Source: Gammaproteobacteria bacterium (GTDB lineage Bacteria > Pseudomonadota > Gammaproteobacteria > CAIRSR01). From it: a stretch of DNA of 45,615 nucleotides. A program made the translations under genes and the position numbers. Location of the stretch: positions 1-45,615 of the forward strand of contig CAUYTY010000133.1 of the NCBI GenBank assembly GCA_963575655.1. Direction: 5' to 3'. The notes beneath the pieces were generated by a model. That model did not search any database. It was given only the letters and a program-made list of their open reading frames with translations, and was not told the DNA's origin. This document shows positions 1 to 45,615 of this stretch, piece by piece. Each line of letters opens with the position of its first letter. Position 1 is the stretch's first letter.

Positions 1-4
1 CAAG

Positions 5-44
5 TAGGTGGCAACTTGGGTTAATTAACTCAAGTTGCCACCTA
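5..44. repeat. Palindromic repeat, family A ends joined head to head
   Basis: A nearly perfect 40-bp palindrome. The half-site AGGTGGCAACTTGGGTTAA (6-24) is followed by its inverse at 25-43 with one mismatch. It consists of two ends of the repeat family that recurs throughout the window (TTAACCCAAGTTGC[TC]ACCTA), abutting at TTAATTAA. This looks like two neighbouring elements joined at a TTAA site, or an element deleted down to its ends. Confidence 0.85.
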
Positions 45-59
45 TGGTTCAATTCAACC

Positions 60-127
60 GTCATTCCACTTGTATGACGGCCTCCAAGACGGTATCTGGA
101 TTCCGGCAATCCCTACCGGAATGACGG
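60..127. repeat. REP-like inverted repeat, family B
   Basis: The segment opens with CGTCATTCC and closes with GGAATGACGG, and holds the inner text TGGATTCCGGCAATCCCTACC. Related copies or half copies occur near 3092-3140, 7213-7257, 21316-21414, 25127-25150 and 42325-42425. This resembles the dispersed 'GTCATTCCGGCAGGGATTGCCGGAATCCAG' type repeats seen in many proteobacteria. It lies between the amidase gene and the window edge. Confidence 0.75.
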
Positions 128-163
128 CGGCCTAGTGGGTTATAGGCAGCAACTCGGATTACG

Positions 164-1870
164 CTAGCGCCGCACCAACTCCATAGAGCCAACCTGCATG
201 GCCTGAGCCTGCTGGGCCAATAGCGTGCCAGAGGGCGGACTGCGGAGGAAATAGGCACGAACTCCTTTCATGATCGCCTGGGCAATGGTTTGTTGATAGT
301 CTGGATCCGCTAGCTTTTCTTCCTCATCGGGGTTAGAGAGATAGGCGGTTTCTACTAACACCGAGGGAATATCCGGCGATTTGAGGACCAAAAAGCCCGC
401 CCGCTCTACCGCAGTACGACTCAGTGTCCCGATCTGCTCCATGGAGGTAAGCAGACGGCTGGCCACAGCTAGGCTGGCGTCCCGAGTGGCACTCTGAGAC
501 ATATCAAGCAAGGTTCGGGCAAGGTTGTTGTCGCGCCCCTCCAGATGGACCCCGCCCACCAGGTCCACGGAGTTTTCCTGTTCCGCCAACATGCGCGCCG
601 CCTCGGAACTAGCCCCCCGCTCAGACAGAATGTAGATAGAGGCACCGGTAACCGAGGAATCGTTGGCGGCATCGGCGTGGATGGAGACAAACAGGTCGGC
701 CTTGAAGGTATGGGCCTTTTGGATGCGCTCCCGCAGGGGTACGAAGGAATCGCTGCTCCGAGTCAGTATCGGTCGCATACCACGCTCCCGACGCAAAAGT
801 TCTGCCACACGTCGCGCAATAGCCAAGGTCACGTTTTTTTCTTCGGTCCCGCCCGGCCCGGTCGCCCCGGGGTCCTTCCCACCATGACCAGCATCTACCG
901 CCACCACAATGTCTCGGGGTTTAACTGCTGGCGATGGACTAAGCAGGGCAGAAGACCGATCGCCCCACGGCGTAGAAGCCCGTGAGCGCGAAGATGGTGG
1001 GGAGGTGGTCTGAAGCGCCGACGGTAAAGACATCAGAACCGCGTCGGAGGCATGCCGCTCGGCAAGGGGGGACGCCGAGGATGACGGAGGGGAGATTCCT
1101 GCAAACTTCCCCCGTCCCTTCAACGAACCAGAATTGCGAGAAGGCTCTTCTTCTCCGACCACGATCGGCGGCAGGACAGATGGTGAAGACACTGGATTCG
1201 CTGGCCGTGAGACCAACGCACCATGAACCACAGTAGCTACTTCGGGAGGCGTCGGACGTGCAGGAGCGACCGGTTCAGGTCTAAAACCAGTATTGGACGA
1301 GAGTTTCCCCGCCAGACGGCTCGACTGCGGCGCTACAACCGTGAGCTGCGCTGGGGGTTGGGTCGAGACTAACGGTTGAGGGTGATCGGACGATGCAACG
1401 GGTACTGGTTGGGACTCAGCCTTGGGAGGGGTCACTACCGAAGGCTGGGTCGATACCAACGCGGCGGTTGGCTTGGATTTCCCACTGGAATCACGTAGCT
1501 CCACCACCAGGGACCTCTTCTTATCATCCCCCGTAAAGTAACTGCGTGGCCAGATCGGCCGCGTTACATCTAAAACAATGCGTAACCGGCCATCTCCCTG
1601 GGCAGCAGCACGCGCTCCACGCAACAATCCGCCCTTAAGGGCCTGCATCTGGCGCGAGTTACGAAGATGCGCCCCCGGAAGATCCACCACCACTCGGTCG
1701 GGACCGTCCAAGGTAAACAGATTGATCCCAACGGGTCCATCTAGATCAATCACCAGGGCGTTGTACCCCTCCGCCTCCTGGAGGTGTAACCCAGTGATAT
1801 TGGCAGCAGCCATCCCATAACCTGGGAACAATACCAACCACAACCAGCACCACGGAGAAAACTGTTTCAT
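164..1870 (-). CDS. amiB: N-acetylmuramoyl-L-alanine amidase, AMIN plus Amidase_3 (AmiB/AmiC type)
   Basis: This is a periplasmic zinc amidase that cleaves the amide bond between MurNAc and the stem peptide to separate daughter cells. The protein has a signal peptide (MKQF...GYGMAAA), an AMIN domain (about residues 22-125), a long Pro/Ser-rich linker (about 130-310) and a C-terminal Amidase_3 domain. That domain shows VAVDAGHGGKDPGA (zinc His), a downstream Glu, SIHADA (second His) and the catalytic Glu in VETAYLSNPDEE. I chose ATG at 1870 over the in-frame GTG at 1879 because GGGAG lies 8 nt upstream of it. It follows tsaE on the same strand with a 90-bp gap, as in the usual tsaE-amiB order. 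mutL, the common next gene, is not in the window. The linker is long for the family. AmiC is an equally valid family name. Confidence 0.93.
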   Translation of the reverse strand: MKQFSPWCWLWLVLFPGYGMAAANITGLHLQEAEGYNALVIDLDGPVGINLFTLDGPDRVVVDLPGAHLRNSRQMQALKGGLLRGARAAAQGDGRLRIVLDVTRPIWPRSYFTGDDKKRSLVVELRDSSGKSKPTAALVSTQPSVVTPPKAESQPVPVASSDHPQPLVSTQPPAQLTVVAPQSSRLAGKLSSNTGFRPEPVAPARPTPPEVATVVHGALVSRPANPVSSPSVLPPIVVGEEEPSRNSGSLKGRGKFAGISPPSSSASPLAERHASDAVLMSLPSALQTTSPPSSRSRASTPWGDRSSALLSPSPAVKPRDIVVAVDAGHGGKDPGATGPGGTEEKNVTLAIARRVAELLRRERGMRPILTRSSDSFVPLRERIQKAHTFKADLFVSIHADAANDSSVTGASIYILSERGASSEAARMLAEQENSVDLVGGVHLEGRDNNLARTLLDMSQSATRDASLAVASRLLTSMEQIGTLSRTAVERAGFLVLKSPDIPSVLVETAYLSNPDEEEKLADPDYQQTIAQAIMKGVRAYFLRSPPSGTLLAQQAQAMQVGSMELVRR

Positions 1871-1960
1871 GGATACCACTCCCGACGCGTAACTCTTTCG
1901 CGCATGATGCGTTAACAGTATCTATTTTTGCAAGTAGTCTCGTGAGATAGACGCACAATC

Positions 1961-2500
1961 TCAAGTTGGTTCGAGCATCGCGAACTCGTTGCACAAACAC
2001 AACAGACCGGTGAACGCCCCCAGCACTTCGCCACCCCGTGGGCTGCATGCCGTGACCTCCACAACGCGCCCGTCACCGTGGTAGCGGATATCCACCCGCA
2101 AGTCCAACATCGGTAGTACCCCCTCCCCCCGCTCCGGCCATTCCACCAGACAGATCGCGCCAGGGGCGAAATAATCACGCACCCCAAGCAATTCCAATTC
2201 CTCCGGGTCCAGTAGACGGTAGAGATCGAAGTGATACACCGGCCCCAAGGAGAGCTCGTAGGGTTCGACCAGGGTGAAGGTAGGACTCTTGACCGTCCCT
2301 AAGTGTCCACGCGCGCGCAGAAATCCTCGGGTAAGCGTGGTCTTACCCGCTCCCAGCGTCCCTTGTAGGGCGACACCGATCCCCCCTCCCCTTTCTCCTA
2401 GCGCCCGCGCCAGATACGCCCCCAAAGCCTCCATGGCAACCTCATTTCCTACCACGACCCCGTTTAAAGTTGCGTTTGGTGTATCCATGCCTGAACTCAT
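1961..2500 (-). CDS. tsaE: tRNA threonylcarbamoyladenosine biosynthesis ATPase TsaE
   Basis: TsaE is the P-loop ATPase of the TsaBDE complex that installs t6A37 on ANN-decoding tRNAs. Visible family motifs are the Walker [25 protein letters not shown], the HFDLYRL strand and VEWPER. The reading frame stays open upstream to 2596, but that stretch overlaps rfbC antisense-free in another frame. The ATG at 2500 overlaps the rfbC stop as TAATG and gives about 179 residues, near the family's usual 150-170, so I take 2500 as the start. This overlap implies translational coupling to rfbC, an unusual partner. The amidase gene follows 90 bp downstream. The C-terminal tail after the VEWPER block is somewhat longer than average. 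Confidence 0.93.
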
Positions 2501-3060
2501 TAAAGATTGTGCCAGGGGATGGGATTCGCACGATAAGCGGAAAAACTCGGTAACACCTGGTCGCGTGCCGAAACGATAGGATTCTGAATCGGCCACAGAA
2601 TAGCCGCCTCGGGGTCAGCCCAGTGAATCCCTCCCTCGCCCTTTGGATTATAAAACTGATCCACCTTGTAAAGTATATCCGCAGGCTCCGCGCCCAACAC
2701 GCAGAAGCCATGCGCAAATCCCGCGGGGATCCAAAGCAAATGACCGTTAAGGTCAGTCAATTCGGTCCCAAAACTCTTACCATAGCTTGGAGAATCGGGA
2801 CGAATATCCAAAACCACATCAAAGATACGACCACAAAGGACGCCAATAAGTTTCCCTTGGGGTAGATCATACTGATAATGTAGGCCACGCAGCACTCCGG
2901 GCGCCGAACGGGAGTGATTGTCCTGTTTGAATCTTGTCGGGAGTCCAAATCGTTGGTATTCATTCTCGTTGAATCGTTCGACAAAAAAGCCACGCGCATC
3001 CCCGCGTAGCTCAAGCTCAACAAGAAGCAATCCAGGAAGTTCCAGAGGAGTAACTTTCAT
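2500..3060 (-). CDS. rfbC: dTDP-4-dehydrorhamnose 3,5-epimerase
   Basis: RfbC/RmlC is the third step of dTDP-L-rhamnose synthesis: it epimerises C3 and C5 of dTDP-4-keto-6-deoxyglucose. The 186-residue length is typical of this cupin family. Signature segments are [12 protein letters not shown] near the N-terminus, RGLHYQ with the catalytic His, and [12 protein letters not shown]. The stop codon overlaps the tsaE start (TAATG). rfbD lies 110 bp upstream on the same strand, with a family B half repeat in the gap. rfbA and rfbB are not in the window, so the pathway must be completed elsewhere. Confidence 0.95.
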
Positions 3061-3091
3061 AGTAGGATATTCTTAGTGATGCGGAATTCAA

Positions 3092-3140
3092 TTGTCATTC
3101 CAGCAGGGATTGCCGGAATTCAAACGCCATGGATAGCTTG
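3092..3140. repeat. Half copy of REP-like family B
   Basis: TGTCATTCCAGCAGGGATTG followed by CCGGAATTCAAACGCCATGG matches one arm of the family B repeat. It sits in the 110-bp gap between rfbD and rfbC, so it is probably part of their shared transcript. Confidence 0.65.
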
Positions 3141-3170
3141 CCGATGATTAATGCCCCCGTGTCCTGGCAA

Positions 3171-4076
3171 TCAAAAATACATCATTTCCTGCAAGCAGCG
3201 ACGGAGACCTAATCTCCAATTAGGTAATTTTATCCCAAAAATCTTATGGACCTTTTCCAAGCTGAGGCGGGAATTCAGCGGTCGCCGGGCCGGCAGGGGA
3301 TATTCGGTGGTGGGAATAGCCTCAATATTGCGCACTTTGAGTTCCGCCCCCTGTTCACGAACTCTCACCAGAATTTCGGTGGCGAATTCGTGCCAGGTCG
3401 TTTCGCCCGAATTGCAGAGATGATAAACCCCGTTCGGGAAACGCGGTTGCGTTAGTGCTCGCCCGAGAATTTCCAAGGTCGCATCGGCAAGATCCGGGGC
3501 ATAGGTCGGGGCACCATGCTGATCCGAGATAATGCGGAGAGATTCACGTTCTTTTCCGAGACGGATGATCGTATTCAGAAAATTCTTGCCCTGGGTGTCG
3601 TATACCCAAGAGGTACGGAAGATTAACCAATTCCCACCCGCCCCCGCCACCGCAAGATCGCCCATGAGTTTGGTTCGGCCATAGGCATTTACGGGGGAGA
3701 CTGGTGCATCCTCGGTCCACGGGGAAATCCCTTCCCCCGAATAAACGTAATCGGTCGAATAGTGAACAAATGGCACATCATGCGCGGCGCACCACCGAGC
3801 CAAAATGCCTGGAGCCTCGCCATTGATAATTTGTACCAAAGGTTCTTCCTGTTCCGCCCGATCGACCTGCGTATAGGCAGCAGCATTGATCACTACGCTC
3901 GGCCGGAGCGAATCCAAAAGTATCGGAAGTCGTGTAGGGTTCGCCAGGTCCGCCTCTTGGCGCGAAACAGCCAGCGCACGTGCGTCCAGTTTTTGCGCCA
4001 AAGCCCTGCCGACCTGGCCCGAGGCCCCGAGGATTAGGATTGGTCGATCACTAGTGGCGGGAAATCGATGATTCAT
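3171..4076 (-). CDS. rfbD: dTDP-4-dehydrorhamnose reductase
   Basis: RfbD/RmlD carries out the last step of dTDP-L-rhamnose synthesis, the NAD(P)H reduction of dTDP-4-keto-L-rhamnose. The protein is 301 residues, normal for the family. It has the Rossmann glycine motif ILGASGQVGRAL at residues 15-26, the short-chain dehydrogenase catalytic pair in STDYVYSGEG and AYGRTKL (YxxxK), and FRTSWVY. It is the first gene of the rfbD-rfbC-tsaE-amidase run on the minus strand. Upstream lies 500 bp of repeat DNA, so any promoter is probably within 4077-4270, but I cannot assign one. Confidence 0.95.
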   Translation of the reverse strand: MNHRFPATSDRPILILGASGQVGRALAQKLDARALAVSRQEADLANPTRLPILLDSLRPSVVINAAAYTQVDRAEQEEPLVQIINGEAPGILARWCAAHDVPFVHYSTDYVYSGEGISPWTEDAPVSPVNAYGRTKLMGDLAVAGAGGNWLIFRTSWVYDTQGKNFLNTIIRLGKERESLRIISDQHGAPTYAPDLADATLEILGRALTQPRFPNGVYHLCNSGETTWHEFATEILVRVREQGAELKVRNIEAIPTTEYPLPARRPLNSRLSLEKVHKIFGIKLPNWRLGLRRCLQEMMYF

Positions 4077-4270
4077 TTATTAGAGTACCTAAATCAAAAT
4101 CTAGAAAGTGGAGGATGGGATGTCTGCTCCGGTTAATCATTGATTTTTATGCTACCGCGATTCAGGTGGGTAGCCAATAACTATTCCGAGGGACTGATCC
4201 AAACCACGAATAGCAAGTTTTCAACTCTCGATCCGACGTGTTGGCTCAGGCGTTTCGAGAGAAGATAATA

Positions 4271-4435
4271 GACATTATCGGAAACCCAAAACCTCACCCC
4301 CCGCCCCCCTCTCCTTAACAGGAGAGGGGGAGATTTTTTGCCTGTTCCGTTCAGGAGTTAAGCATAACAACGGAATAATTCTCCCCCTCTCCTGTTAAGG
4401 AGAGGGGGGCGGGGGGTGAGGTTTCCGATAATGTC
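4271..4435. repeat. Long inverted repeat with pyrimidine-rich arms
   Basis: The left arm (about 4271-4332) begins with gacattatcggaaa and continues ACCTCACCCCCCGCCCCCCT before CTCCTTAACAGGAGAGGGGG. The right arm (about 4380-4435) is its inverse and ends ggggtgaggtttccgataatgtc. The arms are about 55 bp, separated by a loop of about 47 bp. A smaller hairpin is nested within each arm (ccctctcc...ggagaggg). No coding capacity. The ACCTCACCCC motif recurs in the hairpin at 28357-28419. Confidence 0.8.
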
Positions 4436-4481
4436 TAATGGGTGCCGGGTAAAATTATGCGTGGTTACTACATTTAAGGAA

Positions 4482-4612
4482 TAACCCAAGTTGCTACCTA
4501 TGCGGTGAGAAACGAAGAAACCCCTCTCCCCCCGGGAGAGGGGTTGGGGTGAGGGCGCGAATTTGTTGATTCGTCAGCATCACGCCCTCACCCCCAGCCC
4601 CTCTCCCTTGTA
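4482..4612. repeat. Family A element, left part, interrupted by IS481
   Basis: Starts with TAACCCAAGTTGCTACCTA and GCGGTGAGAAACGA, the same left end as the complete element at 39577-39670. It runs through the hairpins cccctctccccccgggagagggg and cgccctcaccccc...ttggggtgagggcg, then stops at the IS481 edge. The likely other half resumes at 7011, after both insertion sequences. No gene is present in 4077-4612. Confidence 0.75.
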
Positions 4613-5861
4613 TAGACCGGGGACATAGGTAACGGGTGTTCGGGGACATAGGTAACGGTTTTTGAGCAGTTATTGTGGGTCGAGAAGGTTGATGGAAGCA
4701 ATCTGATGTTGGCAGAAAAAGACATCCAACAAACCGCCTTGAGTGGTGGGACCTAGGGCAACCGAATGGCCATGGAAAGCCCTACCCACCCTCCACTCCC
4801 GTCCTAGGTAGCTTAGCTCCCCCTGTCCTTGGACCTTGCGCACGATGTCATCGGGAGCATATTCAATCGGTGGCAAATCCTCTAGAAACGGTTTTGTGCT
4901 GGGTCGATACCTGCTGGAGGGAGGGCGCAACGCTAGGGATTCATGAGGGCGTTCCAGGTTATAGAGGTCGCGCCAGGCATCAAAGCATTTTTGCGCCTCG
5001 ATTTGGTCGGAAAACGTGATATGGGCCAAAAGTTCGGCTTTGAGGGTACGGTGAAAGCGTTCGTCCTTCCCCTGGGTTTGCGGATGGTAAGGGCGGCTGT
5101 GGCTGACCCGGATACCCAGCCGCATTAACCAAACTGTTAGGGGTGTATAAGGGGAACCCAACGTATCTCCCCACGGCGAACCGTTGTCCATTGTCATCCG
5201 CCAAGGTAGGCCATGACAGCGAAAGGTTTCCGTTAGGGCCTGTTGAACAGTGGCGGTCTGTTCATTGAGGCAGGCGCGTAAGCAGACGGCATAGCGTGAA
5301 TGGTCGTCCAGCACCGTTAGCGGGTGGCAACGCCCTTCACGCATCGCCACATGGCCCTTGAAATCCATTTGCCACAGATCACTGGGGGCAGGGTGCTCGA
5401 ATCGGCGCCAGGGCGCGTGTTTGGCGCTTTCCTCAGGATTCAAACGCTTGTGGCGACGAAGGATTTCGTTGATCGTACTGTGAGAGGGCAACCCCTCATG
5501 GCCTTTTTCTGTCAGCCAGGCCCGCAACTTGCGGGGTCCCCAAGCGAGATGGAGATCACGTACCGTCAACAGTGCCTCTTCTGTCGCTGCTATCGTGCGC
5601 TGAGGTGAAGTTTTCGGTCGACGTGAACGGTCCACCAAGCCCTCATTGCCCTGTTCTATGAAACGATTCAATAACTTGTATCCAGTTTTCGGACTGATAC
5701 CAAACTGGCGGCACAAGGCACGGATATTTGCACCTTCCTGGCGGGCCGATGCACAAACTCTTTTCGGGACAACATGAGTGACACCTCTTTCCAAGGCATG
5801 AACGCTCTCCGGTGGGATGGACTTTCATGCAGTTTGAAGTGTTACCCATGTCCCCGGTCTA
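4613..5861 (-). mobile_element. IS481-family insertion sequence
   Basis: The inverted ends are TAGACCGGGGACATAGGTAAC at the left (4613-4633) and, read inward from the right end at 5861, TAGACCGGGGACATGGGTAAC. A second partial GGGGACATAGGTAACGG lies at 4638-4654. The element carries one transposase gene on the minus strand. Removing the IS630 at its right edge leaves ...GGTC-TATA-CATCCC against ...TTG-TATA-GACCGG on the left, consistent with a 4-bp TATA target duplication and ends at GACCGG. Exact ends are uncertain by 2 bp. Confidence 0.85.
4670..5794 (-). CDS. IS481-family transposase, probable N-terminal frameshift
   Basis: This is a DDE transposase with an N-terminal helix-turn-helix (EGANIRALCRQFGISPKTGY). 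The rve catalytic core has Asp in LWQMDFKGH, Asp in TMDNGSPWG and Glu in GKDERFHRTLKAE. It ends with the Mu-type C-terminal region typical of IS481. This frame opens with TTG at 5794. The usual family start (MPWKEVSLM...SRKEFV) is instead encoded from ATG 5799 in another frame. The two join if one base is restored near 5745-5755, so the original gene probably lost one nucleotide there. The TTG-started protein would lack only the first residues, so activity cannot be excluded. Confidence 0.9.
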   Translation of the reverse strand: MERGVTHVVPKRVCASARQEGANIRALCRQFGISPKTGYKLLNRFIEQGNEGLVDRSRRPKTSPQRTIAATEEALLTVRDLHLAWGPRKLRAWLTEKGHEGLPSHSTINEILRRHKRLNPEESAKHAPWRRFEHPAPSDLWQMDFKGHVAMREGRCHPLTVLDDHSRYAVCLRACLNEQTATVQQALTETFRCHGLPWRMTMDNGSPWGDTLGSPYTPLTVWLMRLGIRVSHSRPYHPQTQGKDERFHRTLKAELLAHITFSDQIEAQKCFDAWRDLYNLERPHESLALRPPSSRYRPSTKPFLEDLPPIEYAPDDIVRKVQGQGELSYLGREWRVGRAFHGHSVALGPTTQGGLLDVFFCQHQIASINLLDPQ

Positions 5862-7005
5862 CTAACCTGCGCGTTGGTTAGGGGACTCCAGCTAAATAGC
5901 ATATTGGACGGATTCTTCTTTAAAAAGTTCTCTGACTTTCTCTGGCGATTTTTTTAAATCCTCTAAAAGTTGAGTAGCTTTATTTTTTAACTCCTCCACA
6001 TTACGAATAAGGTGACGCGCAATTCCTTGTGTCTTAATATTGCTCCATACTAGCTCGACAGGATTAAGGTGTGGAGAATAGGTGGGAAGAAAGAATATTT
6101 TAACCTTTCCATTTGTCGTCTCCAGATATTCCTTAACTACTTTTGCATGATGGGCAGAATACCCGTCTGTTACAATATAGATGGGGCATGAATTCTCTTG
6201 AGCCAAAATTTTTAGATATTCAACAAACGCACCACCATTGAGCGATGAGGGACCTATTTGGAAATGCATCTTTCCTTCAGAAGTTATCGCAGCGATCATA
6301 TTTATGCGATAACGTCCACCAGTGGAGGGAATTATGGGAGTTAAACCTTCTAGCCCCCAAGTTGTACCCGCGTGATAATCGGTGCGCGCCCCAGCCTCAT
6401 CAAGAAAATAGATTATAGCACCCTCATTACTTGCCAACTCTTTGATTCTAGGAAACTCTTTGTTAATCCAATTATCTACTGAAAATTGGTCCCTCTCTAT
6501 CGCACGATATACTGGCCGTTGTGGAGTTAAATTAATGCGGCGCAAAAAACGGCCCACCGCGGAACGACTCATGTAAATAGAAAATTTCCTCTCTATTAAT
6601 GTCTTTATCATTTCAGTTGTCCATAAGACTGTCGAGAATTCAAAATCCAATGGGGTAAATGCGCACAGCCAGAATACGAGTATTCCTTCTTGCTGTTCAT
6701 TGATGAAGGATTTTCTTCCAGGGACAGGTTTCGCATTTAACGTAGCTAGACCCATCTCTTTTGCCTTCTTCACCCATTCGTACACCTTCGATCGGTGCAT
6801 ACCGAAAATCTCGCCCACCTCCCTAGGAGACATTCCTTTACGTACAGCTTTTACTGCTTGAAGCCTTATATACTCAAGGGTAGAGTGATCGAGAGAACGT
6901 CCATCAGAATTTTTCATAATTTTAGCAATTTCATGTCTTATTTTTTGGTTGGACTAATAATAGATTATTTTTACTTGCTTGTCCCCTAACCAACGCGCAG
7001 GTTAG
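5862..7005 (-). mobile_element. IS630-family insertion sequence, copy 1
   Basis: Perfect 25-bp inverted ends: CTAACCTGCGCGTTGGTTAG plus GGGAC at the left (5862-5886), with its exact inverse at 6981-7005. The element is flanked by TA on both sides (5860-5861 and 7006-7007), the TA duplication expected for IS630/Tc1-mariner elements. It is 1144 bp and appears identical, over the stretches I compared, to the copy at 43269-44412. It landed in the last TA at the edge of the IS481 element. Confidence 0.95.
5892..6917 (-). CDS. IS630-family transposase, copy 1
   Basis: A 341-residue transposase. The N-terminal helix-turn-helix pair includes GMSPREVGEIFGMHRSKVYE and the second HTH lies around FSIYMSRSAVGRFLRRI. 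The DDE_3 catalytic domain has Asp in YFLDEAGARTDYH, Asp in YIVTDGYSAHHAK and Glu in NPVELVWSNIK, all present. The translation is identical to the copy at 43299-44324, which implies very recent transposition or ongoing gene conversion. Its base composition is clearly more A+T-rich than the surrounding genes, suggesting recent acquisition. Confidence 0.96.
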   Translation of the reverse strand: MKNSDGRSLDHSTLEYIRLQAVKAVRKGMSPREVGEIFGMHRSKVYEWVKKAKEMGLATLNAKPVPGRKSFINEQQEGILVFWLCAFTPLDFEFSTVLWTTEMIKTLIERKFSIYMSRSAVGRFLRRINLTPQRPVYRAIERDQFSVDNWINKEFPRIKELASNEGAIIYFLDEAGARTDYHAGTTWGLEGLTPIIPSTGGRYRINMIAAITSEGKMHFQIGPSSLNGGAFVEYLKILAQENSCPIYIVTDGYSAHHAKVVKEYLETTNGKVKIFFLPTYSPHLNPVELVWSNIKTQGIARHLIRNVEELKNKATQLLEDLKKSPEKVRELFKEESVQYAI

Positions 7006-7010
7006 TATAC

Positions 7011-7155
7011 ATCCCGTTGGGAAGGGGAGTGAAGATATTCAGCTTTAGTTGCCAATATCAATGGCTGGCGTTGTTTTCTCCCCCTCCCAGCGGGAGGGGG
7101 TTGGGGGGAGGGTAACCAAGGAATTACTCAATGTAGGTAGTAACTTGGGTTAAAA
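7011..7155. repeat. Family A element, right part (long-core version)
   Basis: Contains gtgaagatattcagc, gccaatatcaatggctggcg, the hairpin ctccccctcccagcgggagggggttggggggag and the end TGTAGGTAGTAACTTGGGTTA. The same arrangement is present complete at 19699-19922. It is the continuation of a repeat whose left side ends at 4612. Confidence 0.75.
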
Positions 7156-7257
7156 TTAAGACGATTTTCGACCAGACACTGGTCCGCTAAAGCTACCACC
7201 TAGCAAACGGTTAAGTCGTCATTCCGGCAGGGGTTGCCGAAATTCAGATACCATGGA
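7156..7257. repeat. Family C fragment followed by family B half copy
   Basis: gattttcgaccagacactgg (around 7161-7182) resembles the family C repeats at 16041-16090 and 33839-33887. It is followed by a CTACCACCTAG family A-like end (7190-7203). The segment 7213-7257, CGTCATTCCGGCAGGGGTTG and onward, is one arm of family B. Three repeat families are stacked directly upstream of the HD-GYP gene. Confidence 0.6.
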
Positions 7258-7302
7258 TGGTTTGCACGGTGATCCATGTCTCTACGATTGCGAGGAGTGA
7301 AA

Positions 7303-8817
7303 ATGAATAACGAGAATTTCGACCTACACCGCTTCCAACAATTATTAGAGATTCAGCGCCGCTTGAGTGGCGAACGTAATATCAGTCATTTGTCTCAATT
7401 AGTCATGCAAGAGGTAGCGGAGCTACTCGACGCAGATCGAAGTTCTTTGTTTCTATTTGATTGGGACATTATGCAATTGCGGGCCTGTTTTGCGGAGGGG
7501 GTGGCGGCAGAATCCCTGGTGGTACCGTTACGCATGGGGATTGTCGGCAGCTCAACGATTATTCGCAGCACCATTAATGTTACGAATGCCTATTCCCACC
7601 CCTACTTCAACCCCGAAATTGATACAACCTCTGGTTTCAAGACTAACAGTTTGTTGGCTACACCTCTCCAAACTTCGGATGGACGGGTGGTGGGTGGTCT
7701 GGAATTGATTAATAAAGCGACGGGATGTTTTACCGATGCTGATGAACGTCTGGCAGAAGCAACAGCGCGGGTTTTGGCAGAATTGGCAAGCATTGACCAA
7801 TTAACACCAACCATCGCACAACACGAAACGATACTACTCCGAGAACGCATCGATTACGACCGCGCTGCGGTATTCATCTTGGAAGAAACCGCAGGACAAT
7901 TGACGGCCATATACGCCGATGGGATCGAACCCAGCCAACTTACCCTCCACCTGCGGCTCGGAATTGCCGGTCAGGTTGCTGTAACTAGGCAGCCTTTACT
8001 AATCCCAGACGTGAGTGTGGATAACCGTTTCAATAGTTCCTTTGACAATCTCACGGGTTATCGTACCCGAAGCATTCTATGCGTGCCACTACTCAATCTC
8101 GCCGGTGAAACCCTCGGTGTTGTTCAGGCGATTAATCGCAGGAGCGGTCCTTTTACTGAGTTTGACCTACAGACACTGTCTAGTGTGGCTGGCATTATTT
8201 CCATCAGCATCGAAAATGCTATGCAGATCCAGGAGCACGAGCAACAATTCCACAGCCTTTTGGAAACCTTGGCAGCCTCTATCGACGCAAAAGATACTTT
8301 AACTGCCGGCCATTCGCGTCGGGTGTCTGAGATTGCTACTGGAATTGCTCGTATCTTCGATTATCCTGATGCGGATCTGGACGTATTGCGCGTCGCGGCG
8401 TTGCTACACGATTATGGAAAGATCGGTATCGACGACCAGGTGCTCAAAAAAGCCGGTCGCCTTACCGAAGACGAATACCAACACATCAAGAAACATGCAG
8501 AATTGACTTTTGATATCCTCGAACGGATCCGCTTCGCTCGAAAGTATAATAATGTTCCACTCATTGCCGCATCTCATCACGAATGTCTGGATGGTTCCGG
8601 TTATCCGCGCGGACTCAATGCTCTTCAAATCCCTTTCATGTCAAAGATCCTAGCCGTGGCCGATGTCTTCGAGGCATTAACGGCAGATCGTCATTATCGT
8701 CCAGGGATGAGTGTAACCAGGTCGCTAGAAATTTTGGATCAGGGCGTTGGCACTAAATTCGACAGTCATGTCATAGCTGCCCTGAGACGCTATCTAGAGA
8801 AAAACGCAGCTTTTTGA
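7303..8817 (+). CDS. GAF-GAF-HD-GYP cyclic-di-GMP phosphodiesterase-like protein
   Basis: A predicted cytoplasmic c-di-GMP hydrolase controlled by two small-ligand (GAF) domains. GAF1 covers about residues 10-160 and GAF2 about 165-310. The HD-GYP domain begins near HSRRVSEIATGIARIF, with the HD dyad at H369-D370 (LLHDYGKIGI), a distal HHECLDGSGYPRG with GYP at 433-435, and AVADVFEALTADRHYRP. All signature residues are present, so it should be catalytically competent. The frame opens at 7276, but ATG 7303 has GAGGAG 6-11 nt upstream and is the better start. No receiver domain is present. The hybrid kinase gene follows 248 bp downstream on the same strand. Confidence 0.94.
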   Translation: MNNENFDLHRFQQLLEIQRRLSGERNISHLSQLVMQEVAELLDADRSSLFLFDWDIMQLRACFAEGVAAESLVVPLRMGIVGSSTIIRSTINVTNAYSHPYFNPEIDTTSGFKTNSLLATPLQTSDGRVVGGLELINKATGCFTDADERLAEATARVLAELASIDQLTPTIAQHETILLRERIDYDRAAVFILEETAGQLTAIYADGIEPSQLTLHLRLGIAGQVAVTRQPLLIPDVSVDNRFNSSFDNLTGYRTRSILCVPLLNLAGETLGVVQAINRRSGPFTEFDLQTLSSVAGIISISIENAMQIQEHEQQFHSLLETLAASIDAKDTLTAGHSRRVSEIATGIARIFDYPDADLDVLRVAALLHDYGKIGIDDQVLKKAGRLTEDEYQHIKKHAELTFDILERIRFARKYNNVPLIAASHHECLDGSGYPRGLNALQIPFMSKILAVADVFEALTADRHYRPGMSVTRSLEILDQGVGTKFDSHVIAALRRYLEKNAAF

Positions 8818-9065
8818 TCGCAGTTTTGGTCATTGTTTCATCATCCCACGCAGAATGATAAGGCCGAAAACCCACCCCCTCAATTACAGTGATTTATGGA
8901 ACAACGGGCCATCAGCCCTTTGGCGGTAACCTTGTATCCCTGGAGCGTTGCCCCAGGCTGATATGAAATCGCGCCGTTGGCACTACCTGGACAGTTACTA
9001 ATGAACACTAACGAAAGATCGTTGTATCCACGGTTGATGCAAATCGTACGCAAGGTGCATTAACA

Positions 9066-12000
9066 ATGCGTACCATTGCTGCCAAACTCACCCGCATCTA
9101 TCTGGTCGTTGCTATTTCGGTAATTTTTACCACCGGATTAATCTCGCTGCTGTATCTCTATCACCATACCCGCTCTATCACCCACGAAAACCTCAAGACT
9201 CAAGCAGCGGCTCTGGCGGGCAATCTCGAATCCGCCGTGGCCTTCGGCGATACCAATTTTGCCCAGCAGACCTTAAATTCCCTGAAACACTATCCAGAAG
9301 TGCTTCTAGCAGTAGTGCGCCTGCCCGATGGACATCTGTTAGCCAAATACACAACCCCTAACGATACGAAAGATAATAATTCCCTCTGGCCCCTTTTGGA
9401 GCGTAGTGAATTTATATCAGGCGATAAACATGGCGTCACCCAGGCGATTGCACACGAAGGAGAGATATCCGCTCATCTGATACTCATTGCCAGCCTGAGA
9501 AATCTCAACAGGGAGGCTTTGCTGATCTTTGTCGCAAGCATGGCAATTGGCTCCCTACTCCTCTTGATCAGCTACGCAATGTTCTGGCGCATGAGTCGGG
9601 CGATTACCCACCCGATCGAGATGCTCACCGCAGTAATGCGTACCATCGAACGGGTTGGCGACCATTACCAAAAAACGACCATCGTCAGCGACGACGAGAT
9701 CGGAGAACTCGCCATTGCCCTAGATAATATGCGCCACAACATCCGGCAACGCACCACAGAACTCCTGATCAATCAAGAGAAATTAGCTCTGGTAGAACGA
9801 CAACAGGCCGTAATCGAGGCCACCACCCGAGCCAAAGACCTTTTCTTGGCCAATATGAGCCATGAAATTCGTACCCCGATGAACGCCATCATTGGATTGA
9901 ACGATCTGGCGCTTAAACAAGAGCTTCCGCCCAAAGTTCGAGATTATTTGATCAAGATACACTCGGCATCACACTCCTTACTCCGTATCATCAATGATAT
10001 TCTTGATTTTTCGAAAATTGAATCGGGACAATTGATATTGGAACAGGAGTCTTTTCATCTGAGCGATCTCTTTGAGCATCTATCTGATCTGTTGCGCAAC
10101 CAGGCCGCCGAGAAAAATATTGAATTAATAATGGCGATTGCCCAGGATTGTCCCATATCATTGTTTGGGGATGCGTTGCGACTCGAACAAATTCTGCTCA
10201 ACCTGATCAGTAATGCCATCAAGTTTACGGAACAAGGAATCGTTTATGTACAGGCAAGATCGATCCCAAGAGAACCAGCCACCCGTAACAAATCAAACGG
10301 GGTTTTAGAGTCTAATGATGACAGGCCTGCTCAACGCGTTATGTTGGAATTTACGGTGCAGGATAGCGGCATTGGTTTATCGTCAGAGCAGATCAACAAA
10401 CTGTTTCATCCCTTTGTCCAAGCGGATGACTCCACAACCCGCAGATATGGTGGCACGGGATTGGGTCTTTCGATATGCAAACGTTTGGTCGGATTGATGG
10501 GCGGACAAATAGGAGTGGAAAGCAATTTGGGGAAGGGTTCGATATTCCACTTCACCATCGTTTGTGAACAGCGTCCAGATTTGAGACGGGAAATACCACT
10601 TCCCCCCGAATCATTGCGGGGACTGAAAGTATTGGTCGCAGATGATAATGAAGTCGCCCGAGAGATTTTCGACTCGATGCTGAGAAAGTTCACCTTTGCA
10701 CCCACCTTGGTTGCTTCCGGCGATGAGGCGGTAATTGCCCTCGAAAATGCCATGGCGAATGGATCACCCTATCCACTGGTATGTCTGGATTATCGGATGC
10801 CGGGGATGAACGGAATTGAGACTGCGCAAAAGATTCTGGATATCACTACCCGGCGTACCTCCATTAGTCCATTGCCAAAAATAATTCTCTTGAGCGCCTT
10901 TTGCCGGGAGGAATTTCCAGTCGCCCAACTTAACCTGGCGGGTATCTCGGTTTTTCTTAGAAAACCGATTAATTGCTCTTACCTATTTGACAGCATCATG
11001 AAATTATTTGGCCAGCAGGTGGCCAAACTCTATCGTAGTAGAGAAGAACAGACCGATTATACCGAAATCAGCAATCGAATCGGCGGTGCCCGTATCCTGC
11101 TGGTCGAGGATACCCCAATCAACCAACAGGTAGCCCAGGAGTTATTAGCCGGGGTGGGGATCCTCGTCGATATGGCTAATAACGGCGCCGAGGCGGTACA
11201 AATGGTTCAGAAGGGCAGTTATGACGCTGTCCTAATGGATATCCAGATGCCAATTATGGACGGACATGAGGCAGTGCGAGTCATCCGCAGGGACCCCCGT
11301 TTTGCGCAATTACCCATTATTGCCATGACCGCACATGCCTTGACCAGTGATCGTGAAAAGTCGCTGACAGCCGGTATGAATGACCACATTGTCAAACCCA
11401 TTGACCCGGATCGGTTATTCTCACTGTTGATAACTTATATCAAGCCGGGTGACCGAGCATCTATCGATAGGAAATCTTTACGGCAACTCTCCCCCTCCTC
11501 CCATGAGGAGACAGCGGCGTTGGAAAAGATTCCAGGGTTTGATCTGAAATCCGCTTTACACCGGGTTATGGGCAATCAGGCATTGCTCGTGAAATTATTG
11601 GTCGACTTCAAACAAGATTATGATAATTCCGCCAAGGACGTACGAAAATGTCTCACCCAAGGCGAACCAGAACGCGGTAGACGTATCGTTCACCAAATCA
11701 AGGGACTCACCGGAAATATTGGGGCACGCACCGTACACGCGGCAGCGCGAACCTTAGAATTGGCGATTGAACAGCGGCATGAAAACGATTGGCCGGTATT
11801 GGTGGATACCTTCGAGTCGACACTCGAGGAGTTTCTGGTTGCCATCACCGACATACAATCCATTATTCACAAGACAGACATGGGTGTAACCTCCAATAGC
11901 GGGCCTGATAGTGTGGGGACTTTGGACAATGAAACCATTAAACCCGCGCTGCTTGAATTGGCTGCTCATCTCAGAAAATTCAGCATTAGTGCGCACTCCG

Positions 12001-12146
12001 CCTTTAATGCCATCAAGCCATTTCTCCTGCAAGCCGGGTTTCACCAAGAGGTCGAACAGATGACCAAGCAAATTAATCGGTTTAGGTTTAATGAGGCACT
12101 CTCTTCTCTGGAAGCGATCTCAGAGAAATTTGGCATCTTTCTATAA
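9066..12146 (+). CDS. Hybrid sensor histidine kinase (HAMP-HisKA-HATPase-REC-REC-Hpt)
   Basis: A BarA-like tripartite phosphorelay kinase. TM1 is at about residues 9-30, followed by a periplasmic sensor of about 120 residues, TM2 near 155-177 and HAMP to about 230. HisKA has phospho-His H266 in ANMSHEIRTPMNAI. HATPase_c carries N, G1 and G2 boxes (NLISNAIKFT, DSGIGLS, GGTGLGLSI). Receiver 1 has Asp575 in CLDYRMPGMNG. Receiver 2 has LLVEDTPINQQ and Asp725 in VLMDIQMPIMDG. The Hpt domain has His876 in RIVHQIKGLTGN. A C-terminal tail of about 90 residues follows. AAGGTG precedes the ATG. A truncated response regulator starts 13 bp after the stop, so the pair was probably an operon. The sensed signal is unknown. 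Confidence 0.95.
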   Translation: MRTIAAKLTRIYLVVAISVIFTTGLISLLYLYHHTRSITHENLKTQAAALAGNLESAVAFGDTNFAQQTLNSLKHYPEVLLAVVRLPDGHLLAKYTTPNDTKDNNSLWPLLERSEFISGDKHGVTQAIAHEGEISAHLILIASLRNLNREALLIFVASMAIGSLLLLISYAMFWRMSRAITHPIEMLTAVMRTIERVGDHYQKTTIVSDDEIGELAIALDNMRHNIRQRTTELLINQEKLALVERQQAVIEATTRAKDLFLANMSHEIRTPMNAIIGLNDLALKQELPPKVRDYLIKIHSASHSLLRIINDILDFSKIESGQLILEQESFHLSDLFEHLSDLLRNQAAEKNIELIMAIAQDCPISLFGDALRLEQILLNLISNAIKFTEQGIVYVQARSIPREPATRNKSNGVLESNDDRPAQRVMLEFTVQDSGIGLSSEQINKLFHPFVQADDSTTRRYGGTGLGLSICKRLVGLMGGQIGVESNLGKGSIFHFTIVCEQRPDLRREIPLPPESLRGLKVLVADDNEVAREIFDSMLRKFTFAPTLVASGDEAVIALENAMANGSPYPLVCLDYRMPGMNGIETAQKILDITTRRTSISPLPKIILLSAFCREEFPVAQLNLAGISVFLRKPINCSYLFDSIMKLFGQQVAKLYRSREEQTDYTEISNRIGGARILLVEDTPINQQVAQELLAGVGILVDMANNGAEAVQMVQKGSYDAVLMDIQMPIMDGHEAVRVIRRDPRFAQLPIIAMTAHALTSDREKSLTAGMNDHIVKPIDPDRLFSLLITYIKPGDRASIDRKSLRQLSPSSHEETAALEKIPGFDLKSALHRVMGNQALLVKLLVDFKQDYDNSAKDVRKCLTQGEPERGRRIVHQIKGLTGNIGARTVHAAARTLELAIEQRHENDWPVLVDTFESTLEEFLVAITDIQSIIHKTDMGVTSNSGPDSVGTLDNETIKPALLELAAHLRKFSISAHSAFNAIKPFLLQAGFHQEVEQMTKQINRFRFNEALSSLEAISEKFGIFL

Positions 12147-12159
12147 ATGACGAAATGCA

Positions 12160-12312
12160 ATGACCAACGTATCCGCAAGGCAGAAGATATTGATCGCCGA
12201 TGATGCCCCCGGTAATATCCAAATATTGATCGGAATGTTTGCGTCAGAATACAAGATTGCCGTTGCTATACCAATTACAATTAAACGATTCACCGTGTTC
12301 TGGCTTACATGA
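12160..12312 (+). pseudogene. Truncated response regulator receiver domain
   Basis: Reading from ATG 12160, the first 36 residues match the start of a receiver domain: KILIADDAPGNIQIL with the paired acidic residues, then GMFASEYKIAVA. Homology stops at about 12267, where the sequence enters the IS1-like remnant, and the frame closes at 12312. The phospho-acceptor Asp and the rest of the protein are gone. It lies 13 bp behind the hybrid kinase on the same strand and was probably its partner or output regulator, perhaps a receiver-GGDEF or receiver-HD-GYP protein. The output part cannot be known. Confidence 0.8.
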
Positions 12313-12581
12313 GTTAAACGAGCTGTCTGTCGCACTCCACACCCTTCTCGCAAGTGTTCCAGTAAGGACTCCACCTTTTCTTCGGGTAAGCGACTTTGCT
12401 CAAGAACAATTCCCTTTCGTTCCGAAAAATATTTTCTGCACGTACGGCAATAGATACCTAGAATCCGATGAGAATGCCCACTCCACCCATGCCACCGCAA
12501 GTTTTCTTTTTCGCGAATTCGGAAATCAGGACAATCTACGTTGCGACAATAAAATACCTCAATTGGGTGTGCAGCCATCAC
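12268..12581 (-). pseudogene. IS1-like transposase, N-terminal (InsA-like) part only
   Basis: From ATG 12581 (GAGG 9 nt upstream), the protein shows a zinc-finger-like block (FYCRNVDCPD, LRWHGWSGH, YCRTCRKYFSERKG) and a helix-turn-helix (GVRQTARLTHVSQNTVNRL). This is the organisation of InsA and the N-terminus of IS1-like transposases. The frame runs on to 12141, but its last 45 or so residues are read antisense through the truncated receiver gene and are not homologous. The catalytic DDE domain is absent, so this is a remnant, and its junction coincides with the break in the response regulator. Confidence 0.8.
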
Positions 12582-12959
12582 TTTAACCTCAAGTAATTGA
12601 GAATAAAAATACGCACTACGCTCGGTAAAACTGTAACATTACTTTTTGTAACTACGAGAATTATAGGATGTTTCTGTCGTAGCACAGATTAGGTCAACGT
12701 AAGGCGCCACCTAACATTGGGGCTCTTCAGTAGTTGTTGAATTGAATCGCGCACTAACTATGCCAGCCCCCCCGCCAGTCGAGCCGGAAGATTTATTGAG
12801 CAAGTAAGCCAATCAATGAACAGAACCTTATCGGCAATTGGCGACTATTTGGCAAAGGAGTCTCCCGCCACTGGTGGGCAATAACGCAGACAGCAACCTT
12901 GAAGCACAACGGGAAAATATATCGGATGATCATTCATTATTGAACACATCAAAACGAAG
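12582..12959. other. Intergenic region without recognisable genes
   Basis: A+T-rich spacer between the transposase remnant and the chemoreceptor terminator-like hairpin. It contains a GCGCCACCTAAC fragment (about 12701) reminiscent of a family A end. I see no coding signal or tRNA. Confidence 0.5.
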
Positions 12960-13001
12960 AAGGGGTCAGAATAAGAAGTTACTCCCTTATTCTGACCCCT
13001 T
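12960..13001 (-). terminator. Stem-loop after the first chemoreceptor gene
   Basis: The perfect 16-bp arms AAGGGGTCAGAATAAG and CTTATTCTGACCCCTT surround a loop of about 10 nt, 18 bp beyond the stop codon of the chemoreceptor gene on the minus strand. No clear U-tract follows. It could be a terminator, an mRNA 3'-end stabiliser or a remnant of a dispersed palindrome. Confidence 0.5.
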
Positions 13002-13018
13002 GACCACGGAGAACCGTC

Positions 13019-15967
13019 TCAGAATTCCTCGAAATCATCAGAAATATTAGAGGCTTTTGTCTTTATTCTCACCGCTCCACGAGTTATTGGACGTGCTCCC
13101 ACTTTCCGTGCTGACGGGGCGGGTGGTTGGATAACATGACGCGTTGCGTGGGTCATCGTCTGATGGGCCAATACCTCTGCGGTGCGAGATTCCGCGATCT
13201 GGAAGAAGCTAACCAAATCTTGAAGCTGTGTCACCTGCGCTCCCAATTCTTCAGCGGTGGCGGCCAATTCCTCAGAGGAGCTGGCATTGGTTTGGGTAAG
13301 TTGAGAAAGTTGACCCATCGCACTATTAATCTGGGCAACACCGCCGGATTGTTCCTTGGACGCGGCCGCAATCTCCTGGACCAGGTCTGAGGTCGTGGTA
13401 ATGGCTGGGACAATCTCTCCTAACAGGCCACCGGCCTTCTCCGCGAGGTGTACGCTGCTAGTCGACAGTTCACCGATCTCATGGGCCGCCACCTGACTAC
13501 GCTCTGCGAGCTTACGCACCTCAGCAGCTACCACCGCAAATCCCCTACCATATTCTCCCGCACGCGCTGCCTCGATTGCGGCATTGAGGGCGAGCAGATT
13601 GGTCTGATAGGCAATATCATCAATGATGACAATCTTGCTGGCGATCTGTTTCATAGCAGAAACAGTTTCAATCACTGCACTCCCTCCCTCACGGGCCTCA
13701 GTGGCAGCCTGTATCGCCCGGGTATTAGTAACCTTGGCATTGTCGGCGTTCTGAGCAATCGAGGCGCTCATTTGTTCTACCGCAGCGCTAGTTTCTTCAA
13801 CACTGGCCGCCTGCTCACTGGTGGATTGACTTAGGGATTGGGCCGCTGCCTCGACCTGAGCCGCAGCATTGGCCAATTCACCACTGGTGTGGCGAACCTC
13901 TCTGATGGTATGGGCAAGTTGGGTCACGGTATTGTTGACCGAGTCGCGCAACTGACCCAACATTCCTTGATATTGATCGGCAATGTTCTGGTCCAAATTG
14001 CCATTTTCCACAGCAGCCATCACCCGAATTACTTCAGTAATGGGAACCACGACCGCATCCAGGGTAGCGTTGAATCCTTCCACGATTCGTCGGTAATCAC
14101 CCTGATGATGCGTAGCATTAGCACGAACCGTCAACCGCCCCTCTGCCCCAGCCTGAGTTAGAACGCGTGCATCCTCGATGAGGGCATGAATGGCAACGCC
14201 AGCCGCATTAAGACTCTCGCGGATGGCATCAAATTCTCCTGGCCAGGGTTCTTTCATTGCCTCCGGGATATCACCGCAGCCAATACGTCCCGCTGCGTTA
14301 CGGACTTCACCAACTACCTGCGAAAGCTTGGCGGTAGTATTATTAACTACATCCTTGAAATCCTTAAGTTGGCCTTGGTAATCACCCTTAACCTTCTTGC
14401 TCAGATTCCCCTTCTCCATCTCGGTGAGCACTGCAACGGCCTCATTTACCGGGAGAATAATCCCGTCGAGGGTTTTATTAACACCGGCCACCAATTGCTT
14501 CCATCCCCCTTGAAATAGATCAGCATTGGCGCGTTTATTGAGTTCCCCATCCGCAGCAGCCTTGATGATGAAGTCTGTCTGCGTAAGCAGATCCCCCATC
14601 ACCTTGATCATATTATTGAGGTTCTTCTTGATGGTGTCGAATTCCCCCGGCCAAGTCTCCGACACCGGTTCGGAGATTTCTCCGCGACAGATACCATCCA
14701 TGATCTGTTGGAGTGGGCGAAGGGGAGCAACAATAATTCTGGCAATGAACAATGAGAGGAATGTCCCAACCAAAAGGATAACTCCGCTTATACCAGCAGC
14801 CAGGTTAGCATTCCAACGAGCAGTAGCACTGACCTCTTTGGACGTATTATCCATGTCCGTAGAAGTTTCCTTGGTAATGCTATCGATAATGGGTTCGATA
14901 AGGTGGGCGGCCTCCCGCATCTTGGTCGTAATCTCAGCAATTTCTTTGTCCTTGGTCACTAGAGCCGTAAAGGCTGATTGATATTGCTTGGCAGCCTCGA
15001 TCAACACACCTTTGTCGCCCGAGGAAATAGCGGAGGTGGTAATTTCCTGTCGGATGCTATCTAGCTCCCTAGTAACCTTGGCGACATATTTTTCATCCTT
15101 ACGCAGCAGATAGTCTTTCTCGTCCTTGCGAATATTGAGATACAGCCCGGACAGTCTGGGGACATAGTTGGCTTTGAGAGTGTCCTCAATGTCGTGGGCA
15201 ATATCGCGAAAACTATCAGTGGTCACCATGATCTTGTCCTGAATTTGTTTTACAGAGTCCTTGAAATTAATCAGATATTGATTTACCTTGGCGCCAAGCT
15301 CCTTTTTTAGTTCATCAGGCAGGGTGGATTCGGTAACGTGACCGACAAATTGCTTAGTTTGTTTCTCTAAGAGTTCAGCGTACTTTGTGTCTTTTCTTAG
15401 TTGATAATCCTTTTCCGCCCGTCGCATTTCAAGTAGATCAACATAGATTTCATTCGTATCGTAGTGATTGATTAGTTGTTCTATGTTGTGGGCACTTTCA
15501 CGGAATTTTCCCTGAAGGCCGGAATTGTGATTGAGTCCATTTTCCGTCTCGTACTTTGCCAGTTCAAGAAAGGCAGTTAGATAGCTATCTGCATATCTCA
15601 TGATCTCGCCATCAATGCGAGCGCTGTCGAGATCATGGTAATCCTGGGCTACCTTAAGCATCGTCCTAGCGTTTTTCAGGAGAGACCCGATATTCTCTTT
15701 GACCAGGTCGACATGCTGTTGATCCTTGTGCAGCAGAAAGTCCTTCTCCGCACGTCGTGCCTGCAACATTAGAATATGTAAATACGCCGCACTAGACTTT
15801 TCCACCTCGACTCGGTCTAGAATTTCTTCCTGAAAGGTGGTCAGAGATTTTATCAGCGTCGTATGGTACTGCCCAACCACTCCCAGAAATAAAATACCCA
15901 CCAACCCAAACCCAACACTAATCTTAGTACTGGTTTTTAGGTCACGAAAACTGTTAGCAAAATTCAT
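13019..15967 (-). CDS. Methyl-accepting chemotaxis protein with triple helical sensor repeat and HAMP array
   Basis: A transmembrane chemoreceptor of about 982 residues. TM1 is at about 17-36 and TM2 at about 391-412. The periplasmic sensor (about 40-385) holds three copies of a helical module. Each opens with RRAEKDFLL-type text (residues 73, 184 and 282) and closes with FRESAHNIE-type text (about 158, 256 and 353), as in helical bimodular (HBM) sensors. An array of several HAMP-like units follows, recognisable by recurring WPGEFD...LN and VNxTLDxxxxP segments. The MA signalling domain contains [20 protein letters not shown] at its hairpin tip. The C-terminus is DFEEF. GAGG is 9 nt before ATG 15967, preferred over ATG 15973. 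It is transcribed behind a paralogous receptor. Confidence 0.95.
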
Positions 15968-15999
15968 CAGCATTATCCTCTACGATTACAGGTTGTGGT

Positions 16000-16090
16000 C
16001 TAGTGTCTGATCGGAAACTGTCCTGATTTTGCAACCCATAGAGTTGCAAAACATGAAAATAGGATTTTCGGTTAGACACTAGGTAGCAAT
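16000..16090. repeat. Family C imperfect inverted repeat
   Basis: CTAGTGTCTGATCGGAAA (16000-16017) is mirrored by TTTTCGGTTAGACACTAG (to 16082), with ttgcaac/gttgcaa inside. The right half, gagttgcaaaacatgaaaat and onward to ggtagcaat, is similar to 33839-33887. It abuts a family A element starting at 16100. Confidence 0.65.
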
Positions 16091-16099
16091 TTTTATTAA

Positions 16100-16190
16100 T
16101 TAACCCAGGTTGCTAGCTATGCGGTGAGAAACAAAAAAGCCCCCCGAGATAGGGGAGAAAAGCGCGCTAGATAGCAACCTAGATCAATTA
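16100..16190. repeat. Family A element, diverged full copy
   Basis: Left end TTAACCCAGGTTGCTAGCTA, then gcggtgagaaacaaaaaagc, a GC-rich core and gagaaaagcgcgctagatag. The right end, tagcaacctagatcaatta, is a degraded inverse. Same layout as 39577-39670, but with more mutations in both ends. It sits between the two chemoreceptor genes. Confidence 0.75.
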
Positions 16191-16211
16191 CCACATCACC
16201 ATTCGAGATTG

Positions 16212-18413
16212 TTAAAACTCCTCGAAATCTTCTTGATGAGTCACTGATTTTGGTATTCCTACGACTCTAGCCGTAGACCCACCAATTCGGGCCACTGGTT
16301 GAACTCGGCTAGGTGCTTTAGGGACAGCAGTTATTCGATGGGTTGGTGTAGAGCGTGCTGTACGCTCGGTAGAGACTTGGAAAAAGGCGACCAAATCCTG
16401 AAGCTGATGGACCTGAGCCCCCAATTCCTCGGCGGTCGCAGCTAATTCTTCGGAAGAACTGGCGTTGTGTTGAGTAAGTTGGGAGAGTTGATTCATAGCG
16501 GTATTGATCTGAGAGACACCACCGGATTGCTCTTTGGAGGCGGCGGCAATCTCTTGGACCAGATCCGAGGTCGTAGTAATTGTGGGCACGATCGCATTTA
16601 GTAGATTGCCGGCTTTTTCGGCGAGTTGCACACTACTGGTGGCCAATTCACCGATCTCCTGAGCCGCAATCTGGCTACGTTCAGCCAGTTTGCGCACCTC
16701 TGCGGCGACTACGGCAAAACCTTTGCCGTGTTCCCCAGCGCGTGCCGCCTCAATAGCGGCGTTTAGGGCAAGCAAATTTGTCTGATAGGCAATGTCATCA
16801 ATGATGCCAATCTTGCTGGCGATCTGCTTCATCGCCAATACAGTTGCGCTCACCGCCGTCCCTCCTTCATTAGCTTCGGCAGCGGCTTGGGTTGCTCGTG
16901 AATTGGTAACCTTGGCGTTGTCGGCATTTTGAGAGATCGAGGCAGTCATCTGCTCAATTGCAGCGCTCGTCTCTTCAACGCTGGCAGCTTGTTCACTAGT
17001 GGCTTGGCTCAGAGATTGGGCAGTGGCCTCGACCTGAGTCGCCGCGTTGGCTAATTCGCTCCCGGTGTGATGAACCTCCTCAATGGTATGAGCAAGTTGG
17101 GCCACCGTGTTGTTTACTGAGTCACGTAACTGAGCCAGCATTCCTTTGCACTGAACGTTGGCACGACTGGTCAAATCACCTTTCTCCACAACAGCCATAA
17201 TGCGCATCACCTCGGTTACAGGACCAACGACTGCGTCCAAAGTGGCGTTGAACCCTTCAACAATGCGCCGATAATCACCGTAATGACGAGTTGCATTCGC
17301 GCGCACCGCCAATTGTCCTTCGGCTCCCGCTTGGGTCAAGGTGTGAGTATCTTCGATAAGGGCATTGACTGCGGTAATAGCGGTATTGAGATTGGCTTTG
17401 ATAACGCTAAAGTCGCCATTGTACTGCACGGTAATCAGTGGCGGGAGGTCACCGGAAGCAATACGCGCAATATGCTCTGCTGCCATATTGAATGGACCGA
17501 TAACTGCATCCAGGGTGGAATTCACCCCTTCCACAATACGCTGATAGGCCCCCTGGTGACGGGTGGCATCCGCGCGGGTAGCAAGCTGACCAGCAATCGC
17601 CTTTTCAGCAAGCCTCGTTGCATCGTCGATAAGAATACGCAGAGAGGCGTTAGCGGTATTGAGACTTTCCCGGATGCGGTCAAATTCCCCAGGCCAAGTT
17701 TCCTGTACCGATTCAGGAATATCTCCGCGTGCGGTACGCTCGATCAACGCCACAACTTTATTCAGAGGACGAGTAACACTAAGCCCGATCCAAAGCGCCA
17801 AACCCAGGGCCAATACCAGAGAAACTCCAGCCAATAACAATATCAAAGTGATCCCGCGCTGCTGCATCTCATCCGCCTGAGTACCGGCCTGTTCCACTAG
17901 GCTACTCTGGTAGGCAATAATGGCATCGATATTCTTATCGTAGCTAACATAGGCGGGCATAACCTCACGGAGCATCCATTGCACACCCTCATCCCAACGC
18001 CCACCACGAATTATTTCTAACAGCCGTTCCAAGGAGGCTAAAAACACCCTCTGATCCTCATGAATGGCGCGTAGGACCTCCTTTCCCCGGTCAGAATGAA
18101 TTGACCGCTCCAATCCGTCCAACTGTTCTCCAATTACGCGCCGCAATTCTACAATGGCCTCAATCTCCTTTTTGGCCTTTTCTGGGTCCTTGAGGAGCAA
18201 GGCAGTGAACGCGCGACGAACAACAGATTCAACCTGGTTCATGTATTCCTGAACCTGTCCCACTTTTGGATAATAGTCGTGAACTATCCCAGTGACCGCA
18301 TCTTCTACTCGATCGAGCCCCTGAATCCCGATCCCCGCGACTCCGGCCATAAGCAGGAGCACCAGACCAAAACCACCCCACAACCGCATAGCCATTTTCA
18401 TACGCTGAAACAT
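16212..18413 (-). CDS. Methyl-accepting chemotaxis protein with 4-helix sensor and HAMP array
   Basis: A 733-residue transmembrane chemoreceptor. TM1 lies near 14-32. The periplasmic four-helix-bundle (4HB_MCP-like) sensor covers about 35-190, and TM2 lies near 192-214. About five HAMP-like units follow, marked by [52 protein letters not shown] and [13 protein letters not shown]. The MA domain has [20 protein letters not shown] and [20 protein letters not shown]. The C-terminus is DFEEF, matching the neighbouring receptor. From the HAMP array onward the two receptors are close paralogues, while their sensor regions differ, pointing to tandem duplication with sensor exchange. GAGG is 6 nt before the ATG. 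Confidence 0.95.
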
Positions 18414-18866
18414 TGGTAACCTCTATCTTTAACGTGTTTTAAGTCTTATCTTGAATATCTAGATCTCAATTAATGCCCAGGCCAATTTTCTCACAAAAAC
18501 CTTCCTTATGATAATTCTACCCCGGCTCATCAAACAATTATAAAGAGCAGGAAAATACCTACCATAAAACACAACAACTCGTTAGTTACTAATTTGTAAC
18601 AAGGAATCTTTAACAATATTACTACATAAGGAAATACCCAGACGTATCACCAGACATAAAAATATCAACGCCAAAATTGCCCGGAACTACGAAAGTTATT
18701 TGCTAATTTTATTAAAAACATAAGTTAAGCGTGGCTTTTTCCAATGCCACAGGAAGAGGATGATATTGTTGTAGCATGACATTATCCATTGCTTACTAGT
18801 ATGCTACCCAATTAACCGAAACAATTATTGAGGATATCTTTTCAATAGCCAGTTGGGAGAGAGTTT
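18414..18866. promoter_or_regulatory. Divergent A+T-rich intergenic region
   Basis: 453 bp between the chemoreceptor (minus) and the small membrane protein (plus), so it must hold promoters for both. Notable palindromes are GTTAC-N6-GTAAC near 18593 and GTGGC-N10-GCCAC near 18731. I could not assign a sigma-28 or sigma-54 promoter with the correct spacing. No gene is visible. Confidence 0.4.
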
Positions 18867-19385
18867 ATGCCATTTACGCCACTACACATGGGTCCTGGGT
18901 TAATGATTAAGGCATTGACCGGAGATCGATTTAGTATCCTCAGCTTTGGCGTTGCGCAAGTTGCCATGGATATTGAACCATTGATTGGTATGGTGCGTGG
19001 GTCTTTCCGACTGCATGGTCCAACACATACCTATCTTGCTGCTCTAATCATTGCTGGTTTGGTCGCTCTAGTTTCTCAGAACATCTGCCGACCTATTCTG
19101 CGTCGCTGGAATCATGAGTTGTCGTTTTGTCACCTAGATTGGCTCATCACTCACGAACCGTTTTCACAAGGCGCAGTCATCATGGGAACATTCATTGGAG
19201 CATTTTCCCATGTGGCACTCGACAGCATTATGCACATCGATATTACGCCGCTGGCGCCTTGGTCAAACAACAACGGGTTGTTAGGTATAATCTCTGGCGA
19301 AGCATTACACCAATGGTGCATTGGCGCAGGTCTATTCGGTATTTTTTGGTGGGTAGCTATTCACTGGCACAAACGGCAGGACTAG
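18867..19385 (+). CDS. YdjM-like membrane-bound putative metal-dependent hydrolase
   Basis: A 172-residue integral membrane protein with about four hydrophobic segments. It has the conserved polar motifs of the LexA-binding inner-membrane hydrolase-like family (PF04307-like): MPFTPLHMGPG at the N-terminus, DIEPLI, LHGPTHTYLAA and GAFSHVALDSIMH. The His and Asp residues in these motifs could bind metal, but the biochemical function of the family is unproven. GGGAGAG precedes the ATG by about 6 nt. It appears monocistronic, flanked by chemoreceptor genes and repeat-rich DNA. Confidence 0.7.
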   Translation: MPFTPLHMGPGLMIKALTGDRFSILSFGVAQVAMDIEPLIGMVRGSFRLHGPTHTYLAALIIAGLVALVSQNICRPILRRWNHELSFCHLDWLITHEPFSQGAVIMGTFIGAFSHVALDSIMHIDITPLAPWSNNNGLLGIISGEALHQWCIGAGLFGIFWWVAIHWHKRQD

Positions 19386-20152
19386 TCCGACATTCTTAGG
19401 GTCAGTTCTTACATCTATGCCCTGTTGTTTTAATTCGAAGTGGGTAGATATTTCGAGGTAAGTTACGCTATCGCGGAGCCCAGCTGCAAAATAAACGGAA
19501 GGAAGGAAGGAAGGAAAGCGCATGGATAAGAAATATAAATCCTGACCCCAAAACTCCTGATTATCATCGCATTACTTCGACACTCTCTGCCGGAACGACA
19601 AACCGATAGTAACGGGGTTATTGATTAACCCAAGTGGAGCCGTTTCCCCCCCCCCCCCTCTCTCAACGTCAAGGGGGAAATTATACTAAAGTCGCTACTT
19701 AACCCAAGTTGCCGCCTACGGTCTCAAGCCATAATTCTTCCCAGGCAAGTAGTTTTCTGGTCGCCCTCCCCCCAACCCCCTCCCGTTGGGAGGGGGAGTG
19801 AAGATATTCAGCTCTAGTGGCCAATATCAATGACTGGCGTTGTTTTCTCCCCCCTCCCAACGGGAGGAGGTTGGGGGGAGGGCAACCAAAGAATTACTCA
19901 ATGTAGGTTGCTAACTTGGGTTACTTACACCTCTGGTTCATACATCCCGAGGGGGAGAGAAGGGAAAAACCTAATAGGTGGCAAAATCTGGATTACTTAA
20001 GAATTCACGGATGCCACCATGCTCAACGCCCCCCCTGATGTGCGAATCTGTCTCGGCGTCTACGCGATTATCACTTGACACCGCGAATTTTTCCGACCCT
20101 TTGTACATCTCCGGTGCGCCGGAACCCAATAATTCCATGCGTGGGTGATTAG
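19386..20152. other. Gene-free repeat-rich interval
   Basis: Contains five tandem GGAA units (19497-19516), a family A-like end around 19624-19640 (gattaacccaagtgg), a run of 13 cytosines (19646-19658), and the complete long-core family A element at 19699-19922. No plausible gene. Confidence 0.7.
19699..19922. repeat. Family A element, long-core version, complete
   Basis: Left end TTAACCCAAGTTGCCGCCTA and right end TAGGTTGCTAACTTGGGTTA. The core holds ccctccccccaaccccctcccgttgggaggggg, then gtgaagatattcagc and ggccaatatcaatgactggcg, then a second inverted hairpin cccctcccaacgggaggagg. The core therefore contains two GC hairpins that are inverses of each other, and can fold into one large cruciform. 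Partial relatives are at 7011-7155 and 21441-21578. Confidence 0.85.
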
Positions 20153-20860
20153 TTAAGATGTCTCCCCTCTGTCATTCTGTACCGAATCAACATTATTTGC
20201 TGCGGACAAATCATCCACCATGTCTGGATTTCGATCCAACATAATCCCCCTTGAGGTCAGTACCATACCTATAGTGCGCCATATAATTCGCAAGTCCCCA
20301 AGTAAGGAAAGTGTTCGCAGATATTCGCAGTCAAGCTCGAAACGGCGCGACCAAAGTACCGTATTACGTCCTGCAATCTGAGCAAGCCCCGTGACGCCAG
20401 GCCGAACCGCAAATCGTTCACGCTGCACATCGGTAAGTTGCGGCAACCGCTCCGGTAGCAATGGCCGCGGCCCCACCAACGACATTTGCCCACTGAGGAT
20501 ATTGAAGAGTTGTGGAATTTCATCAAGGCTGTAACGGCGCAATACTTTTCCTACGCGGGTGATTCGTTCCCTAGTGGGTCGGCCACGCTCATCAAGAAAG
20601 CGATCCGCATCCACAATCATCGTCCGAAACTTCCAAATTAGAAATTGCTGAGCAAAGCGACCAATCCGGGCCTGACGGAAGAAGATTGGTCCCCCATCAT
20701 CTATTTTTATCGCTATCGCCAAGATAATGAAAAGGGGACTAATAACAATAACACCGCAGGCTGCAAGCACCCAATCAAGGCTGTGTTTCACTATCAACAA
20801 CGCTGTTGGAATACGTGGAATCCCGCCAGAAGTTTTATCGATATTCATATGTTTATGCAA
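20153..20860 (-). CDS. Undecaprenyl-phosphate sugar-1-phosphate transferase (bacterial sugar transferase)
   Basis: A polyisoprenyl-phosphate hexose-1-phosphate transferase that starts assembly of exopolysaccharide, capsule or O-antigen repeat units at the inner membrane. The 235 residues comprise a single N-terminal membrane helix (about 27-50) and the PF02397 domain. Motifs visible are GPIFFRQARIG, IWKFRTMIVDAD, LRRYSLDEIPQLFNIL, MSLVGPRPLLPE and RPGVTGLAQIAGR. It lacks the extra N-terminal helices of WcaJ/WbaP, so it is the short PglC/EpsE type. No other glycan genes adjoin it, and both flanks are repeat-rich. A second possible start is ATG 20848. Confidence 0.92.
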   Translation of the reverse strand: MHKHMNIDKTSGGIPRIPTALLIVKHSLDWVLAACGVIVISPLFIILAIAIKIDDGGPIFFRQARIGRFAQQFLIWKFRTMIVDADRFLDERGRPTRERITRVGKVLRRYSLDEIPQLFNILSGQMSLVGPRPLLPERLPQLTDVQRERFAVRPGVTGLAQIAGRNTVLWSRRFELDCEYLRTLSLLGDLRIIWRTIGMVLTSRGIMLDRNPDMVDDLSAANNVDSVQNDRGETS

Positions 20861-21315
20861 TCATTTCTACAGTAGATGAGGATCGTTCCGACTCCTCGTA
20901 AGCTTCACACCGGGAGTATATCAAGAGGTATTCATCTATAAAAGGTATCTATATGGTATCGGTAGATGGTTCTCTATAGTTAATCATAACCGGTTGATAA
21001 CCTCCAACATGCAGATGCGGATACCCATCGGATAGACGTATCACCAGGGACGCTATCAACGGTGCAGCGTAGCACTCATTCCTGTCGATCGGTGAGTGAA
21101 TCCAGACCGACACGCTAGCCAAGTATGGTCGATACGGTATCACTCATGTGTTGAGTATTCAACAGGTTAAATCAGGAAAGGAAATTGGTGGTAATGGCGG
21201 AGAGAGCACTTCTATGCAGGAATCAGACAACGTCCAATCTCATCCTCGACCAACACAATCCTCCGTTCCGATTCCTTGGCCGCTCTTTCTGCTAGGCACC
21301 ATATACCCGTTAAGT
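20861..21315. other. Intergenic region, nothing identified
   Basis: The roughly 450 bp upstream of the sugar transferase contain several short palindromic words (for example around 20984-21060) but no ORF with family resemblance, no tRNA and no repeat shared with the rest of the window. It presumably includes the sugar transferase promoter. Confidence 0.4.
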
Positions 21316-21414
21316 CGTCATTCCGGTAGGCATTGCCAAAATCCAGGATACAGAGACATGAGTCAGTAGACTATCTATGGCTTTTGAATTCCGATAACCC
21401 CTACCGAAATGACG
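21316..21414. repeat. Family B REP-like element, full copy
   Basis: Opens CGTCATTCCGGTAGGCATTG and closes CCCCTACCGAAATGACGG, with about 60 bp of unrelated DNA between the two arms. Same outer arms as 60-127 and 42325-42425. Confidence 0.75.
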
Positions 21415-21435
21415 GTTGAGTTAGACGATAAGTAG

Positions 21436-21578
21436 CAAGTCGAGTTAACTAACCCAAGTTGCTACTTAGCGCGCTTTTCTCCCCTCTCCCTCCGAGAGGA
21501 GGTTGAGGGAGGACGATCAAAAAACTACTTGTCTGGAAAGAATTATGGCTTGAGACCGTAGGTGGCAACTTGGATTAA
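21436..21578. repeat. Family A elements, tandem ends plus full copy
   Basis: gtagcaagtcgagttaac (about 21432-21449) is an outward-facing family A end joined to the next element's TTAACCC-type left end at about 21446-21470. That element continues gcgcgcttttctcccctctccctccgagagg and ends gaccgtaggtggcaacttgg at about 21578. It combines the left half seen at 28427 and 45560 with the right end seen at 25957, so it looks like a recombinant between element subtypes. Confidence 0.7.
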
Positions 21579-21620
21579 CTATTTTACTCATACGATCCAT
21601 GATGGACCCCAATCAGGAAT

Positions 21621-23648
21621 CTACATTGGATTGGCATAATCAGCAATTACCTCTACGCGGAGAATATCTTCTAACGCCTGCACGCGGGTAATTCGCACCC
21701 GCAACCACTGACCGGGTTGTAGGTTGGAATGGGTCGCGGTGGAAAGTACCGTTTCCAACATAAACTCCGGGAGGGTGATTTGGATCCGATGTCCGAAGAT
21801 CGCCACTACTAGGGCAATAACCTCTAAACCACGTCGCTGTTCAAGCACACGCAATAACCAATAGCGACGCCGATTTTGCTCCAGGAGGGAGGCCTGACTC
21901 ACCGGACGTTCAATAGTGGTAAGTAGGGCATTAAGGTCCGCAACACTATAAGGAGGCGATTTCCCCCGCAGAAAGGCGATAAACTGGCGTTGATTAACCA
22001 GATCAGCGTAACGACGCAGGGGCGAAGAGGCCGTTACGTAAGCATCTATCCCAAGACCGTGGTGAACCGCAGGCTCTACCCCGGTCTCAGCCCGAGAGAG
22101 TTGCATCCGCTGCCGATAGTTGAGCCACAAGTCGTGCGGGACGACCCCGTCAAACAAACGTTCGCGGGGCGCCGCCTGACTACGGTAGAGGCATGCTATC
22201 CCAGCCTCCTTCAACACCATAGCGGTGAGACGGTTGACCTGAATCATCATCTCGCTCACCAGGACTTGAGCACCCGTTTCTCGATCCTCGCGTTCAATAC
22301 GGGCCTCACCGCCCTCCCCTACCATCACCGTAACCTCGGGAAAGGCAAGAAATAACGCCCCTTGCGCGCGACGCGCGGCGCGCCACGCCCGCGCGATGGT
22401 CAGCAAAGTATGCCAGGGGGAGCTATTGTCGGACGCCAAAGCCGCGTCTACCTCCTTGTAGGTGACGTGCTGGGTAACACGCACTACAGTCAGGGCAAAA
22501 CGCTGTGCGCAGACTGTGCCGGCCTCATCCACAGTGAGAAGTAGGCTAACCGCCGGACGTAGAACACCTTCCTCCAAGCTACACAAACCCTCAGAAATCA
22601 CGGTCGGCAGCATGGGGATGAGTAGGTCAGGGAGATAAATAGAAGTCCCCCGTAGACGAGCCTCGCTATCCAGGATCGAATCCTGGGGGATCACGGTCGC
22701 AACGTCGGTAATATGGATCCCAACCTCGAATCCCCCGTGGATTGCCGTCAGGCTCAAACCATCGTCCACATCACGGGTAGTCGCGCTGTCTACAGTGTAA
22801 ATCGTCCGTTCGGTAAGGTCCTCACGCGGTAGATCCTGCCAGGACCAGCGTGACACTTGCGCCAACAACGAAGCCGCAGACAATACCTCTGGGGGATGCT
22901 CGCACCGCGTATCCAAGCGCAACAGCATCAAATTCTCGTCAAGCGCCCAGGTCCCGAGACGCACCAAGAGTTGAAAAGGCGCCCCCTCTTCATTCAAGCC
23001 AGCGGCACGCAAGATCTCCATCAGTCGCTCACGGGTACGCGCCTCCTCACCGTTTAAGGCTACGTCCTTGAGCATTTCGATGATTTCTGGCCCCTCTGGT
23101 GGTGCCGATACCAGTTGACCGTCCCACACCGCCCGCAACCACTCGCTCACTCGTCGGGTACGGATCGCCTTCTCCTCCTCGCGGGTGCGTTGGGTCAGGA
23201 TCGCCGCTACCGTCGTAGCGTCCGTGGGGCGAAACCCTTCACCACGGGCGCGAAAATAGACCCGATCCCGATATAAGGCACCCAATACAGCGGCAACTTG
23301 GTCGTCGCCCGCCTCGTTAAGGGCCAACTCGGCCAATTCAGTCGCGGCAAAGTCACCCGCTTCATCCTTGAGTACTTCCCACAATCCCGACATATCGACC
23401 GTTGCCATTAGGGCCTGACGGCACGTAGCGCGGGACTGAAGCGCCCGCGTCAGCGCCTCCCGGGCTTGATCGATGTCCAGACGGAGGGCATGAACGTGAA
23501 CCACCTGCTTGGAAGAAACGCTGACTTCCCGCCCCGACTCAGTAAGCAGCCGTAGTTTTCCCTTACGTTCTTCCAGACATACTGCGGCCACGATTTGGCT
23601 GTCCTCCAGTAGGTCCACAACCTGTCCTGAAGGGGGAGAATGGATCAA
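21621..23648 (-). CDS. rnb: RNase II/RNase R-family 3'-5' exoribonuclease
   Basis: A 675-residue RNB-domain exoribonuclease for processive 3'-5' degradation of RNA. The catalytic Asp cluster is in TVDSATTRDVDDGLSLT. Further RNB signatures are HITDVATVIP, STYLP-like GTSIYLPDLLIPMLP, and SSPLRRYADLVNQRQFIAFL near the C-terminus, followed by a short S1-like segment (QWLRVRITRVQALEDI). The N-terminal 200 residues lack a clear cold-shock pair, and the length is close to E. coli RNase II (644), so RNase II is likelier than RNase R (over 750). The start is TTG at 23648, with AGGAG about 10 nt upstream. It is monocistronic and downstream of repeats. Confidence 0.88.
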   Translation of the reverse strand: MIHSPPSGQVVDLLEDSQIVAAVCLEERKGKLRLLTESGREVSVSSKQVVHVHALRLDIDQAREALTRALQSRATCRQALMATVDMSGLWEVLKDEAGDFAATELAELALNEAGDDQVAAVLGALYRDRVYFRARGEGFRPTDATTVAAILTQRTREEEKAIRTRRVSEWLRAVWDGQLVSAPPEGPEIIEMLKDVALNGEEARTRERLMEILRAAGLNEEGAPFQLLVRLGTWALDENLMLLRLDTRCEHPPEVLSAASLLAQVSRWSWQDLPREDLTERTIYTVDSATTRDVDDGLSLTAIHGGFEVGIHITDVATVIPQDSILDSEARLRGTSIYLPDLLIPMLPTVISEGLCSLEEGVLRPAVSLLLTVDEAGTVCAQRFALTVVRVTQHVTYKEVDAALASDNSSPWHTLLTIARAWRAARRAQGALFLAFPEVTVMVGEGGEARIEREDRETGAQVLVSEMMIQVNRLTAMVLKEAGIACLYRSQAAPRERLFDGVVPHDLWLNYRQRMQLSRAETGVEPAVHHGLGIDAYVTASSPLRRYADLVNQRQFIAFLRGKSPPYSVADLNALLTTIERPVSQASLLEQNRRRYWLLRVLEQRRGLEVIALVVAIFGHRIQITLPEFMLETVLSTATHSNLQPGQWLRVRITRVQALEDILRVEVIADYANPM

Positions 23649-23948
23649 GGGATCAGTGCTCCTAAAAAATTAATTGTGACCCAAGGTAATCCAGGGACAT
23701 GGTCTGCCGAGGCTTGACACGACCCACGTACCACTCTGGTACCTTCGGGGCGCCTATTTTAGGGCGAAGGTCGTAGAAAAAAGTGGACGGTGGAAAAAAC
23801 GAGGAGCCCCAATAGAGAGTAGTGTCTCACACCGTGTGGTTTTCTCTCGTTGGACTGCTACAATGGCCCGCCGCGAAGCGGGGTGGCGTATCAATAGAAC
23901 GTCGCTTGAAGCTGAATCAAGTAGATCTTTCCTTTATCGGGGGGAATT
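23649..23948. promoter_or_regulatory. Divergent promoter region of the exonuclease and Sqr-like genes
   Basis: 300 bp with CGTACCACTCTGGTACCTTCG (about 23729-23749) forming a GTACCA/TGGTAC palindrome. A ribosome site GGGGGG lies 6 nt before ATG 23949. No gene is seen. The palindrome could be an operator, but nothing in the sequence identifies the protein that would bind it. Confidence 0.35.
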
Positions 23949-25085
23949 ATGAAGAACATCGTCGTCGCAGGAGCCAGCTTTGCAGGGCTGTCGACTATTC
24001 AAGCCCTACGCAAGAATGGTTGTAGCGTACCCATTACCCTGGTGGCGCCACAGCCAGCGATGCTCTACTACCCATCTCTCATCTGGGTACCGACCGGGCT
24101 ACGCAACGAATCTGACATTACCATACCTCTCACTAATTTCTTCCGCCGTTACAACGTGAACTACGTACAGGGGAGCGTTACTGGGCTGGACGCCGGGGTA
24201 CAACGGTTGCGTACTACGGCGGGTGAGATGGAATACGAGCGATTGGTCATAGCCACCGGAGGCCATTACGTAAAGAAATTGCCGGGGATCGAACACGCAT
24301 TTATTCCTTGCGAGGGTTACCGCCCAGTGGCGGCCATGAAGGAGCGATTGGACAGTTTGGAGGAAGGTACCTTGACCTTCGGGTTTGCGGGTAATCCCAA
24401 CGAACCCGCGGCCATGCGGGGGGGACCATTATTCGAATTTCTGTTCGGGATCGATACCCTACTGCGCCGCCAAAAACGTCGTGACCGCTTCGACTTGGTG
24501 TTCTTCACCCCCGCCGCTGAGCCTGGTAAACGCCTAGGCGCGCGCGCCATGGGCGGTCTGATGCGGGAGATGGAACGGCGCGGGATCCGTGGTCACGTTG
24601 GTCACAAACTCAAAGGATTTGCCGCCAACCGAGTAATCACCGAGGGGGGCGATCTCCCAAGTGACCTCATCGTCTTCATTCCCGGAATGGTCGGACCAAA
24701 CTGGGCCGCCCAAAGTGGTCTACCCCTTTCAACGGGCGGTTTCGTCTGCACCGATGGCCACTGTCGGGTACCCGGTTTCGAGGGTAGCGTCTACGTAGCA
24801 GGAGATGCCGGCAGTTTTCCCGGACCAGATTGGATGCCCAAGCAGGCCCATCTAGCCGACCTTCAGGCCCACACCCTGGCGCGCAATCTCATCGGCGACC
24901 TCGCTGGTAAACGCACCGAACACACCTTCCGCGCAGAGCTTATCTGCGTCGTGGATACCCTGGACAACGGTATTTTGGTATTCCGCAATGCGGCCTACAG
25001 CGGTGTATTCAAAAGTTATGCCCTGCATTGGTCAAAACGTCTATTCGAGTGGATGTACCTCAATCAATATCGTCCCAGCAGCTAA
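23949..25085 (+). CDS. FAD-dependent sulfide:quinone oxidoreductase-like protein
   Basis: A 378-residue two-dinucleotide-binding flavoprotein of the Sqr/flavocytochrome c/NDH-2 superfamily. Visible are the N-terminal GASFAGLSTIQAL glycine motif, LVIATGGHYVKKLPG, and GSVYVAGDAGSFPGPDWMPKQAHLADLQA binding FAD. The C-terminal helix (about 350-375) has the aromatic-rich amphipathic pattern that attaches Sqr proteins to the membrane. Cys residues occur in FIPCEGY, FVCTDGHC and LICVVDT. Whether these are the redox-active Cys pair of true Sqr needs alignment. If it is Sqr, it oxidises sulfide to polysulfide and reduces quinone. No other sulfur-oxidation genes adjoin it. Confidence 0.75.
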   Translation: MKNIVVAGASFAGLSTIQALRKNGCSVPITLVAPQPAMLYYPSLIWVPTGLRNESDITIPLTNFFRRYNVNYVQGSVTGLDAGVQRLRTTAGEMEYERLVIATGGHYVKKLPGIEHAFIPCEGYRPVAAMKERLDSLEEGTLTFGFAGNPNEPAAMRGGPLFEFLFGIDTLLRRQKRRDRFDLVFFTPAAEPGKRLGARAMGGLMREMERRGIRGHVGHKLKGFAANRVITEGGDLPSDLIVFIPGMVGPNWAAQSGLPLSTGGFVCTDGHCRVPGFEGSVYVAGDAGSFPGPDWMPKQAHLADLQAHTLARNLIGDLAGKRTEHTFRAELICVVDTLDNGILVFRNAAYSGVFKSYALHWSKRLFEWMYLNQYRPSS

Positions 25086-25126
25086 TCCAAGTTGCCACTT
25101 AACCAATGGCTAGACCGTCACTCCGG

Positions 25127-25150
25127 CATTCTCTGCCGGAAGGATGGGTG
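25127..25150. repeat. Short family B fragment
   Basis: CCGTCACTCCGGCATTCTCTGCCGGA lies just beyond the Sqr-like gene and is preceded by a family A end (taatccaagttgccac, 25084-25099). It is a compact hairpin (CCGGCA/TGCCGG) that might end the Sqr-like transcript. Confidence 0.5.
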
Positions 25151-25244
25151 GATGGCGATGATTAATACTCCCAGATTAGAACTGGCATAGGGAGTATTCA
25201 GACGTAGCTAAAACTGAACAGCCGTTGGGAGTGGATGTTACTGA

Positions 25245-25767
25245 TTGCTGGTCGATGACAATATTATCAATCAGCGAATGATTGAGCAGATTCTAAAGGA
25301 TGTTGATCTTGTCGTAGATATTGATAGCAAGAAATATCTCGGCAATGCAACAACTATGCGATGCGGCGTTGGCGACAGAACAATGGCCACAGCTTCCCCT
25401 TGAAGAAGGATTGATGGCGCTTGTTCTCTTCGGGGACGCACTGAACGATATCATGGCGACCATCGAGGTAATAAAAGAACAAACTGCAGAAAAAGTTGCT
25501 CCCGAATTAGCTGCTAACACTGAATTCCCGCCATTAGATATGAAACGGATCGTTCCTTTGGTGGATGGGTTATTCCAACAAATCAGACGCAATGCCTATG
25601 ATACCCAGGAATTCCTAGACACCCTTAGACCCCATCGAACCTATACACCAGCAGATGTATAGGGGGAATTGAAGCGCCTGGAAGAATTGGTGGGTAGTAT
25701 TAATTTCAAGGAGGCCCAGCGGTCACTCGTGATCGTTGCCGAAAAACTTGCAATTGAATTAGAGTAA
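25245..25767 (+). pseudogene. Decayed receiver-Hpt type phosphorelay gene
   Basis: Two fragments in different frames. From 25245, the protein text LLVDDNIINQRMIEQILKDV is the opening of a receiver domain and is immediately preceded by an in-frame stop. From about 25321 to 25767, a second frame resembles the C-terminal tail of hybrid kinases such as the one at 9066-12146 (for example FPPLDMKRIVPLVDGLFQQI). It is interrupted by TAG at 25660-25662, then continues in frame GELKRLEELVGSINFKEAQR to TAA at 25765. The receiver body, any kinase part and probably the Hpt His are missing. This is best explained by internal deletion plus frameshift and nonsense mutation. Confidence 0.75.
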
Positions 25768-25808
25768 TCGTTGCAACGTAATCATTCATGACAACAACTC
25801 CTTGACAA

Positions 25809-25957
25809 TAACCCAAGTTGCCACCTACTTGCCCCCTCCCCAGCCCTCCCCGTAAACGGGGAGGGAGTAGGCCGCAGACCTCCCCCCGTTTACGGGGAGA
25901 TTGAGGGGGGACGATTGGATGCGATCCCGAGTTTCGAATAGGTGGCAACTTGGGTTA
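25809..25957. repeat. Family A element, full copy with plastid-like hairpin core
   Basis: Left end TAACCCAAGTTGCCACCTA and right end TAGGTGGCAACTTGGGTTA are exact inverses. The core has the hairpin ccctccccgtaaacggggaggg, then ccccgtttacggggag, unlike the cores at 39577 or 19699. So identical ends enclose an unrelated hairpin. Confidence 0.85.
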
Positions 25958-26031
25958 ACAATATGACTCGGGCAAGTATATTTCCAATTGTACTTATTGA
26001 AGTAATTTCGTCAAGCAAGATGCCGCAACAT

Positions 26032-26205
26032 CTACTTGCCGCGCTTGGCTCTTGTTACCACTGCCGTCATCTTCGTATAAAGCTCAAACAGTTTCTTCAG
26101 CCACTCGGTGTCGTTTTTAAATCAGCAGCCAATGTAGATGCGCTCCGGCACTTCATCGTTGCGCTCGTGGACGCGACGCAGGTTATCCGTATTGCGGCGT
26201 CCCCT
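26032..26205 (-). pseudogene. Decayed coding tail in frame behind the EAL gene
   Basis: Directly after the EAL stop (TAA 26206-26208) the same frame continues with protein-like text: RGRRNTDNLRRVHERNDEVP, then ERIYIGC, a TGA at 26122-26124, then FKNDTEWLKKLFELYTKMTA to TAG at 26032-26034. The composition is that of a genuine soluble helical protein. I do not recognise the family with confidence. It is either the lost C-terminus of the EAL protein or the end of a separate gene joined to it by deletion, with two nonsense codons. Confidence 0.55.
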
Positions 26206-27480
26206 TTAATACGAGAGAAAGGTCTCCTCCGCCCCTGTATTCTGAGTGGAATCGAAAAGTTCGACGGTATCAAGACAGAGGATATAGGTTCCACCATTGG
26301 CATTCTTGAAATGACAGGCGAGGGTGCGGCAGAGTCTGCCAGAGGCCAAAGAAATATAAGGTTCGGTAATATAGCGGGAGAAACCACCGTACATCAATCC
26401 ATAGAAATATTCTTTTAGCGAGTGATCCGCCCCACAGGGGGCGGGTTGAAATAGGCGTGAGCGTTGCTGGGGAGGGGCCGTAGGGGTTTCGATAGTGGCA
26501 CTGATCTGTTTTCCCTGACGATCAAGGATGAAGGCGCATTCCAACGCCGTATGTTTCTCCATCAATTTAGGAAGGGCATGACCAAAGGCATCCAGGGTCA
26601 CATCTCGTAATTCCCCGGTAGCCTCAGCAAGTAATAGGTCGAGGCGTTCATTGTTCTTGCGTTGATTGTCCATCCGAATAGCGGCGTTTTGGCGTTGGCG
26701 AGCCTGGGCCTGAATCAATTTTTGTTCGAGATCAATTCGATTCAATGCGCAGGCCGGGCCGGGCCGACCAAAATAGTAACCCTGCATCAGATCCGCTCCC
26801 AGATCTGCCGAAATCGCCACTTCCGCTTCGGTCTCTACTCCCTCAGCCAATACCAACGCACCCACGCGCCGGGCTAAACCAACCATAGATTTGAAGACTT
26901 CCTGTTGATAATAGCTTTGCTCCAGATGCTGAATTAGCGAACGATCCAATTTAAGGATGTGAGGCTGAAGCATGGCTATTCTGGGTAGATTAGAATAACC
27001 AGTCCCCAAGTCGTCGATGGCGATGAGAAAACCGTAATCGCGATAGGTACTAACAAAACGGCGTAGTGCCTCAATGTCTTGAACCCTGGATTCATTGATC
27101 TCAATGACGATGTCCTTGGGCTGCAATCCTGCGTCTTCTACCGTTTTAATCAACGTACCCGACCCCCCTACCCCCTGATCGAGTACCGAGGATTCAAAAT
27201 TGATAAAAAGTAGCGGTGGGTCAGATAGGTAAGGCAGATCGCGATAACGCTCCACGGCGCGTTTACGACAGAAACGGTCTAGCTCCAGGGTCAAACCCTC
27301 TTGCTTGGCCATGGCAAATAAGTGAATGGGCGGTAATGGGGAGCGCAGTGCATTTCCCGGATCACGGACCAGGGCCTCAACACCGACGATAGTGCCACGT
27401 TTCAATGAAACTATGGGCTGAAAGTGGGAGTCGAGAGCTGATTCCTGCAATAGCGTGTACAGGGTGGGTATTCTTTGCAT
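26206..27480 (-). CDS. EAL-domain cyclic-di-GMP phosphodiesterase
   Basis: A cytoplasmic c-di-GMP-specific phosphodiesterase of 424 residues. The EAL domain (about residues 5-250) retains the metal- and substrate-binding residues: VEALVR, LFINFE, IEINES, AIDDLGTGYSNL, LKLDRSL, LAEGVETEAE and DLMQGYYFG. The C-terminal 170 residues form a second region ending in TYILCLDTVELF that resembles PAS/Cache-like sensor tails of this family. No GGDEF is present. I chose ATG 27480, which has AAAGGAGG 8 nt upstream, over the open frame up to 27603 that runs into the metallo-hydrolase gene. The natural C-terminus may be longer, as shown by the in-frame decayed tail behind it. Confidence 0.92.
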   Translation of the reverse strand: MQRIPTLYTLLQESALDSHFQPIVSLKRGTIVGVEALVRDPGNALRSPLPPIHLFAMAKQEGLTLELDRFCRKRAVERYRDLPYLSDPPLLFINFESSVLDQGVGGSGTLIKTVEDAGLQPKDIVIEINESRVQDIEALRRFVSTYRDYGFLIAIDDLGTGYSNLPRIAMLQPHILKLDRSLIQHLEQSYYQQEVFKSMVGLARRVGALVLAEGVETEAEVAISADLGADLMQGYYFGRPGPACALNRIDLEQKLIQAQARQRQNAAIRMDNQRKNNERLDLLLAEATGELRDVTLDAFGHALPKLMEKHTALECAFILDRQGKQISATIETPTAPPQQRSRLFQPAPCGADHSLKEYFYGLMYGGFSRYITEPYISLASGRLCRTLACHFKNANGGTYILCLDTVELFDSTQNTGAEETFLSY

Positions 27481-27565
27481 AGGTATGGCCTCCTTTTTAT
27501 AAAGACTTACACTAGGCAAATGTTGGGATAATACGAAATAATTATTCTGGATGAGATCTGCATAT

Positions 27566-28300
27566 TTACAGTTCGATGACCTGACCTTGAGTAGCCACAC
27601 CAAAAAATTCGCGATCCATTAGGGCACGATAGAAATCAACTCCATCCCCGTAGTGAATAAGCGTCATCCGTTGACGTAGCGTCTTGGGATAGCCCTCGAT
27701 CAATTCATGAAGAGTAGTGTGGACCGGATTTTGGGCCTGCAAACAACAATCATGGATGATCGGTCCACTCGGAAAAAATGTCTCCAGATTAGGTATCAGG
27801 TTGGTATCAGAGGTAAATAATAGCTGCTCATTAAGCACTAACCCATAACTCGGTTTACCGATGGTGTGGGGGGTGGAAAAACTGCGAAAGTGACAACCTC
27901 CCACCGTGAAGGTATGGTTCTTGATAATCTGAACCTCGAAGAAATCTTCCAGTCGATTGGACCCGCAACTGGTTTGCCCCATGGAACCCGTTAGGCATTG
28001 CTCCCAGATTATGGAATAGAGGTCTGCCTCCAAATATAGAGTGGGGCGACGTTGGTAGATATAGCGCGCCTCAAAACCCAGACGCTCCAAGCCATGGATG
28101 TGATCGCCATGGGTATGGGTAATGAAGACTGCATCCACTTCCTGTAGAGTCATTCCAATATCAGCTAGGGCATATTTGATGGTAAAACCGCAATCGATAA
28201 GAATATTACACTCCGGAGTACGTACTAGGGCATTGCTATTCCAATAGTGCAACGACTCGGCACTACCCGTTCCAAGCAATACTAGATTAGCATCCGCCAT
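27566..28300 (-). CDS. Metallo-beta-lactamase-fold hydrolase (RNase Z-like)
   Basis: A 244-residue MBL-fold enzyme. It starts VLLGTGSAESLHYWNSNALV and contains the metal-binding THTHGDH, a second His in STPHTIGKPS, Asp in FTSDTNLI and His in LIHYGDG. The GTGSA opening and compact size fit the RNase Z/cyclic phosphodiesterase-like (PF12706) branch rather than lactamases. The substrate cannot be deduced. GAGG is 5 nt before the ATG. The EAL gene follows 86 bp downstream on the same strand, so the two may be co-transcribed and could both act on cyclic nucleotide signals, though that link is only inference. Confidence 0.88.
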   Translation of the reverse strand: MADANLVLLGTGSAESLHYWNSNALVRTPECNILIDCGFTIKYALADIGMTLQEVDAVFITHTHGDHIHGLERLGFEARYIYQRRPTLYLEADLYSIIWEQCLTGSMGQTSCGSNRLEDFFEVQIIKNHTFTVGGCHFRSFSTPHTIGKPSYGLVLNEQLLFTSDTNLIPNLETFFPSGPIIHDCCLQAQNPVHTTLHELIEGYPKTLRQRMTLIHYGDGVDFYRALMDREFFGVATQGQVIEL

Positions 28301-28356
28301 TTTTACCTCAGGACCAAGATTCTATATGAAGTTAACCAGGCAATAATGCCCACAAC

Positions 28357-28419
28357 AGAAACCTCACCCCTTGCTTCCTCGATCTTTAATCAGCGAGGGA
28401 AACAAGGGGTGAGGTTTCT
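28357..28419. repeat. Long perfect hairpin between alpha-E and the MBL gene
   Basis: Arms AGAAACCTCACCCCTTG and CAAGGGGTGAGGTTTCT pair perfectly over 17 bp, with further partial pairing (cttcctcg/cgaggga) around a short loop. The T-rich end (tttctttt) on the plus strand could support termination there. It shares the ACCTCACCCC word with the long inverted repeat at 4271-4435. Confidence 0.75.
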
Positions 28420-28426
28420 TTTAATG

Positions 28427-28519
28427 TAACCCAAGTTGCTACCTTGCGCGCTTTTCTCCCCTCTCCCGGAGGGAGAGGGGCTTTTCGTTTCTCACTGTAT
28501 AGGTAGCAACTTGGACTAA
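28427..28519. repeat. Family A element, full copy, inverted core orientation
   Basis: Left end TAACCCAAGTTGCTACCTTG, then gcgcgcttttctcccctctcccggagggagaggggcttttcgtttctcac, then right end ATAGGTAGCAACTTGGACTA. The core is the reverse complement of that at 39577-39670 inside the same ends, so the element is present in both orientations. Confidence 0.85.
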
Positions 28520-28591
28520 TGTAATACCAGTTATTCGCTAGTAAACAAGCTGTGCGAGAAATATCCACAGGACACATTGCTAACCGACGGT

Positions 28592-29572
28592 CTAAGCTAC
28601 TGCCAATTGACTGGATTGATCGTCGGATGGGGTAGGAACCTGGTACAAATAAAAATACTGCTGTGATACCGCATCATGAATGGCCCCTAGATCGGTTTGG
28701 ATCTGATCTAGATATTCATGCAATACCATCGGTTCCAAGTCATCTAAGTGGGTTGCCGCGAGCTGCTGACTCGTTCGCTGAGCAACTTTCATGGGTTCAG
28801 TATTATTAGGCAGCTCGACAAGACAATTTCCGATCTCGCTTAGGCAATAACTGACCGTGCGCGGAAAATCGCCATTGTTGAGTAGGAAATTAACAACATC
28901 ACGACCACGCACATGCACACCAACATGGCGCCGGTACATCTGATAGGCGGACAAGGCGGTAAGGGTAGCCATCCACAAACGTTCTTGGGTGGAGACGGCA
29001 ATAGTTTCATCGGTGGGCAAGAGAACCGCTGAATTGACATCTACGATGCGGGTTGTCATGTCTGCCCGTTCAATATTGCGTCCCAACCGTAGAAATTGGT
29101 AGGCAATGTCGTGACTCATTGAACCCATAATCAAACCAACAATGGTCTGCCGCCGCTCAATTACCTGGGTCAACACTTCATAGCGCTGGCTGCGCCCTCG
29201 GATAATAGTCTTGGCGTGACGTTGGATATATAAGTAGAGGCTGTTGATCTGCTCCCAGAATTCCGTCGGCAGCACCTCGCGAAAGGTGCGACTATTCTCG
29301 CGTGCGTAGCGAATACAGGACAGGATCGAACCGGGGTTCGCCTCATCCTGGGCCAAAAAACGCACCACACTATCCTCGTTCGCCTTGGGATGATTCTCCA
29401 GAAACAAATTATCGAGGCCCGAAATTTTGATCAGTACATCCCAACCGAATTTTGCCCCGACGGGTAGGTCGAGCAATACCTGAGTAGTACTGTTGATAAG
29501 GCGCGCCGTATTATCGGCCCGCTCCAGATAACGGGTCATCCAATAAAGATTTTCTGCCACTCGGGATAACAT
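28592..29572 (-). CDS. Alpha-E domain protein (DUF403)
   Basis: A 326-residue, almost wholly helical protein of the alpha-E family. The N-terminus MLSRVAENLYWMTRYLERAD NTARLI is the family hallmark, and LRLGRNIERADMTTRI is the internal repeat of it. The start ATG overlaps the stop of the circularly permuted ATP-grasp gene as TAATG, so the two are translationally coupled. Comparative genomics has associated the pair with transglutaminase-like proteins in a predicted peptide-ligation or tagging system. No enzymatic activity is demonstrated. No transglutaminase gene occurs in this window. Confidence 0.93.
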   Translation of the reverse strand: MLSRVAENLYWMTRYLERADNTARLINSTTQVLLDLPVGAKFGWDVLIKISGLDNLFLENHPKANEDSVVRFLAQDEANPGSILSCIRYARENSRTFREVLPTEFWEQINSLYLYIQRHAKTIIRGRSQRYEVLTQVIERRQTIVGLIMGSMSHDIAYQFLRLGRNIERADMTTRIVDVNSAVLLPTDETIAVSTQERLWMATLTALSAYQMYRRHVGVHVRGRDVVNFLLNNGDFPRTVSYCLSEIGNCLVELPNNTEPMKVAQRTSQQLAATHLDDLEPMVLHEYLDQIQTDLGAIHDAVSQQYFYLYQVPTPSDDQSSQLAVA

Positions 29573-31020
29573 TAGCCACCCTCCGTATTAACAATCCAGG
29601 TATCCTTGCTTCCGCCACCCTGCGACGAATTTACCACCAGAGAACCTTCACGCATCGCAACACGGGTGAGACCACCCGTAGTGACATACACCTGTTCGGA
29701 CTGCAACACAAAGGGACGCAGATCGAGGTGGCGCGGTGCCAAATTATGTTCAATCAGCGTTGGCGCCGTCGATAGAGAAATAGTCGGTTGTGCCATGTAG
29801 TTACGAGGATTGGCGCGAATCAATCCCGAGAATTTGTTTCGTTCCTCCTGGGTCGCACGCGGTCCAATGATCATGCCGTAGCCTCCCGATTCATTGGCCG
29901 GTTTGACCACCAATTGGTCAAGTTTAGACAATACGTATTCGCGTTGGTCGTCGTACATACACAAGTAGCTCGGCACATTGGGCAGAATCGCCTCTTCCTT
30001 CAGATAATAACGAATAATCTGCGGTACAAAGGCATAGACGACCTTATCATCAGCCACCCCCGCACCAGGGGAATTGGCAATCCCCACAGTCCCTTTACGC
30101 CACGCCCGCATCAGGCCAGGAACCCCCAACGTTGAATCAGGGCGAAACACCTCGGGGTCAAGAAAGTCGTCATCGATGCGCCGATAGATAACATCCACGC
30201 GCTTCAAACCGGCGATGGTCTTCATATAGACGCAGTCGTCTTTGACCACTAGGTCGGAACCCTCGACGAGAAACGCGCCCATCTGCTGGGCCAAATAGCA
30301 GTGCTCAAAATAGGCCGAGTTAAAGATACCCGGCGTTAAAACCACAATCACCGGCCGCTCACCAATTCGCGGTGAGAGCGCCGCTAAGGTATCGTGCAAC
30401 TGAATTGGATAATTGTCGACGGGCAGAATATGAATAGATTGGAAGATCTCTGGAAATAACCGCTTCATGAGTTGGCGGTTTTCCAGCATATACGACACCC
30501 CGGATGGGACCCGTAGATTATCTTCCAATACATAGACGGTGCCATCCTTATCACGCACCAAGTCAGTGCCGCACACGTGGGCCCAAACACCAAATCGGGG
30601 AGTAATCCCGCAACACTGCGCGCGGAAATTTGCCGACCCCGCTAATACTTCCTTGGGGAATACGCCATCGCTAATAATGTGTTGTTCGTTATACAGGTCA
30701 TTGATGAACAAATTGAGTGCGGTCAGCCGTTGCTTGAGTCCGGCCTCAATTCGCAACCATTCCCTGCGGTCGATGATGCGCGGAATGATATCGAAGGGCC
30801 AAGCCCGATCGATATTACCGGCCTCGCTATACACCGTGAAGGTAATGCCCATGGCAATGATCGCAGCCTCGACTGCTTGGCGGCGCGCATCAAGGGTTGC
30901 CATATCGATCTCGGCAAGAAAATCGAACAACGGCCGGGTCGCGGGACGTGGTTGGCCATCGCTTCCGATCAGCTCGTCGTAGGCCTCGTTGAGACGGTAA
31001 TTGTTGATTAGTGTGTTCAT
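29572..31020 (-). CDS. Circularly permuted type 2 ATP-grasp protein (DUF404/DUF407)
   Basis: A 482-residue ATP-grasp-like ligase with circularly permuted topology. Typical segments are the N-terminal YDELIGSDGQPRP, VYVLEDNLRVPSGVSYMLEN, DDFLDPEVFRPDSTLGVPGL, VVKPANESGGYGMIIGP (ATP-binding Lys and Gly loop) and HLDLRPFVLQ. The family presumably forms an amide bond using ATP, but the substrate is unknown. ATG 31020 gives the usual family start (NTLINNYRLNEAYDEL). The open frame extends to 31086, but the extra residues look unrelated. Its stop codon overlaps the alpha-E start. SuhB lies about 180 bp upstream on the same strand. Confidence 0.93.
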   Translation of the reverse strand: MNTLINNYRLNEAYDELIGSDGQPRPATRPLFDFLAEIDMATLDARRQAVEAAIIAMGITFTVYSEAGNIDRAWPFDIIPRIIDRREWLRIEAGLKQRLTALNLFINDLYNEQHIISDGVFPKEVLAGSANFRAQCCGITPRFGVWAHVCGTDLVRDKDGTVYVLEDNLRVPSGVSYMLENRQLMKRLFPEIFQSIHILPVDNYPIQLHDTLAALSPRIGERPVIVVLTPGIFNSAYFEHCYLAQQMGAFLVEGSDLVVKDDCVYMKTIAGLKRVDVIYRRIDDDFLDPEVFRPDSTLGVPGLMRAWRKGTVGIANSPGAGVADDKVVYAFVPQIIRYYLKEEAILPNVPSYLCMYDDQREYVLSKLDQLVVKPANESGGYGMIIGPRATQEERNKFSGLIRANPRNYMAQPTISLSTAPTLIEHNLAPRHLDLRPFVLQSEQVYVTTGGLTRVAMREGSLVVNSSQGGGSKDTWIVNTEGG

Positions 31021-31202
31021 GATTATGCGCGATGCATATTTCGTGCCAGCAACTCGTTTTTTGGGCCATGACGCTCGCTTAACCAAAGTTGCCAGCGAGT
31101 ACGCCGTCTCTCCTCTCCTTCCAGGAAAGGGGGATCTTTCGTTCTCCTCGTAGGAACGTGGAAACGATATCCAGGAACCGGTAGCGTAGGTTAGGGGGTG
31201 AC

Positions 31203-32000
31203 CTACCTGCGCAATGCGGTAGGCAGGTGAGGTTGGATAGTTTGGAGTATTGCCCTGAATACCTTGGGATTACCACCCACGATATTGCCGGTTGCCAGAA
31301 AATTCTCCCCCCCAGCAAAGTCACCCACCAAGCCGCCGGCCTCTAGGATGAGAAGGGCGCCGGCCGCCATATCCCACTCGCTGAGGCCCATCTCCCAGAA
31401 CCCATCCAAGCGCCCAGCGGCTACGTAGGAAAGGTCCAACGCCGCCGAACCGGGCCGGCGGATGTCGGCTACCTGCCCGAACAATGCCCGGAAGCAATTC
31501 AGATAATCGTCCAGATAGTGTTGGAGACGAAACGGGAACCCCGTACCCAGTAGTGCCCCCTCCAATCCCCGCGCTGAGGAGACACGTATGCGGCGGTCAT
31601 TGAGCCGTGCGCCCTCACCACGGCTGGCGGTAAACAGCTCCTGACGTAGGGGGTCGTAAACCACGCCATGATCCAACCGTCCCCGGTGGCGTAGGGCGAT
31701 AGAGACCGAGAACTGGGGAAAACCATGAAGGAAGTTGGTTGTTCCATCTAGGGGGTCAATGACCCAAACAGAGTCATCATTGCCCGATGAACCGCTTTCC
31801 TCGCCGAGAATGGCGTGGTCGGGATAGGCGCGGCGGATGATACGGATGATCTCCTGCTCGGCGCGGCGGTCAACGTCGGTTACAAAGTCGTTGGTGCCTT
31901 TGGTATCTATCTGAAGGGTGCTGACCTGTTCCAGGGAACGAACGATAACACTGCCAGCGGCGCGTGCCGCCCGTACCGCGATGTTGACGATGGGATGCAT
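31203..32000 (-). CDS. suhB: Inositol-1-monophosphatase
   Basis: A 265-residue Mg-dependent, Li-sensitive phosphatase of the IMPase family. Metal- and substrate-binding motifs are complete: ILGEESG (Glu), VIDPLDGTTNFLHGFP, and LSEWDMAAGALLILEAGG. In gammaproteobacteria SuhB also joins the Nus rRNA antitermination complex, and this protein's typical length and sequence are compatible with that role. It lies between rnd and the ATP-grasp gene, all on the minus strand. No strong Shine-Dalgarno is seen at ATG 32000. Confidence 0.95.
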   Translation of the reverse strand: MHPIVNIAVRAARAAGSVIVRSLEQVSTLQIDTKGTNDFVTDVDRRAEQEIIRIIRRAYPDHAILGEESGSSGNDDSVWVIDPLDGTTNFLHGFPQFSVSIALRHRGRLDHGVVYDPLRQELFTASRGEGARLNDRRIRVSSARGLEGALLGTGFPFRLQHYLDDYLNCFRALFGQVADIRRPGSAALDLSYVAAGRLDGFWEMGLSEWDMAAGALLILEAGGLVGDFAGGENFLATGNIVGGNPKVFRAILQTIQPHLPTALRR

Positions 32001-32059
32001 GTAAAAGAGATCAGCCAGAGTTAGGGAAATATCCAGTTACACTAACACGTTCGTGTCGT

Positions 32060-33235
32060 TTACTGCGATTGCGGCACGTCCTGTGCAGGGGGCTGTTTCC
32101 CTAGGAGTAGTCGCCCCCCAACCACCTCCAGATGTGCGCGACTTTGGAGCATGTCGATCACCGTCTGCCCCACTAACGCACGGCGCCAGCCGTGGAGTAG
32201 CGGTAGGTCCGACTCTCCACGGACCAGGGCCTCCAGGTCACGACGACTGGCCAAGGTCGCTAGACCCACGCCATGAGCGACAGACTGGAGTCGTACCACC
32301 GCAAGTAGACAATCCACCAAGGCCTCCTGCTCTGAGGTAAGCATTTGACGTGGAGCAAAGGTCGCGGACGGAGAAGTTGGTTGTTCAACAACCGCACGTA
32401 GTAGCGCGATTAGGTCATGGCCATAGCGACGAATCATATTGGCATCCAAGCCACGGATACGCCCTAAATTCTCTAAATTCTGAGGGGAATGACGGACAAG
32501 CTCCAGCAAGACCTCGTCAGGAATTATCCAACGTCGTGGTCGGTCCTCGAGTCGGGCCTGTTGCTCGCGCCAAGTTGCTAGGCGTTGTAAAAGAATCAGC
32601 GGACGGCCTTGGAGGTTTTGAACACCACGAACACGTTTCCAGGCATCGATTGGTGGTGTGCCATAGCTTGATGGGTCTGCCAGGACCGCAAAATCTTCGT
32701 TTAACCAATCGAGCCGTTCGTCTTGTTTCAAACGTCGCCGCATGTGCTGATAGAGCGATGCCAGATAACGCACATCATCTGCGGCATAGCGCAATTGCCC
32801 CGGATTGAGGGGACGCACAGCCCAATCGGTACGGGTATGGGCCTTGTCAAGATTAATACCGCACTCCGCCTCAACCAACGCACCATAACCAATCTGGTCA
32901 CCGTGCCCCAGCAAAGTAGCCGCGAGTTGGGTATCAAAGAGCGGGGCAGTGATTAGGCCACAGTGCTCATAAAAGATCTCCAGATCCTGACGCCCCGAGT
33001 GAAAAACTTTGGTAATCGCCGAATTCTGCAATATCTTCCAAAAGGCACTCAGATCTGGCAAGGCAAGAGGGTCGACAATAGCCAATACCGTGGTTGTTGC
33101 TACCTGGATTAAACATAGCCGCGGCAGATAGGTCTTCTCCCGCACAAATTCGGTATCCAGGGCGACAAAGGGACTCTGCCCCAATTCCGCGCAAAGTCGA
33201 TTTAGCGCCTCTGGGGTGTCAATGTAATCCGCCAT
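32060..33235 (-). CDS. rnd: Ribonuclease D
   Basis: A 3'-5' exoribonuclease that trims tRNA precursors. The DEDD-type exonuclease domain has ALDTEFVREKTYLPRLCLIQ (Asp-Glu), FHSGRQDLEIF (Asp) and YAADDVRYLASLY (Tyr and Asp of the DEDDy class). It is followed by an HRDC domain (about 210-290, PDEVLLELVRHSPQNLENL) and a C-terminal helical region. I favour ATG 33235 (MADYIDTPEAL). The frame is open to 33277 (TTG/ATG), so 13 more residues are possible. The 24-residue ORF ends 46 bp upstream. Confidence 0.93.
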   Translation of the reverse strand: MADYIDTPEALNRLCAELGQSPFVALDTEFVREKTYLPRLCLIQVATTTVLAIVDPLALPDLSAFWKILQNSAITKVFHSGRQDLEIFYEHCGLITAPLFDTQLAATLLGHGDQIGYGALVEAECGINLDKAHTRTDWAVRPLNPGQLRYAADDVRYLASLYQHMRRRLKQDERLDWLNEDFAVLADPSSYGTPPIDAWKRVRGVQNLQGRPLILLQRLATWREQQARLEDRPRRWIIPDEVLLELVRHSPQNLENLGRIRGLDANMIRRYGHDLIALLRAVVEQPTSPSATFAPRQMLTSEQEALVDCLLAVVRLQSVAHGVGLATLASRRDLEALVRGESDLPLLHGWRRALVGQTVIDMLQSRAHLEVVGGRLLLGKQPPAQDVPQSQ

Positions 33236-33280
33236 TCTTGGCAGATTGTCTTCACAGCGTTGTGGTGTTTGCATCAAATA

Positions 33281-33355
33281 TCAACGAGTCCAGAACCACC
33301 AAATAATAAGAACGATGAGAGCAATCCCCACCGAGTTTATCAGAATCGTAACCAT
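33281..33355 (-). CDS. 24-residue single-pass membrane ORF beside copA
   Basis: A small ORF of 24 codons. AGGAG lies about 10 nt upstream of its ATG (33355). It encodes one hydrophobic helix ending in WWFWTR. The pattern resembles the N-terminal membrane anchor found at the start of membrane-bound cupredoxin-like proteins in copper-handling operons, but the copper-binding domain is absent here. It could be a truncated anchor or a genuine micropeptide. It lies just upstream of rnd and about 540 bp downstream of the copper ATPase on the same strand. Confidence 0.45.
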   Translation of the reverse strand: MVTILINSVGIALIVLIIWWFWTR

Positions 33356-33498
33356 TGCCAGGTTTGCTCCTAAGGGAAAAAGCAACTTTCCATCTAAGCC
33401 GCAACAGTATAAGAATTAGAGAGTAACCACATCAGTGCCTCTTACCTATCATCAGCCCTCGCTTTCACGGATACCACCGTTTGTGCAATAGCGGGGAT

Positions 33499-33720
33499 TC
33501 ATTTGGGTCGTAGTCGGAGCTTCTTGGTTTGATACAACACCACTTCCAAAAATGCCCCAGCACAACCAGCAATAGCCAATTTCACCCAGTGCTGTTCAAA
33601 CTCACTGCGAATGGCTATCAACACTCCGTAGATAATGATGCATACCACAATTGTGAAGATTGTTCCTCTGGGCCACACGTACTTTCTGAATTGTTTGTCA
33701 TCAATGTCTCCGAGAAACAT
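33499..33720 (-). CDS. Hypothetical small membrane protein
   Basis: A 73-residue ORF with a charged N-terminus (FLGDIDDKQFRKYVWP), two predicted hydrophobic segments (about 20-37 and 47-63) and a basic C-terminal tail (KKLRLRPK), the expected topology of a small inner-membrane protein. AAAGGG is close to the ATG. I do not recognise a family. It lies downstream of the copper ATPase on the same strand, separated by a 170-bp gap that includes a family C repeat. Confidence 0.5.
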   Translation of the reverse strand: MFLGDIDDKQFRKYVWPRGTIFTIVVCIIIYGVLIAIRSEFEQHWVKLAIAGCAGAFLEVVLYQTKKLRLRPK

Positions 33721-33838
33721 CGCCCTTTAGGGAAGGGTAGTTGACAGCAGTGGAGATCCCTTTTTCATGCCAACCGGCGCACCCATCGGAACGCACTCCC
33801 AGGGGGGAATGAATGCCTACAGACTCTACGCCCCCTCC

Positions 33839-33887
33839 GAGTTGCGAAACACAAAATCGAGGTTTTCGGCCAGGCACTAGATAACAA
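33839..33887. repeat. Family C repeat, partial copy
   Basis: gagttgcgaaacacaaaatc followed by gaggttttcggccaggcactagataacaat aligns with 16041-16090 at roughly three quarters identity. It lies just downstream of the copper ATPase stop codon. Confidence 0.65.
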
Positions 33888-33893
33888 TCTTGG

Positions 33894-36167
33894 TTAGGTA
33901 CGGATGACTAACTTTTTCTGTCGCGGTGGACGGAAGCTACGCAGACGATTGGCATTAGTCACCACGGTAATTGACGAGGCCGCCATCGCGGCGCCCGCGA
34001 TCATAGGATTAAGCAATATTCCGGTGAAGGGGTAAAGAATACCCGCAGCCACGGGAATGCCCAGGATGTTATAGAAAAAGGCCCCGAATAAGTTCTGACG
34101 AATATTATGGACGGTCGCGCGAGAGATATAGATAGCGTCTACCACGGCGTGCAGTGAACCGCTGAGGAGCGTGACATCGGCGCTTTCAATGGCGATATCG
34201 GTGCCCGAACCGACGGCGAACCCCAGGTCAGCACGGGCCAGGGCGGGAGCGTCGTTGATACCGTCGCCAACCATTGCCACGATCTCACCCTGGGCTTGGA
34301 GGTGTGCGACCTGTGCCGCCTTGTCGGCGGGTAGAACCTCAGCAAAAACTGTATCCACCCCCACCATCGCCGCGACGGCAGAGGCCGTTGCCTGCTGATC
34401 GCCGGTAAGCATAATCACCTTCAATCCAAGGACACGGAGACGTTCTACCGCCGCGCGCGCATCCCGTTTCACCGGGTCCGATACCGCTACCAACCCGGCG
34501 GCCTGTCCATCCAGCGCCAAAAACAGGGGCGTTTGAGCACTTGCGGCTAACGTAGCTGCGTGGGTGACCAGATCATCACCCAGTACTATGTTGCGTTCCT
34601 CCATGAGCCTACGATTACCGAAGGCAGCTACCACAACCCGTCCATCGCCCAATACCACTCGGCCTTCTACTCCACGTCCGGGTAGGGCCTGAAAATCTTC
34701 AACGAGCATCAATTCTCGTGGGGAACGCCCTTCCTCCGTTGATGTATCAAGAATTGCCTGTGCCAGGGGGTGTTCTGAGCCAACCTCCAGGCTTGCCGCA
34801 ATACGTAGCACCGAATCTTCGTTCCAATTGCTATTACCGCGCACGCTAGTGACCGTGGGACAACCAGTAGTAATGGTACCAGTTTTATCTAAAACCACGG
34901 TCGTGATGCGACCCGCTTGCTGTAATGCCTCGCCATTGCGGATAAGGATGCCATGTTCCGCCGCCCTACCTACCCCCACCATAATAGAAATAGGCGTAGC
35001 GAGTCCCAAGGCGCAAGGACAAGCAATAATGAGTACGGTCATGGCCGTTACCAGCGCATAGCTTATCCGTGGCTCTGGACCGAAATTAAACCAGGTAAGG
35101 AAGGTAAGGATTGCCACGATTAGCACAGTCGGCACAAATACTGAAGCGACTCGGTCCGCTAGACGACCAATCGCAGGTTTGGATTGTTGAGCGGTACGCA
35201 CCAATTCGATGATGTGCGCGAGTACCGTATCGCGACCAATGCGTTGGACCTGCATCAAAAAGGTACCAGATTGATTAATCGTACCTCCGACTACGGTACT
35301 GCCTTGCGTCTTTTTGACTGCAAAGGGCTCGCCGGAGAGCACCGATTCATCCACCATGGAATGGCCTTCCAGGACTATTCCATCCACCGGAATACGCTCA
35401 CCGGGACGCACTCGCAAAGTCTCATTGAGCCCAACATCAACGATAGGAATGTCTTGTTCTCGACCATCACGGACCACGCGTGCGGTACGAGGCTGTAGTC
35501 CAATCAGGTGGCGAATGGCCGACGAGGTACGACGCCGAGCCCGACCTTCGAGCCAATTCCCAAGGTTGATGAGCGTAATAATCACCGCCGCCGCCTCAAA
35601 ATAGGCATGTTGGGCAAGCGTGGGAACCTGCTCAGGGAATAGGACCACGGCCATCGAATAGACCCAGCCGGTCCCGGTACCCAAAGAGATCAACGTGTCC
35701 ATATTAGCGTTATGGTGTTGGAACGCACGCCACGCCCCGGTAAAGAAATGACTCCCGGAGTACACTAATACAAACAGGGTTGCGAGTCCGGCGAGTGGCC
35801 AGAAAATAAGCCCTGCTAGACTGGATAGATCCGGAGTCAGGTTGCTCATGCCCATGACCAATAATGGCAGTGCCACGACTGCACCCACCAATGTTTTGTG
35901 TAGCAGTCGGGCAGCGTAAATAGCCTCCTGGATTTCCTTTTCAGTCTCATCATCGAGACTGCGTAATTCGGCGGCGTCATAACCCGCCGCGCGCACCGCC
36001 GCCACTAAAGTTACCGCAGTCACGGTCCCGGTGATGGTCGCGGTATGTTCGGCAAAATTGACGGCAGCGATCTGCACCCCTGGAACGATGCGCAAGGCAT
36101 CCTCGACTGCGGCCACACAACCAGCGCAGCTCATACCTGAAACGGATAGACGGATAGGGTCGGTCAT
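33894..36167 (-). CDS. copA: Copper-translocating P1B-type ATPase
   Basis: A 757-residue Cu(I) efflux ATPase of the inner membrane. The single N-terminal heavy-metal-associated domain has [12 protein letters not shown] (CxxC) at about residues 10-22. The core shows eight hydrophobic segments, the intramembrane [10 protein letters not shown], the phosphorylation [18 protein letters not shown] of the nucleotide-binding domain, and [12 protein letters not shown]. Two actuator-domain glycines are in [11 protein letters not shown]. These match CopA/ActP rather than Zn/Cd pumps. It appears to be first in its transcript. A CueR-type operator was not evident upstream. Small membrane ORFs lie downstream. 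Confidence 0.96.
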
Positions 36168-36551
36168 TGGAGGAGTAGAATGTTCTAGCAGCTATTGAGT
36201 AACAAATTTCTAGCGGAAAAAATCAGTGACTAGATTTCTGATCAGACAGACAATGGATACATTTTATTGTTGCTGGCGTTCTTACTGGTGAGGCGGATTG
36301 CAACCTTGAAGTGCAACAGACGAATTAGCCAATTGTAATTCATTATTGAATACCTCAAAAGAAGTTTTGAATCCGTAGGCCACCGACGTGAAACTGCGCA
36401 GGAATGGGGCATAACCGCAGTAGGAAACCCAGCATTATGCTGCGTTAAGAGCGTTGGGCTTCCTACATCAGCCAAATCTACTTTCTGCCTTCTGCGGAAC
36501 TCTACGCTGGTGGCTGGTCAGCGACACTGTTCCTTCGCTCATAGAGAGACA
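36168..36551. other. Gene-free interval upstream of copA
   Basis: Contains an ORF-like stretch on the minus strand (36242-36475) whose translation (GFPTAVMPHSCAVSRR) is a common artefact of repeated DNA rather than a gene. No terminators, tRNAs or recognised repeats besides short palindromes. Confidence 0.4.
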
Positions 36552-36577
36552 CAAAAAAGCCCGCAGTAACGCGAGCT
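36552..36577 (-). terminator. Rho-independent terminator
   Basis: On the minus strand AGCTCGC-GTTACT-GCGGGCT forms a 7-bp stem (one G-U pair) with a 6-nt loop, followed directly by six T residues. This is the clearest intrinsic terminator in the window. No protein gene ends near it: the nearest upstream gene on that strand (SulP) stops 465 bp away, so it may terminate an RNA gene in 36600-37040. Confidence 0.85.
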
Positions 36578-36600
36578 TGTAGACTTCTACCGACTATCGT

Positions 36601-37011
36601 GGAGGACTATTTCATGCCCCGGAGGCCGGACTCGAACCATGGCACACCAGCTATTGTACAGCTCTGTTGGGACAACTTAGAACTCCGATTACCGGCTACG
36701 CCAACATCCCACCAGCATTGAAACTGTCCAACACCCGCGTGCCGGCAGTGTACCATCTCCCTGAACCTCTTCCACCTACTGGCCCACTCAAGCCCGCCCT
36801 TCCGGCAATAACCATACACATAGTGTGGACCGTTCTAAATCATTCCCTACCCCCTGCCGTTCGCCACAGGCACAAAATCGAACGCCACGCGCCAGTTGGA
36901 GGAAACTCCTATCGCGGTACGTTGACGTGATGAAGCACGTCGATACCCTCATCGATAGGTTGGTGCAACATTCTCTCTGTAAATTCCAACTCACCGGTTA
37001 CAGATCTCCGC
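36601..37011 (-). ncRNA. Candidate non-coding RNA or tRNA-derived relic
   Basis: Minus-strand sequence with no protein family, ending 24 bp or so before the terminator at 36552-36577. Near its 3' end (36615-36645) is GTGCC-AT-GGTTCGAGTCC, then GGCCTCCGGGGCA. This closely resembles the T-arm and acceptor end of a Leu- or Ser-type tRNA, with two extra bases in the T stem and no encoded CCA. I could not fold an upstream cloverleaf or find tmRNA, RNase P, 6S or SRP RNA signatures. It may be a decayed tRNA, an old integration site or an unknown RNA. Confidence 0.3.
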
Positions 37012-37040
37012 GTGGGCAAACGGTGAGACCATTTGCCCAC
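37012..37040 (-). terminator. Hairpin at the SulP 3' end
   Basis: GTGGGCAAA (37012-37020) and TTTGCCCAC (37032-37040) form a perfect 9-bp stem with an 11-nt loop, immediately after the SulP stop codon at 37042. It lacks a T-tract, so it may stabilise the mRNA rather than terminate it. Confidence 0.5.
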
Positions 37041-37041
37041 C

Positions 37042-38847
37042 CTACCGAGCTAGATTGGGTGGGGCGTTATTCGATAAGTTTTCAGCGCAACGAATGGCAC
37101 AAATGGTCGAATTCGGGACGGCCGATTGGGAACGGCAGAGCATGTCCTCGCCCAATTCCTGGATCAATCCTGCCCGCTCGAACGTTTCATAGGCATCCTG
37201 CGTTATTTCCGCCAAAATCAAATGACCACCGTGGGTACGGGCCTCACGCGCCACCAAAGCAATTGCCCCGGCACAGGTAACATCTAGGTGATAGGCATGG
37301 GCAAGATTCAGTACCAGAAAGCGTGTCCCCCGCCATAAAATCCTCTTTAGATCGTACTCCAAATTGGTTGCACCGGCAAAGAAGAGTTCTCCACGTAGGA
37401 CGACCGCCATTATTTCGGGATAGTGTAGACGGTTGAGCGGGGCTTCGGACCAACTACCATCGGGTGCCTCTTCGAGCGACATCAATATAAAATTCTCCGC
37501 CCGCCGTAACGTCATGAAGAGCGCCACGGCAATTCCCAAAAATAATGCAGACTCCAGGCGCTGCACGAACAACACACTGCCCAGGGTGGTCAGTAGCGCC
37601 ACTCGATCTGCGGTGGTAGCCTGTATTAGTCGTTTGAGTTGTGTGACGTTGACCAATTTGAGGCCCACATAGATAAGTGTCCCAGCCAACGCCGGGATAG
37701 GAATATGGTTCGCAACGTGGGCAAATAGAAATACGATGCCAAGCACCAAGATACCGGAGAATATGACGGAAACCCGCGTCGCTGCACCGGATTCGAAAAT
37801 CACCGCTGTGCGGGTAAATGAACCAGAAGAGGCAAAACCTCCGACCAGTGCTACACCGATATTACAAATCCCTTCGCCGATCAATTGACGGCTGGCGCCG
37901 AAGGGATGACCCACGCGGTCTGCCAGCATCTTGCCGATGGCGATGGCTTCCAGTGAGCCGAGTAGGCTAATCGCAATTACACTATCGAACAGATAAGGCA
38001 GTTCAGAAAAGTTAATTTCAGGCCAGACAATCTGCGGAATTTGACGTGTGATTGGCTGAATATCCTGTACCAATTTGACGCCGGCCTCAGCTCCTCTCCA
38101 GTCCATGAGATAGGTGATCAGAGTTGCCGTAATGACGGCCAGAAACGGCACAGGAAACCGCTGCCGGAGATATGGTCCGAACCCATGGAACCCCCAAATC
38201 AGCAGCAATGTCCCCCCCCCCACCACCACGGATAATCCATGCACCTGATGGAGAGAGGCCAGCGTACGCAAAAAATCGTACAGGCAATTGTGCGCAGGAG
38301 CCCACCCCCAAAGACTCGTCACCAACTTTTCTTTCTCAATACCCAATACGGCCGGAAGCTGATTGGTTGCAATATAGATCCCCGCGCCGGCGGTGAACCC
38401 CGCTACCACTGGATCACTCACGAAACGAATCAGTCTACCGAGCCGAAATATTCCGGCGATAATCTGAACCGTGCCCACCATAAGCGTCAACAGGATAATT
38501 TGCTGAAGGGGATTTCCCTTTCCTGCATATAATGCAAAATTAGCCGCCAACATCACCGAAATGGCATTGGTCGGGCCATTGACCAGAAACTCCGAACTAC
38601 CGCCAAGCGCACCAAGGATCGAAGCTACCACTGCGGTGGTAATTCCCACTGCCGGTGGAAAACCTGCAATAAGCGCGTAAGCCATAGCCTGGGGAATAGT
38701 AAACAAGGCCACGGTCAAACCTGCAATAAGATCCCGCCGCCCAATGTCCCGATTATAATTATGGAAGACGGGAAATCGTGGAAACCACCATGCCGGTCTT
38801 ATGTGTTTATACCAGCCATCAAATGCTTTCCTCATAGATAGACTCAA
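37042..38847 (-). CDS. SulP-family anion transporter with STAS domain
   Basis: A 601-residue SLC26/SulP inner-membrane transporter. The N-terminal signature is LIAGLTVALFTIPQAMAYAL. About 12 hydrophobic segments (about 40-440) include GLYTG-equivalent AGFPPAVGITTAVVAS, the anion-site region and GGFASSGSFTRTAV. The cytoplasmic STAS domain (about 465-575) contains LVLNLAHAYHLDVTCAGAIAL. The family carries sulfate, bicarbonate or other anions. In a sulfur-oxidising or autotrophic host either is plausible, but the sequence does not decide. The gene appears monocistronic. ATG 38835 is an alternative start. Confidence 0.93.
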   Translation of the reverse strand: MSLSMRKAFDGWYKHIRPAWWFPRFPVFHNYNRDIGRRDLIAGLTVALFTIPQAMAYALIAGFPPAVGITTAVVASILGALGGSSEFLVNGPTNAISVMLAANFALYAGKGNPLQQIILLTLMVGTVQIIAGIFRLGRLIRFVSDPVVAGFTAGAGIYIATNQLPAVLGIEKEKLVTSLWGWAPAHNCLYDFLRTLASLHQVHGLSVVVGGGTLLLIWGFHGFGPYLRQRFPVPFLAVITATLITYLMDWRGAEAGVKLVQDIQPITRQIPQIVWPEINFSELPYLFDSVIAISLLGSLEAIAIGKMLADRVGHPFGASRQLIGEGICNIGVALVGGFASSGSFTRTAVIFESGAATRVSVIFSGILVLGIVFLFAHVANHIPIPALAGTLIYVGLKLVNVTQLKRLIQATTADRVALLTTLGSVLFVQRLESALFLGIAVALFMTLRRAENFILMSLEEAPDGSWSEAPLNRLHYPEIMAVVLRGELFFAGATNLEYDLKRILWRGTRFLVLNLAHAYHLDVTCAGAIALVAREARTHGGHLILAEITQDAYETFERAGLIQELGEDMLCRSQSAVPNSTICAIRCAENLSNNAPPNLAR

Positions 38848-38944
38848 TTTTGCTCCCTATGCTCGTTTTCCGGGGATTACAGAAAAGTCACTTGGTCATC
38901 AGGTGATGACGGCCACAAAAGAAATCACATGTCTAACGCCATGA

Positions 38945-39238
38945 TATCAAAACGGCTTCTTCGTCCATATCACCAAAGAACGACAGGATCTAAAACAAAC
39001 CGCCACCTATATTGGAAGACCTGCCCGGCGTCCTCCTTTATCGGAAATCCGCATGAAGGATTATACCGGTGGGCTTGTCACCTTTGAGTTCAGGGATCAT
39101 CTGAACAACGGTGAAAAAGTGCTTCACACCTTGAAAACCACCGAGTTCGTCAGGAATATGGCTCAACACATTCCGCCTCATTATGTCAACGTCATTCGGC
39201 ATTATGGTTTACTGGCCGGTCGAGCAAAAACTTCCTAA
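38945..39238 (+). pseudogene. IS91-like (Y2) transposase, C-terminal fragment
   Basis: An open frame of 97 codons preceded in frame by TGA. The text YQNGFFVHITKERQDLKQTA, then TYIGRPARRPPLSEIRMKDY, DHLNNGEKVLHTL and PPHYVNVIRHYGLLAGRAK match the C-terminal part of Y2/IS91-like transposases (PF04986). The N-terminal zinc-binding and catalytic Tyr regions are absent from the upstream sequence. It is a dead remnant. The reading frame itself is unbroken across 38945-39238. Confidence 0.85.
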
Positions 39239-39576
39239 AAAAAAATCACCGCCACACTGCTCAGTATCCTCGCTAACATTCAAACAACAAAGACTTGGGG
39301 GCCTTTCGAGGAGAAGATCCATTAGTTTGCAAGAGTTGTAACAGGGCCATGGATTTTTTTCTAATCACATTTCCACGTCCGTTCGCTTGATCAAGGAAAG
39401 ATTCCAATCCATTTTTCCTAACTGTCACTTATTCGCAGGTTCGCCGCGCCTTTTTTCTTATTCTTCTCTATTTCGCGAGAAACACCTTATTTTTCAATAA
39501 CTTATAATCCGACCTTTACAACAATCTAGCCCATATTTACTTTCTAACAGAAAATGATTAATAACCTGGTAATTAG

Positions 39577-39670
39577 TTAACCCAAGTTGCTACCTACGCG
39601 GTGAGAAACGAAAAAGCCCCTCTCCCCCGGGAGAGGGGAGAAAAGCGCGCTAGGTAGCAACTTGGGTTAA
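39577..39670. repeat. Family A element, best complete copy
   Basis: Perfect 20-bp inverted ends, TTAACCCAAGTTGCTACCTA (39577-39596) and TAGGTAGCAACTTGGGTTAA (39651-39670). They enclose gcggtgagaaacgaaaaagc, a perfect hairpin cccctctcccccgggagagggg, and gagaaaagcgcgc. It is 94 bp in total. The TTAA at each end may be the target duplication. It has no coding capacity, so it would need a transposase in trans if mobile. Confidence 0.92.
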
Positions 39671-39733
39671 TTATTATTCTATCCATCGTTTCTTTGTTTT
39701 TCTGACACATATTAAGTATCAATAGGCTTGGCT

Positions 39734-40810
39734 TTATGGCTCGGCATGATATTCTAGTACCCCAGGAGTTCTGGGCCAGAAGGTAATAACCACCTGAACC
39801 AGAGTTGCCAAAGGAATAGCAAAGAAAATTCCCCAAAAACCCCAGATCCCACCAAAAAAGAGAACGGCAATCATAATGGCCACTGGATGCAGATTGACTG
39901 CCTCAGAAAACATCAGGGGAACAATAATATTTCCGTCAATAATCTGGATTATGCTATAGACCACCATCACCCACAGAAAATCGCTACCCCAGCCCCACTG
40001 GAAGTAACCAATAAAGATTACGGGTATCGTTACCACTACTGCCCCAACGTAAGGAATAATGACGGATAGCCCCACCAGGAAGGAAAGTAGTGGAGCATAA
40101 TTAAGATCTAATGTCGCAAAAGCGATGTAGGTAGCAGACCAAACAAGCAGTACCTCTAACAACTTACCACGTACATAATTTCCAATTTGCTCATTCATCT
40201 CCTCCCAGACCTTGGCGGCCAGCCGCCGTTCTTTCGGTAAAAGGCTGGCGACATAACCAAGAATGAGAGCCTTGTCTTTAAGAAAAAAGAAGACTAGAAA
40301 CGGTACCAAAAAGAAATAGAGTGAGAGCAGAATGAGTCCCTGGATCGAGGCCAAGGATAGCGAGAGAACCCCCTGACCAAGATCACTCAAGGCCGTGCGC
40401 ATGGTCTCCATTACCACCTTAACCTGATTGGCGCTGATCAAGTCTGGGTACTTTTCGGGCAATAGCAGTAGAATCTGTTGGCCCTGCGTGATCATATCGG
40501 GAACCTGTTGCGCAAGCTGGGAAAGTTGACGAGAAAAGAGCGGCAACAATCCAAAAAGCAGGAAAAACAAGCTCATCATGAATAACATGAAGACCAGTAG
40601 AACGGCAATCATGCGCGGTATCCGAATAAACTCCATGGGGCGCACTAATCCTTCCAAGAGATAGGCTACAACGATCGAGGCGAGTACTGGCGCAAGAATC
40701 TTGCCAAGATTCAGAACCACGGCAAAACCGATCAGCAACAGTGCTGCCAGAATAACAGCTTGAGGATCCGAGAAATAACGGTGAAACCAACCACGCAGCA
40801 CTTTGATCAT
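39734..40810 (-). CDS. AI-2E/PerM-family permease
   Basis: A 358-residue inner-membrane protein of the AI-2E transporter family (PF01594). Two N-terminal hydrophobic segments, a soluble loop of about 100 residues (roughly 75-160), then five or six further segments. GLSVIIPYVGAVVVTIP and HPVAIMIAVLFFGGIWGFWGIFFAIP are family signatures. Members include TqsA, PerM and Na+/H+ antiporters, so autoinducer transport should not be assumed. Its start overlaps the stop of the upstream gene by 4 bp (ATGA), making it the last gene of a coupled three-gene operon headed by a LysR regulator. Confidence 0.92.
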   Translation of the reverse strand: MIKVLRGWFHRYFSDPQAVILAALLLIGFAVVLNLGKILAPVLASIVVAYLLEGLVRPMEFIRIPRMIAVLLVFMLFMMSLFFLLFGLLPLFSRQLSQLAQQVPDMITQGQQILLLLPEKYPDLISANQVKVVMETMRTALSDLGQGVLSLSLASIQGLILLSLYFFLVPFLVFFFLKDKALILGYVASLLPKERRLAAKVWEEMNEQIGNYVRGKLLEVLLVWSATYIAFATLDLNYAPLLSFLVGLSVIIPYVGAVVVTIPVIFIGYFQWGWGSDFLWVMVVYSIIQIIDGNIIVPLMFSEAVNLHPVAIMIAVLFFGGIWGFWGIFFAIPLATLVQVVITFWPRTPGVLEYHAEP

Positions 40811-41172
40811 GGCCCTGAACTCTCCTCAGCTTGTTCACTACGCCACTGCTTGAAATTACGTTCGAACAATACCTCCAATTCGTTGATCACCTCGCTTAAG
40901 GGACGCCCCTCCATAAGATGGGCCGTCATGAGAATTGAGGTTTCATTGAATAGGCGTGCCTGATCGAGCATCGGATAGGTGGCCGATAGGCGTTTAATCG
41001 CCCCAATAGCACTCTCTGTGGGAGGGCGAGGAATTGGCAGTGGGGTATTGGGAATAGCGCGTTGTTTGTTAGCTCGACTATAGAGAAATTCGGTAAAAGC
41101 GAGCAACATTTCCTGCTGGCTATCTTCCAAGCCATCAAATAGACGCAGCAATTTCTTCTTGGTAGGAGTCAT
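40807..41172 (-). CDS. Conserved hypothetical protein between LysR and PerM genes
   Basis: A 121-residue soluble protein. It starts with a helical segment (LLRLFDGLEDSQQEMLLAFT EFL), followed by a proline-rich linker (IPNTPLPIPRPPTES), then AIGAIKRLSATYPMLDQAR and HLMEGRPLSEVINELE. No domain of known function is recognisable. The ATGA overlaps on both sides (41169-41172 with the LysR gene and 40807-40810 with the PerM gene) imply the three proteins are made together in near-equal amounts. A small partner or regulator of the permease is a possibility, but is inference. Confidence 0.85.
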   Translation of the reverse strand: MTPTKKKLLRLFDGLEDSQQEMLLAFTEFLYSRANKQRAIPNTPLPIPRPPTESAIGAIKRLSATYPMLDQARLFNETSILMTAHLMEGRPLSEVINELEVLFERNFKQWRSEQAEESSGP

Positions 41173-42122
41173 GGGCGCGGGAGCAAACCTACTTCGGCCG
41201 GTGTGGCAGGACCAGCCACTTGGGTAAGGTGGCTACGACAGTAGCGACGCGCAAATTCCAAAAGTTCATCAACTGCCCGCATCCGGAATTTTAAGCGCTG
41301 ATGAACGAAAGAAAATGGCCTACTCAGCGGCGGGTCCAACGGGATAGCCACGAGGCTCCCTAGGCGCAATTCCTTCTGAATCGTCGTTTTGGAAACAATG
41401 GAGATCCCCATACCAGCCTCTACCGTTCCCTTAATAGATTCCGGGCTGCCCAATTCCATGACGATGCGAAGATCCGACAGATGCATTCCTAACTTTCCCA
41501 GATATTCGATGATGACGTCTAAGGTGCCCGACCCTTCCTCGCGACAGATATAAGAGTGATCCCGCAGATCCATCATACTCAGCGCCGTAGACTGGGCCAA
41601 TTCATGACCGGGAGGCATGATGACTACCAATTCGTCGCGACCACATGATTCCACCACGAGGTTTCGATTTGGTACAATCGCCTCAACTACTCCCAAGTCG
41701 ATGACATTATTCTCGACCATGGAAACGATGCCCTCGGTGTTGGATACTTTGAGCCGTACGGTAACATTGGGGTGTTTAAGCTTGAAATCACCGAGGAGCG
41801 TCGGGAGCATATATTCCGCCACGGTAGTACTCGCCCCAATGGCGAGTATTCCACTAATCTCCCCGGTCAATTCGCGCACACTGTTTTCCATCTCTCGATA
41901 AAGTTCAAAGATGTTGTCAGCGTAGGTGTAGACTCGTTCCCCTGCGGGAGTCAGGGTTATGCGGTTGTGGGTACGATCGAAGAGGCGGGTATTGAAGTAC
42001 TCCTCAAGTTGTCGGACCTGAAAGGTAACTGCAGGCTGCGTCATGTGCAGGGCGTCGGCTGCCTTGGTAAAGCTCAGTAACCGAGCAACGGTATGGAACA
42101 CCTGGAGTCTGCGGTCGGCCAT
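41169..42122 (-). CDS. LysR-family transcriptional regulator (CysL/CbbR-like)
   Basis: A 317-residue LTTR. The N-terminal winged helix-turn-helix is RLQVFHTVARLLSFTKAADA with LHMTQPAVTFQVRQLEEYF. The linker helix and effector domain (about 90-295) include ILAIGASTTVAEYMLP, SNTEGIVSMVENNVIDLGVV and REEGSGTLDVIIEYL. The DNA-binding helix and the SGTLD pocket are close to CysL/CbbR-type regulators. The ligand cannot be set. It heads the operon with the unknown protein and PerM. LTTRs often regulate a divergent gene, but none lies upstream. AGGGG is 8 nt before the ATG. Confidence 0.92.
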   Translation of the reverse strand: MADRRLQVFHTVARLLSFTKAADALHMTQPAVTFQVRQLEEYFNTRLFDRTHNRITLTPAGERVYTYADNIFELYREMENSVRELTGEISGILAIGASTTVAEYMLPTLLGDFKLKHPNVTVRLKVSNTEGIVSMVENNVIDLGVVEAIVPNRNLVVESCGRDELVVIMPPGHELAQSTALSMMDLRDHSYICREEGSGTLDVIIEYLGKLGMHLSDLRIVMELGSPESIKGTVEAGMGISIVSKTTIQKELRLGSLVAIPLDPPLSRPFSFVHQRLKFRMRAVDELLEFARRYCRSHLTQVAGPATPAEVGLLPRP

Positions 42123-42681
42123 CGTGATATGCCCCTATAAAAAACCAAAATTACCTATAAAAGAAATTATTATAACAGTATCCTGTCTATGGGGAAGACA
42201 TCCGTTGGGGCTGGTCTGCGCCGATAAGAGTTATAAGTAGATTTAATGATCTGTTGTTAGCGGTCAGGAGATTTTCTGAAACAATAAGTTATTAACTCAC
42301 TGGCCCAAGTTGTCAGCTATTCATCATTCCGATAGGGATTGCCGGAATCCAGGGCACAGGAACGCAAGTCACCGACAAATCCCACCCGTAGCTTCTGGAT
42401 TCCAGCAATTCCTGCCGGAAGGGCGGTTGAATGGGGCCATAGGTATACCAATTACACTTAAAAGGTTCCTTATGCTGGGCGGTAATACTAACTCAAAGTT
42501 CATTAACGTTAGCATAACGTAAACCTCCAACTTATTGAACCTCAGGTGAGTTTTTCGTATCTCAAGAAAAACGAGAAATGAACTCTGACAGTGGTCAATA
42601 TAACTGATAAAGAACATTTCTGCATATAATTGATATAGCAACTTGAGTTATCTTAAGAACGCAAGTCAGCCGAGATAAAAA
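42123..42681. other. Intergenic repeats upstream of the mod remnants
   Basis: Contains a family A-like end (ggcccaagttgtcagctatt, about 42302-42320), a family B pair (42325-42425) and ataccaattacacttaaaag at about 42444-42463. The last is related to ataccaattacaattaaacg at 12268-12287, at the break of the response regulator. No gene. Confidence 0.5.
42325..42425. repeat. Family B REP-like element, full copy
   Basis: Left arm TCATTCCGATAGGGATTGCC and right arm GATTCCAGCAATTCCTGCCG GAAGGGCGG, as inverse arms separated by about 45 bp of unique DNA. Layout as at 21316-21414. Confidence 0.7.
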
Positions 42682-43180
42682 ATGGGGAAGTTTATAGATT
42701 TATTGGTCACATTGATTATTCTTGCATCGACTGCCGGTTGTTTTTGTACAGAAGAGGCAGATGTGGCCGTTGCCTCTAATTATGGGATCCTTACCAAAGG
42801 TAAGTTTTATACACCTTATCACCACTAATCAAAAAAATCTCCCCCCTATAGCGCCGCTGCGTTACAGGTTCCAGAGAAGTTAGGGCTACGGGAACGATTA
42901 GAGACCAAACGCGTCGAGGGAGAAAATATTGCTCAGACCTACCAGTTTATCGCTGCGGGCAATGCTGAATTAAGTTCTGTGGCCTTGCCCCAGGTCTATG
43001 GTGTGGCGAAAACGGGGACTATTATAGATTATACCACAGGATTTCTACCATTCTATCGTACAACAGGCCGTCGTCCCTACCGTTGGCCAAGAGAACGGCA
43101 CGGATCGCACCTTTTTGGCATACTTGAAGGGAGAAAATACGTGCACGGTAATTCGTAATTATGGTTATGGCCTACCCTAA
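42682..43180 (+). pseudogene. modA: Molybdate-binding protein ModA, decayed
   Basis: Periplasmic receptor of the molybdate ABC transporter, in three pieces. From ATG 42682: a signal peptide (LLVTLIILASTAGC) and the mature start EADVAVASNYG, closed by TAA at 42826. From about 42853: AAALQVPEKLGLRERLE and EGENIAQTYQFIAAGNAELS, the hinge region of ModA. In another frame to TAA at 43178: HSIVQQAVV...FLAYLKGENTC TVIRNYGYGLP, the family's C-terminal signature. A large internal part is missing and at least one frameshift lies between 43000 and 43090. It cannot produce a functional protein. Confidence 0.85.
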
Positions 43181-43181
43181 A

Positions 43182-43268
43182 ATGGAGAATTCGATAATCG
43201 ATCCGGGTACTATCGAGGTTCAGCAAAGTCCCCTCGGACCAGCAACTTCCCGTATTGCTGTGGCGCTA
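43182..43268 (+). pseudogene. modC: 5' end of modC, cut off by IS630
   Basis: ATG 43182 lies 1 bp after the modA stop and opens 29 codons (MENSIIDPGTIE...RIAVAL) that end exactly at the IS630 target TA. When the 1144-bp insertion and one TA are removed, the frame joins TAC CTG CAC at 44415 without a shift. This reconstructs RIAVALYLHFSDFALEVAF, a ModC start. The normal modB between modA and modC is absent. Confidence 0.75.
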
Positions 43269-44412
43269 CTAACCTGCGCGTTGGTTAGGGGACTCCAGCT
43301 AAATAGCATATTGGACGGATTCTTCTTTAAAAAGTTCTCTGACTTTCTCTGGCGATTTTTTTAAATCCTCTAAAAGTTGAGTAGCTTTATTTTTTAACTC
43401 CTCCACATTACGAATAAGGTGACGCGCAATTCCTTGTGTCTTAATATTGCTCCATACTAGCTCGACAGGATTAAGGTGTGGAGAATAGGTGGGAAGAAAG
43501 AATATTTTAACCTTTCCATTTGTCGTCTCCAGATATTCCTTAACTACTTTTGCATGATGGGCAGAATACCCGTCTGTTACAATATAGATGGGGCATGAAT
43601 TCTCTTGAGCCAAAATTTTTAGATATTCAACAAACGCACCACCATTGAGCGATGAGGGACCTATTTGGAAATGCATCTTTCCTTCAGAAGTTATCGCAGC
43701 GATCATATTTATGCGATAACGTCCACCAGTGGAGGGAATTATGGGAGTTAAACCTTCTAGCCCCCAAGTTGTACCCGCGTGATAATCGGTGCGCGCCCCA
43801 GCCTCATCAAGAAAATAGATTATAGCACCCTCATTACTTGCCAACTCTTTGATTCTAGGAAACTCTTTGTTAATCCAATTATCTACTGAAAATTGGTCCC
43901 TCTCTATCGCACGATATACTGGCCGTTGTGGAGTTAAATTAATGCGGCGCAAAAAACGGCCCACCGCGGAACGACTCATGTAAATAGAAAATTTCCTCTC
44001 TATTAATGTCTTTATCATTTCAGTTGTCCATAAGACTGTCGAGAATTCAAAATCCAATGGGGTAAATGCGCACAGCCAGAATACGAGTATTCCTTCTTGC
44101 TGTTCATTGATGAAGGATTTTCTTCCAGGGACAGGTTTCGCATTTAACGTAGCTAGACCCATCTCTTTTGCCTTCTTCACCCATTCGTACACCTTCGATC
44201 GGTGCATACCGAAAATCTCGCCCACCTCCCTAGGAGACATTCCTTTACGTACAGCTTTTACTGCTTGAAGCCTTATATACTCAAGGGTAGAGTGATCGAG
44301 AGAACGTCCATCAGAATTTTTCATAATTTTAGCAATTTCATGTCTTATTTTTTGGTTGGACTAATAATAGATTATTTTTACTTGCTTGTCCCCTAACCAA
44401 CGCGCAGGTTAG
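43269..44412 (-). mobile_element. IS630-family insertion sequence, copy 2
   Basis: The inverted ends and 1144-bp length are identical to copy 1, with TA duplications at 43267-43268 and 44413-44414. It is inserted within modC, antisense to it. The identity of the two copies over the compared stretches shows both are recent. Confidence 0.96.
43299..44324 (-). CDS. IS630-family transposase, copy 2
   Basis: A 341-residue DDE_3 transposase, identical in translation to the copy at 5892-6917. Catalytic Asp, Asp and Glu are in YFLDEAGARTD, YIVTDGYSAH and LNPVELVWSN. The N-terminal helix-turn-helix motif for binding the 25-bp ends is intact. Full-length genes, perfect ends and intact catalytic residues in two copies suggest the element is still able to move. 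Confidence 0.96.
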   Translation of the reverse strand: MKNSDGRSLDHSTLEYIRLQAVKAVRKGMSPREVGEIFGMHRSKVYEWVKKAKEMGLATLNAKPVPGRKSFINEQQEGILVFWLCAFTPLDFEFSTVLWTTEMIKTLIERKFSIYMSRSAVGRFLRRINLTPQRPVYRAIERDQFSVDNWINKEFPRIKELASNEGAIIYFLDEAGARTDYHAGTTWGLEGLTPIIPSTGGRYRINMIAAITSEGKMHFQIGPSSLNGGAFVEYLKILAQENSCPIYIVTDGYSAHHAKVVKEYLETTNGKVKIFFLPTYSPHLNPVELVWSNIKTQGIARHLIRNVEELKNKATQLLEDLKKSPEKVRELFKEESVQYAI

Positions 44413-44414
44413 TA

Positions 44415-45476
44415 TACCTGCACTTTTCTGATTTTGCGCTGGAGGTCGCTTTCACCGCACCTGGACGGGGGGTAACCGCATTGTTTGGGGTTTCGGGTTC
44501 GGGCAAGACCACGGTGTTGCGTGCCATCGCAGGACTGGAGCGAACGCGGCCAGGACGGGTAATTATCAACGGCGAGGTGTGGCAAGACGAGGAGGCAACG
44601 GGAGAAGGTAGGTTTTTACCAACCCACCGCCGTCCCGTGGGAGTTGTGTTTCAGGAAGCGAATCTATTTCCACATCTGACGGTGCGTCGAAATCTAGAAT
44701 ACGGTTTTCACCGTGTACCGATAACCGAGCGGCGAGTGGATTTCTCGGCAGTGGTGGAATGGCTTGGTATTGAGGAATTATTACCACGTTCGCCAATTCG
44801 ACTTTCTGGTGGTGAGCGCCAGCGTGTAGCCATCGCGCGAGCATTACTTACTTCGCCGCGTTTATTGCTGATGGATGAACCACTGTCCGCACTGGATCGA
44901 GCAGCCAAGGCCGAGATTCTTCCCTACCTGGAACGCCTGCCTAGTGAATTATCCATACCAGTGCTCTACGTCAGTCATTCCCCTGATGAGGTAGCGCAAT
45001 TAGCCGACTATTTGGTACTCCTGGAGGCAGGCCGGGTACGGGCACAGGGGCCAGTGGCGGAACTATTCGCCCGCCCCGATCTTCCGCTTGCCCACGACCC
45101 CACCGCCGAGGCTCTGATTCAGGCTGTGGTGGAGTCCCACGATGAGGACTATCACCTCACTTGGCTGCGTTTTCCTGGTGGCAAGATTGCCGTTTCCCGC
45201 CAATTTCACGAATCCGGTACCCCGATGCAGATACGTATTCATGCCCGAGACGTAAGCCTGACCCTGGCTCACTGTGAGGAGACCAGTATCCTCAATATTT
45301 TTCCAGTCACCGTGATTAGACTTTTCGACGATGGTCCCGCTCAAGTCTTGGTTCACTTGGATGCTGCTGGCCAATTACTGCTCGCGCGCATCACCCGTCG
45401 TTCCGCTGTCCTATTGGGGCTGATAGCGGGTAAAACTCTTTATGCTCAGGTTAAAAGCGTGACGTTGATGGATTAG
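44415..45476 (+). pseudogene. modC: Molybdate ABC transporter ATPase ModC, 3' part after IS630
   Basis: The ATPase subunit of ModABC. Walker A GVSGSGKTTVL, Q-loop VVFQEANLFPHL, signature LSGGERQRVAIARALL, Walker B LLLMDEPLSALD and H-loop LYVSHSPDEV are all intact. A C-terminal Mop/TOBE domain (about IRIHARDVSL...TLYAQVKSV) binds molybdate. Translation from within this part could begin only at TTG 44481 or a later codon, losing the first beta strand (LHFSDFALEVAF). With modA wrecked and modB gone it is unlikely to matter. The pseudogene call rests on the insertion rather than on any internal lesion. Confidence 0.88.
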
Positions 45477-45559
45477 AAATGGTTACCAAACCCAAGATAA
45501 TCATTCGCCCCTTCCTGTTGGAAAGGTGGACGGTTACACCGCTCGCAATCTGAGTTAGT

Positions 45560-45615
45560 AAACCCAAGTTGCTACCTAGCGCGCTTTTCTCCCCTCTCCC
45601 TCCGGGAGAGGGGCC
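45560..45615. repeat. Family A element, left part at the window edge
   Basis: AACCCAAGTTGCTACCTAGC, then gcgcttttctcccctctccctccgggagaggggcc, reaching the last base. It has the same left half as 28427-28519 and 21446-21500. It lies 84 bp after the modC stop and may supply its terminator hairpin. Confidence 0.8.

Follow-up and report, generated by a model that had tools for sequence, protein, structure and literature searches.

High-copy repeats with IS982-type ends around unrelated hairpin cores, very probably MITEs, in a gammaproteobacterial genome

The 45,615-bp window, by which we mean the whole stretch of DNA analysed here, contains a series of short repeats with shared inverted ends. The copy at 39580..39667 (minus strand, 88 bp) is a short type A MITE with two perfect ends and a core that is terminator-like on the minus strand; its flanks, TTAGTTA and TAATTAT, show no exact duplication. 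A second short type A MITE of 88 bp (28429..28516, plus strand) carries its core in the opposite orientation, in agreement with the original prediction that cores occur both ways round, and lies between exact 7-bp duplications of TAATGTA (28422-28428 and 28517-28523). The genes flanking this copy are separated by approximately 365 bp here and by approximately 87 bp in a genome of the same family (G002), a comparison of synteny only and not base-exact. A type B MITE of 145 bp at 25811..25955 (plus strand) consists of a double CCCCGTAAACGGGG hairpin flanked by TGACAATA and TAACAATA (8 bp, one mismatch), and a long type C MITE of 220 bp at 19702..19921 (plus strand) has two hairpins around a spacer with GTGAAGATATTCAGC, its right end being shifted by 1 bp. 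The element at 21452..21575 (plus strand, 124 bp) is chimeric, with a type A left arm and a type C right arm joined inside the C-rich hairpin and a 6-bp duplication, TAACTA; a copy of mixed subtype had been predicted at 21446.

Older and incomplete copies accompany these. A decayed type A copy at 16103..16184 (minus strand) adjoins another decayed end (16080-16099) at TTAATTAA, and a decayed type A remnant at 31081..31160 (plus strand; right limit approximate) has a left end with 3 mismatches and a hairpin that is still visible. An old type D copy of 132 bp with a GTCATTCC hairpin (28..159, no strand assigned) adjoins the right end of a further copy (5..21, no strand assigned) that is cut by the contig start, while at 45562..45615 (plus strand) the contig end truncates a type A copy, probably of the long form, leaving its left end. 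At 25082..25101 (plus strand) a single end with 3 mismatches precedes a D-type hairpin. Ends predicted at 4482 and 7155 are both present but do not delimit one element: 4483..4608 is the left part of a long type A copy and 7012..7150 the right part of a long type C copy (both minus strand), and other insertion sequences lie between them. The second hairpin of the A-long copy is interrupted at 4609 by an IS with a TGTATAGACCGGGG end.

Several other mobile elements are found in this neighbourhood. The IS with TGTATAGACCGGGG ends sits inside a MITE hairpin at two places (window 4609 onward and L141:6553-7637); at the first of these it has a nested IS630 element next to it, and the two flanks are halves of different MITE types. 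An IS630-family element encoding a 341-aa transposase has two 100% identical copies in the window (5859-7010 and 43266-44417). A second, unrelated MITE family of approximately 101 bp, TAGACCTTATCGGAAACC...GGTTTCCGATAAGGTCTA (e.g. window 4269-4437 and L132:1533-1633), has 155+155 ends in the same genome, 1 in a genome of the same genus (G001) and 0 in G002; its longer variant in the window (TAGACATT..., 169 bp) has a double CCCCCTCTCC hairpin like that of type A.

All ends that had been predicted in the window were found, within a few bases of the expected positions. Allowing up to 3 mismatches, the 20-bp end matched 17 times in the 45,615 bp, compared with 0 matches in 100 dinucleotide shuffles. 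Copies were then collected genome-wide with the 20-bp end as query, as had been proposed: the genome from which the window derives (4.2 Mb; hereafter the own genome) gave 511 end matches at up to 2 mismatches, the reversed pattern used as a control giving 0. G001 and G002 contained 148 and 140 end matches, respectively; none was found in another genome of the same family, and other families of the class gave 0-1 each. Reading the flanks of complete copies places the borders at ACCCAAGTTGCYACCTA...TAGGTRGCAACTTGGGT, i.e. 17-bp inverted ends, with the element proper starting at ACCC and finishing at GGGT. Rfam gave no match to the window, and a literature search with the end sequence returned unrelated matches only.

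The original prediction further held that ends are sometimes joined back to back, and this is real: TTAATTAA joints are abutting copies with one TAATTA in common (window 22-27). At 5-44 the joint reads ...GGGT-TAATTA-ACTC..., that is, two element ends with a single 6-bp TAATTA between them, and similar abutting pairs occur elsewhere in the own genome (L202:3579-3823 and L216:8084-8326). Insertion of one copy into the TA-N-TA duplication flanking another should produce such pairs.

To describe copies as units, 68 elements shorter than 320 bp were paired in 1.156 Mb of the 4.2-Mb own genome, and all copy statistics rest on that part. The paired MITEs are 60-220 bp long, bounded by inverted repeats and without a transposase gene. 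Clustering and arm typing of these 68 elements confirmed the three predicted core types, A with a CCCCTCTCC hairpin, B with the double CCCCGTAAACGGGG hairpin and C with GTGAAGATATTCAGC, and added a fourth, older core D, present in the window at 28-159 and beside 25082, as well as a few single or rare cores. Type A comprises 28 copies, of which 22 are short (≈89 bp, 10% mean divergence from consensus) and 6 long (≈166 bp, 6%); type C has a short form of 143-145 bp and a long form of 215-220 bp. In both types the long form has two hairpins, inverted relative to each other, on either side of a unique spacer and the short form a single hairpin, which suggests that the short forms arose by deletion between the two hairpins of the long ones. 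Type B has 18 copies of approximately 145 bp and 3% mean divergence from consensus; it is the youngest of the core families, which spread in waves.

Different core families have only the ends in common. Apart from the F and E motifs and the bare type A hairpin, which was near an end in 61 of 75 cases, core-specific sequences are found almost exclusively at distances of up to 170 bp from an end. Folding of the core was clear for type B (z -3.0), modest for type A (z about -2) and absent for the chimera (z -0.4). Among the 68 paired copies, the element at 21452-21575 is the sole A/C recombinant; core exchange probably arises when C-rich hairpins recombine or when the template is switched within them. 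Three further apparent chimeras from arm typing (A-R/B-L) proved on reading to be decayed type A copies.

Exact duplications of 6-8 bp flank 31 of the 68 paired copies, compared with 2.7 when right flanks were shuffled, and allowing one mismatch raises this number to 41. Nearly all have TA at both termini, the pattern TA-N2-4-TA (for example TAATTA, TATTTA, TAATGTA, TAGGTTA and TATCTTTA); the 27 copies without a duplication even at one mismatch are in line with decay or rearrangement. These TA-N-TA duplications are the evidence for insertion of the MITEs themselves. Joined flanks of MITE copies were also compared with the DNA retrieved for the own genome, for G001 and G002 and for other phyla, and no base-exact empty site was found in it: this search returned only abutting copies and weak matches of 65-77%, the nearest genome being only about 75% identical.

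The same duplications bear on the target, for which the original prediction had suggested TTAA. An element of the piggyBac kind, specific for TTAA and duplicating it precisely, would agree with the many ends that read TTAACCC and with copies that abut at TTAATTAA, but the base preceding TAACCC may be A, C, G or T, the duplications measure 6-8 bp (TAATGTA, TAGGTTA, TATCTTTA), many without any TTAA, and the partner transposase described below is of the IS982 type. TTAA at the ends results from the joint between a TA-ended duplication and the ACCC end, and we regard a TTAA-specific element as exceedingly improbable.

A transposase gene with the same ends had been anticipated, and it was found intact in G001, a sister species, and in a broken state in the own genome. 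The G001 element (C329) is intact, 1205 bp long, carries the MITE ends with 1 mismatch each and is flanked by an 8-bp duplication, TAAAATTA. Its 275-aa transposase scores 189 bits against the IS982 model NF033520 (cut-off 130) and contains a Pfam DDE domain (PF13612/PF01609) with aligned D, D and E residues. The partner element has the AC-starting inverted repeats (ACCC) and the variable-length duplications (5-9 bp) of IS982. G001 also contains a 461-bp deletion derivative that retains a 5' part of the transposase (C330, L178), and a MITE inserted into an IS copy at TAGAATA, where the left junction alone matches the intact IS. Contigs of G002 are interrupted at an IS that has these ends, and at their edges the end runs into either the start or the stop of the transposase; 49 transposase matches were obtained, about 45 or more of them C-terminal pieces at contig edges, and 355 kb of this genome yielded no paired MITE. 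The own genome yielded one transposase copy of the matching clade (C250:67339-67800, L127), in which the same end is followed by the transposase start; a copy of the second MITE family described above (TAGACCTTATCGG...) interrupts the gene, and the contig ends there. No intact transposase of this clade was found elsewhere in that genome. Another IS982 type, with four genes there (C51, C122, C188, C195), was rejected as partner, as it has different ends (ACCTGAGTTCGACGTAAG); at C51 (L152) and C122 (L157) it lies at TAGGTA sites, once inside a MITE end.

Together, these data indicate that the repeats are high-copy IS982-type MITEs, with IS982 ends around several unrelated hairpin cores, a reading to which we assign a probability of roughly 93%. 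They thereby support the prediction of a non-autonomous mobile element whose ends are conserved while its hairpin cores are exchanged, one copy being a true recombinant. We infer that an IS982 transposase moved these particular MITEs. In the mechanism we propose, the transposase would recognise the 17-bp ACCCAAGTTGCYACCTA on either side and insert what lies between into AT-rich sites, duplicating 6-8 bp of the form TA-N2-4-TA. As only the ends would matter, any short DNA between two of them could spread, and four main core families (A-D) together with rare ones would have done so in waves in the own genome.

Two other origins were weighed against this MITE reading. The repeats are palindromic, intergenic and present in high copy number, as would be REP-type palindromes moved by RAYT (TnpA-REP, HUH) or spread by gene conversion only, the alternative by which the original prediction was to be refuted. 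This is not what is seen: long inverted ends are common to unrelated cores, a DDE transposase gene bears the same ends, and 6-8 bp duplications are present, which gene conversion does not make at new sites. A REP-type origin is therefore very improbable. The cores might instead be remnants left by internal deletion of different autonomous IS982 elements rather than captured hairpins. Derivatives of this kind do occur, as the 461-bp element of G001 with its 5' transposase part illustrates, but by reading the main cores bear no evident likeness to sub-terminal IS sequence of the own genome, G001 or G002, and we consider an origin of the cores by deletion rather unlikely. Capture of a core was never observed.

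All but one of the 68 paired copies (67/68) are intergenic, in DNA of which a simple ORF rule assigns 81% to coding sequence. Type A copies might have been retained because their hairpin works as a transcription terminator, the family being partly domesticated. In the 27-45.6 kb part of the window that was scanned, no site resembles a terminator more than the type A cores do, and copies are over-represented between convergent genes (16 of 58, against 12% of intergenic bases; p = 7e-4). However, the terminator direction is random with respect to the upstream gene, fitting it in just 16 of 28 cases (p = 0.57) and in 8 of 17 tandem contexts, and the placement is explained by avoidance of coding and promoter regions. 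Partial domestication is thus quite improbable.

A wider survey by exact search with the 19-bp end, for which all figures refer to the matches listed, revealed the same end far beyond this class. The matches listed include Thermus, Calidithermus, Pseudanabaena, Oscillatoria, Poribacteria, Armatimonadetes and Anaerolineales, and also Chlamydiota, Ignavibacteria, Parabeggiatoa, Thiomargarita and others; as about 4 chance matches are estimated for the searched collection, single matches per genome are untrustworthy. Cores differ by lineage, Thermus, Pseudanabaena, Poribacteria and others having identical ends around unrelated cores, and a Pseudanabaena MITE compared with plasmids gave a single partial relative. 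Outside the own genome, 33 of 63 paired elements have exact 5-9 bp duplications, compared with 2.8 by chance. In six Poribacteria loci (L013, L059, L087, L100, L102 and L106), hairpins of same-end MITEs contain nested repeats whose ends are of the ATGAAGATTAA type.

In Thermus, Calidithermus, Rubrobacter and Poribacteria, two such ends flank elements of 0.86-0.95 kb, and the Thermus and Calidithermus proteins score above the NCBIfam IS982 cut-off. Copies on Thermus plasmids have exact 7-8 bp duplications (TAAAATA, TACCCTA, TACGAGTA), and the joined flanks of one IS copy match AP024938 over 250 of 250 bases in one piece, an empty site; precise insertion is demonstrated for the autonomous IS with these ends in Thermus plasmids. 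One Thermus IS982 copy (NZ_LR027520.1 76328-77222, L327) lies on a plasmid of T. thermophilus, where it splits the type I-E CRISPR gene cas5e; in other strains the gene is whole. Transposases with these ends differ down to 34% identity (full-length pairs), and in those further removed the ends have drifted (Rhodothermus ACCCAAGTTGTGACCTA, Sulfurospirillum ACCCAAACTGCTAGTT). Both observations fit the published description of IS982 ends as conserved in each cluster of transposases (PMC7335449).

These results change what is of interest in the family. The novelty of a TTAA target is withdrawn, and in its place stands a partner system of a defined 17-bp end and a defined transposase clade. Three related genomes represent three stages: G002 has many autonomous copies and, in the part sampled, no paired MITE, G001 has one intact copy together with MITEs, and the own genome has many MITEs with one broken transposase. 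The same end around unrelated cores in many phyla amounts to a natural experiment on MITE origin in which only the ends are conserved. A bolder proposal, which we consider improbable, is that in many phyla the IS982 subgroup with ACCCAAGTTGCYACCTA ends has produced new MITEs again and again, each time independently, by taking up hairpins from nearby intergenic DNA between two of its ends. Some of the GC-rich intergenic hairpins that are common in bacteria would then be cargo of one conserved 17-bp end pair and not evolved regulatory elements.

With regard to known systems, IS982 elements are approximately 1 kb long, with AC-starting inverted repeats, a DDE transposase of approximately 290 aa and direct repeats of variable length (PMC7335449). 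The partner IS matches this description in its AC-starting repeats, its length of about 1 kb, its DDE transposase and its variable direct repeats, whereas the window copies contain no transposase. The hupL MITE of the giant sulfur bacterium Candidatus Thiomargarita nelsonii, a high-copy element with 19-bp inverted repeats (PMC4853749), is similar as a high-copy MITE with inverted repeats; it was rejected as the same family, since the T. nelsonii genome has 3 matches to the present end, compared with 260 contigs for the hupL MITE. MITEs of IS982 type are already known from Cardinium cOegib, where MITECca01/02 derive from ISCca4 (IS982 family) and are present in 169 copies of approximately 240 bp, mostly intergenic (PMC9769881). 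Both systems are thus high-copy, mostly intergenic MITEs with IS982-family ends. MITECca01/02, however, retain sequence of the parent IS beside their ends and belong to one lineage, whereas in the window family unrelated hairpin cores have only the 17-bp ends in common and the end is found in many phyla. What is notable about the present family is that one end pair surrounds several unrelated hairpin cores, that one recombinant between them is documented and that the end occurs widely.
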